The translations under genes and the position numbers were made by a program. From the NCBI RefSeq assembly GCF_026241205.1, contig NZ_JAPFQM010000006.1, forward strand, positions 744,001 through 808,000: DNA of 64,000 nt. Direction: 5' to 3'. Source of the DNA: Thermomicrobium sp. 4228-Ro (GTDB lineage: Bacteria; Chloroflexota; Chloroflexia; Thermomicrobiales; Thermomicrobiaceae). This document shows, one piece after another, positions 1-64,000 of the stretch (positions are counted from its first letter, which is position 1; each line of letters opens with the position of its first letter). The notes beneath the pieces were generated by a model. It saw nothing but the letters and a program-made list of their open reading frames with translations. It ran no database searches and had not been told where the DNA came from.

Positions 1-94
1 CCTTATGCCGTTTTGGTAATTCGTTGGCGATATCGCACAGAATACCGCCGATGGTAATGGCTATAACTTCGTCCGTCATTTCCGGCAAGGGCAT
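1..94 (-). CDS. Partial hypothetical protein running off the left edge
   Basis: A minus-strand frame opens at an ATG at 94 and stays open to the window edge, giving about 31 residues beginning MPLPEMTDEVIAITIGG. The segment is mildly acidic and hydrophobic and is protein-like. A GAGGTCAGG stretch lies about 11 nt upstream. The DNA here is visibly richer in A and T than the rest of the window, which could mean a transferred or remnant gene. Plus-strand frames are also open over parts of this stretch, so the call is weak. I do not recognise a family. Confidence 0.3.
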   Translation of the reverse strand, partial: MPLPEMTDEVIAITIGGILCDIANELPKRHK

Positions 95-238
95 TTCGCA
101 TTGTGCCTGACCTCGCAGCTCGGCTGCGTCAGTCACTCCTACCCATGGGCTGAACTGACTGGTTATGCCGACGGAAGGTATTCGGCCAGGGGGCGATCGT
201 ATCGATCCCCGCTAGCGGTGCGATCGGGGAGGTGAGCC

Positions 239-439
239 GTGCAGAACGGAGAGCGGGCACACTCGCTCGGGACGATGCGTCGGTTCGTGTTCTGGATTGT
301 TACCCTCAGTGGGGCAATCGTTCTCGCCTGTGTTGTCCTGTTCGTGGCGTTCTACCTCTGGTTCGGTGTTGCCCGGATCGAGGGCAGCACGATTTCGACC
401 GAGTCCGTAACGGTCGTCTCGATCACGCCACAGCCGTGA
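239..439 (+). CDS. Small single-pass membrane protein
   Basis: The 66-residue product has a short basic N-terminus, one strong transmembrane segment at about residues 17-40 and a short outside tail rich in Ser, Thr and Val. A GTG start at 239 is chosen because GGGGAGGTGA lies at 227-236; an internal ATG at 275 (MRRFVFW) is an alternative that keeps the membrane segment. It faces the Mo-enzyme gene across about 340 bases. No family is recognised, so the function is unknown. Confidence 0.5.
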   Translation: MQNGERAHSLGTMRRFVFWIVTLSGAIVLACVVLFVAFYLWFGVARIEGSTISTESVTVVSITPQP

Positions 440-783
440 GTGCCGACCGGGCAAACCGGATTGCTAGCGCGGCTCGCTCGGGGAGCGTGCGGACGGCTGC
501 ACCACGCCCGACGCGCACGCGATACGTCCACCTGGCCATGCAGGCGCGTCAATGCGCTGTGTGTCCCCGTTTCCCGGCAATCGGGGAGATGCGCCGCCCC
601 GATCCCAGCCACTGCCTGCTGGAAACGCTGGGTAGCGCGGGTTCCTGCCATGCGACTGCCACCGGGCCCTGCGCTCGGGTTCGCTCCCGACCAGGCTGCA
701 GTGGCCGCTCGGGAGGCGGTCGCTGGGAGCATGCGCGAAGCGATCGGACCGGGTGACAAGCGACCCGATCGCTTCGCTCCCCC
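440..783. other. Gap without a convincing gene; hairpin at 738-776
   Basis: Open frames here are Arg/Ala-rich shadows and none has a credible start. The only structure noticed is an inverted repeat with 11-base arms, GAAGCGATCGG at 738-748 and its complement ending near 776, just beyond the stop of the minus-strand Mo enzyme. It could act as that gene's transcription terminator, but no T-run follows it. Confidence 0.4.
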
Positions 784-3054
784 TCAGCTCGCCGAGGCTT
801 CCTGGAGCGCTGCTCGGACGCGTTCCGGCGTGATCGGAAGCTCGGTCATGCGCACGCCGATCGCGTCGGCGATGGCATTGGCGACCGCAGCGGCGGTCGG
901 TATCACCGGCGGTTCACCGACTCCCTTCGCGCCGAAAGGACCGACCGGCGAGGGCACCTCGACCAGCTCGACGGCGATCGCCGGAAGGTGGCTCGCCTTC
1001 GGGAGGTCGTAGTCGAGGAACGTCGGGTTGAGCGGTCGGCCGTTCTCGTCCCAGCGCATCGCCTCGTGGAGCGCCCAGCCGACCCCTTGACCGACGCCAC
1101 CGTGCACCTGCTCTTCCACCAGTGCCGGGTTGAGCGCCCGCCCCACGTCCTGGATCGCGACGAGGTCGAGGAGGTGCACTTCGCCCGTCTCGGGGTCGAC
1201 GCGCACGTGCGCGATCTGCAGGTCGAAACCGGGCGACTGCTGGGTCACGGCCACCCGGCCCGTGCCGTAGACCGGCGCGTACCGACCGCCGAACGCCATG
1301 CTGAGCGCGGCAATGTGCTGGAGCGTGATACGGCGATCGGGCACGCCACGTACCTGAACCGCCCCGTCGACCAGTTCGAGGTCTTCCGGTGCTGCTTCGA
1401 GCTCGCTGGCGGCGATCTCCAGGAGCTGCCGTTTCGCTTCCTCGGCCGCTGCCTTGACGGCGAGTCCGACCGTGTAGGTGATCTTGCTCCCGCCGCTCAT
1501 CCCCGCGTACGGGGCGGCATCGCTCGGGAGGAGCGCGATGCGGACGCGCTCGACCGGTTGCTCGAGCACCTCAGCGGCGATCATCGCGAGGACGGTATGC
1601 GTACCGGTGATGTCGACAGCGCCGAGCGTCACGGTGAAGGTACCGTCGTGGTTGAGGCGGACGTTCGCTGCGCAGGGTTCGATGCCACCCGGCCAGCCGC
1701 CGATGGCGAGTCCCCAGCCTTCGTTCGGGCGCTTCTCCCGTGCGCGCCAGAGGGGATGTTCTCGCGCGCGCTCGAGGACCTCGACGAGTCCGATCGGTGG
1801 CCAGGGGACGCCGTTCGGCTGGAGATCACCGGTCCGGGACGCGTTCCGGAGGCGCACCTCGAGCGGGTCCAGACCGATCCCCCGAGCCAGCTCGTCGACC
1901 AGTTGTTCGACGGCGAAGGTCGCTTGCGGAACTCCCGGAGCCCGGTAGGCCCCGGTGCCCGGCTTGTTGGTCAGGACCTCGTATCCGACGAGATCGAGGT
2001 GCTCCCAGCGATAGGTGCCCCCTAGGAGCAGCAGCGCGATATTCACCGGGGCGCCGGGGTAGGCGCCGGAATCGAAGATGACGCGTGCCGAAAGTGTCGT
2101 CAGCGTTCCATCGCGGCGGATCCCGCCGCGCAACTCGAAGATCGCCGCCGGTGCGGGTGTGGCGAGCAGGAACTCTTCCGTGCGCGTGAGGACGAGCTTG
2201 ACCGGTCGGCCGAGCCGGAGCGCGACCGCTGCGACGAGCGGTTCCAGCAAGACCGTCTTCCCGCCGAAGCCACCGCCGACTTCCATGGGGACGACCGTGA
2301 CCAGCTCGTGCGGGAGGCCCAAGGTCGTGGCCGTCACGTTGCGGCAGTAGAACATGCCTTGTGTGCTCGTGTAGATCGTGACACCGCCGTCGGGACGCGG
2401 CACGGCGACCGAGGCATGCGGTTCGAGATACGACTGGTGGACGAACGGCGTGCGGTAGGTGCGTTCGATCACGAGGTCCGCGCTGGCGAAGCCCTGTGCC
2501 ACGTCGCCGCGCTGGAAGCGCACGGCGTTCGTGACGTTGGCCGGCAGTCGGCGGATATCCAGCTCCTCGCCGCCGGACACGGTCGCGTGCATCCCTGCTT
2601 CTGCCCATTCGCCCTCGAGTTCCTTCGGGCGGATAGCCGGTGCGTCGGGACGCATCGCCTCGAGCGGGTCGACGACAGTCGGTAGCTCCTCGTACTCCAC
2701 CGCGACGAGCTCGGCCGCATCGGCTGCGGTATAGGGCGAGTCGGCGACCACGACCGCGACCGGCTGACCGGCGAAGATGACCTTGTCGCGGGCCAGGAGG
2801 TGCCGGGCTCGTTCAGCTGGCTCCGGTCCTGGTGGCAGGAGATCCTGGCCGGTCAGGACCGCGACGACTCCCGGCAAGTGGCTGGCAGCACGGGTGTCGA
2901 TGCGGACGATACGAGCGTGCGCGTGTGGACTCGTGACGAGCCGGGCGTGGAGGAGCCCCGGTATGCGCAGGTCGTCGGTATACCGTGCTTCGCCGCGCAC
3001 CTTCGGTTCAGCATCGCGTCGCTTGAGCGGTTTGCCGAGCAGTGTCGTCGTCAT
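784..3054 (-). CDS. Xanthine dehydrogenase-family molybdopterin-binding subunit (solitary)
   Basis: This 756-residue protein is a full-length large subunit of the xanthine dehydrogenase/aldehyde oxidase family, which hydroxylates carbonyl or N-heterocyclic substrates using a Mo-cytosine-dinucleotide cofactor. The N-terminus has the family's opening (KPLKRRDAEPKVRGEARYTDD), a GGGFGGK cofactor loop lies mid-protein, and a GVGEPP motif near the C-terminus carries the catalytic Glu. The active-site loop reads GAYRAPG, as in xanthine-type enzymes, and not the AYxCSFR of form I CO dehydrogenase, so it is not a second CoxL. GGGAAGGGAGAG precedes the ATG. No FAD or 2Fe-2S subunit gene lies next to it, so it must borrow partners or use those encoded elsewhere. 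The substrate cannot be predicted. Confidence 0.88.
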   Translation of the reverse strand: MTTTLLGKPLKRRDAEPKVRGEARYTDDLRIPGLLHARLVTSPHAHARIVRIDTRAASHLPGVVAVLTGQDLLPPGPEPAERARHLLARDKVIFAGQPVAVVVADSPYTAADAAELVAVEYEELPTVVDPLEAMRPDAPAIRPKELEGEWAEAGMHATVSGGEELDIRRLPANVTNAVRFQRGDVAQGFASADLVIERTYRTPFVHQSYLEPHASVAVPRPDGGVTIYTSTQGMFYCRNVTATTLGLPHELVTVVPMEVGGGFGGKTVLLEPLVAAVALRLGRPVKLVLTRTEEFLLATPAPAAIFELRGGIRRDGTLTTLSARVIFDSGAYPGAPVNIALLLLGGTYRWEHLDLVGYEVLTNKPGTGAYRAPGVPQATFAVEQLVDELARGIGLDPLEVRLRNASRTGDLQPNGVPWPPIGLVEVLERAREHPLWRAREKRPNEGWGLAIGGWPGGIEPCAANVRLNHDGTFTVTLGAVDITGTHTVLAMIAAEVLEQPVERVRIALLPSDAAPYAGMSGGSKITYTVGLAVKAAAEEAKRQLLEIAASELEAAPEDLELVDGAVQVRGVPDRRITLQHIAALSMAFGGRYAPVYGTGRVAVTQQSPGFDLQIAHVRVDPETGEVHLLDLVAIQDVGRALNPALVEEQVHGGVGQGVGWALHEAMRWDENGRPLNPTFLDYDLPKASHLPAIAVELVEVPSPVGPFGAKGVGEPPVIPTAAAVANAIADAIGVRMTELPITPERVRAALQEASAS

Positions 3055-3309
3055 CGCTCGAGCTCTCCCTTCCCCCTCGGTCGTGCCGTGCTGAACCAGT
3101 CTACGACGCCGTCTCTTCGTCGAGAAGTTGTCCGGAGCGGCTGGAGCGGGCCGTGGCCACCGCTGGCGCTCGAGCTGCCCGACCCGGCCGCGACCGTGCA
3201 GTCTACCGTGGCAGGTGCCGGGCCGGTAGGATGTTCTTGCACGAGGTTCGTACCCTCCTACCGAGACGCGGCAGTTCCTGTTCGGCTCGACCGTCTAGCG
3301 GAGGGAAGG

Positions 3310-4293
3310 GTGAGTCAGCCGATGAGCGGAGGGAAGGTCACGGTTCTGTGCCCGAATCTCGGCCTGGATCGGATCGGGTCGCTGGGGGCGCTGGAACCGG
3401 GTACGGTCATGCGCTTCCGCTCGGCTTTCGTCTCGGCAGGCGGGAAGGGGTTGAACCTCGCCCGGGCGGCTGCGGCGCTGGGTGCCGAGGCGAGCGTGGT
3501 CGGCTTCCTCGGTGGCTGGATCGGGCGGCTCGTGGCTGAACTCGCCGACCGCGAGCGTCTCGCGGTGCACCCCTACTGGTTCCAGGCGGAGACCAGGGTC
3601 AACACGATCGTCCTCGAGGACAGTGGCCGGGTGACGGTGTTCAATGAGGAAGGCCCCCGGCTCGACGCGAGTCTGGCGTCGGAGTTGCTCGAGTTGCTCG
3701 CTCGGAAGCTCGGGGACAGTGCGCTGGTGGTGGCGATCGGCTCGCTCCCACCTGGCCTCCCAGTCGCCCTGTATGTCGAGTGTGTCGCGCTGGCCCGTTC
3801 TCGCCAGCTCCCGGTCATCGTCGATGCCGCACGGGAAGCGCTGGTGGCAGTGCTCGCTGCCGAACCGGACATCCTGACGCCCAACGTCTTCGAAGCCGAG
3901 GGCGCACTCGGACAGGCGAGCGCCGAGCTCGTCACCGACGATCCAGTGGAACTCCGCGAACGAGCGCTGGCAGCAGCGCGAGCGCTCGCCCGGGCGACGC
4001 GACAGGCGGCGATCGTCAAAGCCGGGGCAGCGGGTGCAGCGGTCGCGACGAAGGAGCGATTGTGGTTCGTGCCCGCGCCGAGTGCGGTGACCGTGCGCAA
4101 CCCGATCGGTGCCGGCGATGCGTTCGTCGCTGGCCTCGCGACCGGACTCCTGCGCGGTTGGCCGATCGAGCGCGCTGTGCGGCTGGCCGTGGCGGCCGGT
4201 TCCGCCAGCGTGGAGACGTTGCAACCGGGAGCCGTCGAGCGCGGACGGGTGGAGGAACTCGCTGGCGCAGTCGCTCCCGTCGTCATCGAGTAG
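3310..4293 (+). CDS. PfkB-family sugar kinase (1-phosphofructokinase/tagatose-6-phosphate kinase type)
   Basis: The 327-residue protein is a ribokinase-fold kinase that phosphorylates a sugar or sugar phosphate with ATP in the cytoplasm. It opens with the FruK/LacC-style pattern of a short strand then GLDR, has the glycine-rich SAGGKGLNLARAAAALG substrate segment near residues 42-60, and the PfkB signature NPIGAGDAFVAGLATG near residue 265, whose Asp is the catalytic base. The GTG at 3310 is preferred because GGAGG sits five bases upstream; the ATG at 3322 would leave a spacing of about 17. No phosphotransferase genes are nearby, so the substrate is open. Confidence 0.85.
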   Translation: MSQPMSGGKVTVLCPNLGLDRIGSLGALEPGTVMRFRSAFVSAGGKGLNLARAAAALGAEASVVGFLGGWIGRLVAELADRERLAVHPYWFQAETRVNTIVLEDSGRVTVFNEEGPRLDASLASELLELLARKLGDSALVVAIGSLPPGLPVALYVECVALARSRQLPVIVDAAREALVAVLAAEPDILTPNVFEAEGALGQASAELVTDDPVELRERALAAARALARATRQAAIVKAGAAGAAVATKERLWFVPAPSAVTVRNPIGAGDAFVAGLATGLLRGWPIERAVRLAVAAGSASVETLQPGAVERGRVEELAGAVAPVVIE

Positions 4294-4884
4294 CAGCACA
4301 ACTGTCCGGTCGCTGCGGCTTGCTAGTCCTCGCTCACAGAAGGAGCATTCGGCCTGCGGTTGGGAGGCTCCGGTCTTCCTCGTTGGGCGCCGAGCCACCT
4401 CGATCGGCGCGTGGCGCTTGCCGGAAGATATGTTCCCGCGAGTGCTCTCTCGTAGATCCCGACACAAGCTCTCGAGAGCCAGGCATGATCCGGCAAGGGC
4501 ATGGGAACGGCACCGAACCTGCTGTACGCGATCTGGGTCCCGATTCGTGTATCGTCTCGGAGGGAGGTCGCGGCAGTCGGAAAGCGATCGTAAGACAGTT
4601 TGTGCTGCCTCGTGCCCGTGGGGTGATCCAACAGTGCGTGCTGTGCCGTGCGCAGGACGTTCTGCGAGCGCACGTTCCTTCGAACTTCGCCCCACTGTTC
4701 GCCGCGTCGCGCGCCGCTCATGGACGCCAGCTGATCGATGACGTGCACCCTGGCCGCGTGCCGTCTCGTTCCGCCATCGAAGCGGAAAGGCACGATTTTG
4801 CGCACTGTGCCTTCGAGGTCTTGACATCTCTCTCTGCTAATCTCACGTTAGGAAGGACACCCTCGTGAAAACGGAGGGATGAGG
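4294..4884. other. Long gap without a convincing gene
   Basis: About 590 bases. Frames on both strands give only Arg/Ser-rich shadow translations without plausible starts. A TTGACA at 4821-4826 lies upstream of the next gene, but the nearest -10-like hexamer (TAATCT, 4838-4843) is only 11 bases away, so a promoter is not firmly supported. The stretch could be an old, decayed gene or a long leader. Confidence 0.4.
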
Positions 4885-5676
4885 ATGGTGCGAAGGGTTG
4901 CCTGCGCAATACTGGTAGCGCTCGTGACCGTCATCGCAGCGGCAGGCTCGGCGCTTACCGCGTACCAGCAGCTCTTTTACGAGTGGTCAGCGGTTGGTGT
5001 ACAACCGGGCGGTGCAATCTGGTACTACTCCGGAAACTCTCTCGGCCGTACGGACTGGAACCCGTTGCGCGGCGTGAACGCGCTCACACGGCACCAAAGT
5101 CCGGTCTACGTTCGAAATCCGACTGGGGACATCCGGAGTCCCGGTACAACGCTGTATTTCATTCATAGGGGACAGGTGCGGAAGACGGTGCCCTCGTACG
5201 CTTGGTCGATGGTCGGCTGTGGGGCGATCGCACCGGGTGGGGCTGTCTTCGGCGGCTGTACAGTCGACCCACAATACCTCGGTGGCTTCGCGAGTACGGT
5301 GCGAGCGGAGGATCGTGGGACGTGGGCGTTCCTGCTCTGCGATGCCGCGGGCTGTTACGGCGGTGTCGGGCGGGATCGCACCTGGACGCTCTGGTCGGAG
5401 GTGACGCGTGAAGAACCGTCTCGTCCTCGCTGGTGCTCTCGGTGTCGCAACGCTCGTCGTGGCCCTGCTCCTGCTACGTCAAACCGCACTTCTCGCGTCG
5501 ATTCCCGGACTGGCCCAGGTGGAGTCAGCGGCGGAGGCGCGCCGGGACGGGGAAGAAACGCCCGTCCTGCGCGTCGCGGGTCGGCCGGTGACGGTGGCCG
5601 ACCTCGCCGAGATGGAGCGCTGGACTGTGGCGAACCTCGACTGGATGCGGGATGCGCTCACCAACACGACCGATGA
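4885..5676 (+). CDS. Exported protein of unknown function with an out-of-frame extension
   Basis: The product begins with a clear signal peptide (MVRRVACAILVALVTVIAAA) and continues as a Gly/Tyr/Trp-rich secreted domain of about 150 residues with two cysteine pairs (SMVGCGAI, FGGCTVD, FLLCDAAGCYGG). The ATG at 4885 is chosen because GGAGGG ends six bases upstream; the ATG at 4879 overlaps that site. After the Trp-Thr-Leu-Trp-Ser-Glu near 5400 the frame stays open for another 270 bases, but that tail is Arg/Pro/Gly-rich and overlaps the next gene in another frame, so it looks like an accident. TGA stops lie at 5402 and 5409 in the two other frames, so a one- or two-base change would restore a normal end. 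I do not recognise the domain. Confidence 0.6.
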   Translation: MVRRVACAILVALVTVIAAAGSALTAYQQLFYEWSAVGVQPGGAIWYYSGNSLGRTDWNPLRGVNALTRHQSPVYVRNPTGDIRSPGTTLYFIHRGQVRKTVPSYAWSMVGCGAIAPGGAVFGGCTVDPQYLGGFASTVRAEDRGTWAFLLCDAAGCYGGVGRDRTWTLWSEVTREEPSRPRWCSRCRNARRGPAPATSNRTSRVDSRTGPGGVSGGGAPGRGRNARPARRGSAGDGGRPRRDGALDCGEPRLDAGCAHQHDR

Positions 5677-6157
5677 GGGGCAACGTGCACTGCTCGAGCG
5701 GCACATCGCGCTCATCGAAGCGTACGGTGCCCCGACGGTCGCGCTCGCGGCGCTCATCCGCGACCGCGCCCTGGAAGCAGCGGCGGAGCGGGAGGGTCTC
5801 TGGCCGGACGAAGCCACAGTCCGCGCGCGGGTGGAACGTGATCGCGCGCTGGCAGCGACGAGCGTCGACGCTCGGCTCGCTGCATACATCCGCACGTTCG
5901 GTGAGCAGGCGTACTGGAACGAGTTGTACCCGCGCGTGGTGGCGCGAGAAATCGCACTGGAACAGTTGTACGAGGCGCGCACCGGACACCTGTCGGATCT
6001 CCAGCAGCGTCAGGCGCTGTGGCTCGAGACGGAGCGCTCGATCGTTCGGGAAGCGGAGATCGAGGTGATCGAGCGCGAGCGGTTACCTGCTTCGGTGGAC
6101 AAGGCGCTCCGGTACCTCGACGCGTACTGGGAGCTCACCGGGCAATCGCTCTCGTAG
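5408..6157 (+). CDS. Membrane-anchored/exported protein with SurA-N-like helical region
   Basis: The 249-residue protein has an N-terminal hydrophobic anchor or signal (about residues 5-24) followed by an Ala/Glu/Arg-rich, largely helical domain. The segment VLRVAGRPVTVADLAEMERW, followed by long helices, resembles the chaperone-like N-terminal domain of SurA/PpiD-type foldases, but no peptidyl-prolyl isomerase domain follows. A GGAGGTGA site at 5398-5405 places the GTG start at 5408, inside the open frame of the preceding gene, so the two were probably one operon with nearly touching ends. A role in handling or holding the upstream exported protein is inference only. Confidence 0.65.
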   Translation: MKNRLVLAGALGVATLVVALLLLRQTALLASIPGLAQVESAAEARRDGEETPVLRVAGRPVTVADLAEMERWTVANLDWMRDALTNTTDEGQRALLERHIALIEAYGAPTVALAALIRDRALEAAAEREGLWPDEATVRARVERDRALAATSVDARLAAYIRTFGEQAYWNELYPRVVAREIALEQLYEARTGHLSDLQQRQALWLETERSIVREAEIEVIERERLPASVDKALRYLDAYWELTGQSLS

Positions 6158-6431
6158 GCGAGCGCGGCGCTCCAGCAGCGGCGTCCAGCGCAGTGGGGGA
6201 CGCTCGGCTGCGGGAGCGGGTCGTTCGTCGAGAGGGCCGCGGATCACCGGAGTGGTGGACGTTTTCTCGGACCGCTGCTCGGGAACTCAGCGAGCGAATC
6301 GGACAGTGATCGGCGAGTGAACCGCTCCGACTCCCTCCGCCCGGCCTTCCCAGCGGTACGATAGCGACGCGGTGCGTGGACGCACGCGTGACCGAGCATG
6401 GACGCCCTGCTCTCGTCCCGAGGAGCGTTGC

Positions 6432-7205
6432 ATGCGGTGGGCAGCCGGCTCGGTCGTCGTCCGAGCCTATGCGGAACTCAACGACTTTCTCCCGCCACCG
6501 GCGCGCCAGCGTTCCTTCGAGGTCCCGTTGCCGCTCAGCGCGACGGTGCGCGACCTCGTTGCTGGCCTCGGGATTCCCCCGGTCGAGGTCGACCTCGTCC
6601 TGGTCGACGACGAACCCGTCGACTGGTCGTACCGGCCGCGTGGTGGCGAGCGGATCGCGATCTACCCGATGTTCGAGTCGATCGATATCGGGCCGATCCA
6701 GCGCCTGCGGCCGAAACCGCTCCGCGAGCCGCGCTTCGTCTGCGACGTGCACCTCGGACGCCTCGTGGCCTACCTGCGTATGCTCGGCTTCGATACCTGG
6801 TACGAGCGCGTGGCTGACGATGCGACACTCGCGAGCCGGGCGCGTGTCGAGCGGCGGATTCTCCTGACACGTGACCGCGAGCTGCTCAAGCGCCGGATCG
6901 TGACGCACGGGTACTGGGTGCGTTCGCTGCAGCCGCGCATGCAGCTCCTCGAGGTCGTCCGGCGCTTCGACCTGCTCGGAAGCATGCAGCCGTTCACACG
7001 CTGCCCACGGTGCAATGGCATCCTCGAGCCTGTCGCGCGCGAGGACGTCCGCGCTCGGGTCCCGCCGCGGAGCTGGGCGCGGGCGGAGGAGTTCCGGCAG
7101 TGTGCTGATTGCGGGCAGGTCTACTGGTACGGTACCCACTGCGAGCGCGTCGAAGATCTCATCGGCTGGCTGCAGCGGTCGCTGGCTCACGGTGTCGACC
7201 GATGA
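6432..7205 (+). CDS. Mut7-C RNAse-domain protein with ubiquitin-like N-terminus
   Basis: The 257-residue protein has an N-terminal ubiquitin/MoaD-like domain (about residues 5-85: AYAELNDFLPP, LVDDEPVDW, IAIYPMFES), then the Mut7-C domain (from PRFVCDVHLGRLVAYLRMLG at about residue 97), a PIN-like fold suspected to be a nuclease. A C-terminal zinc ribbon has two Cys pairs (CPRCNG and CADCGQ). This is the standard arrangement for bacterial members. The ATG at 6432 is used because AGGAG sits seven bases upstream. The physiological target is not known for the family. It is followed after 183 bases by a metallo-hydrolase gene. Confidence 0.85.
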   Translation: MRWAAGSVVVRAYAELNDFLPPPARQRSFEVPLPLSATVRDLVAGLGIPPVEVDLVLVDDEPVDWSYRPRGGERIAIYPMFESIDIGPIQRLRPKPLREPRFVCDVHLGRLVAYLRMLGFDTWYERVADDATLASRARVERRILLTRDRELLKRRIVTHGYWVRSLQPRMQLLEVVRRFDLLGSMQPFTRCPRCNGILEPVAREDVRARVPPRSWARAEEFRQCADCGQVYWYGTHCERVEDLIGWLQRSLAHGVDR

Positions 7206-7388
7206 TGACGGGGCGACATGGCACGATGCGTTTCGAACGACACGGCTCCGGCACAGGTTCCGACGTGCTCGACCGAGGTGGCCGCCGGATCGAACGTGGC
7301 GGATTGACGCGCGGGGTCATCTCGGGCGAGCATTGAGGACGCCGGAGGGCAGTGGAAGCACCGGTGTGCGACGAGGGGACAGCGCACG

Positions 7389-8636
7389 ATGTGCACGACG
7401 GAGCGCGAACGGTTCGATACCCTGATCCTCGGCGGGGAACTGGTGGATCCTGGTACGAGGCGCTTCGGTCGCTTCGACATCGGCATCCGAGACGGGGCGA
7501 TCGCCCGGGTGGCACCCTCGCTGGCGGACTCCATCGCCGAGCAGGTGATCGACGCTCGCGGGCAGCTCGTGACGCCCGGACTCATCGACCTGCACACGCA
7601 CGTCTACTGGGGTGCGACATACTGGGGTATCGAGCCGGACCCGATCGCGGCCCGTACCGGAGTGACGACCTGGCTCGATGCGGGGAGCGCAGGGGCGTAC
7701 ACCTTCCCAGGCTTGCGGCGCTTCATCATCGAGCGCAGCCAGGTACGGATCTTCGCATTGTTGAACCTTTCTTCGATCGGGCTCGCTGCTCCGACCTGGG
7801 AGTTCGCGAACCTCGCGTATTGCGACGTCGATCTGGCTGCCCGGGTCATCGAAGCGAATCGTGACCGGATCCTCGGCGTGAAAGCACGCATCGACGCGAA
7901 CACGACGCGCGGTGTCGGTATCCGGCCGCTCCAGCTCGCACGAGAGTTCGCTGACCAGCTGCGCGTACCGCTGATGGTCCATATCGGCAACGGGCCACCC
8001 ACGATCGATGACGTTGCCGAACTCCTTCGCCCGGGCGACATCCTCACGCACTGCTCGACCGGCGGTACCATGCGGATCCTGACACCGGATGGGAACGTCC
8101 ATCCGGCGATCCGGGCGCTCCGCGAGCGGGGGCTCGTCCTCGATGTCGGCCATGGGACTGGTTCCTTCAGCTTCGCTGTCGCGGAGCGGCTCCTGGCCGA
8201 GGGAATCCTTCCGGACACGATTTCGAGCGATATCCACCAGCTGGCCATACAGGGCCCGATGTTCGACCTACCGACGACCCTCTCGAAGTTTCTCGCGCTC
8301 GGCCTGACTCTGCCCGAGGTGATCGAACGCGCCACAGTCCGTCCAGCGCAGCTCATCGGTCGTCCCGAGCTGGGCAGTCTGGCCGAGGGGACACCAGCGG
8401 ACATCGCGCTGTTCCGGCTCGTCGAGGGTGACATTGTCTTTTACGACGTCAGGATGGAAGCGCGGCGGGGCTCGCAGTTGCTCGTGAACACGCTGACGAT
8501 GGTAAACGGCCGCATCCTGCCACGGACCGAGCCGAGTCCACTCCAGGTGTGGGCGGAACTTCCGGAGCACCAGCGGGGGATTCTGGCGATCGGCCATCCC
8601 TACGCGCGATTGGCGCAACGAGTCCGAGGAGGCTGA
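7389..8636 (+). CDS. Amidohydrolase-superfamily metallo-hydrolase (dihydroorotase-like)
   Basis: The 415-residue cytoplasmic enzyme has the metal-binding features of dihydroorotase-like amidohydrolases: DLHTHVYWG on strand 1 (about residue 70), GVKARI whose Lys would be the carbamylated bridge, MVHIGN and HCSTGG histidines, and SSDIHQL with the strand-8 Asp. The end of the barrel and the C-terminal beta-sandwich (GSLAEGTPADIALF, then TMVNGRI) are intact. It resembles the 'amidohydrolase/deacetylase' group annotated for many bacteria; the substrate is unknown. Its TGA at 8636 directly abuts the ATG of the dCTP-deaminase-like gene, so the two are co-transcribed. Confidence 0.85.
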   Translation: MCTTERERFDTLILGGELVDPGTRRFGRFDIGIRDGAIARVAPSLADSIAEQVIDARGQLVTPGLIDLHTHVYWGATYWGIEPDPIAARTGVTTWLDAGSAGAYTFPGLRRFIIERSQVRIFALLNLSSIGLAAPTWEFANLAYCDVDLAARVIEANRDRILGVKARIDANTTRGVGIRPLQLAREFADQLRVPLMVHIGNGPPTIDDVAELLRPGDILTHCSTGGTMRILTPDGNVHPAIRALRERGLVLDVGHGTGSFSFAVAERLLAEGILPDTISSDIHQLAIQGPMFDLPTTLSKFLALGLTLPEVIERATVRPAQLIGRPELGSLAEGTPADIALFRLVEGDIVFYDVRMEARRGSQLLVNTLTMVNGRILPRTEPSPLQVWAELPEHQRGILAIGHPYARLAQRVRGG

Positions 8637-9161
8637 ATGGGCGAGCGCGATGGTGTGTTGAGCAGGGAACAGCTCCTCGCCTTGCTGGCGGGCGACCCAC
8701 CGCTGGTACGCGACCTGCCAGCCCCCGACGAACAGCTGCAGCCGCATGGGATCGACCTCACTGTTGCCACTGTGGCTCGCTATGCGAGCAAAGGACAGCT
8801 CGGTGCGAGTGACGCCGAGCGGCGTCTGCCGGAATTCGAGCCGATCGAGCCGGACAGCGCCGGTTGGTGGGACCTCGCACCGGGTCCGTATCTCGTACGG
8901 TTCAGCGAGACCGTCTCGATCCCGGCCGACTGCATGGCCTATGCCCGGCCGCGCTCGAGCTTGCTGCGCTGCGGGGTCGCGCTGCACACGGCAGTGTGGG
9001 ATGCGGGATACCGCGGTCAAGGCGTGGCACTGCTCGTCGTCTACAATCCGGCTGGATTCCGCTTGCAGCGGCACGCTCGGGTCGCCCAGCTCGTCTTCCA
9101 CCGGTTGGAACGACCGGTCGCCGAGGGGTATCGTGGGGCGTATCAGGGTGAGCGTGGATAG
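8637..9161 (+). CDS. dCTP deaminase/dUTPase-family protein
   Basis: The 174-residue protein carries the trimeric dUTPase/dCTP deaminase fold. The segment ARPRSSLLRCGVALHTAVWD, followed by AGYRG, is the nucleotide-binding and catalytic motif of the family (Arg-Ser-Ser plus the conserved Asp and Gly), and PHGIDLTV near residue 40 is the usual N-terminal strand. The family converts dCTP to dUTP or hydrolyses dUTP, limiting uracil in DNA. The start codon abuts the stop of the upstream hydrolase, with GAGGAGG upstream. Whether it deaminates, cleaves, or does both cannot be read from sequence alone. Confidence 0.82.
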   Translation: MGERDGVLSREQLLALLAGDPPLVRDLPAPDEQLQPHGIDLTVATVARYASKGQLGASDAERRLPEFEPIEPDSAGWWDLAPGPYLVRFSETVSIPADCMAYARPRSSLLRCGVALHTAVWDAGYRGQGVALLVVYNPAGFRLQRHARVAQLVFHRLERPVAEGYRGAYQGERG

Positions 9162-9201
9162 ACTCACCCGCGTTCGGGCGACCGTTCCGAGGGGGTAGAC
9201 G

Positions 9202-9606
9202 ATGCCGAGAGAGCGGGCGGCACTGTTCCTGGTGACCCGGTTGCCGACCGATCCGAAAGAGGCGAAGAAGCGGCCCGCTCCTGAAGTCGAGCTCGCTGAG
9301 CAGGAGGCTCGACTTCGTGCGTTCGCTGCGCGCGAAGACTACGAGGTCGCGAAGGTCTTCAGTGAGATCTTGCCGGAGTTTCCTGAGCGACGACCGGGGC
9401 TCAAAGCGCTCCGAACCGCGATGTGGTTGCGCGAGATCGATGTCATTGTCGCAGCCTCGCCGGACTGCCTGTATCGCGATCCGGAGCGACTGAAGAGCTT
9501 TCTGATCGAGGCCCGGACGCTCGGCCAGCGGGTCGAGTTCCTCGAGGTGCCGCCGCTGTACGCTTGGATCGTGAAGGAGTACGGCTGGCCGCTCGAGCGG
9601 CGGTAG
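9202..9606 (+). CDS. Serine-recombinase N-domain homologue lacking the catalytic serine
   Basis: The 134-residue protein follows the layout of a resolvase catalytic domain: a first strand, an E(L)AEQEARLRAFAAREDYEV helix, an RPGLKAL segment, an (D)VIVAASPDCLYRDPERL strand-turn and a LGQRVEFLEVP strand. In active enzymes the first motif reads A-R-V-S-T and the later one D-R-L-S-R-D. Here they are T-R-L-P-T (residues 12-16) and D-C-L-Y-R-D, so the nucleophilic Ser is Pro and a catalytic Arg is Cys. No DNA-binding domain follows. It therefore cannot be a normal recombinase, and a regulatory or domesticated role is inferred. It sits in a plus-strand run with the dUTPase-like and YIP1-like genes. 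Confidence 0.7.
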   Translation: MPRERAALFLVTRLPTDPKEAKKRPAPEVELAEQEARLRAFAAREDYEVAKVFSEILPEFPERRPGLKALRTAMWLREIDVIVAASPDCLYRDPERLKSFLIEARTLGQRVEFLEVPPLYAWIVKEYGWPLERR

Positions 9607-9621
9607 CGAGCGAGGAAGACG

Positions 9622-10131
9622 ATGCTGCGATTGATCATCGATGCGCTCCGTTTCGATCCGCGCGCCTACCGAGCAGTCCGGAACGATCCAGTGGCTACCG
9701 TGCCGGTCCTGCTCTTCGTCGCGCTCTGCGTGCTGGCGGCGGGTGTCGTGGCGCTGCCGTCCGGCGGCTTGCCAGCCTTCGGCGTCACGGCTGCCTCAGC
9801 GTTCGTTTCCTGGACGGTCTTCGTCCTGGCGGCGTACGTCTTCGGCACTAAGGCGTTGCCCGGGGCGGAGACGCAGGCGACGCTCGGCCAGTTGGCCCGC
9901 ACCCTCGGTCTCGCGCTCGCACCGACGCTCCTCCTGGTTTTCGGTGTCGTGCCAGCTCTCCAAGTCGTGGTGGTTCCGCTGGCGCTCGTGTGGACAGTCT
10001 TCACGACGCTCATGGCGTTGCGCGAGACGCTCGGAGTCGGGACGCTCCGGGCGCTTCTGGTCGCCGTGCTCTCCTACGGCGCAGCCGCGATCGTCGGGAG
10101 CTTCTTGACGCCGCCCGGCGCAGCCGGCTGA
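9622..10131 (+). CDS. YIP1-family-like integral membrane protein
   Basis: The 169-residue protein has a short cytoplasmic start (LIIDALRFDPRAYRAVRNDP) followed by five predicted membrane segments (about 25-45, 55-75, 90-112, 115-135 and 143-162). The N-terminal 'xxDPRAFRxVxxD' pattern and five-helix topology match bacterial YIP1-domain proteins, whose role is not defined. GAGGAAG precedes the ATG. Its stop lies 60 bases before the preferred Lon-like start, so the two are likely in one transcript. Confidence 0.65.
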   Translation: MLRLIIDALRFDPRAYRAVRNDPVATVPVLLFVALCVLAAGVVALPSGGLPAFGVTAASAFVSWTVFVLAAYVFGTKALPGAETQATLGQLARTLGLALAPTLLLVFGVVPALQVVVVPLALVWTVFTTLMALRETLGVGTLRALLVAVLSYGAAAIVGSFLTPPGAAG

Positions 10132-10191
10132 ATGCCAGGGAGCAGCTGGCGCAGTCGTCCGTTCGGATGTTCGCGAGGGAGGGAAGGGAAC

Positions 10192-12714
10192 ATGAGCGGG
10201 ACAATGGGTGGTGCGGGGACGCAAGAACTCCGGGTCTCGACCGATCGCTTGCGCCGTCGGCTGGACCCGGCGACCCTCCCGTTCCAGACGACGGCCGAGG
10301 TGGATCCGATCGCAGGCACAGTCGGGCAGCCGCGGGCACTGGAGGCGCTCGAGTTCGGGCTGGAAATCAGCTCCTACGGATACAACGTCTATGTAGCTGG
10401 TCGGCCTGGTTCAGGCCGGGAGAGTACGGTACTCCGTCTCGTCGAGCAGCTCGCTGCGACGAAGCCGACGCCGCCAGACTGGATCTACGTCCACAACTTC
10501 CAGGATCCGGAGCGACCGCTCGCGATCTCGTTACCGGCCGGGCGCGGTGCGCAGCTCGCGCGCGACATGGACGAATTTCTGCGAGCAGCCCAACAGGCGA
10601 TCCCGCGGGCGTTCGAGAGCGAAGAGTACGACCGGAGACGCCGCGCCATCATCGACCGGCTCAACCAGGAGCGCGAGCGGCTGTGGGAAGGCGTTCAGCA
10701 GTTCGCCCAGCAGCTCGGCTTCGCAGTCGAATTGACACCTGCTGGCGTGATCAGCGTACCGGTCGTCCAGGGCCGGCCCCTTGCACCGGAGGAGTACGAG
10801 CGTTTGCCGGAGCCGGTACGCGAGGAGCTGGAACGCCGCAACCAGCGGATCCAGGATCGTGTGGCCGATGCGCTCCGCGAAGTGCGGCGACTGGAGCGCG
10901 AGACGGCCGAGCGTTTGCGGCAGCTCGACCGTGAGGTGGCGCTCTTCGCGGTGGGTGGTTTGTTCGACGAACTCCGGGAACGATACCAAGACGTCCCACA
11001 AGTGCTGGCGTTCCTCGATCAGGTTCGCGAGGACATTCCCGAGCACCTGCACGACTTCTTCCCGCCGCAAGTACCCGGCGTACCGACTCCGATCGCCCAG
11101 CTGCAGGCGCTGCAACAGCAAGAGCATCTCGCCCGCTATCGCATCAACGTCTTGGTCGACAATAGTCAGACGCAAGGCGCGCCGGTGATTTTCGAGCGCA
11201 ACCCTTGGTATTACAACCTCGTCGGACGTATCGACTACCGGGCGACGTTCGGCGCGATGGTCACTGATTTCAGCCAGATTCGGGCGGGAGCCTTACACCG
11301 GGCGAACGGTGGCTTCCTTGTCGTGCATGCTGTCGAGCTGCTCCAGAACCCGTTCGCCTGGGACGCACTCAAGCGAGCGCTCATCACGCGGCAGGTCGTG
11401 ATCGAGAACGTCGGCCAGCAGTACGCGGTGTTGCCGACTGCCACCTTGCGCCCCGATCCGATTCCCCTGGACGTCAAAGTCGTGCTCATCGGCTCACCCT
11501 TGCTCTACTACCTCTTGTCCGCATACGATGACGACTTTCGCGAGCTCTTCCGCGTGCGAGCTGATTTCGCACCAGACATGGATTGGGACGACCAGCACGT
11601 CATGGGCTATGCCGCGTTCATCAGTCGCGTCGTCCGCGAGCAGGGGTTGCGGCATTTCGACCGCAGCGCTGTCGCGCGGGTCATCGAGTTCGGTGCGCGG
11701 CAGGTCGAGCACCAGCGGAAACTCTCCTCGCAGCTGCTCGAGATCGGGAACCTGGTCGCCGAGGCGAGCTATTGGGCAGGAAAGGCCGGGCGCGACATCG
11801 TGACGGCTGAGGATGTCGAGACCGCGATCCAGAAGAAGCGGTACCGGTCCGACCTCATCGCCGAACGGATCCGCGAGCTGATCGCTGAGGGGACGCTCAA
11901 GATCGAGACGCGGGGTGCGCGGGTAGGCGTAATCAACGGACTGGCGGTCGTCGATCTGGGCGATTTTGCCTTCGGCAAACCGTCGCGCGTCACGGCGCGT
12001 ATTGCGCTCGGTCGCGGGAATCTCATCAGCATCGAACGCGAGATCGCGCTCTCCGGGCCGATCCACTCCAAGGGGTTCTTGATCCTCTCCAACTACCTCG
12101 CTGGCGCCTATGCTCAAGATTTCCCGCTGGCGATCAGCGCCTCGATCACCTTCGAGCAGGCCTACGAGGAGATCGAGGGGGACTCGGCTTCCTCGACTGA
12201 ACTCTACGCCTTGCTCTCGGCGCTCTCTGGCTTACCGATCAAGCAAGGCATCGCGGTGACCGGTTCGGTGAACCAGTACGGCGAAGTCCAGGCGATCGGA
12301 GGGGTCAACGAGAAGATCGAGGGGTTCTTCGCAGTCTGCAAGGCGCAAGGACTGACCGGTGAACAGGGAGTCATCATCCCCACGGCGAATGTCCAGCACC
12401 TCATGTTGGACGAGGAAGTGATCCAAGCCGTCGCCGAGGGGAAGTTCCACATTTGGGCCGTCGACACGGTCGACCAGGGGATCGAAATCCTGACCGGTGT
12501 ACCGGCCGGTGAGCGTCAGCCCGATGGGACGTACCCGGAGGGGACAGTCCATCGCCGGGTGATGGATCGGCTGCGCGAGTATGCCGAGCGGATGCGCGAC
12601 TTCGGGCGCCGTGACGAGCGTGGGGAACGTGACGAGTCGCGCGCTGAGGAAACGGCAGCCGATCCGGAACCAGCCGAGAACGGCGGTGGGGAGGATGGCT
12701 CGCCGAGCAGCTGA
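10192..12714 (+). CDS. Lon-like ATP-dependent protease (AAA_32 type)
   Basis: The protein (840 residues) combines an N-terminal Lon-associated domain, an AAA+ ATPase region and a C-terminal S16 serine protease domain, degrading proteins in the cytoplasm. The nucleotide loop GRPGSGRES (residues 70-78) has Arg in place of the usual Lys, as is common in this Lon subgroup (E. coli YcbZ-like). A coiled-coil insert spans roughly residues 125-270. In the protease domain the GDSASS motif gives the catalytic Ser665 and GGVNEKIEG gives Lys708, the 43-residue spacing of the Lon Ser-Lys dyad. The C-terminal 35 residues are acidic and low in complexity. The ATG at 10192 follows GGGAGGGAAGGGAAC; the frame is also open from 10132, which abuts the previous stop. 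Confidence 0.88.
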   Translation: MSGTMGGAGTQELRVSTDRLRRRLDPATLPFQTTAEVDPIAGTVGQPRALEALEFGLEISSYGYNVYVAGRPGSGRESTVLRLVEQLAATKPTPPDWIYVHNFQDPERPLAISLPAGRGAQLARDMDEFLRAAQQAIPRAFESEEYDRRRRAIIDRLNQERERLWEGVQQFAQQLGFAVELTPAGVISVPVVQGRPLAPEEYERLPEPVREELERRNQRIQDRVADALREVRRLERETAERLRQLDREVALFAVGGLFDELRERYQDVPQVLAFLDQVREDIPEHLHDFFPPQVPGVPTPIAQLQALQQQEHLARYRINVLVDNSQTQGAPVIFERNPWYYNLVGRIDYRATFGAMVTDFSQIRAGALHRANGGFLVVHAVELLQNPFAWDALKRALITRQVVIENVGQQYAVLPTATLRPDPIPLDVKVVLIGSPLLYYLLSAYDDDFRELFRVRADFAPDMDWDDQHVMGYAAFISRVVREQGLRHFDRSAVARVIEFGARQVEHQRKLSSQLLEIGNLVAEASYWAGKAGRDIVTAEDVETAIQKKRYRSDLIAERIRELIAEGTLKIETRGARVGVINGLAVVDLGDFAFGKPSRVTARIALGRGNLISIEREIALSGPIHSKGFLILSNYLAGAYAQDFPLAISASITFEQAYEEIEGDSASSTELYALLSALSGLPIKQGIAVTGSVNQYGEVQAIGGVNEKIEGFFAVCKAQGLTGEQGVIIPTANVQHLMLDEEVIQAVAEGKFHIWAVDTVDQGIEILTGVPAGERQPDGTYPEGTVHRRVMDRLREYAERMRDFGRRDERGERDESRAEETAADPEPAENGGGEDGSPSS

Positions 12715-12718
12715 CCGC

Positions 12719-12898
12719 TCACCGTGAGGGGTGGCGGCCGAAGCGCTCGCGTAACTGTTCGATCAAGAGTTCGATACCGCGTGTGCGCTCTTCCGGTCGC
12801 GCTGGCGGGATACCGAGCCAGCGGAGACAGAGGGCGACGAGTGCAGTCAGGATAGCCGCGCTGATCAGTGCGAGAGCGAGCAGCGTGAGCGTCTCCAT
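12719..12898 (-). CDS. Tiny single-pass membrane protein (59 aa)
   Basis: An ATG at 12898 opens a 59-residue frame ending at TGA 12719-12721, five bases from the stop of the convergent Lon-like gene. Residues 3-28 form one strong hydrophobic helix ending in an LRWLG boundary, followed by a charged amphipathic tail (PPARPEERTRG, then IELLIEQLRERFG). Codon choice strongly favours G/C in third positions, like neighbouring genes, which argues that it is real. No strong ribosome site is visible. The layout of one helix plus a cytoplasmic amphipathic helix resembles small membrane-complex regulators, but no family is recognised. Confidence 0.55.
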   Translation of the reverse strand: METLTLLALALISAAILTALVALCLRWLGIPPARPEERTRGIELLIEQLRERFGRHPSR

Positions 12899-13137
12899 AA
12901 CGGAACTCTGGCGAGCGGGACGACTGGTCGCCGGTCAACGCGTGGTCGCCGGCGTGTGTCTGTGTCCAGACGATCGGACAAGCGTCTGCCGCGTCGACTG
13001 TGCTGGCGAGAGGTACGGCGACGCACATCCAGCCGGTCGACTACGGGCGCAGGCTGATCGCCACACGAGTATGCTCGGAAAGCCTGGTCGGCCGCTTGGC
13101 CGGCCGAGACTTCTGGTAGTCGGACTGCAGGGAGGCC

Positions 13138-13320
13138 GTGGCCATCGACTGGACGCATCCTGGAACGTGGCTCTTCGTGCTCGCGTTCATCCTCTTGCCC
13201 ACTGCGGTACTGGTCTGGGCAGGATGGACGCTCATAACCGAGCAGCGGACGAAAGGGCACTGTCCAGAACCGAGCGAGGATCAGTCGGCAGACGACCCAC
13301 CGAGCCCGAAGGCGTCGTGA
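13138..13320 (+). CDS. Small single-pass membrane protein (60 aa)
   Basis: The 60-residue frame starts at GTG 13138 just after AGGGAGG. It has one membrane segment (about residues 10-32, TWLFVLAFILLPTAVLVWAGW) and a polar Glu/Ser/Pro-rich tail. The last 40 bases overlap the 3' end of the convergent aspartokinase gene, and the ribosome site is unusually close to the start, so confidence is moderate. It is the second tiny membrane protein in this stretch. Function unknown. Confidence 0.42.
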   Translation: MAIDWTHPGTWLFVLAFILLPTAVLVWAGWTLITEQRTKGHCPEPSEDQSADDPPSPKAS

Positions 13321-14696
13321 ATCGCGGGGACAGCGCGGGCCACCTCGTCTTCGCGGATGACGAACGAGATGTTGAGCTCGCTCGATCCCTGGGCGATCGC
13401 GACGATGTTGATCCGGTGCTGGCCGAGCGTACCGAAGACGCGGCCGGCGACGCCCGGCGTACCGCGCATTCCGGCGCCGACGACGGCGACGATCGCCATC
13501 CCAGGCTCTTCCCAGATACGCGCGATGCGTCCCTTGAGGAGGTCGAGCTCGAACTCGCGCTCGAGCGCGCGCAGCACCTTGCTCGCATCGGTGCGTCGGA
13601 CGACGAAGCCGAGACTGTGCTGCGAGGAGGCTTGGAAGACCATATAGACATTGACGCCGGTGCGCCCGACCGTTTCGAAGACACGTGCAGTGACGTCGGC
13701 GACTCCGAGGAAGCCTGAGCCCTCGACGGTGATCACGCTGACACCAGGAATCGCGGTGATCGCCTTGACGACCGAGCCGTTCGCGCTCGTTTCCGGCCCG
13801 ATCCGCGTTCCGGGGTGCTCGGGGTTGAACGTGTTCTTGATCCAGATCGGGATGCCGCGTTCGGCGGCTGGCTGCATCGTCCGTGGGTGGATGACCTTGG
13901 CGCCGAAGTAGGCCAGTTCGGTCGCTTCCGCGAAGGAGATCGCGGGAAGCGTGCGGGCACTCGGGACGAGCCGTGGGTCAGCCGTCAGCACGCCGTCGAC
14001 GTCTGTCCAGATCCAGACCTCTTCGGCGTCGAGCGCATGCGCCAGGATGGAGGCCGAGAAGTCGGATCCACCGCGGCCGAGCGTCGTGACAGCGCCCTTG
14101 TGGGTCGCACCGAAGAATCCTGTCACGACGGGAAGCTTCCCCGACTCGAGGAGCGGCACCAAGACTGCCTCGGCTCGGGCACGGGTTTCGTCGAGAAGTG
14201 GATTTGCGTTGCCGAAGTGATCGTCGGTCACGATCACTCGGTCGCTCTCGACCGGGACGGCTGGGATACCGCGCTCCTCGAGGACGGCTGCCACGACGAC
14301 GGCACTCATCCGCTCGCCGAAGGAGACGATCCAATCGAGCGCGCGTGGCGAGAGGTCACGCAACACGTGGACGGACTCGACGAGCCGGGCACAGCGGGCA
14401 GCGAGTTCGGCGAGGCGAGCGATCGTCGCCTCCTGGCGCGCAGGAGTGGCGATCAGTTCGGTCGTCACCGCCTCGTGCCGCTCGAGCAGTTCGCGCTGGA
14501 GTGTTCCGGCTGCGTGCTCGTCGCCCTCAGCCGCGGCCTGGGCGGCCGCGATCAGCTGGTTGGTGACACCGCTCATCGCCGAAACGACGGCAACGAGGCG
14601 TCCGTCGCCACGGTAGGCGTCGGCGATGATCCGCGCCGTGCGATCGATCGCTGCGGCATTGCCGACCGAGGTTCCGCCGAACTTCATCACCCGCAT
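13281..14696 (-). CDS. lysC: Aspartate kinase
   Basis: The 471-residue enzyme phosphorylates L-aspartate, the first step towards lysine, threonine and methionine. It begins with the family signature VMKFGGTSVG, has the SFGERMSAVVVAAVLEERG and GRGGSDFSASILAHAL catalytic segments, and ends with two ACT domains (about residues 310-465: TVEGSGFLGVADVTARVFE and VVGAGMRGTPGVAGRVFGT). The ACT domains suggest feedback control by lysine and/or threonine. This is a monofunctional enzyme with no homoserine dehydrogenase fusion. GGAGGTGGAGG lies upstream of the ATG. It is transcribed alone, divergently from the sigma-factor gene; no lysine riboswitch was recognised in the 210-base leader. Confidence 0.93.
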   Translation of the reverse strand: MRVMKFGGTSVGNAAAIDRTARIIADAYRGDGRLVAVVSAMSGVTNQLIAAAQAAAEGDEHAAGTLQRELLERHEAVTTELIATPARQEATIARLAELAARCARLVESVHVLRDLSPRALDWIVSFGERMSAVVVAAVLEERGIPAVPVESDRVIVTDDHFGNANPLLDETRARAEAVLVPLLESGKLPVVTGFFGATHKGAVTTLGRGGSDFSASILAHALDAEEVWIWTDVDGVLTADPRLVPSARTLPAISFAEATELAYFGAKVIHPRTMQPAAERGIPIWIKNTFNPEHPGTRIGPETSANGSVVKAITAIPGVSVITVEGSGFLGVADVTARVFETVGRTGVNVYMVFQASSQHSLGFVVRRTDASKVLRALEREFELDLLKGRIARIWEEPGMAIVAVVGAGMRGTPGVAGRVFGTLGQHRINIVAIAQGSSELNISFVIREDEVARAVPAIHDAFGLGGSSAD

Positions 14697-14906
14697 CGTC
14701 GCTGTCCTCCACCTCCGGCGCCACGGCGCTCACGCGCTCTGTACTTCCCGAATGGGCAAGGATAGCGTGGAGAGCTGCGAACTGCGAACACACCACGGTG
14801 ACGCCCATGTCGGGACCAGTGATCGTGCGCCACCTGAAGGGTGCATGCCCAGATGCTACTATTGCGCCGTCGAGCAGCTGGCCGAATAGGAGAAGCGCGA
14901 CGCCTT

Positions 14907-16208
14907 ATGGCCCGAATGCAGCAAGGATCCCGCACCGACGACGAACTCGTGCAGCGTTTCCGCGCGGGGGACAGTCAGGCCTTCGCGACCCTCTACGAGC
15001 GCTACGTCGACCGGATCTACGATTTTGTCGTGCGTCTCATCGGTGACCGCGACGCCGCGGCCGATATCACCCAGGAGACGTTCCTCAAAGCGATGCAAGC
15101 GCTGCGGGCGCGCCGGTTCAGCGGCTCGCTGCGAGCCTGGCTCTTCACCATCGCCCGCAACGCAGCGATCGACTACCAGCGCCGTCAACGGACGACTGCC
15201 TTCTCGCACCTTCCCACACCGGAAGGAGAGGAGTGGGAGCCGGAGATTCCCGCGAGCGGCCCGGAGGCCGAGCCGGAAGAAACGACTCGACGGCGCGAAC
15301 TGGCCGAGCTGGTCTGGCAAGCTGCGCGGGGTCTGCCACCGAACGACTACGCCGTCCTCGAGCTGGCGCTGCGACACGACCTCACACCAGCCGAGGTCGC
15401 GCAGGTCGTCGGTGTGCGGCGCGGTGCGATCAATACGCGCCTCAGTCGCGTGCGTGACGCGCTGGAGGAAAGCTTCACGGTGTTGTTGTTGGCGCGCCGG
15501 AGTCGCCAGAACTGCCCCGAGCTGGCGCGGCTGCTCGAAGGGACGTCGCTCCCGGAGGGACTCACACCGGAACTGCGGCGGGCGGTCGCCCGGCATGTCG
15601 AGCACTGCGAGACCTGCCAGCGTGCTCGCCGGGCGATCAGTGCTGCCGATCTCCTGCCTGCTTTGGCTCCTGTCCTGCCGACTGGAGAGATGCGCGAGGC
15701 GATCCGCCAGGCGATCGAGCAGGGGCTTGCTGCCCCGACTGCTGCGCCCGTCGGCGTGGTACGGTTGCGCGACTGGATCCGTCATTCGTCGTGGGCGAAA
15801 GCGGCACTTGCCGCCGTCGGGGGGCTGGTTGTCGTGACGGTGGTTGGCTGGGGGTATCTCACCTGGGGGACCGCTCCGGTCGCGGTGCAGACGGTCGGCT
15901 GCCCACCGCTCGCACTCCGGCTCGACCCGCCGGCTGCCGTGGCTGGACGACTCCTCGGGGTACCGTCGGTGCTCGAGCCCGGGCGACCGGCGACGTTCCG
16001 GTTACCGGCTGGAACGTTGCGGGCGACCGTCGGGAAAGGGGAAGCGACCTTGCAGGTGGCTGGCCTCGGCGTCCACCTCCGTATCCTCGCTGACCTGGCG
16101 GATGTCACGTGGGACGGGAGGAAGCTCCTCGGTCAGGGCACGGTCACCGTCGCACTCGACCGGGGTTCTCCCTCGGCCGTCACACTCGTCTGCCGGCCGA
16201 CCGCGTAA
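14907..16208 (+). CDS. ECF RNA polymerase sigma factor fused to zinc-finger/transmembrane anti-sigma-like region
   Basis: Residues 1-170 form an ECF sigma factor: region 2 (FRAGDSQAFATLYERYVDR, DITQETFLKA, SLRAWLFTIARNAAIDYQRR) and region 4 (LPPNDYAVLELALRHDLTPAEVAQVVGV, then RRGAINTRLSRVRDAL). Next comes a zinc-finger segment HVEHCETC (HX3CX2C, the ZAS pattern of anti-sigma factors), a membrane helix (AALAAVGGLVVVTVVGWGYL, about residue 305-325) and about 105 residues of beta-rich exported domain with one Cys near each end. The predicted single chain would tether a sigma factor to the membrane. The start is uncertain: ATG 14907 has AGGAG 14 bases upstream, and the frame is open back to GTG 14841. 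Three lipoprotein genes follow and are possible targets. Confidence 0.85.
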   Translation: MARMQQGSRTDDELVQRFRAGDSQAFATLYERYVDRIYDFVVRLIGDRDAAADITQETFLKAMQALRARRFSGSLRAWLFTIARNAAIDYQRRQRTTAFSHLPTPEGEEWEPEIPASGPEAEPEETTRRRELAELVWQAARGLPPNDYAVLELALRHDLTPAEVAQVVGVRRGAINTRLSRVRDALEESFTVLLLARRSRQNCPELARLLEGTSLPEGLTPELRRAVARHVEHCETCQRARRAISAADLLPALAPVLPTGEMREAIRQAIEQGLAAPTAAPVGVVRLRDWIRHSSWAKAALAAVGGLVVVTVVGWGYLTWGTAPVAVQTVGCPPLALRLDPPAAVAGRLLGVPSVLEPGRPATFRLPAGTLRATVGKGEATLQVAGLGVHLRILADLADVTWDGRKLLGQGTVTVALDRGSPSAVTLVCRPTA

Positions 16209-16372
16209 CTGCTGGACCCCTTCGCTCGTTGTATAGGTGACCAGGTCGGGTTCCTGCTGCGCTGGAGACCGATCAGGAAAGGGGGAAGAACCAGCATCCG
16301 GTCGATGGTCTAGTAGCCCGTGACGACGCACTGGGTGACTGTGCGCCGGCACGAGCGGGAAGGAGGAGAGAG

Positions 16373-17176
16373 ATGTCCCGTGCCTTCCGGTGGTTGGTCG
16401 TGTCCGCCGTCGCTGGCGCACTCGCACTCGCTGCGTGTGGTGGTGCGTCGCCACCGACGCGCGCTCCCTCGACGCCGAGCGTGCTGACGCCCGGCGGGTC
16501 GGGCTCTACCGCGACACAAGGATCGCCGACGGCGACGCCGGGATCGGCTCCAGCGACCACTCCGCTCGTCCCGACCGTCGTCGCCTCCGGTTCGAGTGCG
16601 CCGCCCAGTCTGCCCACCACGGTCAGCGTCAGCTCGGTGACTGTCACCACCGTTCCCACGGCGACACCGACGCCGACGGCTGCTCCGACTGCCACGGCTG
16701 CTCCCACCGCGACACCGACCGCTGCTCCCACGGCGACGCCGACGGCAGTGCCGACCGCGACGCCGGGTGACGATACGCCCCCGACCACGACGGCGGGATG
16801 TGACCTCGCGGTCGGTATCGGTCTCCTCGAGACGATTCCGGGAAAGTACCAGGTGACGGCCGGAGTGAGCAGCGTCGGTGGTGCGAACTGCCCGCCACCG
16901 GTGACGCTCAACCTCAGCGTCACGCCCAGTGGCGCGCTGACACTGGGAAGTCTGGCAGTGGCCTATGAGTACAACGGCTCGGCGGGCTGGAGTTGCAGCG
17001 GGACGACCTGTACCGCCTCCGCTGCGGTGCCGGGCAACCCGCCTGGCACCATGTACCAGGTCGGTTTCCAGACGATGGCGACGCTCGCCTCCGGTTCCGC
17101 GCAGCTGTGTGCGACCGTGACGAGTAGCGCCGATACGAACGCGGCGAACGATACCTGGTGCGAGGCGCTGCCATGA
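16373..17176 (+). CDS. Stalked lipoprotein with C-terminal Cys-containing beta domain (paralogue 1)
   Basis: The 267-residue product has a lipoprotein signal peptide (lipobox ALAAC, Cys at about residue 21), then a long Thr/Pro/Ala stalk of PTATPTAAPTATP-type repeats to about residue 140, and a C-terminal domain starting GCDLAVGIGLLETIPG. That domain contains GWSCSGTTC and a closing ...NAANDTWC, a disulfide-bearing Ig/DUF11-like pattern shared with the next two genes. It should be anchored in the membrane and project outwards. GAAGGAGGAGAG precedes the ATG. No enzymatic motif is visible. Confidence 0.78.
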   Translation: MSRAFRWLVVSAVAGALALAACGGASPPTRAPSTPSVLTPGGSGSTATQGSPTATPGSAPATTPLVPTVVASGSSAPPSLPTTVSVSSVTVTTVPTATPTPTAAPTATAAPTATPTAAPTATPTAVPTATPGDDTPPTTTAGCDLAVGIGLLETIPGKYQVTAGVSSVGGANCPPPVTLNLSVTPSGALTLGSLAVAYEYNGSAGWSCSGTTCTASAAVPGNPPGTMYQVGFQTMATLASGSAQLCATVTSSADTNAANDTWCEALP

Positions 17177-17480
17177 GGTGTGGACCACTCCGTCGCGGAC
17201 GGCAGCAGTACTCGCGATCGTCCTGCCGCGGCGCGCGGGGGCGTACGGGCGCGCTCGAGAACGCGCGAAGGAGAACGGGTGTGGGCCGCCGGATCCGAGA
17301 GCGAGCGGGAGCCCGATCTCGCTCCGGAAAGCGCGTCGCTGGAGGATGAGGTCTCGCGTCTCGATCCGTGGGCGGCCCGGATCGTCGGTGCCGCACGGAA
17401 GCGGGGATCGTCGTTGGCTGTCGCTCACTCGTTGGTCGCGAGGATGCGTGCAGAGCGGGATCGTGAAGAGAGGTTGAGCA
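17177..17480. other. Gap between lipoprotein genes
   Basis: About 300 bases. One plus-strand frame from a GTG at 17279, behind a good AGGAG, is helical-looking, but it runs on into the next gene in the wrong frame up to 17845, so I do not call it. No terminator hairpin was recognised. Confidence 0.35.
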
Positions 17481-18824
17481 GTGCGGAAATCATTCGAAGA
17501 ACGCTCGATCGTCCTGGTTGTGATCCTCGCGTTCATCCTCGCCGCATGCGGGGGGATACTCGGCGCTACTCCCACGCCGACCGTTCCCGTGGTCGGAACC
17601 GTACCGGCGTGCCCGCCTGGTTCCGCCCCGCAGTCGATGACCGTGGGGCCGGGACCGCTCCAGCCACGGGCGCAGCTGCTCAACGCCCTGGGGAATCCGG
17701 CGCACTATACACAGTTGCCGACAGCACCGGCGGTTCCACAGAAGCGCGTCCTGCACACGTTCACGAACATTCCCAACGCGGGATCGGTGACCGCGGCATG
17801 GATCACTGTCGTCGCGCGTCCACTCGCAACGGTATGGGCGGGTGACGACGGAATCAGGGTGCATGACTGGCAGTATCCGGGTGCGCTTTTCTACCCACAG
17901 CAGTTCAGCACGTCGTTGGTGGGGACCTGGACAGCGACGACCGTGCCCAATTTCGTGCAAGTCTCGATGGTTCTGCCGGTATCTGTGGTCAATCAGATCA
18001 AGGCGCAGGCAGCGCTGGACGTCGAAGTGCACGACAGCACCGAGGTCAAGAGCCTCACCCTGACCGTCTGCCTTCCCCAACCGACACCAACCCCAACCAA
18101 AACACTCGGTGTGGCGACGGTTCAGGTCGGCCCGCCGCCGCTCGACCTGGAGCCGACGCCGACTGCGACGCCGGTCAAGAAGCCGACTGTCGCCGTGGGA
18201 TTGACCGTCGTGCCGCTGCCGACGCCGACCCCGACACCGAAGAAAAGCAGCGGTGGCGCAGTCGTGACACCGGGCCTCCCACCTACTCCTTCGCCGACCG
18301 CGCCGTTGCCCACACCGACCCCAACGGCACCACCGAAACCGACACCGACGTCCGTGCCGACCGCGACGCCGACGTCCGTGCCGACCGCAACGCTGACGCC
18401 GACGCCTGTGCCGACCCCGACACCACAGCCCACGGCGACGCCGACGCCAGTCGCGGCGTGCGACATGGTCGTCGACAAGGTCATGCAGCCGACGGCTCAG
18501 CCGAACGTCTTCACTGTCGTCGTCACCGTCTCCAATGCGGGCAGCGGCCCCTGCCCAGCTGGGGTGCAAGCGATCGAGTATCCCGACCCGACGATCTCCT
18601 TGAGCGGCCCGCCGGTGATCAGTCAGAGTGGCGGCAGCGTGGCGTGGAGCTGTAGTGGAACCAGCTGCACGGCAGCGAGCGCAGTGCCGGCCGGGTACGT
18701 CGCGAGCTTCTCCTTCACGGCGACGGTGAATCAAAAGCCGGCCCAGAACTGTGTCCGGGTCATCGTTCCACAAAACGTCGATGTCAACATGTCCAATAAT
18801 TTCATCTGCGCCGTCGTCCAGTAG
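17481..18824 (+). CDS. Stalked lipoprotein with two beta domains (paralogue 2)
   Basis: The 447-residue product starts at a GTG with MRKSFEERS, has a lipobox (FILAACGG, Cys at about residue 23), a folded N-terminal domain (about 45-200) that differs from its neighbours, a long Pro/Thr stalk (about 205-330) and a C-terminal domain beginning ACDMVVDKVMQP. The C-terminal domain repeats the paralogue pattern: GSGPCPAG, then VAWSCSGTSCTAASAVPAG and a final NNFICAVVQ. The N-terminal domain contains VLHTFTNIPNAGSVTAAWI and may be a carbohydrate- or protein-binding beta sandwich, but no family is certain. Probably a surface protein. Confidence 0.78.
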   Translation: MRKSFEERSIVLVVILAFILAACGGILGATPTPTVPVVGTVPACPPGSAPQSMTVGPGPLQPRAQLLNALGNPAHYTQLPTAPAVPQKRVLHTFTNIPNAGSVTAAWITVVARPLATVWAGDDGIRVHDWQYPGALFYPQQFSTSLVGTWTATTVPNFVQVSMVLPVSVVNQIKAQAALDVEVHDSTEVKSLTLTVCLPQPTPTPTKTLGVATVQVGPPPLDLEPTPTATPVKKPTVAVGLTVVPLPTPTPTPKKSSGGAVVTPGLPPTPSPTAPLPTPTPTAPPKPTPTSVPTATPTSVPTATLTPTPVPTPTPQPTATPTPVAACDMVVDKVMQPTAQPNVFTVVVTVSNAGSGPCPAGVQAIEYPDPTISLSGPPVISQSGGSVAWSCSGTSCTAASAVPAGYVASFSFTATVNQKPAQNCVRVIVPQNVDVNMSNNFICAVVQ

Positions 18825-18946
18825 TCGCGTCACGGAGCGAGCCGTGCGGGGGGCGTCGACCGGCCCTCCCCACGGATTCTCTCGACGAAGTACGATCGTG
18901 CAGCAGCGAGAGTCGGTGCACGAGCCCTGAGTTCGGAGGCTCGATC

Positions 18947-20098
18947 GTGCGAGCGAACGGGTGGACGACGAAGCGAGCGAGCGGCATCGTTCTGCTCCTA
19001 CTCGCCGCTTGGTTCTCCGCTGCATGCCAGGGTGCGCTGGTCCCGCTGGTCACACCGGCCCCGACAGCCGAAGAGCGTCCGACTCCTGTCGGCTCGGCCA
19101 CGGTTCCCATCGCCGTGGTGTCGCCGACGCGGACTGCCTCACGACCGTCTCCGACCGTAGGTGTATCGCCCACAGCGAGCGCCTCGACACCGACCGTCCT
19201 GACGTCCCCGACTCCACAGGTGGGCCAACCGGCGCTGACCTCCGCCGCGACCAGCCCGTCGGTACCCGTGCCTCGACCGACCGTGTCTCCGTCACCGACT
19301 CCTCCCGGGGAAACACCGACTCCAGCTGGCGAGTGCGATCTCGCCCTCGACAAATCGGTTGCGCCGGTCGCTGGGACGACGTCGTTCCTCGTGACAGTGA
19401 CCGTGCAACACCGTGGAAGCGGACCCTGTTCTGCGGGCGCGCTGGTGAACGATCCGTTGCCGGCTGGATTCGTCGCTTCAGCGGTCCGCGTCGTGGAAGC
19501 CGGCGGTCAGGGTAACTGGGAGTGCAGCGGCACCAGGTGTCGCGCCGGCACACCGTTACGTCCTGGCTATACAGCGACGTTCACGTTCACGGTCAGCGGT
19601 GAAGCTGGAAGTGCGGCCGAGAACTGCGCCGTCGTCTCCGTCACCGGCGACGGCCATCCCGAGAATGACAGCCGCTGCGTGACACTCGGGCCGATCCCGA
19701 CGCCGATCCCGACCCCGACGCCGGTGAGCTGCCTCTTCGGGCTGGAGAAGGCGATGGAGGCCGGACAGCCAGGAGCGGCTGGGCAGGTACCGGTGGCAAC
19801 GGTGGTGATTCGCCTGCAAAACACTGGCCCGGAGCAGTGTCGGGCGAGCTGGAGCGAGTTCGTGCTGACCGACGAGCTGCCGCCTGGCATGATCGTGCAG
19901 GGCGTGCGCCAGGTGAGTGGCGCCGGGTGGAGCTGCATGACGAGCGAGCGGGTGGTCGAGTGTACTGGGACACCACCGCCACCAGGAGCGCAGGTGGTCG
20001 TGACGCTCGAGGTGCTCGTCCAGGAGTCGGCGCGGCGAGCCGTCAATTGTGTCCGGGTCGAGCCGCTCGGCATGCAAGCCTGTGCGACGCTCATGTGA
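18947..20098 (+). CDS. Stalked lipoprotein with two DUF11-like modules (paralogue 3)
   Basis: The 383-residue product starts at GTG 18947 and has a basic N-terminus, a lipobox (WFSAAC, Cys at about residue 27) and a Thr/Pro stalk to about residue 125. Two related beta modules follow: CDLALDKSVAPVAGTTSF with GSGPCSAGALVNDPLPAGF and NWECSGTRC, then CLFGLEKAMEAGQPGAAGQV with LPPGMIVQGV and GWSCMTSERVVECTG. The 'dplPaGf' wording is typical of DUF11 repeats of bacterial surface proteins. It is third in the tandem set behind the sigma/anti-sigma fusion gene. Confidence 0.78.
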   Translation: MRANGWTTKRASGIVLLLLAAWFSAACQGALVPLVTPAPTAEERPTPVGSATVPIAVVSPTRTASRPSPTVGVSPTASASTPTVLTSPTPQVGQPALTSAATSPSVPVPRPTVSPSPTPPGETPTPAGECDLALDKSVAPVAGTTSFLVTVTVQHRGSGPCSAGALVNDPLPAGFVASAVRVVEAGGQGNWECSGTRCRAGTPLRPGYTATFTFTVSGEAGSAAENCAVVSVTGDGHPENDSRCVTLGPIPTPIPTPTPVSCLFGLEKAMEAGQPGAAGQVPVATVVIRLQNTGPEQCRASWSEFVLTDELPPGMIVQGVRQVSGAGWSCMTSERVVECTGTPPPPGAQVVVTLEVLVQESARRAVNCVRVEPLGMQACATLM

Positions 20099-20437
20099 GC
20101 GTCGCCCCAGTGGGGAAAGTCGCTGGCCCGTGAGAGCGGGGCGGTGTCGTCCGCGCGCTGGTCGGGCGGGCGACCGGCCTGGCTGTCGGTACCGGCCGTC
20201 CTTCGGTGCGCGCGCTCTACCGCGACTTCACCCGCACGACGTCTGCTCGAGCCGGTGCGATCGCGCTCGCGCACGCAGCGCGCGAAGCAGGCACGAGATC
20301 CGCTGTCTTCGTGCACGACAGGGAGCAGCGCATCGCCTCGTTCGTTGCTCCTTCGTCCCTCGACGATCGGTGTTGCAGAGCGGTCGCCCGTCAGCGGCTA
20401 TACTTGCACGTTTGGAAGCTCGGAAGGGGGAGCGGTG
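20099..20437. other. Gap upstream of the SelW-like gene
   Basis: About 340 bases without a convincing gene; the open frames are shadows. A TATACT -10-like hexamer lies at 20399-20404 with a TTGCAG at 20373-20378. The 20-base spacing is long, so this is only a possible promoter for the SelW-like/thiI pair. Confidence 0.35.
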
Positions 20438-20683
20438 ATGCATCGGATTCGAATCGAATACTGCACATCGTGAGGCTACCGGGGACGAGCCACCCGTGCG
20501 GTGGACCTGTTGCTGGACAAGTACGAGCTCCAGATCGGCGAGATCACACTGGTACCGTCCTCCGGTGGACGGTTCGAAGTTTCCGTCGACGACGAGCTGG
20601 TCTTCTCCAAGCTGGCCGAGAAGCGCTTCCCAGAGGACGAGGAACTCCTCGAGCTGGTCGGTCGGCGGATCGGCTCCGGGTGA
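20438..20683 (+). CDS. SelW/Rdx-family selenoprotein candidate (TGA at 20471-20473 read as selenocysteine)
   Basis: ATG 20438 follows GGAAGGGGGAG. Eleven codons give MHRIRIEYCTS, then an in-frame TGA, then 69 codons beginning GYRGRATRAVDLLLDKY and ending at a normal stop at 20683. The full 81-residue product is a complete Rdx/SelW protein: the N-terminal strand-EYCxxU-GY motif (C9, U12), LVPSSGGRFEVSVDDELVFS, and the closing ELLELVGRRI helix. The family is a thioredoxin-fold redox protein with CxxU or CxxC at this position. Normal annotation would call only the downstream part from a GTG at 20501 and lose the active site. A SECIS-like hairpin follows the TGA. thiI starts 69 bases downstream. 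The alternative is a Cys (TGC) to stop mutation. Confidence 0.85.
20490..20504 (+). promoter_or_regulatory. SECIS-like hairpin of the SelW-like gene
   Basis: Arms CCACC (20490-20494) and GGTGG (20500-20504) enclose the loop CGTGC. The loop begins 22 nt after the TGA. In bacteria a hairpin just downstream of UGA, inside the coding sequence, with a G-U in its apical loop recruits SelB with Sec-tRNA. Position and loop fit that expectation and match the hairpin in the second candidate selenoprotein gene. Confidence 0.65.
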
Positions 20684-20752
20684 GAAGCGGAGCGGTCGCG
20701 CAGCCGCGAGAGGCAGGGGAGAGGAATCGGTCGGGCGGGTGAGAGGTGAACG

Positions 20753-21976
20753 ATGAGCACGACGATGACCCCGCTCGTTATCGTGCGCGTGCACGAACTG
20801 GCGCTCAAGGGGCAGAACCGTCCTTTCTTCAAGCGGACGCTGTTCGAGAATCTCCGCTTCGCGCTGCGCGATCTTCCGATCGCTCGGCTGCAGGAGCGAG
20901 CACTCCGCTTTCTCGTGCGTCTCGAGGACCCCACGGTCTGGCCGGAGGTGGCCGAGCGGTTGCGCTGGGTGTTCGGTGTCGCGAACTTCTCGCCCGGGGT
21001 AGAGACAGCGCTGAGCATCGAGGCGATGCAGCAGGGGTTGGTCGAAGTCCTGGAGCGGCAGGGCGCGCCAGCTGCGAGTTTTCGCATTCGCGTCAAGCGG
21101 ACCAACAAGAACTTCCCTCTCACCTCTCCGGAGTTGGAGCGGGAACTCGGTCGCTTCGTGCAGAAGCGAACCGGTACTCCGGTCGACCTTTCCGATCCGG
21201 ACGTCACCTACCAGGTCGAGGTGCTCTACGACCGCGCGCTGGTGAGCGGCCAGTCGATCCCCGGGCCAGGTGGATTGCCGATCGGCGTGAGCGGGCGCGT
21301 GGTCGCCTTGCTCTCCGGCGGCTTCGACTCGCCGGTCGCGGCATACCGGCTCATGAAGCGCGGGTGCTTCGTCACCTTCGTACACTTCCACGCCTACCCC
21401 TATGTCCGGCCGATCTCGATCGAAAAGGTGGTCGAGCTCGCGCGACATCTCTCCCACTACCAGCCGCCCAAGAATCGCCTGGTCGTCGTGCCGATCGGCG
21501 ATGCGCAACGCGAGATCGCGCTGGCTGCCGAGCCGTCGCTCCGCGTCGTCCTCTATCGGCGTCTCATGCTGCGCATCGCGACCGCGATCGCGCATGAAGA
21601 GGGAGCAGGGGCGATCGTGACGGGCGAGAGCCTGGGGCAGGTCGCGTCGCAGACGCTCGAGAACATGCGGGCGATCGGTGCAGTGACGGACTTGCCGATC
21701 CTCCGGCCACTGGTGGGGAACAACAAGGACGAGATCATCGCGGAGGCCGTCCGCATCGGGACCGAGCCGATCTCGCGCGTACCGGACGACGATTGCTGCA
21801 CGGTCTTCGTGCCGTTGCATCCGGCGACGCGGGTGACGGTCGAGCAGGCTGCGGCAGCGGAACAGGCCTACGACGTCGAGGCGCTCGTGCAGCAATGCCT
21901 GGCCCGCCGCACCGTCTACGAGGGTGACCCGTTCCGCTGGGATCCGCTGATGGCGCTCGCTGCGGCGACCGCTTGA
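20753..21976 (+). CDS. thiI: tRNA 4-thiouridine synthase ThiI
   Basis: The 407-residue enzyme adenylates U8 of tRNA and inserts sulfur, and in some bacteria also supplies sulfur for thiamine thiazole. The N-terminal ferredoxin-like/THUMP region spans about residues 1-170 (HELALKGQNRPFFKRTL, FRIRVKRTNKNFPLTS), and the PP-loop ATPase domain follows with the ATP motif SGGFDSPVA (about residue 186) and GESLGQVASQT. It ends after the DDCCTVF segment with no rhodanese domain, so a separate sulfur donor is needed, as in most non-enterobacterial ThiI proteins. The last 61 bases overlap the convergent PrsW-like gene. Co-transcription with a SelW-like redox protein is likely. Confidence 0.92.
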   Translation: MSTTMTPLVIVRVHELALKGQNRPFFKRTLFENLRFALRDLPIARLQERALRFLVRLEDPTVWPEVAERLRWVFGVANFSPGVETALSIEAMQQGLVEVLERQGAPAASFRIRVKRTNKNFPLTSPELERELGRFVQKRTGTPVDLSDPDVTYQVEVLYDRALVSGQSIPGPGGLPIGVSGRVVALLSGGFDSPVAAYRLMKRGCFVTFVHFHAYPYVRPISIEKVVELARHLSHYQPPKNRLVVVPIGDAQREIALAAEPSLRVVLYRRLMLRIATAIAHEEGAGAIVTGESLGQVASQTLENMRAIGAVTDLPILRPLVGNNKDEIIAEAVRIGTEPISRVPDDDCCTVFVPLHPATRVTVEQAAAAEQAYDVEALVQQCLARRTVYEGDPFRWDPLMALAAATA

Positions 21977-22767
21977 CGGCGTGCTTCCTGGTAGCGTCGG
22001 GCGAGTACTGTCACGCTCATCAGCGCTACCAACGCGCTCAACGCTTCGATCCCGAGCCAATCGACGCGGGTTGCGCTGCTCATGACCTGAAACGTGTCCC
22101 AGAGCGTGTGCAGCGCCACAGCCAGGAGGTAAGCGCCGAGCGTGGCGCGCGTGAGCCCGACGTGCCCGTGACGCAGGCGCTCGCGCCAGAGCGTCGCCGT
22201 GACGAGGGCCGTCCAGGCTGCATGGCCAGCCGGCGAGAGGAACCCGCGAACCAGGAGGACGAACTCGGCTAGCCCGACGTTCCCACGGGAGGCGATGAGC
22301 GCCGTGAAGGCGTATCCGAGTGTTTCCAGCGCCGCGAAGCCCATACCACTCGCGAGACCGAAGAGCAGGCCCGCCATTTCCGAGCGGTAACGCCAGCGGA
22401 GGAAGAAGACGAGCGGGACGATCAGCTTCGCGGCCTCTTCGATCAGACCGACGGCCAGGAGCGGGAGGAAGCCGAGTGTCCGATAGGTGTCGTACTCCAG
22501 GATACCGGCAATGATGACGCCGAGCGTACCGCCCCAAAGGAAGTTCCAGACGACAGCACTGGGTGGAATTCGATCAGGCAGTGGATGTTCGTAGACCCAG
22601 AGGACGAGGACGACCGGTACCAGAAAGGCACCGAGGACGAGCAGGGAAGGGACGAAGTTCGGATTGCCGGTTGCCTGGTACACATTGTTGAGGGCATAGA
22701 AGAGAACGATGCCACCGATGAGGACTTGGAACCAACCGCGAGCGAGTGCCGATCGGATCGCTTGCAC
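21916..22767 (-). CDS. PrsW-family intramembrane metalloprotease
   Basis: The 283-residue membrane protein has about eight helices and the PrsW/CPBP-like motifs: GLIEEAAKLIVPL (Glu-Glu-x-x-Lys), GFAALETLGYAF (second Glu) and histidines in SPAGHAAW and ALHTLWD, which would bind a metal in the membrane. PrsW cleaves anti-sigma factors such as RsiW in Bacillus, releasing an ECF sigma factor. The window also encodes a membrane-tethered sigma factor (14907-16208), but a link is only conjecture. GTG 22767 is chosen because GAGGAG lies six bases upstream; the open frame extends to 23019. Confidence 0.82.
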   Translation of the reverse strand: MQAIRSALARGWFQVLIGGIVLFYALNNVYQATGNPNFVPSLLVLGAFLVPVVLVLWVYEHPLPDRIPPSAVVWNFLWGGTLGVIIAGILEYDTYRTLGFLPLLAVGLIEEAAKLIVPLVFFLRWRYRSEMAGLLFGLASGMGFAALETLGYAFTALIASRGNVGLAEFVLLVRGFLSPAGHAAWTALVTATLWRERLRHGHVGLTRATLGAYLLAVALHTLWDTFQVMSSATRVDWLGIEALSALVALMSVTVLARRYQEARRQAVAAASAISGSQRNGSPS

Positions 22768-23015
22768 GGGCTGCTCCTCTTGGTATTCCTGTCCACGAAG
22801 TCGTGAGGATTGTAGAACCACATAGAGTTGCTGCGAGAGAATGTCCGCGTCACGACAGCAGTGGCAGAGCTGGGTGATGAGCACGCGAGCGGGACGGTGA
22901 GGACTTCCGGCTGGGAGCGACTTGGAGACTGGGTCGTCGCCCGCGGATGCCATACGGAGAGGCATCCACCGCATCTCTTCTTTGTCAGGGGCGAGCAGGA
23001 AACCGGTCGAGGCAC

Positions 23016-23291
23016 TCACCGCTTGCGTGAGAGGAGCGTGAGCATGGTGCGCTCGACGTCCGCCGGAAGCTGCAAGGCGAAGCCCTCAGCCGTGAGGAGA
23101 TGCCCGTTCTCGGTGTGGCCACTCGCGACGGGAACCAGTTCGCCGCCCTCGAGACGCCAGAGCGTGAATCCCGCCTCGATCTTGCCGTGGTAGGGGACGA
23201 CCTCGAGGACGTAGCTGTCGCCCTGCAAGGTCACGGGCTGGAAGCGGTGTTTCTTGAGCGTCTGCAGCAAGCGCTGGGCGAGTATCGACAC
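23016..23291 (-). CDS. Small hypothetical protein (91 aa)
   Basis: GTG 23291 follows GGGGAGGA. The product is a compact alpha/beta protein: an N-terminal helix (LAQRLLQTLKKHRFQP), then strands with VTLQGDSYVLEVVPYHGK, FTLWRLEGGELVPVASG and a closing helix LPADVERTMLTLLSRKR. The open frame continues upstream to 23600, but that part is Arg/Ser/Pro-rich shadow. It lies in the same orientation as the PrsW-like gene. I do not recognise the family. Confidence 0.6.
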   Translation of the reverse strand: MSILAQRLLQTLKKHRFQPVTLQGDSYVLEVVPYHGKIEAGFTLWRLEGGELVPVASGHTENGHLLTAEGFALQLPADVERTMLTLLSRKR

Positions 23292-23469
23292 GCTATTCCT
23301 CCCCAGTGGAGGATACGCAGTCGGTGTGAAAGCGACAAGGGGCTGAAAAGAGCCAGGCTGGTTCGCTCGGGATCGCCGGAAAGGCGCGGCCGAGCGTGCG
23401 CGCTCCCGGAGCGCGCAGCGGTCAGCCGCACGATCCGGGAGCGCATGGGGTGGATCCGGTACGATCGTG

Positions 23470-25146
23470 CTACGAGTCGGCCGGGGCGAGCTCACCCAGG
23501 AACTCGTGCTCGATCCGCCGCAGTTCTTCCTCGTCAGCTGGTGTGGGACCGGTGAAGCGGGAGCGCGCGTACGCGAACCAGTACACGCTGAGCAGGACAC
23601 CCATCGCCACGCTCGTCCACAGGACCAGCTCGTTCGGCGGAAGAACGAAGATGACGGTAATCAGGGCGACCCAGGCGATGGCGAGCACGTTCACGATCGG
23701 TCCGAAGCGGCCGAGATTCCAGGGGGCGTTCTGCTGGCTCGTGCATTCCCTGCGACCGGTGAGCTTGTTCCGCAGGTTGAGGAAGGTCGGTGTGACGTAC
23801 GCGAGGTACAGTGCGATCGTCGAGATAGAGGTCACGACGAAATAGGCAGCCGAGTAGAGCGTGAGCAGTACCGCCAGCGCGCACGTGATGAGAATAGACC
23901 ACACCGGAGTGCGGTACTGGCGGTTCACGCGCGCGATGAGCGATGAGAGAGGCATCCCGCCGTCACGCGCGAAGGCCCACCACATCCGCGACATCGACGT
24001 GATGGAGGCCAGCCCGCACAACCACATCGCTCCAGCGATGATGATCGCGATCACGTGACCGAGGATGGCCGGTAAGTTCTGGTACGCCACGTACAGCACC
24101 GGGTACGGGTCACCGGCGGTCGTGGCGACGTCGCCGTTGGGAATGCTCCAGGTAACGGCTGTCAGCAGGATCCAGCCGACGACGGCCGAGACGGCGACCG
24201 ACAGGAAGATACCCCAGGCCGAGTTGAGGCGGGCCATCACGGTCTCCTCGGCGACGTGGGCCGAGGCGTCGTACCCGGTAAATGTCCACTGCGCCTGGAG
24301 TAGCGCCAGCAAGAAGCAGAGCCAGAACGGTGCGTTCGCGTAGAGCTCCTTGAGAGCGGGTAGGAGATTGAAGAGCGGCGAGGGAAATGTCCAATTGCCG
24401 ACGACGAGAGCAGGCTCCGGTTGGCCCGTACCGAGATCCGCCGATGCGGCGTCGAGCGGATTGACGACATTCTCGAACCGGAAGAGGAAGCTCAGGCTAT
24501 TGTGGTGCGTTCCGAGAAAGACGAGGAAGAGAACGATGAGGGCACCACCGAGAATATGCCAATAGACACTGAAGTCTCCGAGTAGACGAGTCAAGCGGAT
24601 ACCGAAGATATTGATCAATATCTGTGGTATCATGATCAAGATCATCACGAAAACTTGAAAATACCAGTTCGTAACCGATCCGAAAACCGGTACGCGAATA
24701 TCTTCGGGAATGCCGAGGATGCGCGTGACTGCACCGATCATGTAGATAGCGGCCGCGATGTTGATGCCTGCGGTGATCGTCACCTGCCCGATCATGTTGA
24801 GCCAGGCGGTCACCCACGCCCAGCCCCGGCCACCGAGCCGGAAGGACCAGAAATACAGTCCCCCAGCCGTCGGGTACGCGGAAGCGATCTCCGCCATGGA
24901 CGCTGCCACGGCCAAGGTGAAGAGAGAGACCAATGGCCAACCCACGGTATTGACGATCGGGCCCGCGAACTTCAGCCCGTACCCATAGAGCAGGATGGCT
25001 CCGGTCAGGATTGAGATGATCGTGAACGAGATGGCGAAATTGGAGAATCCGCCCATCTCCCGAAAGAGCTGCTGCGCGTAACCGAGCCGGTGGAGGTCGC
25101 GGATGTCCTGCCTGATCAATTCCTGACGATCTCGCTCCTTGCTCAT
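23470..25146 (-). CDS. APC-superfamily amino-acid permease
   Basis: The 558-residue protein has twelve predicted membrane helices and the opening typical of the Uga4/BAT1-like branch (LHRLGYAQQLFREMGGFSNF, then AISFTIISILTGAILLYGYG), followed by ASAYPTAGGLYFWS and a WTFTGYDASAHVAEET motif in helix 6, where substrate binds. Bacterial members import amino acids, GABA or choline-like amines by cation symport. ATG 25146 follows GGGGGAG. It is the third gene of a minus-strand unit with an SDR and a glutamine-synthetase-like enzyme, so it likely imports the amine or amino acid that those enzymes use. Confidence 0.85.
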   Translation of the reverse strand: MSKERDRQELIRQDIRDLHRLGYAQQLFREMGGFSNFAISFTIISILTGAILLYGYGLKFAGPIVNTVGWPLVSLFTLAVAASMAEIASAYPTAGGLYFWSFRLGGRGWAWVTAWLNMIGQVTITAGINIAAAIYMIGAVTRILGIPEDIRVPVFGSVTNWYFQVFVMILIMIPQILINIFGIRLTRLLGDFSVYWHILGGALIVLFLVFLGTHHNSLSFLFRFENVVNPLDAASADLGTGQPEPALVVGNWTFPSPLFNLLPALKELYANAPFWLCFLLALLQAQWTFTGYDASAHVAEETVMARLNSAWGIFLSVAVSAVVGWILLTAVTWSIPNGDVATTAGDPYPVLYVAYQNLPAILGHVIAIIIAGAMWLCGLASITSMSRMWWAFARDGGMPLSSLIARVNRQYRTPVWSILITCALAVLLTLYSAAYFVVTSISTIALYLAYVTPTFLNLRNKLTGRRECTSQQNAPWNLGRFGPIVNVLAIAWVALITVIFVLPPNELVLWTSVAMGVLLSVYWFAYARSRFTGPTPADEEELRRIEHEFLGELAPADS

Positions 25147-25168
25147 CGTCGTCTCCCCCTCGCTCGCC

Positions 25169-25951
25169 TCAGTCTTCCGGCGTAATGTACGCAGCCGTGA
25201 TGCCACCATCGACGAGAAACGCTGTTGCGGTCACGTAGGACGATTCATCGGATGCCAGGAAGAGTGCTGCCTGGGCGACTTCGCGCGCCTGCGCGAACCG
25301 TCCCATCGGGATATGGACCAGCCGCCGTTGTCGTTTGGCTGGATCGGAGAGAATAGAGCGCAGGAGTGGCGTGTCGACTGGCCCCGGGCAGAGGGCGTTG
25401 GCCCGGATGTTCTTCCGGGCGAACTCGATCGCGATCTCCCGCGTCATGGCGAGCACGCCTCCTTTGCTCGCCGTGTAGGCGATTTGCGGGACAGCTGCCC
25501 CCATGATGGCGACGAAGCTCGCGGTGTTGATGATCGAGCCACCACCAGCACGCAGCATGGCCGGGATGGCGTATTTGCAGCCGAGGAAGACCCCCTTCAA
25601 GTTGACCGCCATCACGCGGTCCCACACCTCCTCCGGGGTGTCGACGACCGAGCCGTCCTCGTCGGGAAAAATCCCCGCATTGTTGAACATCACGTCGAGC
25701 TTGCCGTATGTGTCTTCGGCGGTGCGCACGAGCGCTTCGACCTCGGCTGCCTTCGTCACGTCGGTCCGGACGAACAGCGCCGCTCCACCGGCCTCGCGGA
25801 TGAGCCGCACTGTCTCCTGTCCACCAGCCTCGTTCACGTCGGCCACGACGACCTTCGCTCCTTCCTGGGCGAAGAGCAGTGCTGACTCGCGGCCGATCCC
25901 GGAACCTGCCCCGGTGATGACGCACACCTTCCCGGCGAGCCGATTGCCCAT
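25169..25951 (-). CDS. SDR-family NAD(P)-dependent oxidoreductase
   Basis: The 260-residue enzyme is a classical short-chain dehydrogenase/reductase: cofactor motif TGAGSGIG (residues 14-21), NNAG near 92, catalytic Ser in NTASFVAIMG, YTASK (Tyr and Lys of the active site) near 159, and PG(P)VDTPLL after it. An acidic residue at the end of strand 2 (VVADVNEAG) favours NAD over NADP. It lies 20 bases downstream of the glutamine-synthetase-like gene and 22 bases before the permease start, so it is part of one operon. Substrate unknown. Confidence 0.88.
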   Translation of the reverse strand: MGNRLAGKVCVITGAGSGIGRESALLFAQEGAKVVVADVNEAGGQETVRLIREAGGAALFVRTDVTKAAEVEALVRTAEDTYGKLDVMFNNAGIFPDEDGSVVDTPEEVWDRVMAVNLKGVFLGCKYAIPAMLRAGGGSIINTASFVAIMGAAVPQIAYTASKGGVLAMTREIAIEFARKNIRANALCPGPVDTPLLRSILSDPAKRQRRLVHIPMGRFAQAREVAQAALFLASDESSYVTATAFLVDGGITAAYITPED

Positions 25952-25971
25952 CGTTCCTTTCCCCTCCCCGC

Positions 25972-27357
25972 TCAGCCCCGCTCGAAGTACCGGTACAGTT
26001 CCCAGTCGGTGACGACGGCGTCGAACGCTTCTTGCTCGACGCGAGCCATATTGACGTAGTGGTCGACGACGAGGTCACCGAAGGCCTGGCGAGCGAACTC
26101 GCTCCGGGCGAATTCCTCCATCGCTTCCGCCAGCGTACGTGGAACGCGGACGGCGTCGCGTGCCTCGTAGGCATTGCCCCGGTACTCCGGTGGCAGCGGG
26201 AACTCGCGCTCGATCCCGTCCAATGCAGCGGCGATCATCGCTGCGTAGGCCAGGTAGGGGTTGGCGTCGGCACCCGGGATGCGGCTCTCGATCCGCAGCG
26301 ACTGTCCGTGCCCGACGATGCGGAAACCGCAGGTCCGGTTGTCGCGACCCCAGACGACATTGACCGGTGCCCAGCTCGCCACCGCGTACCGCTTGTACGA
26401 ATTGACGTTGGACGCGACCAGGAGCGACAGCTCGCGCGCGTGTGCCATGAGGCCGGCCAGAGCGTGCTGCATCAGACGACTCATGTGGTAGGGTTGGCCG
26501 TCCGGGTCGAAGAAGAGATTGCGCTCGCCGGCGCTGTCCCAGATGCTGAGGTGAATGTGCGAGCTCGAGCCCGTCCAGGTGTGGTGGGGCTTGGCCATGA
26601 AGGTGACCGAGACACCGTCCAGGTAGGCGATCTCCTTGACGCCGTGCTTGAAGAGCACCGCACGATCGGCCGATTCGAGTGCCTCCGCGTAGTGGATGTT
26701 GATCTCGTGCTGACCGGCCGCTGCCTCCCCCTTCGAGAACTCGATGGGGATGCCGGCAGCCGTCATCAGGTTGCGGATCTGCCGGTAGATCGGCTCCGCT
26801 TTCGTCCCCTGGAAAAGGTGATAGTCCTCGTTGTACCAACCGTAGGGGCGTAGACCGCGGTACCCCTTCTCGTACGCCTCGTCATAGGAGTCCTTGAGGA
26901 GGTAGAACTCCAGCTCGCTCGCCATCATGACGCGGAAGCCCATGGCTGCCGCGCGCTCGACCTGGCGGCGGAGGATCGTCCGGGGGGCGACCGGGATCAG
27001 CTCACCGGTTTCCTCGTCGACCGCATCGGCGAGGACGAGCGCTGTCCCTTCCAGCCACGGGATGCGCCGGAGTGTGGAGAAATCCGGGCGGGCGACCCAG
27101 TCGCCGTAGCCGGTCTCCCAGTTCATCAGCCGGTAACCGCCCGGCGTGGTCATCTCCATGTCCGTTCCCAGGAGGTACGTGCAGAAGTGGGTGCCATGGG
27201 CGCGGACATGCTCGAGGAAGAAGTCGGCCCGGACACGTTTCCCCATGAGACGGCCTTGCATGTCACAGAGGGCATTGATGACGGTATCGATCTCTCCGTT
27301 CTGAACGGCGCGTTCCAGATCTTCGAGACTCAGCAAGCCCATCGGTCGGTCGCTCAT
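25972..27357 (-). CDS. Glutamine synthetase family protein (gamma-glutamylamine/amino-acid ligase type)
   Basis: The 461-residue enzyme shows the GS fold: an N-terminal beta-grasp (residues about 18-110), then MASELEFYLL, GEAAAGQHEINIHYAEAL (metal-binding Glu and His), FMAKPHHTWTGSSSHIHLSIWD, and GFRIVGHGQSLRIESRIPGADANPY near 340-370. The sequence is of the GlnA-like ligase type, as found in polyamine (PuuA) and ethanolamine (GlnA4) pathways, and not the housekeeping GS. It would join glutamate to an amine using ATP. GAGGAG precedes the ATG. It is first in the operon with an SDR and an amino-acid/amine permease and is divergent from an IclR regulator, which suggests amine catabolism. Confidence 0.85.
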   Translation of the reverse strand: MSDRPMGLLSLEDLERAVQNGEIDTVINALCDMQGRLMGKRVRADFFLEHVRAHGTHFCTYLLGTDMEMTTPGGYRLMNWETGYGDWVARPDFSTLRRIPWLEGTALVLADAVDEETGELIPVAPRTILRRQVERAAAMGFRVMMASELEFYLLKDSYDEAYEKGYRGLRPYGWYNEDYHLFQGTKAEPIYRQIRNLMTAAGIPIEFSKGEAAAGQHEINIHYAEALESADRAVLFKHGVKEIAYLDGVSVTFMAKPHHTWTGSSSHIHLSIWDSAGERNLFFDPDGQPYHMSRLMQHALAGLMAHARELSLLVASNVNSYKRYAVASWAPVNVVWGRDNRTCGFRIVGHGQSLRIESRIPGADANPYLAYAAMIAAALDGIEREFPLPPEYRGNAYEARDAVRVPRTLAEAMEEFARSEFARQAFGDLVVDHYVNMARVEQEAFDAVVTDWELYRYFERG

Positions 27358-27992
27358 CGCACTCCTCGATCCTCACAGTCCGGTACCGGCCGAACGGATG
27401 TCACGACAGCGTGGCCGCGTGGTGGTGGCCGGCTGGTCGCGACCGGCCAGGGAACACAGACCCGTCTGGTGAACCGGATTGGTCCGGGGCCCACCGCTGC
27501 CTCCTCGGGTTATCTGCTCATCACGGCACAAGAGTGGTAGGACCGACGGCGCGTCGGTCGCCCGCATACAACAAGAAACCGGACGACGGACGACGTGCCG
27601 TAACCGGTTCGACTCGGCACTGACAATGCCAGGATACACAGTAGCGAGTCGAGGAAAGGCTGTCAAGAGGCATACCGCGTGGAAGCGACCGTGCCGACCA
27701 GTCCACGCTGCCGCTCTCCCAGTGATCCGGACGGTCCTCATCCGGTAGCCGATGTCGTTCTCCCCACGCGAACCGCTCGGCTGCACCGTGGCCCAGGAGG
27801 GATGGATCCTACCCGCCGGTGCACCAGCGCACTGGTCGTACGGGATAGGTGTCCTCGTGGCGCGTCGATGCGGATCGCGTCGCTTCCTGGAGGAGCGCTC
27901 GGGCGGTATTGACAGGGGATTGAAGAACGACTACACTGTGCACAGCCGATGCTCGATAGATCGAATGATGTCTGAAATATCGGACACAGGAG
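27358..27992. promoter_or_regulatory. Divergent intergenic control region
   Basis: About 635 bases separate the glutamine-synthetase-like operon (leftwards) from the IclR gene (rightwards). No gene is convincing. Possible operator-like sites are the perfect palindrome GGTCGCGACC at 27435-27444, CCGGA-TTGG-TCCGG at 27474-27487, and an imperfect dyad TCTGAAATATCGGA at 27971-27984 just before the IclR start. IclR-family proteins bind dyads and usually control both themselves and the divergent operon, so these are candidates only. Confidence 0.35.
27909..27937 (+). promoter_or_regulatory. Sigma-70-type promoter of the IclR regulator gene
   Basis: A perfect -35 TTGACA (27909-27914), a 17-base spacer and -10 TACACT (27932-27937) lie about 55 bases before the IclR ATG. 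The dyad at 27971-27984 falls downstream of the expected transcription start, a position that would suit autorepression. Confidence 0.6.
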
Positions 27993-28835
27993 ATGCCACG
28001 GCGCGTACCAGCAGTCGAGCGTGCCCTCGATATCCTCGAACTGTTCTTGCAGTCGCCGCAACCGGACTCGTTGTCCGTTCCGGAAATCGCCCGTGCGCTG
28101 GGTCTCCCGCGCAGCACGGCGCACGAGCTGGTCGCCACGCTGGTCGCGCGCCGTTATCTCCGACCACTCGAGGAGAATCCCCACCGCTTCACACTGGATG
28201 CGCGCGTCTTCGAGTTGGGGAATGCGTATGCGACAGGTCTCGATCTGGCGCGCGAAGGACAGATCGTGGCGCGCCGGATCGCGGCGCAGTGCGACGAGAC
28301 GGTGCACATCGCGGTCCTCGAAGGACGGGAGGCGTTCTACATTGCCAAGGTGGATAGCACCAACGCGCTCCGCCTCGTATCAGCCATCGGTCGGCGGCTC
28401 CCGGCCCACTGCACGGCAGTCGGGAAGATGCTGCTCTCAGGGTTGAGCGAGGAGGAATTCGCCGAACGGTTCGCTAGGGTCGACGAGCTTCCTGGCATGA
28501 CGTCCAACAGTATCCGCACGGTCGAAGCGCTGCGGGCCGAGCTCGCTCGGATCCGGGCACGTGGTCTCGCCTGGGACAACTGCGAGTCCAACCCGGACGT
28601 GCGCTGTGTCGCTGCTCCGATCCTCGACCATCGCGGTCGGATGGTCGCCGCGATGAGCATTTCCTTCCCGGTCGTGCGCGATACACCGGAGCGCTTCCTC
28701 GAACTCTCGCGTCTGGTGCGGGATGGTGCTCGCGAACTCTCGGAGCGTCTCGGTTACCGCCTGTCGCACTCGGATCCCCGTGAGCCGGAGCTTCCACCCT
28801 GGCATCTCGAGCGTAGCGAGGTAACCGGGCGCTGA
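27993..28835 (+). CDS. IclR-family transcriptional regulator
   Basis: The 280-residue protein has an N-terminal winged helix (about residues 5-65: AVERALDILELFLQSP, LSVPEIARALGLPRSTAHEL) and the C-terminal IclR effector domain (IAAQCDETVHIAVLEGREAFYI, RLPAHCTAVGKMLLSGLSEEEF, RGLAWDNCESNPDVRCVAAPI). IclR proteins are dimeric repressors or activators of catabolic genes that bind small metabolites. A GGAG site directly abuts the ATG, which is unusually close. It could control the glutamine-synthetase-like operon behind it, the sugar transporter operon starting 104 bases downstream, or both. Confidence 0.88.
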   Translation: MPRRVPAVERALDILELFLQSPQPDSLSVPEIARALGLPRSTAHELVATLVARRYLRPLEENPHRFTLDARVFELGNAYATGLDLAREGQIVARRIAAQCDETVHIAVLEGREAFYIAKVDSTNALRLVSAIGRRLPAHCTAVGKMLLSGLSEEEFAERFARVDELPGMTSNSIRTVEALRAELARIRARGLAWDNCESNPDVRCVAAPILDHRGRMVAAMSISFPVVRDTPERFLELSRLVRDGARELSERLGYRLSHSDPREPELPPWHLERSEVTGR

Positions 28836-28939
28836 GCGAAGGAGGTGACGACGAGCGGTACATCGCTGCACGGGTATTTGTCGAGCGATCGGGTGATCTC
28901 GTGGCCGGCTTTGTGATCTGAACGGGAGGAGATGGGCAC

Positions 28940-30061
28940 ATGGATGGGTTGATGCATCACCGGTTGACGCGCCGGACGGTCGTTCGTTCGATCCTGGTTG
29001 GTGGGGTGGCGTCGGCGCTCCTCACTGCCTGTGGTGGTGGGGCGACGCCGACGCCTGCGCCCGCTGCGCCGGCCGCTTCGCCGACTCCAGCGGCGGCGTC
29101 GCCGACCCGAGCGGCGAGCACGCCCACCGCGGCAGCTGGAGCGACGGCGCCCGCTGCGACGACCACGGCCGCAGCAGCACTGCCGGTGCCGACCGTTGCC
29201 CCGGGCACCAAGATCACGATCGCGATGGTGCCCAAGCTCGTGCACCCCTTCTTCGAAGACGTGCGCAAGGGCGGTGAGCAGAAGGCGAAGGAGTTGGGAG
29301 TCGAGTTCCAGTGGGTCGCACCGCAGCAAGCTGATCCAGCCCAGCAGGTCGCGATGATCGAAGATTTGATCCGGAAGAAGGTCAACGCGATCTCGATCTC
29401 TCCGAACGAGCCGAAGTCGGTCGAGCCGGTCATCGCCGAGGGCATGAAGCAGGGCATTCTCATGATGACCTTCGATGCCGACTCGCCGAACAGCCAGCGC
29501 GTGATGTACATCGGGACCGACAACAAGGCGGCTGGCAAGACGATGGGCGAGACGATGGCCAAACTCCTCAACGGCCAGGGTAAGGTCGGGATCATCACTG
29601 GTGGTCTCGGCGCCTTGAACCTGAACCAGCGTATCGAGGGGTTCAAGGAAGGGGTCGGTCCGAACATCCAGGTCGTTGACGTGCAGGCGACCGACGATGA
29701 TCTGCAGAAGGGGCTCTCGGTCAGCGAGGCCATGTTGCGGGCGCACCCCGATCTCAACGGCATCGCCTGCGTCAGCGCGACAGGCGGCCCGACGCTCGCC
29801 CAAGTGCTCAAGTCACCGGAGTTCCAAGACCGTATCGGTAAGCTCGTCATCGTGGCCTTCGACGATCTGGAGGAGACCAAGCGGGCGATCGAGGAGGGGA
29901 TCATCGCGGCGACGATGGTGCAGCGGCCGGTACAGATGGGGATTCTCACGGTGCAGTGGGCATACGACATTTTGACCGGAAAGGCCAAGCCGCCCTTCCA
30001 GAACATCGACACGGGTGTGACGGTCGTGACCAAAGAGAATCTCAATAACTACACCAAGTGA
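28940..30061 (+). CDS. Sugar ABC transporter substrate-binding lipoprotein (ribose/galactose type)
   Basis: The 373-residue product has an Arg-rich, Tat-like N-terminus, a lipobox (LLTAC), an Ala/Pro/Thr linker to about residue 85, and a type I periplasmic binding domain (KITIAMVPKLVHPFFEDVRKG, IEDLIRKKVNAISISPNE, YIGTDNKAAGK, GIITGGLGALNLNQRIEGFK). It should capture a pentose or similar sugar outside the membrane. GGGAGGAG precedes the ATG. It is followed by a stable hairpin and then the transporter ATPase, so it is the first and probably most highly expressed gene of the operon. Confidence 0.88.
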   Translation: MDGLMHHRLTRRTVVRSILVGGVASALLTACGGGATPTPAPAAPAASPTPAAASPTRAASTPTAAAGATAPAATTTAAAALPVPTVAPGTKITIAMVPKLVHPFFEDVRKGGEQKAKELGVEFQWVAPQQADPAQQVAMIEDLIRKKVNAISISPNEPKSVEPVIAEGMKQGILMMTFDADSPNSQRVMYIGTDNKAAGKTMGETMAKLLNGQGKVGIITGGLGALNLNQRIEGFKEGVGPNIQVVDVQATDDDLQKGLSVSEAMLRAHPDLNGIACVSATGGPTLAQVLKSPEFQDRIGKLVIVAFDDLEETKRAIEEGIIAATMVQRPVQMGILTVQWAYDILTGKAKPPFQNIDTGVTVVTKENLNNYTK

Positions 30062-30066
30062 ATCGA

Positions 30067-30098
30067 GCGGGGTCGGGCACCGCGTGACCCGGCCCCGC
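30067..30098 (+). terminator. Intercistronic GC-rich stem-loop after the binding-protein gene
   Basis: Arms at 30067-30077 (GCGGGGTCGGG) and 30088-30098 (CCCGGCCCCGC) pair over 11 bases with one G-U pair and a 10-base loop. No T-run follows. It lies between the binding-protein stop and the ATPase start, the classic place for a hairpin that attenuates transcription or protects the upstream mRNA so that binding protein exceeds transporter. Confidence 0.55.
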
Positions 30099-30116
30099 GC
30101 CACCGGGGAGTTCGCC

Positions 30117-31619
30117 ATGAAGGTTCCCGTTCTGGAGGCGAGGGAGATCAGCAAGCGTTTCCCAGGTGTCGTGGCCCTCGACCGGGTGTCACTCGAGGTG
30201 TATCCCGGTGAAGTGCTCGCTGTCGTCGGTGAGAACGGCGCGGGGAAATCGACCTTGATGAAGATCCTGTCCGGCGCACTCCAGCCTGACGACGGGGAAA
30301 TCTGGCTGGCGGGCCGCCCGGTGCGCTTCGCCGATCCACGGCAGGCATTGGCCCACGGTATCGGCATCATCTATCAGGAACTGAGCGTCATCGATGCACT
30401 CTCGGTCGGCGAAAATCTCTTCCTCGGACGGTTGCCACATGGTGGTATCCCCGGCACGGTGGACTGGCCGCGCGTCTGGCATGAGGCGGCGCGCGTGTTG
30501 GAGCGTGTCGGCGCCCCGCTCGATCCGCAGCGCCAGGTGCGGGAACTGAGCGTGGCCCAGAAGCAGCTCGTGGAGATCGCGCGTGCCCTCTCCCAAGACG
30601 TGCGTGTCTTGATCCTCGACGAGCCGACCAGCTCGCTCTCGCTCCAGGAGACGGAGCGCTTGTTCGAGATCTTGCGCGGCTTGCGAGCTCAGGGAGTTGC
30701 GATCATCTACATCTCGCACCGGCTCGAGGAAGTCTTCACACTGGCTGACCGGGTCACCGTGCTGCGAGATGGCCGGGTCGTCGGCACGCTCCCGATCGCC
30801 GAAGCGACGCGCGAGGGGCTGATCCGGATGATGGTGGGGCGCGACCTTTCGGCGTATTACCGCACGGTCCGCTCGTCGCCGGGGGAGCCCCGGCTCGAGG
30901 TGCGGAATCTGGTGCGGGCCGGTGTCCTCGACGACGTCAGCCTGACCGTCCGTGCTGGGGAGATCGTCGGTCTGGCTGGTCTGGTCGGTGCGGGGCGGAC
31001 TGAACTCGCCCGCTGTCTCTTCGGTGTCGATCCGATCGACAGTGGGGAGATCCGCATCGATGGGCAGCGCGTGGCGATTCGTTGCCCAGAGGATGCGGTC
31101 CGGCACGGGATCGTGCTGGTTCCGGAGGACCGCAAGCTGCAAGGTCTGGTTTTGATCCTCTCGGTGCGGGAGAACATCGCGCTGCCGGTGCTGCGGCGCC
31201 TGGCACGCTTCGGCTTCCCGTCGCGGCAACGGGAGTATGAACTTGCGCGCTCCTTCGTGGAGCGACTGCGTATCCGCACGCCGTCGATCGAGCAGCGTGT
31301 CCTGAACCTGAGCGGCGGGAACCAGCAAAAGGTCGTCTTGGCTCGCGCGCTGGCGACCAACCCCCGAGTGCTCATTCTCGACGAGCCGACGCGTGGCATC
31401 GACGTGGGAGCGAAGGCTGAGGTTCATGCGTTGATTGCCGAGCTCGCCGAGGCTGGCATGGGGATCTTGCTCATTTCCTCGGAATTGCCGGAAGTCCTGA
31501 GCATGAGCCACCGCGTGCTGGTCATGAGCGGCGGACGGATCGTCGCCGAGTTCCCACGCGAGGAGGCGACCGAGGAGCGCGTGCTGGCGGCTGCGACGGG
31601 ACAGGTGACGGCTGCCTGA
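30117..31619 (+). CDS. Sugar ABC transporter ATP-binding protein (RbsA/MglA type, two ATPase domains)
   Basis: The 500-residue protein holds two ABC domains in tandem. The first has Walker A GENGAGKST (about residue 39), the Q-loop YQELSVID and Walker B VLILDEPTSSL; its signature is the divergent ELSVAQKQ usual in this family. The second has a degenerate P-loop GLVGAGRTE, signature LSGGNQQKVVLARAL and Walker B LILDEPTRGIDVG. It powers sugar import with the permease encoded further down. ATG 30117 is preferred over GTG 30084, with GGGGAG upstream. Confidence 0.92.
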   Translation: MKVPVLEAREISKRFPGVVALDRVSLEVYPGEVLAVVGENGAGKSTLMKILSGALQPDDGEIWLAGRPVRFADPRQALAHGIGIIYQELSVIDALSVGENLFLGRLPHGGIPGTVDWPRVWHEAARVLERVGAPLDPQRQVRELSVAQKQLVEIARALSQDVRVLILDEPTSSLSLQETERLFEILRGLRAQGVAIIYISHRLEEVFTLADRVTVLRDGRVVGTLPIAEATREGLIRMMVGRDLSAYYRTVRSSPGEPRLEVRNLVRAGVLDDVSLTVRAGEIVGLAGLVGAGRTELARCLFGVDPIDSGEIRIDGQRVAIRCPEDAVRHGIVLVPEDRKLQGLVLILSVRENIALPVLRRLARFGFPSRQREYELARSFVERLRIRTPSIEQRVLNLSGGNQQKVVLARALATNPRVLILDEPTRGIDVGAKAEVHALIAELAEAGMGILLISSELPEVLSMSHRVLVMSGGRIVAEFPREEATEERVLAAATGQVTAA

Positions 31620-31655
31620 GCGACCAGTGCAGCAGGAGTTGGGAAGGGGAGACGC

Positions 31656-32810
31656 GTGCGGATCGTCGACGTGAAAACCTACGTGCTCGGCACTGCCTGG
31701 CGCAACTTGACCTTCGTCGAGGTGCACACTGACGAAGGGATCACCGGGGTCGGTGAGGCGCGCATGCTCAACCACACCGACGCCTTGCTCGGCTACCTGG
31801 CCGAAGCAGTACCGAATCACGTGCTGGGGAGCGATCCTTTCCGGATCGAAGATCTGGTCTTCCGGATGATGCGGAACGACTACGCGCGGCCGGACTACGT
31901 CATGATGTCCGGTATCGCTGCGATCGAGATCGCCTGTTGGGACATCATGGGCAAGGCGCTCGGTCTGCCAGTTTATCAGCTACTCGGTGGAGCGGTGCGG
32001 GACCGCATCAAGGCCTATGCGAATGGCTGGTACACGGTCGAGCGGACGCCGGAAGAATTCGCCGAGGCAGCGCGACGTGCCGTGGCGCGTGGCTACCGGG
32101 CACTCAAGTTGGATCCCTTCGGGGCTGGGTACTACGAACTTGAGCTTGACGAAAAGCGGCGGGCGGTTGCGCTCGTGGAGGCGGTGCGCGAGGCGGTGGG
32201 ACCGGACGTCGAGATCCTGATCGAGATGCACGGGCGGTTCAATCCAGCGACCGCGATCGAGATGGCCCGCTTGCTCGAGCCGTATCGGCCTGGCTGGATC
32301 GAGGAACCGGTGCCGCCGCACAATCTGGCTGCGCTCAAGAAGGTGGCCGAGCAGGTCACGATTCCGGTCGCGACCGGCGAGCGGATCCATACCCGCTACG
32401 ACTTCCGCGAACTCTTCGAGCTGCAGGCTGCCGATGTCATCCAGCCGGACATCACGCACCTCGGTGGACTGCTCGAGACGAAGAAGCTGGCGGCCTGGGC
32501 CGACGCCTACTACATTTTGGTCGCGCCGCACAATGTCTGTGGTCCGGTAGGGACAGCCGCGAACCTGCATCTGGCTGCTTGTACGACCAATTTCAAGATT
32601 CAGGAGCACTTCAATGATTTCGCTGAGGAATTCGTGAAGGCTGCGGCGCCGGGTCTTCCCGAGGTGGTCGACGGGTATTTCCCGCTGCCGAGCGGATCCG
32701 GCCTCGGTGTCCAGCTGGACCATACCGTGCTCGAGCAGTACCCGCGGCGGCGGATCTTCTTCAACCTTTTCGCCGAGGACTGGCACCGTCGGCAGGTGGA
32801 GCGCGCGTGA
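31656..32810 (+). CDS. Mandelate racemase/muconate lactonizing enzyme-family dehydratase (galactonate dehydratase-like)
   Basis: The 384-residue enzyme belongs to the enolase superfamily. The N-terminal capping domain (about 1-125) contains FVEVHTDEGITGVGEAR. The barrel carries GYRALKLDPFG (catalytic Lys region), the metal ligands in EMHGRF, WIEEPVPPHN and TGERIHTR, and APHNVCGPVGTAANLHLAA late. The pattern is closest to sugar-acid dehydratases that remove water from aldonates. Starting at a GTG behind GGGAAGGGGAG, it sits inside the sugar transporter operon, so the transported compound or its oxidised form is probably its substrate. Confidence 0.87.
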   Translation: MRIVDVKTYVLGTAWRNLTFVEVHTDEGITGVGEARMLNHTDALLGYLAEAVPNHVLGSDPFRIEDLVFRMMRNDYARPDYVMMSGIAAIEIACWDIMGKALGLPVYQLLGGAVRDRIKAYANGWYTVERTPEEFAEAARRAVARGYRALKLDPFGAGYYELELDEKRRAVALVEAVREAVGPDVEILIEMHGRFNPATAIEMARLLEPYRPGWIEEPVPPHNLAALKKVAEQVTIPVATGERIHTRYDFRELFELQAADVIQPDITHLGGLLETKKLAAWADAYYILVAPHNVCGPVGTAANLHLAACTTNFKIQEHFNDFAEEFVKAAAPGLPEVVDGYFPLPSGSGLGVQLDHTVLEQYPRRRIFFNLFAEDWHRRQVERA

Positions 32811-32819
32811 GGTGCGGTG

Positions 32820-33656
32820 ATGAGCGAGTTCGTGGTAACACTTCGCGAGCTGGCGAACCTCGACGACGCGGTGGCCCTCGTGCGGCTCGGGCAGGCGAGC
32901 GTCGCGCTGGCCGGAGGCGGTCGCATCGTGTTGATCGACCCGTTTCTCTCGCCGCATCCCGAGCGCCTGGTACCGCCGCCGGTGGCGCCGGAGACGCTCG
33001 CCGATGTCGACCTGGTGTTGGTCACGCACGAGCACTGGGATCATCTGGACGGACCGACCTGCGAGGCTATCGCGCGCGTCGCGCCGCAGGCGACCTTCGT
33101 GTGCCCGGAACCGATCGTCGACCAGCTGGTCGCCGCCGGAGTGCCGGCCGAACGGGTGTCGGGTACGCGACCTGGTCGGTCGTACCAACAAGCTGACGCG
33201 ACGATCTGGCCGATCGCCGCGAAGCATGGCCTGCATGTGACCGATGCCTACACCTTCGGTGAAGTGGACGGGGTGCCGCGCTTCCTCGGTTACGTCGTGG
33301 AGCTGGCTGGTGTGCGGGCCTACCATGCCGGCGACACGATTCCGTACGAAGGATTGGCCGAAGCTGTGCGCGCGCTCCAGCCGGATGTCGCGCTCCTGCC
33401 GATCAATGGGCGCGACTGGTATCGGGAGCGCCTCGACATCGTCGGCAATCTCGAGGCCCGCGAGGCCGCGCAGCTGGCGGCGGCGATCGGTGCGGAACTT
33501 CTGGTGCCGCTGCACTACGACATGTTCGCGGCGAACCTGGCTGATCCGGGAGACCTGGTACGTCTCGTCCACCAGTGGCGGTTGGCGGTGAGTGTGCTCG
33601 TCCTACCGGTCGGGCTCCCGGCTGTGGTCCGTCCGGCGCGAAGAAGAGGACGGTGA
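32820..33656 (+). CDS. UlaG-like metallo-beta-lactamase-fold hydrolase
   Basis: The 278-residue protein has the MBL-fold zinc motif THEHWDHLDG (about residue 70), a later KHGLHV His, YHAGDTIPYEG (Asp bridge) and PINGRDW followed by LLVPLHYDMFA with the last His, which matches the UlaG/lactonase-like branch. UlaG opens L-ascorbate-6-phosphate lactone; related proteins probably open other sugar lactones. Placement between a sugar-acid dehydratase and the sugar permease supports a lactonase role. GAGGTG sits five bases before ATG 32820. Confidence 0.82.
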   Translation: MSEFVVTLRELANLDDAVALVRLGQASVALAGGGRIVLIDPFLSPHPERLVPPPVAPETLADVDLVLVTHEHWDHLDGPTCEAIARVAPQATFVCPEPIVDQLVAAGVPAERVSGTRPGRSYQQADATIWPIAAKHGLHVTDAYTFGEVDGVPRFLGYVVELAGVRAYHAGDTIPYEGLAEAVRALQPDVALLPINGRDWYRERLDIVGNLEAREAAQLAAAIGAELLVPLHYDMFAANLADPGDLVRLVHQWRLAVSVLVLPVGLPAVVRPARRRGR

Positions 33657-33660
33657 AACG

Positions 33661-34728
33661 ATGGATGCGCGGTCGCCGCAGCACGAGACGACGATGGCCG
33701 AGGTACGGCAGCAGGAATCTGGTGTCGTGATGCCGGCAGGAGCGGTCAGCACCGCCCGTCGCATCCTCCAGCGGATCACCGGACTGCGTGAGTTCAATAT
33801 TCTCGTCGCGCTCCTTCTCCTCGGACTGTTTCTCTCCCTGACGACCGATGCGTTCCTGACGACCGGGAACCTGTTCGGGGTGGCGCGAGCCTTCTCGCTG
33901 ACTGCGATCGTGGCGATCGGTCAGACGATGGTGATCCTGACCGGTGGGATCGATCTCTCGGTGGGATCGGTCTTAGCCTTGGCTGGGCTTTCGACGGGCA
34001 TGCTGCTCGAGCGAGGTGCGCCACTGCCGGTCGCGGTAATGGCTGGCCTCGGTGTGGGTGCGATCGTCGGGCTCGTCAATGGCCTCCTCATCACTCGGGT
34101 CGGGCTGCCGCCCTTCATCGCCACCTTGGGGACACTCAGCATCGGCCGGGGGCTGGTCTACGTGCTGACCAAGGGGTATCCGGTGACTGTGCCCTATGAC
34201 TACCAAGTGTTCATCTGGTTGGGGCAGGGATACGTGTGGATCGTCCCGGTACCGGTGATCGTGATGGTGGTTCTGACGATCCTCGGAACGATTTTCCTCG
34301 GTTTCACTACCTACGGCCGCTACATCTACGCGGTCGGCGGCAATCCGGAAGCAGCGCGCCTGGCTGGCATTCCGGTCGAGCGGGTGAAGCTCCTGGTCTA
34401 CGTGTTGTGCTCGACGCTGGCTGCATTGGCTGGTCTCATCCTGGTCGCGCGGTTGGTTTCGGCTCAGCCATCGGCTGGACTCGGCTTCGAGCTGCCGGTG
34501 ATCGCTGCCTCGATCATCGGTGGGACGAGCCTCATGGGAGGCGAGGGAACGGTCCTCGGAGCGGTGCTGGGGGCTGCGATCATGGGCGTGCTCGAGAACG
34601 GGATGGTCTTGCTCGGCGTGAGCACGTACGCCCAGCAGGCGGTGACCGGCACGGTGATCATCCTGGCGGTCGCGCTCGATATCTGGCAAAAGCGACGGCG
34701 CATGCGGGTGCGACGGACTCGTGGTTGA
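33661..34728 (+). CDS. Sugar ABC transporter permease (RbsC type)
   Basis: The 355-residue membrane protein has about ten helices after a polar 40-residue N-terminus. Family markers are GQTMVILTGGIDLSVGSVLALAG, GLPPFIATLGTLSIGRG, the coupling motif YAVGGNPEAARLAGIPVERVK that contacts the ATPase, and GGTSLMGGEGTVLGAVLGA. It forms the membrane channel for the binding protein and ATPase encoded upstream in the same operon. The ATG at 33661 lies four bases after the UlaG-like stop. Confidence 0.92.
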   Translation: MDARSPQHETTMAEVRQQESGVVMPAGAVSTARRILQRITGLREFNILVALLLLGLFLSLTTDAFLTTGNLFGVARAFSLTAIVAIGQTMVILTGGIDLSVGSVLALAGLSTGMLLERGAPLPVAVMAGLGVGAIVGLVNGLLITRVGLPPFIATLGTLSIGRGLVYVLTKGYPVTVPYDYQVFIWLGQGYVWIVPVPVIVMVVLTILGTIFLGFTTYGRYIYAVGGNPEAARLAGIPVERVKLLVYVLCSTLAALAGLILVARLVSAQPSAGLGFELPVIAASIIGGTSLMGGEGTVLGAVLGAAIMGVLENGMVLLGVSTYAQQAVTGTVIILAVALDIWQKRRRMRVRRTRG

Positions 34729-34746
34729 GCGAGGGGAAGGCGAGGA

Positions 34747-35733
34747 GTGGAGCGCACGCGCACCTTTCTCGAGCGGCTCGGTCTGCCACGTGGAGACCTG
34801 CACGAACTGCCGACCAGCCACAAGCGGTTCCCGGACGGTGCCCAGTATCGGGTCGAGATCCCGAGTACCGAGGGGCCGCGGGTGCTCGCAGCGGTCATCG
34901 AGGAAGCGAAGCGCTACGGTATCGTGATTCACCGGATCTCGCAGGGTAGCGGCGTCATGTTGCTGACGGACGAAGAAGTCCGGGAGATGGCGTACTTGGC
35001 CGCGGCTGAAGGGATCGAGGTGAGTCTCTTCGCACGCCCGAGCGCGGCATGGGATATCGGTGGAATGGCCAAGTCCAGTGCGGGTGCGCTGGTCAGTGCC
35101 AAGCTCCGCGGGCAAGAGCAGCTGGTGCACTGTCTGGAAGACGTGCGGCGGGCGGCCGAACTCGGCATCCGCAGTGTGCTCTTGGCTGACGAGGGGGCGC
35201 TGTGGGTGGCGAGCGAGATGCGGCGGGCCGGCGAGTTGCCACCCGACATGCAGTTCAAGGTTAGTGTGCTCATGGGTGCAGCGAATCCGGCTTCGGTCAG
35301 ACTCCTCGTCCAGCTGGGGGCCGATACGTACAACGTGGCGACCGACCTGACACTGGCACAGCTCGCAGCGATCCGTGCCGCGGTCGATGTGCCGCTCGAT
35401 ATCTACGTCGAGGTGCCCGACGACGTCGGAGGATTCGTTCGCCACTACGAGATCGCGGAGATCGTCCGCGTCTGTGCTCCGGTCTATCTCAAGTTCGGTC
35501 TCCGGAATGCGCCCAATATCTATCCTTCGGGTGGGCATTTGGAGGACCTGGCGGTGAAGTTGGGGCGGGAGCGGGTGCGCCGGGCGGCGATCGGTCTGGC
35601 GATGCTCCAGCGCTACTATCCCGATGCAGTCGGCTCGGCACCTGGCGCACCGGGCTTAGCGATCCCGGTGGTGACTGCGAGCACCCCAGTACCGCCACTG
35701 GACGATCGGGCGCTCGGGTCGTTGGGGAGTTGA
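34747..35733 (+). CDS. TIM-barrel protein of the sugar operon (U32-peptidase-like)
   Basis: The 328-residue protein has repeating strand-helix units typical of a TIM barrel, with segments such as AAELGIRSVLLADEGAL, KVSVLMGAANPASVRLLVQ, LGADTYNVATDLTLAQLAAI and VDVPLDIYVEVPDDVGGF. The last two resemble the core of collagenase-like U32 family proteins, but the usual metal/Cys region is not obvious, so the assignment is tentative. It starts at a GTG behind GGGGAAGG, 18 bases after the permease, and ends the sugar operon, so a role in metabolising the same substrate is inferred. Confidence 0.55.
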   Translation: MERTRTFLERLGLPRGDLHELPTSHKRFPDGAQYRVEIPSTEGPRVLAAVIEEAKRYGIVIHRISQGSGVMLLTDEEVREMAYLAAAEGIEVSLFARPSAAWDIGGMAKSSAGALVSAKLRGQEQLVHCLEDVRRAAELGIRSVLLADEGALWVASEMRRAGELPPDMQFKVSVLMGAANPASVRLLVQLGADTYNVATDLTLAQLAAIRAAVDVPLDIYVEVPDDVGGFVRHYEIAEIVRVCAPVYLKFGLRNAPNIYPSGGHLEDLAVKLGRERVRRAAIGLAMLQRYYPDAVGSAPGAPGLAIPVVTASTPVPPLDDRALGSLGS

Positions 35734-35851
35734 CCGGTTGCCCGCTCCAGCCCAGCCTGCCCAGCACGCTCGTCCGTACCGGACCGGGACGAATGTGCTA
35801 CGCTCTGTGGCTCGGTCGCTGTCGAATCGCTCTGAGTAGCGGAGGCGGCCG

Positions 35852-36187
35852 ATGGAGCCAGGAGCTGTGCGCACCACTGGTTTGACGGAACTTATCGCCG
35901 CGCTCTGGCGTTGGGGAGTACCGGTAGTCGGCTGGGCCGAAGTGGAGGACGGCATCGTCCTCCTCGCCGACGGAGGTGCCACAGCGTTTGTCCCGCGCCA
36001 GCGACTCGGCGAGCGGACCGACTCCGTCGCCTGGAGCGTGGCCCTGCAGCTCCCGCGCCGGCGCGTTCTCGATACACCGTCGAGCGCGCTGCTCGTGCCG
36101 CGTTTCAACGAACGCGAGCTCGCCTGGCTCCGCTTCATGCGCTGGCTGCGCGAGCGAGAACGACTGGCTCGCGCGGAATCGGCCTGA
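35852..36187 (+). CDS. Hypothetical protein (111 aa)
   Basis: ATG 35852 follows GCGGAGG. The product is a small alpha/beta protein with LTELIAALWRWGVPVVGWAE, EDGIVLLADGG, a strand-rich middle ending LLVPRFN and an amphipathic C-terminal helix LAWLRFMRWLRERERLAR. It has no signal peptide or membrane segment. It stands alone downstream of the sugar operon. Family not recognised. Confidence 0.6.
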   Translation: MEPGAVRTTGLTELIAALWRWGVPVVGWAEVEDGIVLLADGGATAFVPRQRLGERTDSVAWSVALQLPRRRVLDTPSSALLVPRFNERELAWLRFMRWLRERERLARAESA

Positions 36188-36695
36188 CCGTTCCTCGAGC
36201 CTCCTCTCTGTGCGATCCATCGTCACCGACCCGAACCGGCGGAAAGACGACGCGGTTGCTCGGAGCGCTGCGAACAGCGAGCGAGCGTTCGCAAGGGTTC
36301 CTCGCCACGGTGATGCCGAGTGTCGAGCCTGTGCACTGGGCTCAGCTGACCCACGAGTCGGAGAGGTCGGGAAAGCAAGCCTACTATGCTCCGCTCGGCG
36401 AGCGGGCCCGCTGGGACGATTCCGTGCGCACCGACGATACTGACCGATCTTCCGCGATGGAAACGGTCGCTGGTTTCGAACTGCCGCCACTCTGGCTAGG
36501 GAACTCGCTGTCGTCTGGAGTCGGGATGGCGACTCGACGGATGGCGGACGTGAGCATGACGACCCCAGTCGACGTCCTGTCCGATATCCCGCGCCATGGA
36601 CAGCACTCGCTGCGGCTACCAGTGCGGGACGAGACGATGCCGCCACCTCGTCGAGGTGGCGGCAGTGTGGAAAGCTCGGCTGGCGGAGGAGTCAG
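36188..36695. other. Gap without a convincing gene
   Basis: About 500 bases. All frames are Arg/Ser/Pro-rich shadows on both strands. The only structure is the strong hairpin at 36638-36664, described separately as a candidate terminator of the convergent transporter operon. Confidence 0.4.
36638..36664 (-). terminator. Strong hairpin downstream of the maltose-type transporter operon
   Basis: Arms TGCCGCCACCT (36638-36648) and AGGTGGCGGCA (36654-36664) are perfect complements of 11 bases around the loop CGTCG. It lies 32 bases beyond the stop of the binding-protein gene on the minus strand. No U-run follows, so termination may need Rho or the hairpin may only protect the mRNA end. Confidence 0.5.
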
Positions 36696-38144
36696 CTAGA
36701 TCAAGCCACGATCCTTCCACTTCTTGAAGATATCCTGAATTTGCCGCTCGGCCTCGGCGAGTGCATCCTGGGGTGAAGCTTTGCCGGTGGCGACCTTGGT
36801 GAACATGTCGTTGATGATCCAGCGGTCGAAGATTTCCGCCTCGGCGGCGTTCATATAGCCGGGCCAACCGACATTGACGGTCCACTCCGGTGCAGTCGCC
36901 AGGACAGCGTACTTGTCCGGTGGCGTCGCTTTGGGATCGTTCTTGACCTGTTCCTGCCAGTCGGGAACAGCCTTCGGGAAGGACGGAATATTGTAGAACT
37001 TCGACGCCTTGAACGCGTCGGTGTACGCAGCGACGAGATCCTTGAGGAACTGCTTCGCCACGTCGACATTGGGCGAGAACTTCCAGATCACGAAGCAGTT
37101 GTACCAGTGAGCGCTGCCCTTTCGGTCACGTGGGCCGGCGGCGGTCTTGGCGATCGCGATCTTGGGAGCGAGATCGGGGTAAGTCGCTTCGGCAGTCCGG
37201 GCAGCCGAGATGGCGTTCAAAATGAGCGCGCCGCGACCGGAAACGAGCAAACGGTTATTAGACGCTGCATCCCAAGCCAGTACTTCTTCGGTCTCCGCCT
37301 CCTGGAAGAGTTGCTTGGCGAATTGCAGTGCCTCGATGGTCTCCGGCTTGTTGATCACGATGTTCCCGTTCGCATCCTGGATCGAGGTACCGAAGCCCCA
37401 CATGATCGTGCGCATCGCCATACCGGTGTCGATCTCCGGCGAGAAGCCGATCCCAATGGGATTACCCATCTGCTTGAGCTGGCGACCGGCTTCCAGGATA
37501 TCCTGCCACGTATCCGGTGTCTTTCCGACCTGGTCGAAGAGGTCCTTGCGGTAGAGGATAGGATCGGCAGCCCAGAAGTCCATGAAGCTGTACCAAACAT
37601 CGGTCTTCGGGTTATAGCAGGAGCGTTCGAGAAGCGGATAGTAATCACCGTACTGCTTCTTGAGGTCCGCGATGAGGTCGTTCAGCGGCACGACTTCGGT
37701 TTCGTACTGCGATGGCGGGAAACCGAAGGCGAAGAGATCATGGCCACTCTTGGCTGACACCTCAGCCGCGGCACGAGCGGGGATGTCGGCATAATTGATA
37801 TGGTCGGAGACGACCTGGACGTTGTTCTTCGCGCCCCATTGTTGCACCCACTGATCGAACCACTTGTCATAATCGGGGACGAAGTGGCTCCACTGGAGAA
37901 TCTTGAGCGTGACTGGCCCCGAGCGTGTCGGTGTGGCCGCGACCGTGGGTGACGCCGCGCGTGCAGTCGGGCTCGCTGCAGCTGCTGCTGTAGGGCTCGC
38001 GGCTGGGGCCCTGGTCGGTGTTGCCTGCCCACCAGAAGGTGCAGGCGTTGGGGTCGGCTGAGCACCCCCGCAGCTCGCGAGAAGCCCAGCCGCAGCGGTA
38101 GTGCTCAGAACGGTGAGTAGCTGGCGACGAGTGAAGCGGCGCAT
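36696..38144 (-). CDS. Carbohydrate ABC transporter substrate-binding lipoprotein (family 1)
   Basis: The 482-residue product has a Tat-like signal (RRFTRRQLLTVLS) with lipobox LLASC, an Ala/Pro/Thr linker to about residue 75, and a type II solute-binding domain of the maltose/multiple-sugar family (ILQWSHFVPDYDKWFDQWVQ, DLFAFGFPPSQYETEVVPLN, YSFMDFWAADPILYRKDLFD, NPIGIGFSPEIDTGMAM). It binds an oligosaccharide or related compound outside the cell. It is the last gene of a minus-strand operon, after the two permease genes, and no ATPase is encoded here, so a shared MsmX/MalK-type ATPase is expected elsewhere. Confidence 0.88.
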   Translation of the reverse strand: MRRFTRRQLLTVLSTTAAAGLLASCGGAQPTPTPAPSGGQATPTRAPAASPTAAAAASPTARAASPTVAATPTRSGPVTLKILQWSHFVPDYDKWFDQWVQQWGAKNNVQVVSDHINYADIPARAAAEVSAKSGHDLFAFGFPPSQYETEVVPLNDLIADLKKQYGDYYPLLERSCYNPKTDVWYSFMDFWAADPILYRKDLFDQVGKTPDTWQDILEAGRQLKQMGNPIGIGFSPEIDTGMAMRTIMWGFGTSIQDANGNIVINKPETIEALQFAKQLFQEAETEEVLAWDAASNNRLLVSGRGALILNAISAARTAEATYPDLAPKIAIAKTAAGPRDRKGSAHWYNCFVIWKFSPNVDVAKQFLKDLVAAYTDAFKASKFYNIPSFPKAVPDWQEQVKNDPKATPPDKYAVLATAPEWTVNVGWPGYMNAAEAEIFDRWIINDMFTKVATGKASPQDALAEAERQIQDIFKKWKDRGLI

Positions 38145-38210
38145 CGCTCCGACCTCCTCACGTCACACGAACACCGAACCCTCAGCCGAACCCAGTCACC
38201 CGGTACACCC

Positions 38211-39062
38211 TCAGCGCAGGGCGCCGGCGGTCAAGCCCTCGACGAACCGGTCGAGGAACGCGTTATAGAGCAAGGCAACCGGCAGGCTCACCACGAGTGC
38301 CGAAGCCATGATTGCACCCCAGAAGAACACGTCGCCACGGATCAGGTCTGTCGGGACACCGACGCTCACGGTCTTGAGATCGGAGATGGAAACGAAGGTC
38401 AGTGCGTAGATGAACTCGTTCACGGCCAGCGTGAAGGTGAAAATGACCGCGGTCAGGATGCCTGGCACAGCGAGCGGCAGGAGGATCCGCCAGAAGGCGG
38501 TGAACCGCGTGGCACCGTCGACGAGCGCTGCTTCTTCGAGCTCCTGCGGGAGCGATCGGAAGAAGCCCATGAGGAGCCAGGAAACGAAGGGGACAGCCAG
38601 GCTCGGATAGGTTAGGACGAGTGACCAGGTGTTGTCTTGGAGTCCGATGCCGCTGACGATCTGTGAGAGCGGAAGGAAGAGGAGCGTGGGCGGGATCAGA
38701 TAGGTCAGGAAGACGGCGATGCCGAGATTCTGCCCAAATCGACCGCGCAGGCGAGCCAGCGCATAGCCAGCCGGTAGCGAAAGCGCCAGCGTGATGAGGA
38801 CAGTCGCCAGGCCAACCCAGGCGGTGTTCACCACCCAGCGAGGGAACTTCGTTTCGTTGAAAAGCAGACGGAAGTGCGCGAGCGTCGGTGGTTCGTTAAA
38901 GAGGAACGGGTTGTTCGTCGGATTGTAGAGGTCGCTGTCGCGTTTGAAGGCGGTGATGGCCATCCAGACAAAGGGGAAGAGCGCTTGTGTAAGGAAGATG
39001 GCCAGGACAGCGACCAGTAGCACGCGTAACAGGAGCCGGCGCGTGTCCGTCATCGCAGTCAC
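38211..39062 (-). CDS. Carbohydrate ABC transporter permease (MalG type)
   Basis: The 283-residue membrane protein has six helices, with the opening RLLLRVLLVAVLAIFLTQALFPFVWM and the EAA loop EELEEAALVDGATRFTAFWR (about residue 185) that docks on the ATPase. The N-terminus and C-terminus match MalG/MsmG-type permeases. Its start overlaps the stop of the partner permease by four bases, so translation is coupled. Confidence 0.9.
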   Translation of the reverse strand: MTAMTDTRRLLLRVLLVAVLAIFLTQALFPFVWMAITAFKRDSDLYNPTNNPFLFNEPPTLAHFRLLFNETKFPRWVVNTAWVGLATVLITLALSLPAGYALARLRGRFGQNLGIAVFLTYLIPPTLLFLPLSQIVSGIGLQDNTWSLVLTYPSLAVPFVSWLLMGFFRSLPQELEEAALVDGATRFTAFWRILLPLAVPGILTAVIFTFTLAVNEFIYALTFVSISDLKTVSVGVPTDLIRGDVFFWGAIMASALVVSLPVALLYNAFLDRFVEGLTAGALR

Positions 39063-39979
39063 TCGGTCACCTCCCGATGCGACAGGCGCAGGACCCAGAT
39101 CGCGATCAGAGCGAGAACCGGGAGCATGAAGAGCGCGATGGCGGCACCTTGCGCCAGATCGCCAGCCACGATGCCGACCTGGAACGCCCAGCTGGAAAGC
39201 ACGTGGCTCATGTTATAGGGCCCCCCGCGCGTCAAGATCCAGACCACAGCCATGTCCGTGAACGTGAAGAGCGCGGTGAAAAGGATCGCCACGCCCAGGA
39301 TCGGTCGTACGAGCGGCAAGGTGATGCGGAACAGTCGGGTGAAGAACCCAGCGCCGTCGACGAGTGCTGCCTCGATCAGCTCACGCGGCACGGCGCTCAT
39401 CCCAGCGAGCGTGATCACCGTCGCGAACGGAAGAATGCGCCAAACTTGCACGACGATGATCGAGATGATGGCCAGGCTCGGGACTCCGAGCCACTGCGGA
39501 AATTCGTATGGACCGATAATGTGGAGGCGGCGGGCTACCCAGTTGATGACCGAGTACTGCGAATCGAAGATCCATTTCCAGGCGATCGTGCTCATCACCA
39601 CGGGCGAGGCCCAGGGAAGCAGCAGCAAGTAGCGGACCACTGGCTTGCCCGGGAAGCGTTCAGCCAGCGCAGTCGCGAGGATCGTCGAGAGCACCAGGAC
39701 GGCCACCAGCACGACGACGGTAATGAGGACTGTGTTCCGCAAGGCCTGTTGGAACACCTGGTCGCTCAAGATGGCGCGGAAATTGCTGAGGCCGGCAAAG
39801 GACAAATCGCGCCGGCCGACCGAGATATGACTGAGGCTGTAGTAGATCGAAAGGAGAAGGGGGAAACCGATCAAAAGAAAAATGTAGACCGTCGCCGGCA
39901 GGAGTAACCAGAATTCCCAACTGATCCGTCTCGCAACCCTGCGGTACGCAGTCACACGCGGAACTGCAGTCGAGACCAT
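39059..39979 (-). CDS. Carbohydrate ABC transporter permease (MalF/MsmF type)
   Basis: The 306-residue membrane protein has six helices, starting with SWEFWLLLPATVYIFLLIGF, and carries the EAA loop PRELIEAALVDGAGFFTRLF (about residue 200). It pairs with the MalG-type permease downstream. ATG 39979 is used although AGGAG lies 13 bases upstream; the open frame continues to 40318 with Arg/Ser-rich shadow. It is the first gene of the minus-strand operon. Confidence 0.9.
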   Translation of the reverse strand: MVSTAVPRVTAYRRVARRISWEFWLLLPATVYIFLLIGFPLLLSIYYSLSHISVGRRDLSFAGLSNFRAILSDQVFQQALRNTVLITVVVLVAVLVLSTILATALAERFPGKPVVRYLLLLPWASPVVMSTIAWKWIFDSQYSVINWVARRLHIIGPYEFPQWLGVPSLAIISIIVVQVWRILPFATVITLAGMSAVPRELIEAALVDGAGFFTRLFRITLPLVRPILGVAILFTALFTFTDMAVVWILTRGGPYNMSHVLSSWAFQVGIVAGDLAQGAAIALFMLPVLALIAIWVLRLSHREVTE

Positions 39980-40324
39980 CTGGGCCGTCCCGCTCCTTTC
40001 TCCCACTTCCCTTCGTGTGACCTGTTCGTTCGAGGGTGCGGTGGTCCGATGAGCCGCTTCTAGGTTAACAGTCTCAGTGTGCCCTGTCAACAACCCGCGT
40101 TCGCCTCGATGTCGTGCTGGAGCAACAGAGGTGCGCTGTGCCCATGAAGTACGGGCCATCGTCGAGTAGAGGCAGGGGCCGCACGAGCGACCGTCACTCG
40201 AGTGTCGCATTGCTGAAGTCGATGAGAAGGCTCCTTGCCGGTTCGTCTGCCGACTGGCCAACGGTCGCTGGAGCGGCCCGAGCGAGCGTGGTCGCGCGAG
40301 CAAGGCAGCTCCCGGCACAAGCGT
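39980..40324. other. Gap upstream of the maltose-type transporter operon
   Basis: About 345 bases between the permease start and the 3' end of the DAK2-domain gene, which reads in the same direction. It contains the well-formed promoter at 40062-40090. Beyond that I see only shadow frames, and no clear terminator for the DAK2-domain gene. Confidence 0.45.
40062..40090 (-). promoter_or_regulatory. Sigma-70-type promoter of the maltose-type transporter operon
   Basis: Read on the minus strand, -35 TTGACA (40090-40085), a 17-base spacer and -10 TAACCT (40067-40062) precede the MalF-type permease start by about 80 bases. The local sequence is more A/T-rich than its surroundings. Confidence 0.6.
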
Positions 40325-41905
40325 TCACTCGAGGGCGAGCGAGAGGGCTGGAGCTGGCTGGTGACCCCAGAACCACTCGACGGGGAGATGCGGCCAGCGA
40401 GCAGCGATCGCCTGACGGAGGGGTGCGACGCGCGGTCCGTGCTCGCCTACCACGACCGTGCACGACTCGGCGCGCTCGGCACCGAGCAGAGCGAGGGTAC
40501 GGAGCAGGACGGCGGCGAGATCTTCCCCACGTACACGCTCGCTCTCCGCCTCAGGGGTCAGCGCCACCCACTCGCCGTTGCTCGCTTGCTCGATATTCGC
40601 GGTCCGCAAGCGTGTCAGTGTCTCGGCGACCGCGCTCTGGTCTCCCGCGGTCTCTCCGTTTCCGTCACTGTGCAAGAGCAGCACGACCAGCTGCGCAGCG
40701 AGCGAGCGGACCGGCAGGGCTTCGATCCGTGGCCGCTGGAGGCGCTCGACGAGTGCGCGAGCCAGCTCCCAATCAGCCCGGCTGCCGGGAAGGACCGTGA
40801 GGTGCTCGACCGGCAGTGCCGCGATCTCCTGTGTGAGGGTCTCGAGCAGGTTGCGCCGCTCCGTCGTGGCGACGCCGAGTGCGCCGAGCCGGTGGGCGAG
40901 CGTCACGATGCGGGGCGCTGGCGAAAGGACGAGCAGGGCGCGCTTCCTCGGTTCGCTGAGCGTCAGAGAGGGCGGCGATCCCGCGAGGTCGTCGATGACG
41001 ACGGAGAGCAGCCGACCGAAGCGCTGGAGGGTCTGGAGTGCTCGATCCGGCTCTTCAGCGTGAAGGTGGATGCGGACGAACGGCGTGCCGCCGACGATCT
41101 CGACCGAATCGCCGAGCTGGGCCAGTTCCTCGGCGAGGCGCTCTGCACTGATGCCCGTCGTTTCGAGGAGCACGTTGACGCAGGACCCCTGTCCATCGAG
41201 CGGGAACGTGACGAGGGGTGCTGGCCGAGGCTGGAGCTGCGGTGCGGTTGCCTCGGCCCAGGCTGCCCAGGCGTCGAAGAGCACGGCCAGGCCCTGGGCA
41301 CCGGAATCGACGACGCCTCGTTCCCGGAGGATCGGTAAGTACTCCGGGGTGCGCGTGACCGCCTCGATCGCCGCAGTGCGGACGTGCCGCAGGAGCTCGG
41401 GCAATGTCGAGCCCTTTGCCGCGGCGTGCTGGGCTGCCTCGGCTGCGGCCCGTAACACCGTGATCATCGTGCCCTCGACTGGCTGCAGGAGCGCACGACG
41501 GGCGAGCGCGTCAGCCCGGGACAGGGCAGTCGCCAGTGCTGCAGCGTCGAGCTGATCGCGTTCAACGACCGTTTCCGCGAGGGCGCGGAAGAACTGGCTC
41601 AGGATGACACCCGAATTGCCATGAGCAGCCCGCAGTGCGGCGTCGGCCGCTGCGCGAGCCACTGCGCCGAGGCCGTTTCCGGCAGCAGCACGCGCGCTGC
41701 GCAGGGCTGCCTGGGCGGTGAGGAGCAGGTTCGTGCCGGTATCGCGGTCGGCGACCGGGAAGACGTTCGTGGCATCGAGGTAGGCAGCGTGCTCACCGAG
41801 CGCGGTCACGGCCGCCTCGAGTGCACCGAGGAAATCGTGTTCGTGCCAGACTGCCCGAATCCGTTCCGTTTCGGCTTCCTGCCGGTGCCGCGTCACTTCG
41901 TCCAT
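40325..41905 (-). CDS. DAK2-domain protein, FakA-like fatty acid kinase subunit
   Basis: The 526-residue protein has an N-terminal Dak2 (DhaL-like) domain whose NVFPVADRDTGTNLLLT holds the metal-binding Asp residues, with HGNSGVILSQFFRAL and VEGTMITVLRAAAEAA further on. A middle and C-terminal FakA region follows (HLHAEEPDRALQ, EWVALTPEAE). FakA phosphorylates fatty acids presented by FakB, giving acyl-phosphate for PlsY. The divergent plsY and a DegV/FakB gene next door make this role convincing. ATG 41905 is preferred; 41959 is an upstream alternative. Neither has a strong ribosome site. Confidence 0.85.
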   Translation of the reverse strand: MDEVTRHRQEAETERIRAVWHEHDFLGALEAAVTALGEHAAYLDATNVFPVADRDTGTNLLLTAQAALRSARAAAGNGLGAVARAAADAALRAAHGNSGVILSQFFRALAETVVERDQLDAAALATALSRADALARRALLQPVEGTMITVLRAAAEAAQHAAAKGSTLPELLRHVRTAAIEAVTRTPEYLPILRERGVVDSGAQGLAVLFDAWAAWAEATAPQLQPRPAPLVTFPLDGQGSCVNVLLETTGISAERLAEELAQLGDSVEIVGGTPFVRIHLHAEEPDRALQTLQRFGRLLSVVIDDLAGSPPSLTLSEPRKRALLVLSPAPRIVTLAHRLGALGVATTERRNLLETLTQEIAALPVEHLTVLPGSRADWELARALVERLQRPRIEALPVRSLAAQLVVLLLHSDGNGETAGDQSAVAETLTRLRTANIEQASNGEWVALTPEAESERVRGEDLAAVLLRTLALLGAERAESCTVVVGEHGPRVAPLRQAIAARWPHLPVEWFWGHQPAPALSLALE

Positions 41906-42010
41906 CGAGCTCGTATCACTGCTCTGCTGTCGTGTGTCGCGATTGTACCAACGGTTCATCGGCTGAGCGTGCGTTCCGTCCTATACTCGAAAGTATCGTG
42001 GAGGGGCGCG

Positions 42011-42655
42011 ATGGAGACCGTGACGCTGCTCCTCGTCGCGTATCTCATCGGGTCGTTCCCTACCGCGCAGATCGCCGCGTATCTCCTGGCGGGCATCGAC
42101 CTGCGCGAGAGGGCGCCGACGGTGAGTGGTTCCGGCGTCTACTACGTGGTCGCTCGCTGGGCAGTCGTCCCGGTCGGTCTCGTCGATGTGACCAAAGGCG
42201 GCGTCGCGACCTATCTCCCGCACCAGCTCGGTGGAAGCTCCGACCTCGCTGTCGCCTGTGGGCTGGCAGCAGTCATCGGCCATAACTGGTCGCTCTGGCT
42301 TGGCTTCCGGGGCGGAAGAGGCTTGAGTCCGTTCCTCGGCATGCTCGCGATCGTGTACCCGTTGGGAGCGGTGCTCGTCCTCCTCGCGCTCGGGATCGGG
42401 CGCCTTCTCCGCAGGACACCGGTCGCGGCACTGCTCGGGCTGACGGCGTTGCCGGGCATCGTCCTGCTGACTGGCGCGTCGGATGCACTCTTTCGTGGCA
42501 CACTCGGCATGCTCGTCGTGACCATCGTGAAGCGGTTGGAAGCGAACCGGCGACCGCTCCCACGGGATCCTACTGCACGCCGAGCGGTGTTGTGGCGACG
42601 GTTCTGGTACGACCGGGACGAGGAACGCTGGCCGCCGGAGCCGGAGGACGAATGA
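42011..42655 (+). CDS. plsY: Glycerol-3-phosphate acyltransferase PlsY
   Basis: The 214-residue membrane protein transfers the acyl chain from acyl-phosphate to glycerol-3-phosphate, making lysophosphatidate. It shows the PlsY order of motifs: AYLIGSFPTAQIAAYLLAG (motif 1 region), VTKGGVATYL, IGHNWSLWLGFRGGRGLSP (motif 2, catalytic His/Arg/Gly region) and a final helix before a polar tail. The GS(G)N loop of canonical PlsY reads SGSGVYYVVAR here, which is divergent. GGAGGGG precedes ATG 42011, and TATACT at 41982-41987 is a possible -10. Four bases separate its stop from the FakB-like start. Confidence 0.83.
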   Translation: METVTLLLVAYLIGSFPTAQIAAYLLAGIDLRERAPTVSGSGVYYVVARWAVVPVGLVDVTKGGVATYLPHQLGGSSDLAVACGLAAVIGHNWSLWLGFRGGRGLSPFLGMLAIVYPLGAVLVLLALGIGRLLRRTPVAALLGLTALPGIVLLTGASDALFRGTLGMLVVTIVKRLEANRRPLPRDPTARRAVLWRRFWYDRDEERWPPEPEDE

Positions 42656-42658
42656 GCG

Positions 42659-43492
42659 ATGCTCGGGATCGTGACGGACAGCATCGCATGCTTGCCGGGC
42701 GAACTCGTCGAGCGCTACGGCATCCGGGTGGTGCCGGTACGGATCGTTCGGGGTGATCGTATTTACCGGGACGGGATCGATGTCACCCCGGAAGAAGCGT
42801 TCGCCTGGCTCGATACCGGTGAGATCGTCACCACCTCGCAGCCAGCGGTCGGTGAGTTCCTCGAGGTGTACCGGGACCTCGCCGCGCGGGTGGACGGGAT
42901 CGTGTCGATCCACGTCTCGTCGGGGGTTACCGGGGTCTACCAGGCGGCGTCCGCCGCGGCGTCGATGGTGTCCGGGGTGCCGATCGTCGTGATCGACAGC
43001 CGGGTAGCGACCATGGCGGAGGGGTTCTTGGTCCTCGAGGCAGCACGGCTGGCCGAGCAGGGGTCGGATCTCGCCGCTGTCGTCCAGCGAGTCGAGGCAC
43101 TCAGACCGCGTCTCCGCTTCTTCGCGGTTCTAGAGACTGTCACCTATCTGGTTCGCAGTGGCCGGGCACCGTGGTTAGCGCAGCTTGCGGTCGACGTCCT
43201 CCAATTCAAGCCAATTTTGACGTTGCAAGACGGCAAGATCGTCTCGCTCGAACGAGTCCGCACGCGCCCACGAGCGATTGAGGCGATGTTGCGGCGGATG
43301 GAGCGGGATGTCGATGATCGACCGGTTCACGTGGCCGTGCTGGAGGCCGGTGCTCGTACGGAAGCCGAGTACCTCGCGCAGGAGGTCGCGAGCCGCTTTC
43401 GCGTGGTCGAGCAGTACATCGCCCCGTTCACTGCGGCGATGGCACTCAACACCGGACCGGGACTCCTCGGGCTGGCCTACTATGCCGAGTGA
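42659..43492 (+). CDS. DegV-family fatty-acid-binding protein (FakB-like)
   Basis: The 277-residue protein is a complete DegV/FakB: IVTDSIACLPGEL at the start, VTTSQPAVGEFLEVY, the conserved SIHVSSGVTGVYQAA fatty-acid carboxylate site, VIDSRVATMAEGFLVLEAA, and FKPILTLQDGKI. FakB proteins hold a fatty acid while FakA phosphorylates it. It is translationally linked to plsY, with FakA divergent, so the three make a compact module for recycling fatty acids into phospholipid. It ends 13 bases before the stop of the convergent lipoprotein. Confidence 0.88.
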   Translation: MLGIVTDSIACLPGELVERYGIRVVPVRIVRGDRIYRDGIDVTPEEAFAWLDTGEIVTTSQPAVGEFLEVYRDLAARVDGIVSIHVSSGVTGVYQAASAAASMVSGVPIVVIDSRVATMAEGFLVLEAARLAEQGSDLAAVVQRVEALRPRLRFFAVLETVTYLVRSGRAPWLAQLAVDVLQFKPILTLQDGKIVSLERVRTRPRAIEAMLRRMERDVDDRPVHVAVLEAGARTEAEYLAQEVASRFRVVEQYIAPFTAAMALNTGPGLLGLAYYAE

Positions 43493-43505
43493 AGGTGGGG
43501 AGCGC

Positions 43506-43979
43506 TCACTCGGGTGGCCAGGGGGTGTCGGTCGCCGGACCGAAACTGCTGTACCGCTCCTCGACGTACACCCGGATCTCGCGGAGCGATCGACCTTGCT
43601 GGGTGAGCCGCATCACGTCACGCGTGATGTCGATGCAGATCGCTCAGCCGAACGTCATGCCGCCGAGTACGACCGAGCCGTCCGGTCGCAACTCGCGGAC
43701 GGAACAGTCGAGCACCGACCGGTGGCCGAACTCGCCGCAGCCGCAGTAGCACGGGAAGTACTGCAAGATCTCCGGGTGGGTGACAGCGTACCGATAGGCT
43801 TCTTGCGCCTCCGGCGAAGCCTGGTAGAAGACCGCCGGCCAGCGGTCTTCCTTCGGCCAGGCGATGAGCACGGCCTCGCTCTCGTCCGGTGCTGCGCGTC
43901 GCTGGCACGCAGCCAGCAGCGGGAGCATCGTGAGCCCGATGAGGAACCGTCGTCGAGAGAACGAACCCTGCGTCGGCAT
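43506..43979 (-). CDS. PCYCGC-motif lipoprotein, selenoprotein candidate (TGA at 43646-43644 read as selenocysteine)
   Basis: ATG 43979 opens a lipoprotein with a Tat-like signal (FSRRRFLIGL) and lipobox LLAAC (Cys25), then PCYCGCGEFGH (76-86), DCSVRELRPDGSVV, and an in-frame TGA at codon 112. The same frame continues for 45 codons starting AICIDITRDVMRLTQQG, with SLREIRVYVEERY, to a TGA at 43506. In PCYCGC-family proteins this tail is present and begins C-G-x-C-x-[DE]-I; here the first Cys is the TGA and the second is Cys115, giving U-x-x-C. A SECIS-like hairpin follows. Stopping at the first TGA would remove the conserved last third. The true stop leaves 13 bases to the convergent gene. Function of the family is unknown; redox or metal binding is inferred. 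Confidence 0.85.
43611..43629 (-). promoter_or_regulatory. SECIS-like hairpin of the PCYCGC lipoprotein gene
   Basis: On the minus strand CATCACG and CGTGATG form a perfect seven-base stem around the loop CGTGA. The loop starts 22 nt after the TGA, the same distance as in the SelW-like gene, and the loops share CGTG. This fits a bacterial SECIS located inside the coding region just past the Sec codon. Confidence 0.65.
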
Positions 43980-44049
43980 CGCACCCATACCTCTCGGCGT
44001 ATCTGCCGATTCGCTGAGTGCAGTGTGCCATGATACCCGGCGGTCACGA

Positions 44050-44081
44050 TACGGGAAAATCCCGACGCGTGTCACGCGTCG
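44050..44081 (-). terminator. 19-base palindrome between the decayed hydrolase and the PCYCGC gene
   Basis: CGACGCGTG-T-CACGCGTCG at 44063-44081 has nine-base perfect arms. On the minus strand it is followed by GGGATTTTCC, so it could terminate the old hydrolase transcript. As a perfect short dyad upstream of the selenoprotein candidate it could also be a protein-binding operator. A possible -10 for that gene (TATCAT, 44035-44030) lies just past it. Confidence 0.4.
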
Positions 44082-44740
44082 TCGCGGCAGCCGGACGAGG
44101 CGCCCAGTCGGTCGATAGCCTGGCCCAACGCGAACGAGCGATCGCTCGGCCGATCGCCGACGAGGTACCGGCGCAAGAACGCGAGCACGCGCCGTCGGGC
44201 ATCGGTCGCTGTCTCGGGGCGGTAACTCGCGCGTGTCGTCGAGGAAGGCGTGCGGTGCACCGGGGTAGCTGCGCAGCTCGAACGCGATGCCTGTAGCAGC
44301 GAGCGCAGCGCGGAGATGTTCCACCTCGCGCGGCGGCACCGCCTGGTCGAGTTCACCGTAAACACCGAGAAGCGGGCAGTGCAGGGACTGGACGCGCTCG
44401 ATCGGATCCAGGTTGCGCCCGTGGCAGATAACGGCGGCGCCGAACAGTCGCTCTCGCGGACTGAAACGAGCGAGAGGGCGCCGTCCATACAAAAGTCGCC
44501 CGTGCCGATCTTCGGGCCGCGCACGTCGCCGCGAGCCAGGAGGAAGCGAGCGGGCGCGAGAGTTTCTCCGATCGGTCGGGGACAGGCCGTTCCCGTCGCC
44601 CGCTGAGCAGCTTGCTCGGGTGGAAAGGCGATCTTTTCATGGGAGCCGTCCACCGCTCCTGACCCGAAGCCATCGGCGAGGCGATGGTTCATGTCCCCGG
44701 GAAAGGACTCCGCGTCGCGAGCGTTGCTGGGCGAAGACAC
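44072..44740 (-). pseudogene. Decayed dienelactone hydrolase-family gene
   Basis: Pieces of a dienelactone hydrolase lie in alternating frames. One frame holds PARFLLARGDVRGPKIG and GDFCMDGALSLVS (nucleophile elbow with Cys). A frame change near 44465 leads to LFGAAVICHGRNLDPIERV, LGVYGELDQAVPP (Asp) and SYPGAPHAFLDDTR (His). A second change near 44235 leads to SYRPETATDARRRVLAFLRRYL, the usual C-terminal helix. The N-terminal third is not recoverable in any single frame, although fragments such as GAIPHVADSVA at about 44800 may belong to it. The three catalytic segments survive, so decay is fairly recent, or the assembly has errors. Confidence 0.7.
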
Positions 44741-45205
44741 CGCTGGGTGGCAGGGGGGCAGGGAGCGCGACGGAGTCGGCCACGTGTGGGATTGCGCCGA
44801 GACAGGCGATCATCGTGTCCATCATGATGTCACCCTCTCGAACGGTCGATCCAGTCGTTCCAAACAAGAGTGGAGGGACCGACTGGGAGCACGCTCTGCT
44901 CGTGATGACCGAAGATCCAAAAGATGCTTCTACTCACGACGCCCCTTCTGACGAAGCCCTGCTATGATGAGATCGAGCGTTTCGGGGGTGGCACAGTGGG
45001 ATACGGATCGTGTCGAAGAGTTTGTGAGTCGGCAGGAGTGCCGTCTTGAGCCGAACACTGCGCTGAACTGGCAGCACCGATCGGCGCTGCCACGGTGCGG
45101 TGATTGCTCGTTGTGGTCTGCGGTGCGCTTTTGGCTCTCCACTAGAGCGGAAGAGAGAAAAGGCGGGAACGCCCGGGGAAATTCGGAGGGGTAGGGGGAG
45201 TGCGG
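44741..45205. other. Gap upstream of the SQR-like operon
   Basis: About 460 bases. The left part probably holds unrecognisable N-terminal remnants of the dienelactone hydrolase on the minus strand. The right part holds a TATGAT hexamer at 44963-44968, a possible -10 for the SQR-like operon, without a clear -35. No convincing intact gene. Confidence 0.4.
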
Positions 45206-46360
45206 ATGAAGCGGGTGGTCATTCTCGGTGGCGGATCAGGCGGCGCGGTTGCCGCCAGCCGACTCGGTAAGTGGGGAAGAGCGGGCGAGTTCGAGGTCGT
45301 GCTGATCGACCGCAGTCCTTGGCACGAGTTCCGACCGAGCTATCTCTGGGTTGCGCTAGGAAAGCGCGAACCGGACGCGATCCGGCGTCCCTTGAGTCTC
45401 CTCAGCCAACGTTATGGAACACGGGTTGTCCAGGCGACGGTCACCTCGATTCGACCCGAGGCCAACGTCGTAGAGACTGATCGTGGAGCATTCGAGTACG
45501 ACTACCTCATCGTGGCGCTGGGATCAGAATTACGGTGGGATAGTCAGAACGAGGGGTGCGAAGCCCCATGGGAGCTCGATTTCGCACTGGCCTTGCGCGA
45601 GCGCCTTCGTCACTTCTCGGGTGGCCGGGTTGTGGTGGGACCGCTGTCCTGGCCCTATCGCTGCCCGCCGGCGCCGTTCGAGGTCGCGTTCATGATGAAG
45701 TATTTGGCGGAGCAGCGTGGTATCGCGGGACGGACGCAGATCACGGTTTTCCACCCCTGGAACGAGCCGATGGAGACGTTCGGTCCGCAAATGGTGGAAG
45801 GGTTCCGCCGGTTTCTCAACGATTTCGACGTGCATTTCGAGGGAGGTTTTGTTTGCGACCGTCATGACCGTGAGCGTCGGACGATCGTGGCACGGGATGG
45901 GCGAGAGCTGGAGTACGATCTTGCGATCGTGGTGCCCCATCATCAGCCGCCCGAAGCGGTTCGCAATTCCCCGCTCGCTGCGAGCGAGGGGTACATGGAT
46001 GTCGCGCTTCCTTCGATGCAGTCACCGCGCTTCAGCAATGTCTGGGGGATCGGCGATGTGGTAGCCCCGACCATCGGACTGGGTATGGCGGGGGTCTTCG
46101 CCCACTTTCAGGCGGAGCATGTCGTCAGCCAGATCATCGATCGTGAGCGCGGCGCGTATCTCGGTGAACTCTACAACATGGTCGGTATCTGCGTCATGGA
46201 CACCGGGTACATGGGAGCAGCCGTCTGGTGCAACTTCACGGACAAGCTCTACGGGCGTGCTCCCTATCCGGACTGTCGTCTCCTCGGCGGGATGCGAGCA
46301 TTCCGTGCTGTGAAGGTCGGGTTCGAGCGGTACTGGTTCGCAAATCTCTTTGGGGAATGA
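45206..46360 (+). CDS. Sulfide:quinone reductase-like FAD/NAD(P)-binding oxidoreductase
   Basis: The 384-residue flavoprotein begins with the dinucleotide-binding motif VVILGGGSGGAVAA, has the SQR-type FRPSYLW near residue 44, DYLIVALGSEL, and a second redox segment WPYRCPPAPFE (Cys about 153) that matches the SQR active-site Cys region. Other candidates for the Cys pair are Cys118 and VGICVMDTG near residue 340. The FAD-closing motif NVWGIGDVVAPTIGLGMAGVFAHFQA is intact. SQR oxidises sulfide and passes electrons to quinone at the membrane. ATG 45206 lies six bases after GGGGGAG. It is co-transcribed with a DUF1641 protein, an arrangement known for SQR-like genes in archaea and bacteria. Confidence 0.82.
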   Translation: MKRVVILGGGSGGAVAASRLGKWGRAGEFEVVLIDRSPWHEFRPSYLWVALGKREPDAIRRPLSLLSQRYGTRVVQATVTSIRPEANVVETDRGAFEYDYLIVALGSELRWDSQNEGCEAPWELDFALALRERLRHFSGGRVVVGPLSWPYRCPPAPFEVAFMMKYLAEQRGIAGRTQITVFHPWNEPMETFGPQMVEGFRRFLNDFDVHFEGGFVCDRHDRERRTIVARDGRELEYDLAIVVPHHQPPEAVRNSPLAASEGYMDVALPSMQSPRFSNVWGIGDVVAPTIGLGMAGVFAHFQAEHVVSQIIDRERGAYLGELYNMVGICVMDTGYMGAAVWCNFTDKLYGRAPYPDCRLLGGMRAFRAVKVGFERYWFANLFGE

Positions 46361-46371
46361 GAGGGTCGGGA

Positions 46372-46866
46372 ATGGCTGATGATGTGTCTCTGACGGCAAT
46401 GGAATGGACACCGGACGAGAGGGAGCGTCTGGAACGTCTACTTGCGCGTCTCGTAGCCAGCGTGGATGCTCTCGAACAGTGCATAGAGCTGATCGATCGG
46501 TTGGCATCCAGCGGGCTGCTGGCTGGGATCAATGCGGTATTGGAGGAATTCGACGAGACATTCAGTGCGATCAATCGGCCGGAACTCATGGGTATGGTCG
46601 CGAACGCCATGATGCTCCTCGGCCTGCTCAGCCAGCTCCGCTACGAGCCGTTCTTCGATCTCGCGATGCGTGCACCGGCGGTGATGAACGAAGCCTATCC
46701 ACGTTTCAAGCGACGTGCCGATCGGCTGAGCGTCCGTGAGGCGCTCGATCTCCTGCGTAGTCCGGAGGTGGCAGCAGCGCTGGAGCTGCTGGTGGCAGTC
46801 CTGCGGGCACAGCGCGGTGTGACCGGCGACTCGGTTGCACCGCTGCCGCGGACGCCGGGGCACTGA
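46372..46866 (+). CDS. DUF1641-family protein, partner of the SQR-like enzyme
   Basis: The 164-residue helical protein contains LERLLARLVASVDALEQCIE, LIDRLASSGLLAGINAVLEE, a glycine-containing hydrophobic hairpin MGMVANAMMLLGLLSQL and SVREALDLLRSPEVAAALELL, which is the DUF1641 wording. These proteins are encoded beside flavin oxidoreductases and are thought to help dock or stabilise them. It begins 11 bases after the SQR-like stop. ATG 46357, which overlaps that stop, is an alternative start. Confidence 0.75.
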   Translation: MADDVSLTAMEWTPDERERLERLLARLVASVDALEQCIELIDRLASSGLLAGINAVLEEFDETFSAINRPELMGMVANAMMLLGLLSQLRYEPFFDLAMRAPAVMNEAYPRFKRRADRLSVREALDLLRSPEVAAALELLVAVLRAQRGVTGDSVAPLPRTPGH

Positions 46867-47005
46867 GAAACGATGCTTCAGTCGGATGACCGCCTGTCAC
46901 TCGGGTGGGAATAACGGAGCGGATAACCACAGAGTCTGCAGATCGCTGGCACAGACGAAACAGCGGGATCCTTTCGAGGGGGAATGCGCGTTCGGCGTCT
47001 CCGCC

Positions 47006-47034
47006 TGACCACACTGACCACACGCTGACCACAC
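47006..47034. repeat. Three short direct repeats TGACCACAC
   Basis: Copies lie at 47006-47014, 47015-47023 and 47026-47034, in the gap between the DUF1641 gene and the tRNA terminator. They may be a protein-binding array or simple local duplication. No function is evident. Confidence 0.45.
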
Positions 47035-47046
47035 TCCGCACAGACG

Positions 47047-47075
47047 AAAAGCGGCCGGACTCGCCTCCCGGCCGC
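47047..47075 (-). terminator. Rho-independent terminator of tRNA-Lys
   Basis: On the minus strand GCGGCCGG and CCGGCCGC form an eight-base stem around a nine-base loop, followed at once by TTTT. It lies 34 bases past the CCA end of the tRNA and is the best intrinsic terminator in the window. Confidence 0.8.
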
Positions 47076-47108
47076 CGTGTCGGTTTCGCGTCGTTTCGCG
47101 GTTTTCTC

Positions 47109-47184
<76 letters not shown>

Positions 47185-47204
47185 ACGCTTCGCTCACCAT
47201 GCCA

Positions 47205-47233
47205 AGTATATCCACGGCTGGTGCGGTATGCAA
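47205..47233 (-). promoter_or_regulatory. Promoter of tRNA-Lys
   Basis: On the minus strand -35 TTGCAT (47233-47228), a 17-base spacer and -10 TATACT (47210-47205) place the transcription start about a dozen bases before the tRNA. Confidence 0.7.
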
Positions 47234-47242
47234 GCGTGCCGG

Positions 47243-47701
47243 TCAGGCTGGCCGCTCGACGGTGTCCACCGGAGCGACGGACCGCCCCCGCAAGCGCACG
47301 GCACGGACCCGGACCGCGAGTGCCCATGCCAGCAAGCCGAGGCCGAGCACCCCGAGCAGCGGCTGGATCGGCGCGAACCATTGGAGTGCGCCGCTGGTGC
47401 CGAGCAGGAGTAGGACGAGCTTGTTGCAAACCGGACAGCCAACCGCGAAGTACGTCGCGACGGTACCCAGTGTCGTCCGACCTTGCGGCAGCGGACAAGC
47501 TGATGGCCAGGCATAGGTGGCGGCGAGCGCAGCGACGAGCACGACGGTGGCGGCGAAGATGACGTAATCGATGGTATCAGGCAGGATCATCCGGCTGAAG
47601 AGCGGGTTCGGGATGAGTGCCGTGGGGATGCCGATCAGTCCAGCGGTGACCAGCGCTCCGAAACTACCATAGATGATCGCTCGCCAAAGCGGGGGGCGCA
47701 C
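47243..47701 (-). CDS. Four-helix membrane protein with a CPVC motif
   Basis: The 152-residue protein starts at GTG 47701 behind AGGAGG. It has four membrane helices (about residues 8-28, 45-65, 85-105, 108-130). Between helices 2 and 3 are YAWPSACPLPQG and FAVGCPVCNKLV, placing three cysteines, two as C-P-x-C, near one membrane face. Such an arrangement suggests redox chemistry or metal binding, loosely like VKOR/DsbB-type proteins, but it is not a member I can name. The open frame upstream to 47968 is shadow. Confidence 0.65.
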   Translation of the reverse strand: MRPPLWRAIIYGSFGALVTAGLIGIPTALIPNPLFSRMILPDTIDYVIFAATVVLVAALAATYAWPSACPLPQGRTTLGTVATYFAVGCPVCNKLVLLLLGTSGALQWFAPIQPLLGVLGLGLLAWALAVRVRAVRLRGRSVAPVDTVERPA

Positions 47702-47793
47702 AGGTACCTCCTCGCATCCTGCACCGAGTGTAGCATCGTGCCTGCTGCGCTGGCTGCCGCAGCAGGTGGTGACCATCGGACGGGAGGACGGGC

Positions 47794-49080
47794 GTGCGCC
47801 GACAGTGGACGGAGGCGCTGGCAGCCCTGCGCTTCCGCGATTTTCGTCTGCTCTGGGCTGGACAATTCGTCTCGATGCTCGGCACGCAGATGCAGACCGT
47901 CGCGTTGAGCTGGCTGGTGTACGACCTGACCGGTTCGCCAGCCCAGCTGGGTGGCATCGCCCTAGCACGAGCGATTCCGACCATCGTCCTCTCGCTCTTC
48001 GGTGGGACGCTGGCCGATCAGGTCGACCGGCGCAAACTCCTGCTCGTCACCCAGTCGACCGCAGCGCTCCTCCTGGGCATCCTCGCTGTCTCCGTGAGCC
48101 TCGGTTGGACAGCGCTGCCGCTCCTCTATGCCCTCGCCTTTGCGTCGGCGGCGGCGATGGCCTTCGACTCACCAGCGCGTCAGGCGCTCATCCCAGCGCT
48201 CGTTCCGCGCGAGCGGCTCGCCAATGCGCTGACGCTCAACGTGCTCGCCTGGGACGTCGCAGCGGTGGTCGGGCCAGCGCTCGGAGGCGTGGTGATCGCG
48301 CGGGTCGGTGTCGCGGCGGCCTTCTGGGCCGATGCCCTGAGCTATCTCGCAGTCGTGGCAGCGCTCCTGGCGATGCGCCGCGACATTCCAGTACCCCGGC
48401 CCGAGCGGCGAGGCTGGGAAGCGTTTCTCGACGGACTCGTCTTCGTGAGGGGCCGGCCGATCCTCTGGCAGCTCATGCTGCTCGACTTCTTCGCTGTCGC
48501 CCTGGCCTCGACGACGGGACTGCTGCCGGTCTTCGCGCGCGATGTGCTCGGTGTCGGGCCCGATGGTCTCGGGCTGCTCTACGCTGCGCCGAGCGTCGGG
48601 GCCATCGTGGGTGCAGCGCTGTTCGCACTGGCTCCGGTGCCCCATCGGCCCGGACGGGTGGTCGTCTGGGTGGTGGTCGGGTACGGGGCTACACTGGCGG
48701 CGTTCGGACTGAGCCGCTGGTTCTGGTTGTCGCTCGCCCTGCTTGCGCTTTCCGGCGCGCTGGATGCCGTCAGCATGGCGCTGCGGCAGACGGTCCGCCA
48801 GCTGGCGACGCCAGATGCCTATCGGGGGCGTGTCGGGGCGCTCGCGTCGGTCTTCAGCACCGGCGGACCACGCCTCGGGCAGTTCCAATCGGGTATCCTC
48901 GCCAGCCTGATCGGACCGGCGGGTGCCATGGTGCTCGGCGGCATCGGCTGCATCGGCGTGGCACTGGCTTCCCGCTGGTGGGGTGCGGAACTCTGGCGTT
49001 ACGCCGGCGAGGAACTCGCCGAGGTGGCACCGGATGGAGCATCTGCCGAGCGGGCGACTGCCCATCCGGCTGTGGAATGA
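47794..49080 (+). CDS. MFS transporter (EntS-like exporter)
   Basis: The 428-residue protein has twelve membrane helices and matches the EntS/MFS_3 branch: ALRFRDFRLLWAGQFVSMLGTQMQ at the N-terminus, GGTLADQVDRRKLLL (the MFS loop 2-3 motif), AFDSPARQALIPALVP, NALTLNVLAWDVAAVVGPALGG and TPDAYRGRVGALASVF. Members export siderophores, drugs or unknown small molecules by proton antiport. GTG 47794 follows GGGAGGACGG. Stand-alone gene. Confidence 0.88.
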   Translation: MRRQWTEALAALRFRDFRLLWAGQFVSMLGTQMQTVALSWLVYDLTGSPAQLGGIALARAIPTIVLSLFGGTLADQVDRRKLLLVTQSTAALLLGILAVSVSLGWTALPLLYALAFASAAAMAFDSPARQALIPALVPRERLANALTLNVLAWDVAAVVGPALGGVVIARVGVAAAFWADALSYLAVVAALLAMRRDIPVPRPERRGWEAFLDGLVFVRGRPILWQLMLLDFFAVALASTTGLLPVFARDVLGVGPDGLGLLYAAPSVGAIVGAALFALAPVPHRPGRVVVWVVVGYGATLAAFGLSRWFWLSLALLALSGALDAVSMALRQTVRQLATPDAYRGRVGALASVFSTGGPRLGQFQSGILASLIGPAGAMVLGGIGCIGVALASRWWGAELWRYAGEELAEVAPDGASAERATAHPAVE

Positions 49081-49183
49081 CTGTTGCGTTCCAATTGAGA
49101 AGAAAGTCCTACTGCGCACTGACGAACGGTCAAGTAGGATGCGAGTACGATTCGGTGAGAAGGACCGGGTAAGCGAGGTCGCG

Positions 49184-51463
49184 ATGGCACGCTGGGACGA
49201 TATCGATGTCGTGCTGGTCGATCGTGACCCGGTACGAAGGGCAGCACTGGTGCGTCTGGCGCGTGCGCTCGGTGTGGAGCACGTCCAGGCATCGGGAGAC
49301 TGGGCCAGCACGCTGCTCGAGGAACCGGCCGTGCGGCCGACGGTCGTGCTGGTGGATGCTGCGCTGCTTCGGCAGCGCCCGTTCGACGTGTCACGGGCTG
49401 TCCAGCTCGGGCGCTTTTTCGTTGCGCTCGTTTCCGGTGGGACGGGAACGACGCCTGAGTTTCTTGCAGCCGGCTGCGGCGCCGTCCTCTACGAGCCGAT
49501 CACCGCGATCGATCTCGAGCGAGTCTTCGCGCTCGCTCGCTCGGTCCTCGCGGAAGGAGTCGGTCGCGAGCGCCGACTCCAAATCAGACTGAGTGCGCTG
49601 CGCCAGGTCGAGTCCGACCTCACCCTGCTCGCGGAGTTGACGCCGGAGTGGCTGACTCGGAGCCTGGAGCTGCTCCAGCCTATTCTGGGCGTTCCAGCGC
49701 TGGCCGTCTGGCGAGTCGACTGGGAGACCAACTCCCTCCTCAACGACGGTGCGGTCGGTCTTCCCGCGTTCTTCATTCAGGAAATCGAAGCACGGTCCCG
49801 TGGCAGGGCGAGCGCACTCGTCCGGCGGATCTTGGAGTCAGTTCTCGAGCCGGTCGACATGCGGGAGACGTCTACTGACGAGCGACTGCTGACGAGCCCC
49901 GAGGTTCGCCGCAGCCTCGACCTCGAAGCAGGGGTGGTGGTGCCGGTCCGGCGTGCCGGGCAGATCGTAGCCCTGCTCTCGGTTTACCTCGCACAACTCG
50001 CGGACTTCGACCGTGCTGACCTGCAGCTGTACGATGCAGCAGCCGAGGCCCTAGCGGTGGCCTGGAAAATCGCGGACACGCGGCGCGAGATCCTGCAGAA
50101 CCAGATTCTCTACCGCACGCTCGTCGAAGAAGAGCCGGTCGGTGTCCTGCTGTGCAGTCTGGATGGCACGGTCCGTCTCGCAAATGGTGCGGCGGCTCGG
50201 TTGCTCGGGTACGAGCGGCCCGAGCGGTTGCGCGGTCTGCGATTGCCGGAATCGGTGCGCACGCTCGCCCCGCTTCCTTGGGACGAGTGGGTCCAGCGCC
50301 CGATCGGAGCTCCCCCAGTCGAGAGGGTCGTCCCATTGCTGTCGTTCGACAAGCGGCTCCGGATCGTCGAATTCCATGCCCGGATCGTCGAGTTGCCGGG
50401 TGACCGTGTCCAGTGGGAACCGCAGGTCCAGCTGGTCTTGGACGACGTCACGCTCGAGCGGCGCCGGTTGATGGAACTGGAGTTGCTGCACGATCTGACC
50501 CGGATGGTCTCCGAGGAACGCGATCTGGAGGCAGCCTTCCAGATGGTGGCGGAGCGCCTCCAGCGCGAGTTCGGCTACGCACTGGTCGGGCTCGCCTTGC
50601 TGAGCAGCGACAAAACGCGCTTCATCGGTCGGGCGGTGCGCGTCGAGGGTGGCTTGACCTACAACGAGTGGCGAGCGGACCGCGGGGTGACCGGGCGGGC
50701 GGTACGCGAAAATCGCGCTCAGCTGGTCGTCGACGTCCTGCAGGATCCCGACTATTTCGTGCCGCAACCCGATCTCCAGATGGAGAGCGAGGTGGTAGCT
50801 GTCCTGCGCCGGAACGGTGAGCCGATCGGGGTGCTCAATATCGAGAGCCGACGCGGGCATCGCCTCGACCAGGAGGACCTCCGCCTGGCCATGAACATAG
50901 CGGTGCATCTGGAGCTTCTGATGCGGCAGGTGGAGTTGACCGAGCAGCTCGAGCGCCAGGCGCTGAGCGATCCGCTGACCGGGCTGCCGAATCGCCGGGC
51001 ACTCGAGGAACATCTGCGTCGCGTTCTCCGCGACCGGCATGTCGAGGCAGTGAGCGTCCTGTTGATCGACTTCGACAACTTCAAGCCGCTCAACGATTCG
51101 CGGGGGCACCTCTTCGGTGATGCCGTCCTCCAGGCGATCGCCGAGCGGTTGGCACGATCGCTCCGACCGAGCGATCTGGTGGCGCGTTACGGGGGTGACG
51201 AGTTCGCGGTCGTGCTCCCAGGAGTCGACCTCTCGAAGGCGCACGAGATCGCTGAGCGGCTCCGGCAGACAATAGCGAGTTCCCCGTTTGAGATCCGTGG
51301 GCAGCGTGTCACCTTGACGATCTCCCTCGGTGTTGCCGGTTATCCGCTGCATGGCGACACACCAGAAGCGCTCCTCCATGCAGCGGACGAGGCGCTGTAC
51401 GTCGCCAAGCGTCGCGGTGGAAACGCGGTCATCGTCGCTGGTGAAGGGCCGAGCCAGGCTTAG
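49184..51463 (+). CDS. Diguanylate cyclase with receiver-like, GAF, PAS and GAF domains
   Basis: The 759-residue cytoplasmic protein makes cyclic di-GMP from GTP. Residues 1-125 are a receiver-like domain (DVVLVDRDPVRRAALVRLAR, VVLVDAALL) and 150-310 a GAF-like region. A PAS domain (about 320-430: TLVEEEPVGVLLCSLDGTVRLA), a second GAF (about 450-590) and a GGDEF domain (600-755) follow. The catalytic GGDEF is intact (670-674), and an RPSD sequence (661-664) five residues before it is the inhibitory product-binding I-site. Its stop overlaps the convergent peptidase stop by four bases. The signal sensed is unknown. Confidence 0.9.
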   Translation: MARWDDIDVVLVDRDPVRRAALVRLARALGVEHVQASGDWASTLLEEPAVRPTVVLVDAALLRQRPFDVSRAVQLGRFFVALVSGGTGTTPEFLAAGCGAVLYEPITAIDLERVFALARSVLAEGVGRERRLQIRLSALRQVESDLTLLAELTPEWLTRSLELLQPILGVPALAVWRVDWETNSLLNDGAVGLPAFFIQEIEARSRGRASALVRRILESVLEPVDMRETSTDERLLTSPEVRRSLDLEAGVVVPVRRAGQIVALLSVYLAQLADFDRADLQLYDAAAEALAVAWKIADTRREILQNQILYRTLVEEEPVGVLLCSLDGTVRLANGAAARLLGYERPERLRGLRLPESVRTLAPLPWDEWVQRPIGAPPVERVVPLLSFDKRLRIVEFHARIVELPGDRVQWEPQVQLVLDDVTLERRRLMELELLHDLTRMVSEERDLEAAFQMVAERLQREFGYALVGLALLSSDKTRFIGRAVRVEGGLTYNEWRADRGVTGRAVRENRAQLVVDVLQDPDYFVPQPDLQMESEVVAVLRRNGEPIGVLNIESRRGHRLDQEDLRLAMNIAVHLELLMRQVELTEQLERQALSDPLTGLPNRRALEEHLRRVLRDRHVEAVSVLLIDFDNFKPLNDSRGHLFGDAVLQAIAERLARSLRPSDLVARYGGDEFAVVLPGVDLSKAHEIAERLRQTIASSPFEIRGQRVTLTISLGVAGYPLHGDTPEALLHAADEALYVAKRRGGNAVIVAGEGPSQA

Positions 51464-52560
51464 GGTAATTCGAGGAACTCGTGCGGCGAGCGCGTCAGCC
51501 GTTCGGCTCCGTCTTCGGTAATGACGACGACGTCCTCGATGCGCACGCCCCAGCGCCCCGGTAGATAGACGCCGGGCTCGTCCGTCACCACCATGCCAGG
51601 GCGGAGGGGTTCCCGGTTCCCGCCGACGAGATACGGTGGTTCGTGGACGCTCAGCCCGAGGCCGTGCCCGAGGCGGTGCGTGAACGCCTCGGCGAGCCCA
51701 TGGGTGGCGAGTACGTCGCGCGCGATCCGATCGATCTCCTCGCAGGCGACGCCGGGGCGCATGGCAGCGAAGGCTGCTTGTTGTGCCTCGAGCACCGCCT
51801 CGTAGGCGGCTGCAAAATCGCTGTCACGCAGCGTGCCGGCAACTGGGGTACGAGTCATGTCGGCGTAGTAGCCCTGATAGGGGCCGCCGATATCGATGAC
51901 GACCGGGTCACCGTCCTGAATGATCCGGTCACCCGGCTCATGGTGCGGCGAGGCGGCGTTCGGGCCACTCGCGACGATACAGAACGCCACCGCCTCGAGA
52001 CCTTCCTCGAGGAGGAAATCGCTCAGTTGTCGAGCAACTTGCCGTTCGGTGTGTCCGACGAGGCGGCCTTCTGCGCAGAAGCGAGCCCAGGCTGCGTCCA
52101 CACGGGCGATGGCTTCGCGGAGGAGTGCCAATTCGGCCGGACTCTTCGTGATGCGCAGTCGGGCGAGGAGCGGGCCGACACGCGTGAAACGCCGGCCAGA
52201 GAGGCGTTCCTGCAGCGGGAGCAAGAAGCCAGCTCGGAACTCGTCGTTGACTCCGACCGTCTTCGCCCCCAGGTCGAGCAGCGTCCTGGCCAGGAGGTCG
52301 ATGGGGTCGTCACCGTCCCGCCAACGGTGGAGCTGGCAAAACGCGCAATCGGCGAACTTGGGTGCCTCGAGTTCGGGGACCAGGAGCGTACAGTCTCCTG
52401 CCTGGGGCACGATGAGCGCGATCAGCCGCTCGCTCTCACCAGCTCGCCGGCAGGTGAGATACCGGAAGTCGGCCGAGGGGCCGATGAGAGCGACGTCGAT
52501 CTGGTGCTCGTCGAGCGTAGTCCGCAAGCGGGCGAGGCGTTGAGCGAGTTCGATGTTCAT
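51460..52560 (-). CDS. M24-family metallopeptidase (Xaa-Pro aminopeptidase/dipeptidase-like)
   Basis: The 366-residue protein has the N-terminal creatinase-like domain (about 1-125) and the pita-bread M24 domain with metal ligands in VIDIGGPYQGYYADMTRT (two Asp), FTHRLGHGLGLSVHEPPYL (His), VTDEPGVYL (Glu) and GVRIEDVVVIT (Glu). It removes N-terminal residues before proline or cleaves Xaa-Pro dipeptides. ATG 52560 is supported by GAGGTGA six bases upstream. It follows the amidohydrolase gene by 21 bases on the same strand, so both are one operon. Confidence 0.9.
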   Translation of the reverse strand: MNIELAQRLARLRTTLDEHQIDVALIGPSADFRYLTCRRAGESERLIALIVPQAGDCTLLVPELEAPKFADCAFCQLHRWRDGDDPIDLLARTLLDLGAKTVGVNDEFRAGFLLPLQERLSGRRFTRVGPLLARLRITKSPAELALLREAIARVDAAWARFCAEGRLVGHTERQVARQLSDFLLEEGLEAVAFCIVASGPNAASPHHEPGDRIIQDGDPVVIDIGGPYQGYYADMTRTPVAGTLRDSDFAAAYEAVLEAQQAAFAAMRPGVACEEIDRIARDVLATHGLAEAFTHRLGHGLGLSVHEPPYLVGGNREPLRPGMVVTDEPGVYLPGRWGVRIEDVVVITEDGAERLTRSPHEFLELP

Positions 52561-52581
52561 CGGTCTCACCTCGGTCGATCG

Positions 52582-53724
52582 TCATGCCGGAAACCGGTAG
52601 AGACGGTGCGCGTTGCCAGCGAGGACGAGGCTCGCGTCGGTCTCGGCCTCGGCCGGTGTCGAAAAGCCCTCGTCGACCAAGGTTCCGAGCGCGCGGATGA
52701 GCGCGGAACGCCAGAGGCGGGCGACGAACCATTGCCGCTCGGGCAGGAACGATCCCCCAGTGGAGGCGAGCACTCTCGTCGTCGGCACACTGGCCAGAAG
52801 TTGGCGGAGTATGTCGCTGGCGGCTGCCGGTTCAGCGAGAAACGCTGGGCCAGGTGCGAGATACGCGTGCGGATACTCGCGAACGAGCGCGACGATGTGC
52901 GGATGGAAGCGCGCGTAGCCGACGAGCACGATCGGGACGTGCTGGTAGCGCGGCTCGTCGAACACGGGTCGCAGGAGCGCGGGGTCGTCGCTGTGTGGGT
53001 CGCGGGTGTGGCTGCTCCCGATCGTGATATGCAGCGGGACGTTCAGTTCCGCCGCGACTTCGAGCGCGATCCAGAACACGGCGTAGAGCAGGCGCCGGTG
53101 GGCGAGGCGCTCGAACGTTCCCGTGTCGATTTCCGCTCGCACCTCGTGGAACGAGCGTTCGGCGGTTGCGACGTCGATCGGCTGGATGGCGAGCGAGGTA
53201 CGGAAGGGAAAATCGCTCGCCAAACCACGTGCGCCGCGGCCGATCGCCTCGGCGAGTGTTTGGGCAAAGAGCGTCCGGAACTCGTCCCAGGTCGTGCAGT
53301 GCGGGAGCATCCGTTCGGCGAGCGACTCGACGGGAACCAGTGTGGCGACCGGGCGTTCGACGATGGCTGCCCATTCGCCCGGTCGATAAACGTGTTCCTG
53401 CTCGGGATCGAGGCAACAGAGCGGCCCGAGCCGGGCATCGTCGGCCAGGAGCCGCGCATAGGCCTCGGGCGAGCGTGACGCGCGCGCTTCCAGTACGGCG
53501 GGTTCGACTGGGTCACAGTCCAGGAGGTCGGCGAGCCAGCGGAGCGCCAGGCGGTAGGAAACCAGGTAATGAGCGTCCTGGCCTGTTGCTGGAGCATCGG
53601 GGGCGAAGCAGCGCGCGAGAAAGCCGACAGGGAGCCGCTGATCGAGGCGATCCGGTGGGGTGCAGTAGTGATCGACCAGGGGCTGGTCGGCGAGACGCTC
53701 GCGGAGCCAATCGGCGGCTGACAT
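52582..53724 (-). CDS. Amidohydrolase-family protein (COG2159-like)
   Basis: The 380-residue protein has a TIM-barrel layout with LVDHYCTPP at the start in place of a usual D-x-H-x-H, VPLHITIGSSHTRDPHSDDPALL mid-chain (His ligands), HVPIVLVGYARFHPHIVALV and a late LASTGGSFLPERQW. The first metal motif is reduced to one His, so it may bind a single metal or none. It starts behind GGAGGAAG and leads the M24 peptidase, which could suggest amino-acid or peptide-derivative breakdown. Substrate unknown. Confidence 0.72.
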   Translation of the reverse strand: MSAADWLRERLADQPLVDHYCTPPDRLDQRLPVGFLARCFAPDAPATGQDAHYLVSYRLALRWLADLLDCDPVEPAVLEARASRSPEAYARLLADDARLGPLCCLDPEQEHVYRPGEWAAIVERPVATLVPVESLAERMLPHCTTWDEFRTLFAQTLAEAIGRGARGLASDFPFRTSLAIQPIDVATAERSFHEVRAEIDTGTFERLAHRRLLYAVFWIALEVAAELNVPLHITIGSSHTRDPHSDDPALLRPVFDEPRYQHVPIVLVGYARFHPHIVALVREYPHAYLAPGPAFLAEPAAASDILRQLLASVPTTRVLASTGGSFLPERQWFVARLWRSALIRALGTLVDEGFSTPAEAETDASLVLAGNAHRLYRFPA

Positions 53725-53828
53725 CGACCCGCTTCCTCCTCCACTTCCTCCACTGTGGAGATCGCCGCACCGTGCGAGGCGAGGACGATCGCATTGTCAT
53801 GGTACACTGCGCCTGCCGGAGGTGTCCG

Positions 53829-55070
53829 ATGACCGAACCCGTGGCGGATCAGGTCGTCGTTACTGAGCGGGACGATTGGCAGGCGCAGCTCGAATCGCTC
53901 TATGCCATCTCCGTCGAGATCGCTGGGCTCCGCGAGCTGGGTGCGGTGATGGACCGCGCACTGGAGTACTGCCTCGCCTTGACGGCATCGACCTTCGGTT
54001 TCGTCGGGCTGGTGGATGGCCCGGAGACGATGGATGTCGCAGCGATCCGTGGCTTCGTGCCGGATCGACCGGACTTTTACGAGCGGTTCCGGAAGATTCC
54101 GATCCGTCGGACGATTTTCGGAGTCGTCATTCTCGAAGGAAGACCGAATATCTCGAACGACGTGCGCAACGATCCATTGCACCGTGGTGCACCAAGGGGG
54201 CATCCACTCGTGGAGACGTTCCTGGGTGTCCCACTCAAGGTGCGCGAGCAGACGATCGGAATGATCGGTGTGGCGAATCGTCCAGGTGGGTACGACAGTA
54301 GTCACGAGCGACTCTTGAGCACGTTCGCCAATCAGGTCGCGGTCGCCATCGAGAACGCACGGCTCTACGAGCGCCAGCGCCAGATGATCGCAGATCTCCA
54401 GCAGCTCCACGCGCAGTTGGACGCGGCACGGGTCGAGGCATTGCTCCATCAAGAGCGCAACCGGATCGCTGCCGAGCTGCACGATCGGGTCGCCCAGATC
54501 ATGTTCGGTATCGGCATCGAGGCGGTCTGGTGCCGAGAACAGCCCGGTCTACCGGAACCGGTGCTGCGCAGCTTGGATCGGATCCGCGAACTCGCAGCGC
54601 GGGGTGCAGCCGAAGTCCGACGAGTGGTCTACGACCTCGCAGTGGTGCCGGTGATGGGCCGCGAGCTGGTCGACGAGCTGAGTCGACTCGTCGAGGCATA
54701 CCGGTGCGAAAACTTGCAAGTCGAGCTGGTTATCGAGGGAAAGCCACGCCGGTTACCTCATGCGCTGGAGGACACGATCGTGTTGATCGCTCGGGAGGCA
54801 CTGACGAATGTCCGTCGGCATTCGGGGGCCGATCTGGCGATCGTGAGCGTCCACTTCACCGAACAGTCCGTGACGCTCGTCGTGCAGGACAACGGGCGCG
54901 GTATCGATCCCGTGGTGCTGCGTGAGGTCGAGACGCACTCGACGCACCTGGGCTTGCGTTCGATGCGACGGCGGGCGGAGTCGGTCGGTGGATCGTTCGA
55001 AGCCTACAACGGTGAGGACGGCGGGTTCGTCGTCCGGGTCGTGATTCCAGCGGAGCCGAGGTGGGAGTGA
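53829..55070 (+). CDS. GAF-domain sensor histidine kinase (NarL-system type, HisKA_3)
   Basis: The 413-residue soluble kinase has a GAF domain (about 25-178), a coiled-coil link, the HisKA_3 dimerisation domain with phospho-acceptor His218 in QERNRIAAELHDRVAQ, and an HATPase_c domain (REALTNVRRHSGAD N-box, VQDNGRGIDP G1 box, HLGLRSMRRRAESVGG). It lacks membrane segments, so it senses an intracellular cue, possibly redox or a gas through GAF. GGAGGTG precedes the ATG. The response regulator gene begins seven bases after its stop. Confidence 0.92.
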   Translation: MTEPVADQVVVTERDDWQAQLESLYAISVEIAGLRELGAVMDRALEYCLALTASTFGFVGLVDGPETMDVAAIRGFVPDRPDFYERFRKIPIRRTIFGVVILEGRPNISNDVRNDPLHRGAPRGHPLVETFLGVPLKVREQTIGMIGVANRPGGYDSSHERLLSTFANQVAVAIENARLYERQRQMIADLQQLHAQLDAARVEALLHQERNRIAAELHDRVAQIMFGIGIEAVWCREQPGLPEPVLRSLDRIRELAARGAAEVRRVVYDLAVVPVMGRELVDELSRLVEAYRCENLQVELVIEGKPRRLPHALEDTIVLIAREALTNVRRHSGADLAIVSVHFTEQSVTLVVQDNGRGIDPVVLREVETHSTHLGLRSMRRRAESVGGSFEAYNGEDGGFVVRVVIPAEPRWE

Positions 55071-55077
55071 TCCGAGC

Positions 55078-55719
55078 ATGAGCGGACGTGTCCTGCGGAT
55101 CGCGATCATCGACGATCATGAAATCGTCCGGAGCGGGCTGCGCCACATCCTGGAGGGTGATCCGGAGTTCGCAGTCGTCGGCGAGGCAGCCGATGGGCCG
55201 AGCGGGGTCGCCATGGTCGACATGGTTCGGCCAGACGTGGTGATCGTCGATGTCCGTTTGCCGTCGATGCAGGGCGACGACGTCTGCCGGCTGATCCGCG
55301 AACGCGTTCCGGAAACGCGGATCCTCGTCTTGAGCGCGTTCGGTGAGGACGAACTCGTCTACCGCTGTCTCCTGGCGGGAGCGCAAGGGTACGTGCTCAA
55401 GGATATCGTGCACTTCGATCTCAAGCAGAGCCTGAAAGCGGTTGCCCGGGGTGAGGCGGTGCTCGATCCTCGCGTGGCGACAGCGGTGGTCGAGCGTTTG
55501 CGGAACCGGGAGTCGGCCGGTGACGTTCCGCTCTCGCCTCACCAGTATTCGGTTCTGCGCTTGATGGCGCAGGGGCTCTCGAACAAGCAGATCGCGGAAC
55601 GGTTGTTCCTGAGCGAGAACACGGTGAAAGGGTACGTGCAGGAAGTGTTGCGCCGGTTGGGGGCGCGGAACCGGCTGGAGGCAGTGATGATCGCGAACCG
55701 GCGCGGCTGGCTCAACTGA
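55078..55719 (+). CDS. NarL/FixJ-family response regulator
   Basis: The 213-residue protein has a receiver domain with acidic pair IIDDHEIVRSG, phospho-acceptor Asp58 in VVIVDVRLPSMQG, and YVLKD, followed by a LuxR-type helix-turn-helix (LRLMAQGLSNKQIAERLFLS, then ENTVKGYVQEVLRRLG). It pairs with the histidine kinase immediately upstream. Targets are unknown; the CO dehydrogenase operon about 3 kb downstream is a possible one. Confidence 0.93.
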   Translation: MSGRVLRIAIIDDHEIVRSGLRHILEGDPEFAVVGEAADGPSGVAMVDMVRPDVVIVDVRLPSMQGDDVCRLIRERVPETRILVLSAFGEDELVYRCLLAGAQGYVLKDIVHFDLKQSLKAVARGEAVLDPRVATAVVERLRNRESAGDVPLSPHQYSVLRLMAQGLSNKQIAERLFLSENTVKGYVQEVLRRLGARNRLEAVMIANRRGWLN

Positions 55720-55728
55720 GGGGGGAGT

Positions 55729-56328
55729 GTGCGGATCGGCGCGATCGTGCTGGCCGGTGGGCGATCGGAGCGGTTCGGTAGACCCAAGCAGTTGCTGCCG
55801 TGGCATGGCCAGCCGCTCGTCGAAGCGGTCGTCCAGGAAGTCTGCCGGGTGCGGAGTCTGACGGTGGTCGCCGTTGTGTTGCGGCGCGACGTCGCTGAGC
55901 GGCTGGGTGTGCGGGAAGGCGCGCGCCTGGCGTGCGCGCAGGTCGTGTTTCCCGAGGAAACCGGTGAAGGCTGCGCTGCGTCGTACCGTCGCGGACTTGC
56001 GGTGCTCGCTGGTGAGGAGCTGGATGCGGTGGTGGTCGTGCTGGGCGACCAGCCTGGGATGCGAGCGGAGACGATCGAGCGGGTGGTCGCGGAGTGGGAG
56101 CGGACGCGCGCACCGATCGTCGCGGTGCGGTATCGCGATGGCGAAGGGCATCCGCTACTGTTCGCCGCGTCGCTGTTCGCTGAGCTGGGTGCACTGCGGG
56201 GTGAGAAGGCAGCCTGGAAACTGGTCGATCGGTACCGGTCCCTGGTGCACTTGGTCGAGGCGGACGCGGTGATGCCGCGGGACATCGACACGCCGGAGGA
56301 CTACGAGGCGCTGGTGCGGAGCGGCTGA
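55729..56328 (+). CDS. MocA-like nucleotidyltransferase (molybdenum cofactor cytidylyltransferase type)
   Basis: The 199-residue protein begins GAIVLAGGRSERFGRPKQLLPW, the NTP-transferase signature with the Lys that contacts the phosphates, then VVFPEETGEGCAASYRRGL, VVVLGDQPGM (metal-binding Asp) and GHPLLFAASLF, all as in MocA. MocA attaches CMP to molybdopterin to give the MCD cofactor that xanthine dehydrogenase- and CO dehydrogenase-family enzymes need. Two such enzymes are encoded in this window. It starts at a GTG ten bases after the response regulator. Confidence 0.85.
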   Translation: MRIGAIVLAGGRSERFGRPKQLLPWHGQPLVEAVVQEVCRVRSLTVVAVVLRRDVAERLGVREGARLACAQVVFPEETGEGCAASYRRGLAVLAGEELDAVVVVLGDQPGMRAETIERVVAEWERTRAPIVAVRYRDGEGHPLLFAASLFAELGALRGEKAAWKLVDRYRSLVHLVEADAVMPRDIDTPEDYEALVRSG

Positions 56329-56373
56329 TGCCGACGACATATCCCGTCGGTGTGCGATGAGGGGGTTGGTTCG

Positions 56374-58404
56374 GTGGAGGGTGGAGCGAGCACGGTGCTG
56401 ACTGTCGAGGAACTGGTGACGATGCGGCGACCGTCCGATGTCCGGATCTCGCCAGACGGCGAACTCGTGGCGTATGTCGTGCGACCGGTGAGCCGCGAGG
56501 GGGAGCACTGGGAGAGCGCGATCTGGGTGGTGCCGTTCGCTGGCGGTGTGCCTTGGCAGTTCACGAGCGGTCTTTGGGACGATCGTGAACCGCGTTGGTC
56601 GCCGGACGGGTGGCAACTCGCGTTTCTGTCCGATCGCGCTGAGCGCGGGAAGTTCAGCGTTTACGTGATGCCGCGTGACGGTGGCGAGGCGATACGGGTG
56701 TGCGACCAGACCGGGGAGATCAGCGGACTCGAGTGGTCGCCGGACGGTCGTTTCCTCTCGTTCCTGATGGTGGAGCCGGAGACCGACGAGGAGCGTCGAC
56801 GGCGCGAGCAACGGGACGATGCGCATGTCTGGGAGAGCGACTGGAAGTTCCAGCGGTTGTGGCTCCTGAATCCGAGTACTAAGGAAGCCCGTGTCGTGAC
56901 GCCGGAGCGGGTGCAGGTCTGGGAGTACGCCTGGGCTCCGGACGGGCAGCGTGTGGCGCTCGCGGTGAGCTGGTCGCCGCGGGTCGACGACCTGTACCGT
57001 GAGACGGCGGTGGCGGTCGTCGATATCGAGAGTGGGGACTATCGCGAACTCTTCCGATTGCGTGGTCTGGCGGAGGATCTCGTGTGGTCGGCGGACGGCG
57101 AATGGTTGGCCTACCGTGGTCCGGCCGGGCGTGTAGTGCACGGCGAATACGTGTTCCGGCGCCGGATCGAGGGTGGCGAGCCGGAATGCCTGACGCCTGG
57201 CTACGAGGGGACGGTCGAGTCTCTCGGAAGCCTCGCGGGCGGGCAGGCGCTGGTGGTGGTCGCCTACGAAGGGGTGGATGCGCGCGTCTATCGGCTCGAC
57301 TGGGGAGGTGAGCGGGCGCTGCTCTGTCCGCGCGTGACCGGGAGCTGGCACGGAGCGGTGAGCGGGAGCGCGGACGGCAGCCGGTGGGCCGGTGTGTGGT
57401 CGGACGGGGAGCATGTACCGGACGTGTGGGCTTGGCGCACCCCGCACGACATATCCCTTGAGGTCCCGGAGGAGGCAGCTGGGTTGCAACGCCTTACGAA
57501 CCTCCACCCGGAGATCGAACGGAAGCTGTGTCCCGTCCGGCTCATCGAGTGGGAAAGCGATCCTGGCGTGGTCGTGCAGGGACTGCTGGTCATGCCGCGC
57601 GACGAGTCCGACCGGGAGCGGCTTCCACTCGTCGTACAGATCCATGGCGGGCCGACCAGCCTGTGGGCGAACGAGTTCGCGGCGTCGTGGCACGATTGGG
57701 CACAACCGCTGGCGACGCGTGGCTGTGCGGTGCTGCTTCCGAACCCGCGTGGTAGCACCGGTCGCGGCACCGCGTGGATCAATGCCTTGTTCGGCGACGT
57801 GGGGGGCGGCGAGTACCGCGATGTCGTGCGCGGTGTCGAATCGCTGGTCGAGCGCGGTATCGCCGACCCAGCCCGGCTCGGCGTCGCCGGCTGGAGTTGG
57901 GGTGGCTACCTGACGGCGTGGACGATCACGCAGACCGACCGGTTCCGGGCCGCCTTTATGGGCGCTGGGCTCTGCAATCTGGTGAGCGACAACAACCTCG
58001 GCGATATCCCGTCAGCGAACCTCTCCTACTTCGAGCGGACACCGTCGGAGGATCCTGACGCGTACTGGGAGCGCTCACCGATCCGCTTCGTGTCGCGTGT
58101 GACGACGCCGATCCTGATCGTCCATGGCGAAGAGGACCAGCGGGTGAGCGTGTGCGAGAGCATCCAGTTCTTTCGAGCGCTGCAGTTGCTCGGCAAACCC
58201 TGCCAGCTCGTCACCTACCCGCGCGAGAAGCACGGTTTCGAGGAACGCCAGCATCAGCGGGATCTCTTGACGCGCCTGCTCAGGTGGTTCGCCGAGCGGC
58301 TCGATTTTCCCGCACCCGAGCGGGAGCGTCAGCAGTCCGAGCTGGCAGGAGCGACCGAGCCAGTCGGCGCTGGCATGCAGGCCGAGAGTGCTCCGGAACG
58401 GTAG
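56374..58404 (+). CDS. S9-family peptidase (acylaminoacyl peptidase/prolyl oligopeptidase-like)
   Basis: The 676-residue protein has an N-terminal beta-propeller with WSPDG-type blades (ISPDGELVAYVV, PRWSPDGWQLAFLSDRAERG, EWSPDGRFLSFL, VWSADGEWLAYRG) and a C-terminal alpha/beta-hydrolase domain: VVQIHGGPTSLWANEF (oxyanion), GVAGWSWGGYLTAW (nucleophile Ser), LIVHGEEDQRV (Asp) and PREKHGF (His). It cleaves short peptides. There is no signal peptide, so it acts in the cytoplasm. GTG 56374 has GAGGGGG upstream; the frame is open from GTG 56350. Confidence 0.9.
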   Translation: MEGGASTVLTVEELVTMRRPSDVRISPDGELVAYVVRPVSREGEHWESAIWVVPFAGGVPWQFTSGLWDDREPRWSPDGWQLAFLSDRAERGKFSVYVMPRDGGEAIRVCDQTGEISGLEWSPDGRFLSFLMVEPETDEERRRREQRDDAHVWESDWKFQRLWLLNPSTKEARVVTPERVQVWEYAWAPDGQRVALAVSWSPRVDDLYRETAVAVVDIESGDYRELFRLRGLAEDLVWSADGEWLAYRGPAGRVVHGEYVFRRRIEGGEPECLTPGYEGTVESLGSLAGGQALVVVAYEGVDARVYRLDWGGERALLCPRVTGSWHGAVSGSADGSRWAGVWSDGEHVPDVWAWRTPHDISLEVPEEAAGLQRLTNLHPEIERKLCPVRLIEWESDPGVVVQGLLVMPRDESDRERLPLVVQIHGGPTSLWANEFAASWHDWAQPLATRGCAVLLPNPRGSTGRGTAWINALFGDVGGGEYRDVVRGVESLVERGIADPARLGVAGWSWGGYLTAWTITQTDRFRAAFMGAGLCNLVSDNNLGDIPSANLSYFERTPSEDPDAYWERSPIRFVSRVTTPILIVHGEEDQRVSVCESIQFFRALQLLGKPCQLVTYPREKHGFEERQHQRDLLTRLLRWFAERLDFPAPERERQQSELAGATEPVGAGMQAESAPER

Positions 58405-58757
58405 AGCGAGCACGCGCCTCGATCGGCCCTCCGCCCTCCATACGCTCGAGATGGAGGTTCGTACCGTCTACGTACACGTGGTACTACGGTACACTGGCTG
58501 GTATCCTTCCGTCCGTATTCCAGCGACGTCCCCTCCATCTGGAGGATGATCCCCTCCGAACGGAGGGGAATGGATCCTCCGACTCGGTGGTTTCTCGAGC
58601 AACCCACGCTCGGTAGACTCTCCAGCTGAGACGGTGATCCACGACTGCAGGAGAGCGACTCACGCGGATACAGCGCGGGTGCGTAGCGTGGGAACGGTTT
58701 ACTGGCTTCTGGTCATCCGATGAGCGTGCGCTCGCTCGTGACGAAAGGAGCGGAGCC
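58405..58757. promoter_or_regulatory. Leader region of the CO dehydrogenase operon with three GGAGG hairpins
   Basis: No gene is seen. Three hairpins use the same CCTCC/GGAGG core: CCTCCAT (58435-58441) with ATGGAGG (58451-58457); CCTCC-ATCT-GGAGG (58532-58545); and CCCCTCC-GAAC-GGAGGGG (58551-58568). The first may end the peptidase transcript. The other two sit about 200 bases before coxM and could shape the mRNA leader or bind a regulator. No classical promoter hexamers stand out. Confidence 0.5.
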
Positions 58758-59633
58758 ATGATACCTGGACCCTTCCGGTACCGTCGTGCCGAGTCGCTCG
58801 ATGAGGCGATCGGGCTTCTCGCGCAGCTCGGGACGGATGCCAAAGTACTCAGCGGCGGACAGAGTCTCATTCCGATGATGAAGTTCCGTCTCGCCGAACC
58901 GAGCTATATCGTGGATATCAACCGCGTGCCGGGACTCGATTTCATCGAAGAACGGGACGGCGTTCTCCGGATCGGCGCCCTGGTGCGCGAATCGGCGTTG
59001 GAGCGCTCAGCGCTCGTCCGCGCGCGCTATCCGATCCTCCACGATACCGCGGAGGTGATCGCCGACCCACTGGTGCGGAATCTGGCGACGGTCGGTGGGA
59101 ACCTCGCGCACGGTGATCCCGCCAACGATCACCCCGCAACGATGCTGGCACTGCGTGCTCAGGTCGTCGCCCGGGGACCGAGCGGTGAACGCGTCATCTC
59201 GATCGATGACTTCTTCGTCGACACGTTCGTGACGGTACTCCAGCCGGACGAGATTCTCACCGAAATCCGCATTCCGGCCCCACCGCCGCGCTCCGGTGGA
59301 GCCTATCTCAAGTTCGAGCGCAAGGTGGGCGACTATGCGATCGCTGCTGCTGCGGTCTTCCTCGCGCTCGACGAGGCGGGCCGGATCGCACAGGCGGGGA
59401 TCGGGCTCACCAACCTCGCGTACAAGCCGCTCCGGGCAGTCGATGCCGAGCGTGTGCTCATCGGCCAAACGCCGAGCGAGGAGCTGTTCCGCCAGGCGGC
59501 TGAACTCGCGGCGCAGGCGACCGATCCGGTGAGCGATCTGCGTGGTCCAGCCGAGTACAAGCGAGCGGTCGCTCGGACGATGACCCTTCGAGCGTTGCGT
59601 CGGGCGCTCGAGCGGGCGCGAGCCAGCGCGTAA
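58758..59633 (+). CDS. coxM: Aerobic carbon monoxide dehydrogenase, FAD-binding medium subunit
   Basis: The 291-residue subunit carries FAD and passes electrons from the iron-sulfur subunit to the quinone pool. Family motifs are [18 protein letters not shown] (FAD pyrophosphate loop, about residue 33), [19 protein letters not shown] (second FAD loop, about residue 114) and the C-terminal CO-dehydrogenase flavoprotein domain from about 170. It starts behind AAAGGAGCGG and is followed after 11 bases by coxS, giving the M-S-L order usual for form I operons. Confidence 0.92.
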
Positions 59634-59644
59634 GGAGGCAGAGC

Positions 59645-60145
59645 ATGGAGAAGCTACCGATTCAGGTCACAGTTAACGGTCGGACGTATACAGCCGAGGT
59701 GGAACCGCGTCTCCTGCTTGTCCACTTCATCCGCGACGTGCTCGATCTCACCGGTACGCACATCGGTTGCGATACCACCAGCTGCGGTGCCTGCACGGTG
59801 ATCTGGAACGGTCGGCCGGTGAAATCCTGTACGGTCTTCGCTGTCCAGGCTGACGGGACGGAGATCCTGACCGTCGAGGGATTGGAGCAGGACGGGCAGC
59901 TCCATCCGGTGCAGGAAGGGTTCTGGGAAGAGCACGGCCTCCAGTGCGGCTTCTGCACGCCCGGCATGATGATGACGGCGGTCGCGTTTCTCCAGGAGAA
60001 CCCCGACCCGACGGAGGAGGAAATCCGCAAAGCGATCTCTGGCAATCTTTGCCGTTGCACCGGCTACGTCAACATCGTGAAGGCGATCCAGTATGCGGCC
60101 CGCAAGATGCGCGAGCGAACCGCTGCAGGCGTGGGAGGAGCGTGA
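59645..60145 (+). CDS. coxS: Aerobic carbon monoxide dehydrogenase, 2Fe-2S small subunit
   Basis: The 166-residue subunit holds two 2Fe-2S clusters. The N-terminal plant-ferredoxin-type cluster uses the Cys of [12 protein letters not shown] plus KSC (about residues 41-62), and the C-terminal helical cluster uses [11 protein letters not shown] and NLCRCTGY (about 101-138). It relays electrons from the Mo site of CoxL to FAD in CoxM. GGAGG lies upstream of the ATG. Three bases separate it from the coxL start. Confidence 0.94.
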
Positions 60146-60148
60146 GCC

Positions 60149-62494
60149 ATGACGGCGACTGCAGTCCGAGGGATCGGTGTACCGGTCAAGCGGAAGGAAG
60201 ATCCACGTTTCATCCGCGGCAAGGGAACCTACGTCGACGACATCAAGCTTCCTGGCATGCTCTACATGGACATCGTGCGGAGTCCGTATGCCCATGCTCG
60301 CATCAAACGGATCGACGTGTCCAAGGCGTTGGCCATGCCGGGCGTCATCGACGTGATCACCGGGGAAGAGCTGGCCAAGGCGAACCTCGCCTGGATGCCG
60401 ACGCTGATGGGTGACCGGCAGATGGTGCTGCCGACCGACCGGGTGGTGTACTACGCCCAGGAAGTCGCTGCGGTGATCGCCACCGATCGGTACACGGCGG
60501 CCGATGCGGTCCTCGCGGTAGAGGTGGAGTACGAGCCGTTACCGCCGGTCCTGGATCCCTTCGAGGCGCTCAAGCCCGATGCGCCGCTCGTCCGGCCCGA
60601 TCGCGAGCAGAAGACCAACCACATCTGGCACTGGGAGGCCGGCGACAAGGAAAAGACCGACCGAGTCTTCCAAGAAGCTGAAGTTGTCGTCGCCCAGGAC
60701 CTCTCTATCCCCCGGATCCACGTTGCCTCGATCGAGACCTGCGGCTGTGTCGCCAACTATGACCCGGCAACCGACAAGCTGACGATCTGGATGACCTCGC
60801 AAGCGCCGCACGCGCACCGCACGGTCTTCTCGCTCGTGACCGGGATCCCCGAGCACAAGATCCGCGTGATCTCGCCCGACATCGGCGGTGGCTTCGGTGG
60901 CAAGGTGCCGGTCTATCCCGGCTACGTCATTGCGACCTACGCGACGCTCAAGCACAAGAAGCCGATCAAGTGGATCGAGGATCGCTCGGAGAACCTGCAG
61001 GCCGACTCGTTCGCTCGCGACTACCACATTCACGCTGAGCTGGCAGCGAATCGAGACGGGAAGATCCGGGCGCTCCGCGTGAAGGTCGTGGCCGATCACG
61101 GTGCCTTCGATGCAGCAGCCAACCCCTCCCGCTTCCCAGCCGGTCTCTTCAGCGTCTGTACCGGCTCGTACGACATGGAAGCGGCTCACATCGAAGTCGA
61201 TGGGGTGTACACCACCAAGCCGCCGGGGGGTGTCGCCTATCGCTGCTCGTTCCGCGTGACCGAGGCGGTGCATACGATCGAGCGCATGGTCGATATCCTG
61301 GCCGACGAGCTGGGTATGGATCCGGCCGAGATCCGTTTCAAGAACTTTATCCAGCCGCACCAGTTCCCGTACAAGTCGCCGACCGGCTGGGAGTACGACA
61401 GTGGCAACTATCCGGCGGCGCTCCAGAAGGCGCTGGACGCGATCGGCTACCAGGAGCTGCGACGTGAGCAAGCCGAGCGTCGGGCCCGCGGCGAGTTGAT
61501 GGGGATCGGAATTTCGACCTTCACCGAGATCGTCGGGGCGGGGCCGTCACATACCTTCGATATCCTCGGCATCAAGATGTTCGACAGTGCCGAGATCCGG
61601 GTCCATCCGACCGGTGCGGTGATCGTGCGGATCGGCGTGCAAACACAAGGGCAAGGACACGAGACGACGTTCGCCCAGATCGTTGCGGAGGAGCTCGGTA
61701 TCCCGGTCGAATACATCACCGTCGAGCACGGCGATACCGACACGGCTCCCTACGGCCTGGGTACCTACGCGAGCCGGAGCACACCGACCGCTGGTGCGGC
61801 GACCGCGGTGGCGGCCCGGAAGATCCGCGAGAAGGCGCGGCTCATCGCAGCACATCTCCTCGAGGTCAGCCCGGACGATCTGGAGTGGAAGGACTATGCG
61901 TTCCGCGTCAAGGGTGCGCCCGATCGCTACAAGACGATGCAGGAGATCGCCTTCGCTGCCTATACCAACTTCCCGCTCGGCCTCGAGCCGGGTCTCGAAG
62001 CGGAGTGCTACTACGATCCGCCCAACCTGACCTTCCCGTTCGGGGCCTACGTCTGCGTCGTCGATATCGACCGGGGAACCGGTCAGGTGAAGATCCGCGA
62101 GTTCCTGGCCGTCGACGACTGCGGGACGATCATCAACCCGATGATCGTCGAGGGGCAAATTCATGGCGGGCTGACGATGGGGATGGCCCCGGCGCTCTTC
62201 GAGGAGATCGTGTACGACGACAACGGGACGATGCTCACTGGTACCTTCATGGACTATCTCCTGCCGACTGCGGTCGAGACACCGCACTGGAAGACGGACA
62301 AGACGGTCACGCCCTCGCCGCATCACCCGCTCGGTGCCAAGGGAGTCGGCGAAAGCCCGACGATCGGTGCGCCGCCGGCGATCGTGAACGCGGTGGTCGA
62401 TGCACTGAGCCACCTCGGTGTCCGGCACATCGATATTCCGATCACTCCGGCGAAGCTCTACCGCATCCTGCAGGAGAAGGGTGTGGCCGAGTGA
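60149..62494 (+). CDS. coxL: Aerobic carbon monoxide dehydrogenase, Mo-binding large subunit (form I)
   Basis: The 781-residue catalytic subunit oxidises CO to CO2 at a Mo-Cu centre. The loop AYRCSFR (363-369, Cys366 as Cu ligand) is the diagnostic form I signature AYxCSFR. IGGGFGGKVPVYPG and QTQGQGHETTFAQ bind the cofactor, and GVGESPTIGAPPAIVNAV near the C-terminus has the catalytic Glu. The length is slightly below the usual 800 residues, but all motifs are present. With coxM and coxS it forms a complete structural operon for growth or survival on CO, as known in Thermomicrobium. Confidence 0.95.
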   Translation: MTATAVRGIGVPVKRKEDPRFIRGKGTYVDDIKLPGMLYMDIVRSPYAHARIKRIDVSKALAMPGVIDVITGEELAKANLAWMPTLMGDRQMVLPTDRVVYYAQEVAAVIATDRYTAADAVLAVEVEYEPLPPVLDPFEALKPDAPLVRPDREQKTNHIWHWEAGDKEKTDRVFQEAEVVVAQDLSIPRIHVASIETCGCVANYDPATDKLTIWMTSQAPHAHRTVFSLVTGIPEHKIRVISPDIGGGFGGKVPVYPGYVIATYATLKHKKPIKWIEDRSENLQADSFARDYHIHAELAANRDGKIRALRVKVVADHGAFDAAANPSRFPAGLFSVCTGSYDMEAAHIEVDGVYTTKPPGGVAYRCSFRVTEAVHTIERMVDILADELGMDPAEIRFKNFIQPHQFPYKSPTGWEYDSGNYPAALQKALDAIGYQELRREQAERRARGELMGIGISTFTEIVGAGPSHTFDILGIKMFDSAEIRVHPTGAVIVRIGVQTQGQGHETTFAQIVAEELGIPVEYITVEHGDTDTAPYGLGTYASRSTPTAGAATAVAARKIREKARLIAAHLLEVSPDDLEWKDYAFRVKGAPDRYKTMQEIAFAAYTNFPLGLEPGLEAECYYDPPNLTFPFGAYVCVVDIDRGTGQVKIREFLAVDDCGTIINPMIVEGQIHGGLTMGMAPALFEEIVYDDNGTMLTGTFMDYLLPTAVETPHWKTDKTVTPSPHHPLGAKGVGESPTIGAPPAIVNAVVDALSHLGVRHIDIPITPAKLYRILQEKGVAE

Positions 62495-62501
62495 GGGGGT
62501 C

Positions 62502-62534
62502 AGAGCCGGGCCGGACATAACCCGGCCCGGCTCT
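62502..62534 (+). terminator. Strong hairpin after coxL
   Basis: Thirteen-base arms AGAGCCGGGCCGG (62502-62514) and its complement CCGGCCCGGCTCT (62522-62534) enclose a seven-base loop, followed by TCCTCT. It may end the coxMSL transcript or reduce read-through into the XdhC-like gene 40 bases further on. Confidence 0.65.
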
Positions 62535-62572
62535 TCCTCTGTCACCCGGCGACCTGCTGGGCGAGGAGCAGC

Positions 62573-63577
62573 ATGACGGAGCGGCACGGTAGCGAGAGGC
62601 AGCTGGCCCGAGACCTTTTCGCGCTCGCGGTCGAGCTCCGCGAACGGGGAATTCCCTTCGTCCTCGCAACTGTCGTCTGGAGCCAGAGTCCGACCTCGGC
62701 CAAGCCCGGTGCCAAGGGCATCGTGACGGCGGACGGCGCGCTGTTCGGCTGGGTCGGCGGGAGCTGTGCGCAGCCGGCCGTGATGCGGGAAGCGATCGCG
62801 GCCTTGCACGACGGTCAGGCGCGGATCCTCCGGATCGATCCGGCTGGCGGCGAAGGCGGACCGGCACGACCGGGAGTGGTGATGGCACCGATGACGTGTC
62901 ACAGCGAGGGAGCGCTCGAGATCTTCCTGGAGCCGTTCCTGCCGGCACCGCAACTGCTCGTCTACGGTGAGAGTCCGGTAGCCGATGCGCTCGTGCGGCT
63001 GGCCGATGCCATGGGCTACTACGTCGTCGCGCTGCGTCCCGGCGCGGTGGCGGCACCAGCTGGCGCCGACGAATTGGTCGACGGGCTCGACCCCGGCGAT
63101 CGGCCACAGCGACGCCCGACCGCCGCGGTCGTGGCGAGTCTGGGGGCCTACGACGAGGACGCGCTCGAGGCAGCATTGCGCGGCGGCGTGCCGCTCGTCG
63201 AACTCGTGGCCAGTCGGAAGCGGTTTGCAGCGATCCGCGAGACGCTGGCACGTGACCTACCGGCCGAGCTCCTGGCTCGTGTCAAGGCGCCAGCTGGGCT
63301 CGACATCCGAGCACAGAGCCCAGAGGAGATCGCGGTCAGCATCCTGGCGGAGTTGATCGCGCGGAAGCAGGAGTGGCGGAGTGCCTGGCAGCTGGACGCT
63401 GTCGCGAGCCAGGCCGAGAGCCCACCGGAGACGATCGATCCGGTCTGCGGTATGGTCGTCGATCCGACGACAGCCCGTCACTCTGTCGACTATCGGGGAC
63501 GCCGCTACTATTTCTGCTGCCCGGCCTGCCGGCGATTGTTCGAAGCGGATCCGGAAGCGTATCTCCACGCCTCGTGA
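62573..63577 (+). CDS. XdhC/CoxI-like maturation protein fused to a C-terminal YHS domain
   Basis: The 334-residue protein has an XdhC-CoxI N-terminal domain (about 10-110: GIPFVLATVVWSQSPTSAKPG, GWVGGSCAQPAV), a Rossmann domain (about 120-255: LLVYGESPVADALVRLADAMG, VVASLGAYDEDALEAAL) and a YHS domain (about 285-334: DPVCGMVVDPTTARHSVDYR, then YYFCCPACRRLFEADPEAYL). XdhC proteins insert or protect the sulfurated Mo cofactor for xanthine and CO dehydrogenases. YHS domains with C-G-M and C-C-x-x-C are metal-binding, often copper. The fusion could join Mo-cofactor delivery with handling of the Cu of CoxL. That link is inference. Confidence 0.9.
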   Translation: MTERHGSERQLARDLFALAVELRERGIPFVLATVVWSQSPTSAKPGAKGIVTADGALFGWVGGSCAQPAVMREAIAALHDGQARILRIDPAGGEGGPARPGVVMAPMTCHSEGALEIFLEPFLPAPQLLVYGESPVADALVRLADAMGYYVVALRPGAVAAPAGADELVDGLDPGDRPQRRPTAAVVASLGAYDEDALEAALRGGVPLVELVASRKRFAAIRETLARDLPAELLARVKAPAGLDIRAQSPEEIAVSILAELIARKQEWRSAWQLDAVASQAESPPETIDPVCGMVVDPTTARHSVDYRGRRYYFCCPACRRLFEADPEAYLHAS

Positions 63578-64000
63578 CAGGACTCGTCACTGCTGCGGCT
63601 GGTCCCGCTGGTTTTCCAGCGGGAGTTGCTTGCGTGTCTCGCCGTTCCCGTGAGCATGAACGAGGGCGGGGCGGCCTCTGGACACCGCCCCGAAGAGAGG
63701 GGTAGAGAGGGGGAAACTGGAGGTGCAGAGAGGGTATTCGGTCACCGACTCGAGAGGAAGGCCGAGTCGGTCACAGACTGCAGCGCAATCTTTCGGTTCG
63801 GCAGGAAGCCGACCCTCGTTCACGCTGCGAACGGTAGTGTAACGCAGCGGCGAGGCCGTGTCTGTCAGGAAAACCTGGACTTCCGTGCTCAACCGGTAGA
63901 TGCCCCGATCGACGCTCGCAACGCGAGCCTGACCGGGATGGATCGGTCGCAGTAGAGTTAGAAGCGGTCGAGAAGCGCGAACGACCCGCGGTGTACCGTG
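63578..64000. other. Right-edge region with two hairpins and an uncertain minus-strand frame
   Basis: The hairpin TCCCGCTGG-TTTT-CCAGCGGGA (63603-63624) probably terminates the XdhC-like transcript. A second inverted repeat GGGGCGG/CCGCCCC lies at 63668-63691, and ACCGACTC/GAGTCGGT lies near 63744-63773. A minus-strand frame is open from the edge to 63587 (about 137 residues; GIYRLSTEVQVFLTDTASPL near 63880) and reads somewhat like protein, but its tail crosses both first hairpins and no family is recognised. Confidence 0.35.

Follow-up and report, generated by a model that had tools for sequence, protein, structure and literature searches.

The selenium content of the PF13798 family is already on record. 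A 2026 review lists the CYCXC family protein (hypothetical protein OS_HP4; PF13798; motif UxxC) among the selenoproteins and cites Zhang & Gladyshev (2007) for its first report (PMC13188914). Likewise, the NCBIfam model NF041379 bears the name 'OS_HP4_CYCXC, CYCXC family (seleno)protein'. A previous reading of the present locus from the sequence alone had assumed a family without any description as selenium-containing; this is contradicted by both sources, and its claim of novelty therefore fails. The original OS_HP4 reportedly stems from a deltaproteobacterial symbiont. In Bacillota, the PF13798 PCYCGC lipoprotein AOT13_14730 of Parageobacillus was described with cysteine only and adjoins an Fe3+ substrate-binding protein (PMC13068155). 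In the literature searched, no experimental work on the function of the PCYCGC family and no paper on a Chloroflexota branch of PF13798 selenoproteins was found.

The gene considered here lies in a 64,000-nucleotide stretch of the Thermomicrobium sp. 4228-Ro genome, referred to in its full length as the window. With OS_HP4/CYCXC its product shares PF13798, a UxxC with selenocysteine (Sec) in first place and the existence of Cys homologues, but it belongs to a Thermomicrobia/Chloroflexota branch, appears as a Tat-like lipoprotein and scores 57.1 bits against NF041379, below the equivalog cut-off of 90. The PCYCGC motif, the lipobox and four other conserved cysteines, including that of the lipobox, are common to AOT13_14730, from which it differs by its Sec form. 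The gene represents a branch newly added to a selenoprotein family already known, a SECIS case of unusual clarity and a new functional lead, the new aspects being the breadth of the family in Chloroflexota and the copper-gene neighbourhood.

Reading frame and conservation of the TGA column

The following features of the window are referred to below:

43506..43979, minus strand: PCYCGC-motif (PF13798) lipoprotein gene, 157 residues with predicted Sec112, final stop TGA at 43508-43506
42659..43492, plus strand: convergent neighbour, DegV-like by inspection, outside the system, 13 bases from the stop of the Sec gene
43905..43979, minus strand: putative signal peptide, comprising the twin-arginine-like stretch SRRRFLIG and the lipobox LLAAC (Cys25), read from the sequence, same pattern in genus relatives
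43737..43754, minus strand: PCYCGC motif, residues 76-81, with Cys77, Cys79 and Cys81 invariant in the alignments
43722..43724, minus strand: His86, invariant in the alignments
43704..43706, minus strand: Cys92, invariant in the alignments
43656..43658, minus strand: Met108, at the position four residues ahead of Sec, which is mostly Met in Sec forms and almost always His in Cys forms
43644..43646, minus strand: TGA codon 112, predicted selenocysteine by alignment and codon column, first in UxxC; Cys115 at 43637-43635
43611..43629, minus strand: predicted SECIS hairpin, 7-bp stem CATCACG/CGTGATG, loop CGTGA, 15-33 nt past the TGA

Starting from the ATG at 43979, the minus-strand frame passes through the TGA at codon 112, continues for 45 codons and closes at the second TGA, in the order MPTQGSFSRRRFLIGLTMLPLLAACQ...PCYCGCGEFGHRSVLDCSV...GGMTFG-TGA-AICIDITRDVMRLTQQGRSLREIRVYVEERYSSFGPATDTPWPPE-TGA. 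The complete lipoprotein frame with its 45-codon tail had been described accurately by the sequence-only reading, as had the distance of 13 bases between the real stop and the convergent gene (43506 versus 43492). The match to PF13798 covers residues 45-155 and is uninterrupted over the first TGA (E 3.4e-25), its 89.2 bits against a gathering score of 25 placing the protein in the family. In a GC-rich genome, an open tail after one TGA means little by itself. Nevertheless, a chance open tail is ruled out here because of the alignment and the RNA covariation.

The search with the PF13798 profile covered 61 genomes close to that of the window, 400 Chloroflexota genomes and a scan of GTDB genomes, many of the sampled loci being close relatives of one another. 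Exactly one TGA occurred in 15 of the 18 copies from the 61 nearby genomes, including one in each of the five other genomes of the genus in which the profile matched. The family was present in 36 of the 400 Chloroflexota genomes, with TGA-containing and open frames mixed, and TGA forms made up 28 of the 80 loci kept from the GTDB scan, some of them from records whose titles name Methylomirabilota, Rokuibacteriota and Bacillota. Across the aligned related loci, the decisive column contained TGA (39), TGC (34) and TGT (27) and no other codon, and the Sec-type copies of Chloroflexota, Methylomirabilota, Rokuibacteriota and Bacillota always carried their TGA at this one position. The proposal that the TGA occupies the first Cys position of a C-x-x-C is thereby borne out, both by the family alignment (U112-A-I-C115) and by the same codon in related Thermomicrobia, six members of the genus included. 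As no other conserved Cys pair is so spaced, the UxxC of the family can only be U112-x-x-C115, which agrees with the Sec-first motif of NF041379. Both alignments retain P76, C77, C79, G80, C81, H86, C92, C/U112 and C115 without exception. The tail was likewise rightly called conserved, since C115 is invariant and purifying selection on the codons past the TGA resembles that on the codons before it; compared with the homologue L015, the post-TGA codons showed 10.5 synonymous changes across 32 sites, against 3.5 non-synonymous ones across 97. Ten relatives also fall below the NF041379 cut-off of 90 (47-76 bits). Members scoring this low suggest that the branch is probably mis-annotated and its genes probably truncated by annotation pipelines.

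Some relatives possess two Sec-type PCYCGC genes. In genome G054 both copies (L013/L025) are of an APT-U type, and genome G037 (L011/L026) combines one SFG-U type with one APT-U type featuring a different N-terminal part.

SECIS hairpin and selenocysteine machinery

Bacterial SECIS elements, e.g., that of E. coli fdhF, are in-frame hairpins just past the UGA, with a G close to where the apical loop begins. The hairpin found here resembles them in both respects but features a family-specific 7-bp stem with a CGUGA loop, located 15-33 nt past the UGA. Most of the TGA genes share it, with a five-base loop that mostly reads CGUGA. Among 32 dereplicated Sec genes, 94.6% of the stem cells were paired, six of the seven pairs exhibited compensatory two-sided changes and the covariation score was reached by none of 500 shuffles. 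Sliding the arms by one base reduced pairing to only 10-20%, and RNAalifold predicts exactly the 7-bp stem. The Cys homologues provide a control, as the peptide they encode is almost identical: all seven pairs were formed in 25 of 32 Sec genes versus 2 of 43 Cys genes, and the two pairs with third codon positions on both sides, i.e., synonymous sites, were paired in 63 of 64 Sec cells versus 28 of 86 Cys cells. The pairing of the hairpin is not accounted for by the protein sequence. Judged by this covariation, the 7-bp hairpin past the TGA is identified as a SECIS element, which would make selenocysteine insertion close to certain. The separation arises from position-specific pairing alone, as stability relative to synonymous-codon shuffles did not distinguish Sec from Cys genes. 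A single-sequence fold of the window was not unusually stable (z -0.38), no Rfam family exceeded the threshold over the gene, and a hairpin-only scan of every TGA in the window was not specific.

The genome of the window encodes tRNA-Sec, selA, selB and selD, so that the lack of Sec machinery named beforehand as evidence against a selenoprotein did not emerge. Its selD itself features an in-frame TGA in the CAG-U-AGK motif (L038, G000:C1:1677655-1678590), which indicates that selenophosphate synthetase is a selenoprotein in this organism, too. Presence of selB does not split the genomes with Sec forms from those with Cys forms, with 41 of 46 passing the cut-off across both groups.

According to the proposed mechanism, SelB would read UGA112 as selenocysteine, directed by the SECIS hairpin inside the coding sequence. 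The product would be an exported lipoprotein of the PCYCGC/CYCXC (OS_HP4) family, probably a Tat substrate, in which Sec would take the place of the first Cys in the conserved UxxC at a helix start. We infer the actual incorporation of selenium from codon, frame, SECIS, machinery, family and conserved residues, and the gene almost certainly encodes a selenoprotein with Sec at UGA112. It is extremely improbable that UGA112 is an ordinary stop terminating a 111-residue protein, be it through a nonsense mutation or a sequencing error. Standard gene callers do end the frame at the TGA, and it was accordingly listed only to 43644, but the same-codon TGA recurs in six members of the genus and many other genomes, the tail beyond it is conserved under purifying selection with its invariant C115, and the SECIS covaries. 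Of the sequence-only interpretation, the selenoprotein thus stood, carried by the TGA/Cys column, the machinery, the covarying SECIS and the selected tail, while the novelty of a selenium-containing family did not.

Gene neighbourhood, fold and the predicted redox or copper centre

Clusters of genes neighbouring the homologues were identified from one or few representatives each. Heavy-metal P1B ATPases (CopA-like) occur near 27 of the 80 loci, seven of these being Sec forms, and COX2/cupredoxin-like and cytochrome c proteins with a Fer4_5 membrane protein form one linked cluster at 51 loci. Further recurring neighbours are multicopper oxidases, HMA proteins, DUF1573, YtkA, CusB-like and DUF305 proteins. 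In Thermomicrobium, the neighbours of the Sec gene are not metal genes. Upstream of it, dienelactone-hydrolase-like pieces are spread over at least two frames at positions 44072-44740 (minus strand), probably because the gene carries a frameshift or has decayed. Elsewhere in the window, inspection by eye suggests an FAD/NAD oxidoreductase like sulfide:quinone reductases and, after it, a small DUF1641-like protein (45200-46866, plus strand), and a membrane protein with a CPVCNK motif (47243-47968, minus strand) adjoins a tRNA-Lys gene (47109-47184).

At least seven switches between Sec and Cys occurred on the tree. In 23 of 24 cases, a Met four residues ahead of the Sec/Cys site goes with Sec, and His is found in 42 of 43 Cys forms, an association of Fisher p 5e-11 by raw counts; the tree contains too few independent pairs for the coupling to be confirmed. 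Nine Sec forms carry His instead of Met (L064, L065, L068, L100, L116, L118, L145, L146 and L148), and the lone Cys form with Met belongs to Kyrpidia (L090). Met and His are both copper ligands. Met108 of the Sec forms may hence reflect an exchange between copper ligands; alternatively, the more acidic Sec might need no activating His. Twin-arginine motifs were matched by a simple pattern in 19 of 32 Sec forms versus 8 of 43 Cys forms.

Two AF2 models were confident (pLDDT 89.9 and 87.1) and place the UxxC at a helix start. In a Foldseek comparison with 350,542 PDB chains, the best match of both was the periplasmic N-terminal domain of CcmH (E 0.55 and 0.81; rmsd about 7 A), with 2kw0 ranking first for both models and 2hl7 second and sixth. 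Like CcmH (PF03918), the protein is modelled as a helical thiol domain on the export side, whose C-terminal helix pair is similar. In contrast to CcmH, it shows no significant sequence match (no PF03918 hit by Pfam) and features CxCxC, an inserted H86/C92 hairpin and the UxxC at the next helix. The fold thus appears CcmH-like, a weak but repeated result; as the E values exceed 0.5 and profile support is weak, it is a lead and not a membership. A profile-profile comparison with hhalign gave no significant homology to CcmH either, the alignment reaching a probability of 8% (P 0.0045 over 23 columns) and touching weakly on the last helix only. A profile search of the PDB returned weak saposin and ferredoxin matches only and no solved homologue.

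Together, C77, C79, C81, H86, C92, [H/M]108, [C/U]112 and C115 would most likely build a centre in the envelope for Cu(I) binding or thiol/selenol redox chemistry, in which Sec might act as a softer ligand or a faster nucleophile. A Sec lipoprotein with a centre of either kind is the likely overall explanation. For the narrower proposal of an exported Cu(I)-handling thiol/selenol protein, resting on conserved residues and gene context, the chances appear evenly balanced. The main rival, a thiol/selenol oxidoreductase serving the maturation of envelope proteins (CcmH/thioredoxin-partner type) and not a copper protein, is somewhat unlikely. It would suit the CcmH domains heading the PDB matches of both models, the UxxC at a helix start and one Sec lineage with CcdA, a TlpA/CcmG-like protein and CcmH directly upstream. 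However, the Foldseek and hhalign scores are weak, CcmH adjoins the gene in that one lineage only among the loci surveyed, the genes of the wider neighbourhood deal with metals and a metal ligand would fit the H-to-M exchange.

Selenocysteine has a high affinity for soft metals, which also counts for a selenoprotein binding or detoxifying another soft metal or metalloid (Hg, Ag, As) instead of copper. ArsR-type regulators (by eye) stand near some loci, as do P1B ATPases, for which Pfam does not specify the metal; yet the recurring multicopper oxidases, cupredoxin domains and COX2-like proteins point to copper, and mer genes were not among the neighbours identified in the general survey, leaving this explanation improbable. 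Returning to copper handling, a more far-reaching and rather speculative proposal is that PCYCGC proteins, built on a CcmH-like scaffold, constitute a class of Cu(I) chaperones or buffers of the envelope that has so far gone unrecognised, with Sec as copper ligand or copper-reactive selenol; the His-to-Met exchange and the frequent Tat-like signals of Sec forms would then reflect that the centre is exported already loaded and folded.

A family of selenoproteins that had been listed on the basis of very few sequences hence proves to be common across Chloroflexota and to occur in several further phyla, with its Sec and Cys forms having been interchanged repeatedly. Moreover, the copper-gene context offers a first testable role for a family labelled 'unknown function'. 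If the copper reading is true, copper handling would join the roles suggested for selenocysteine.
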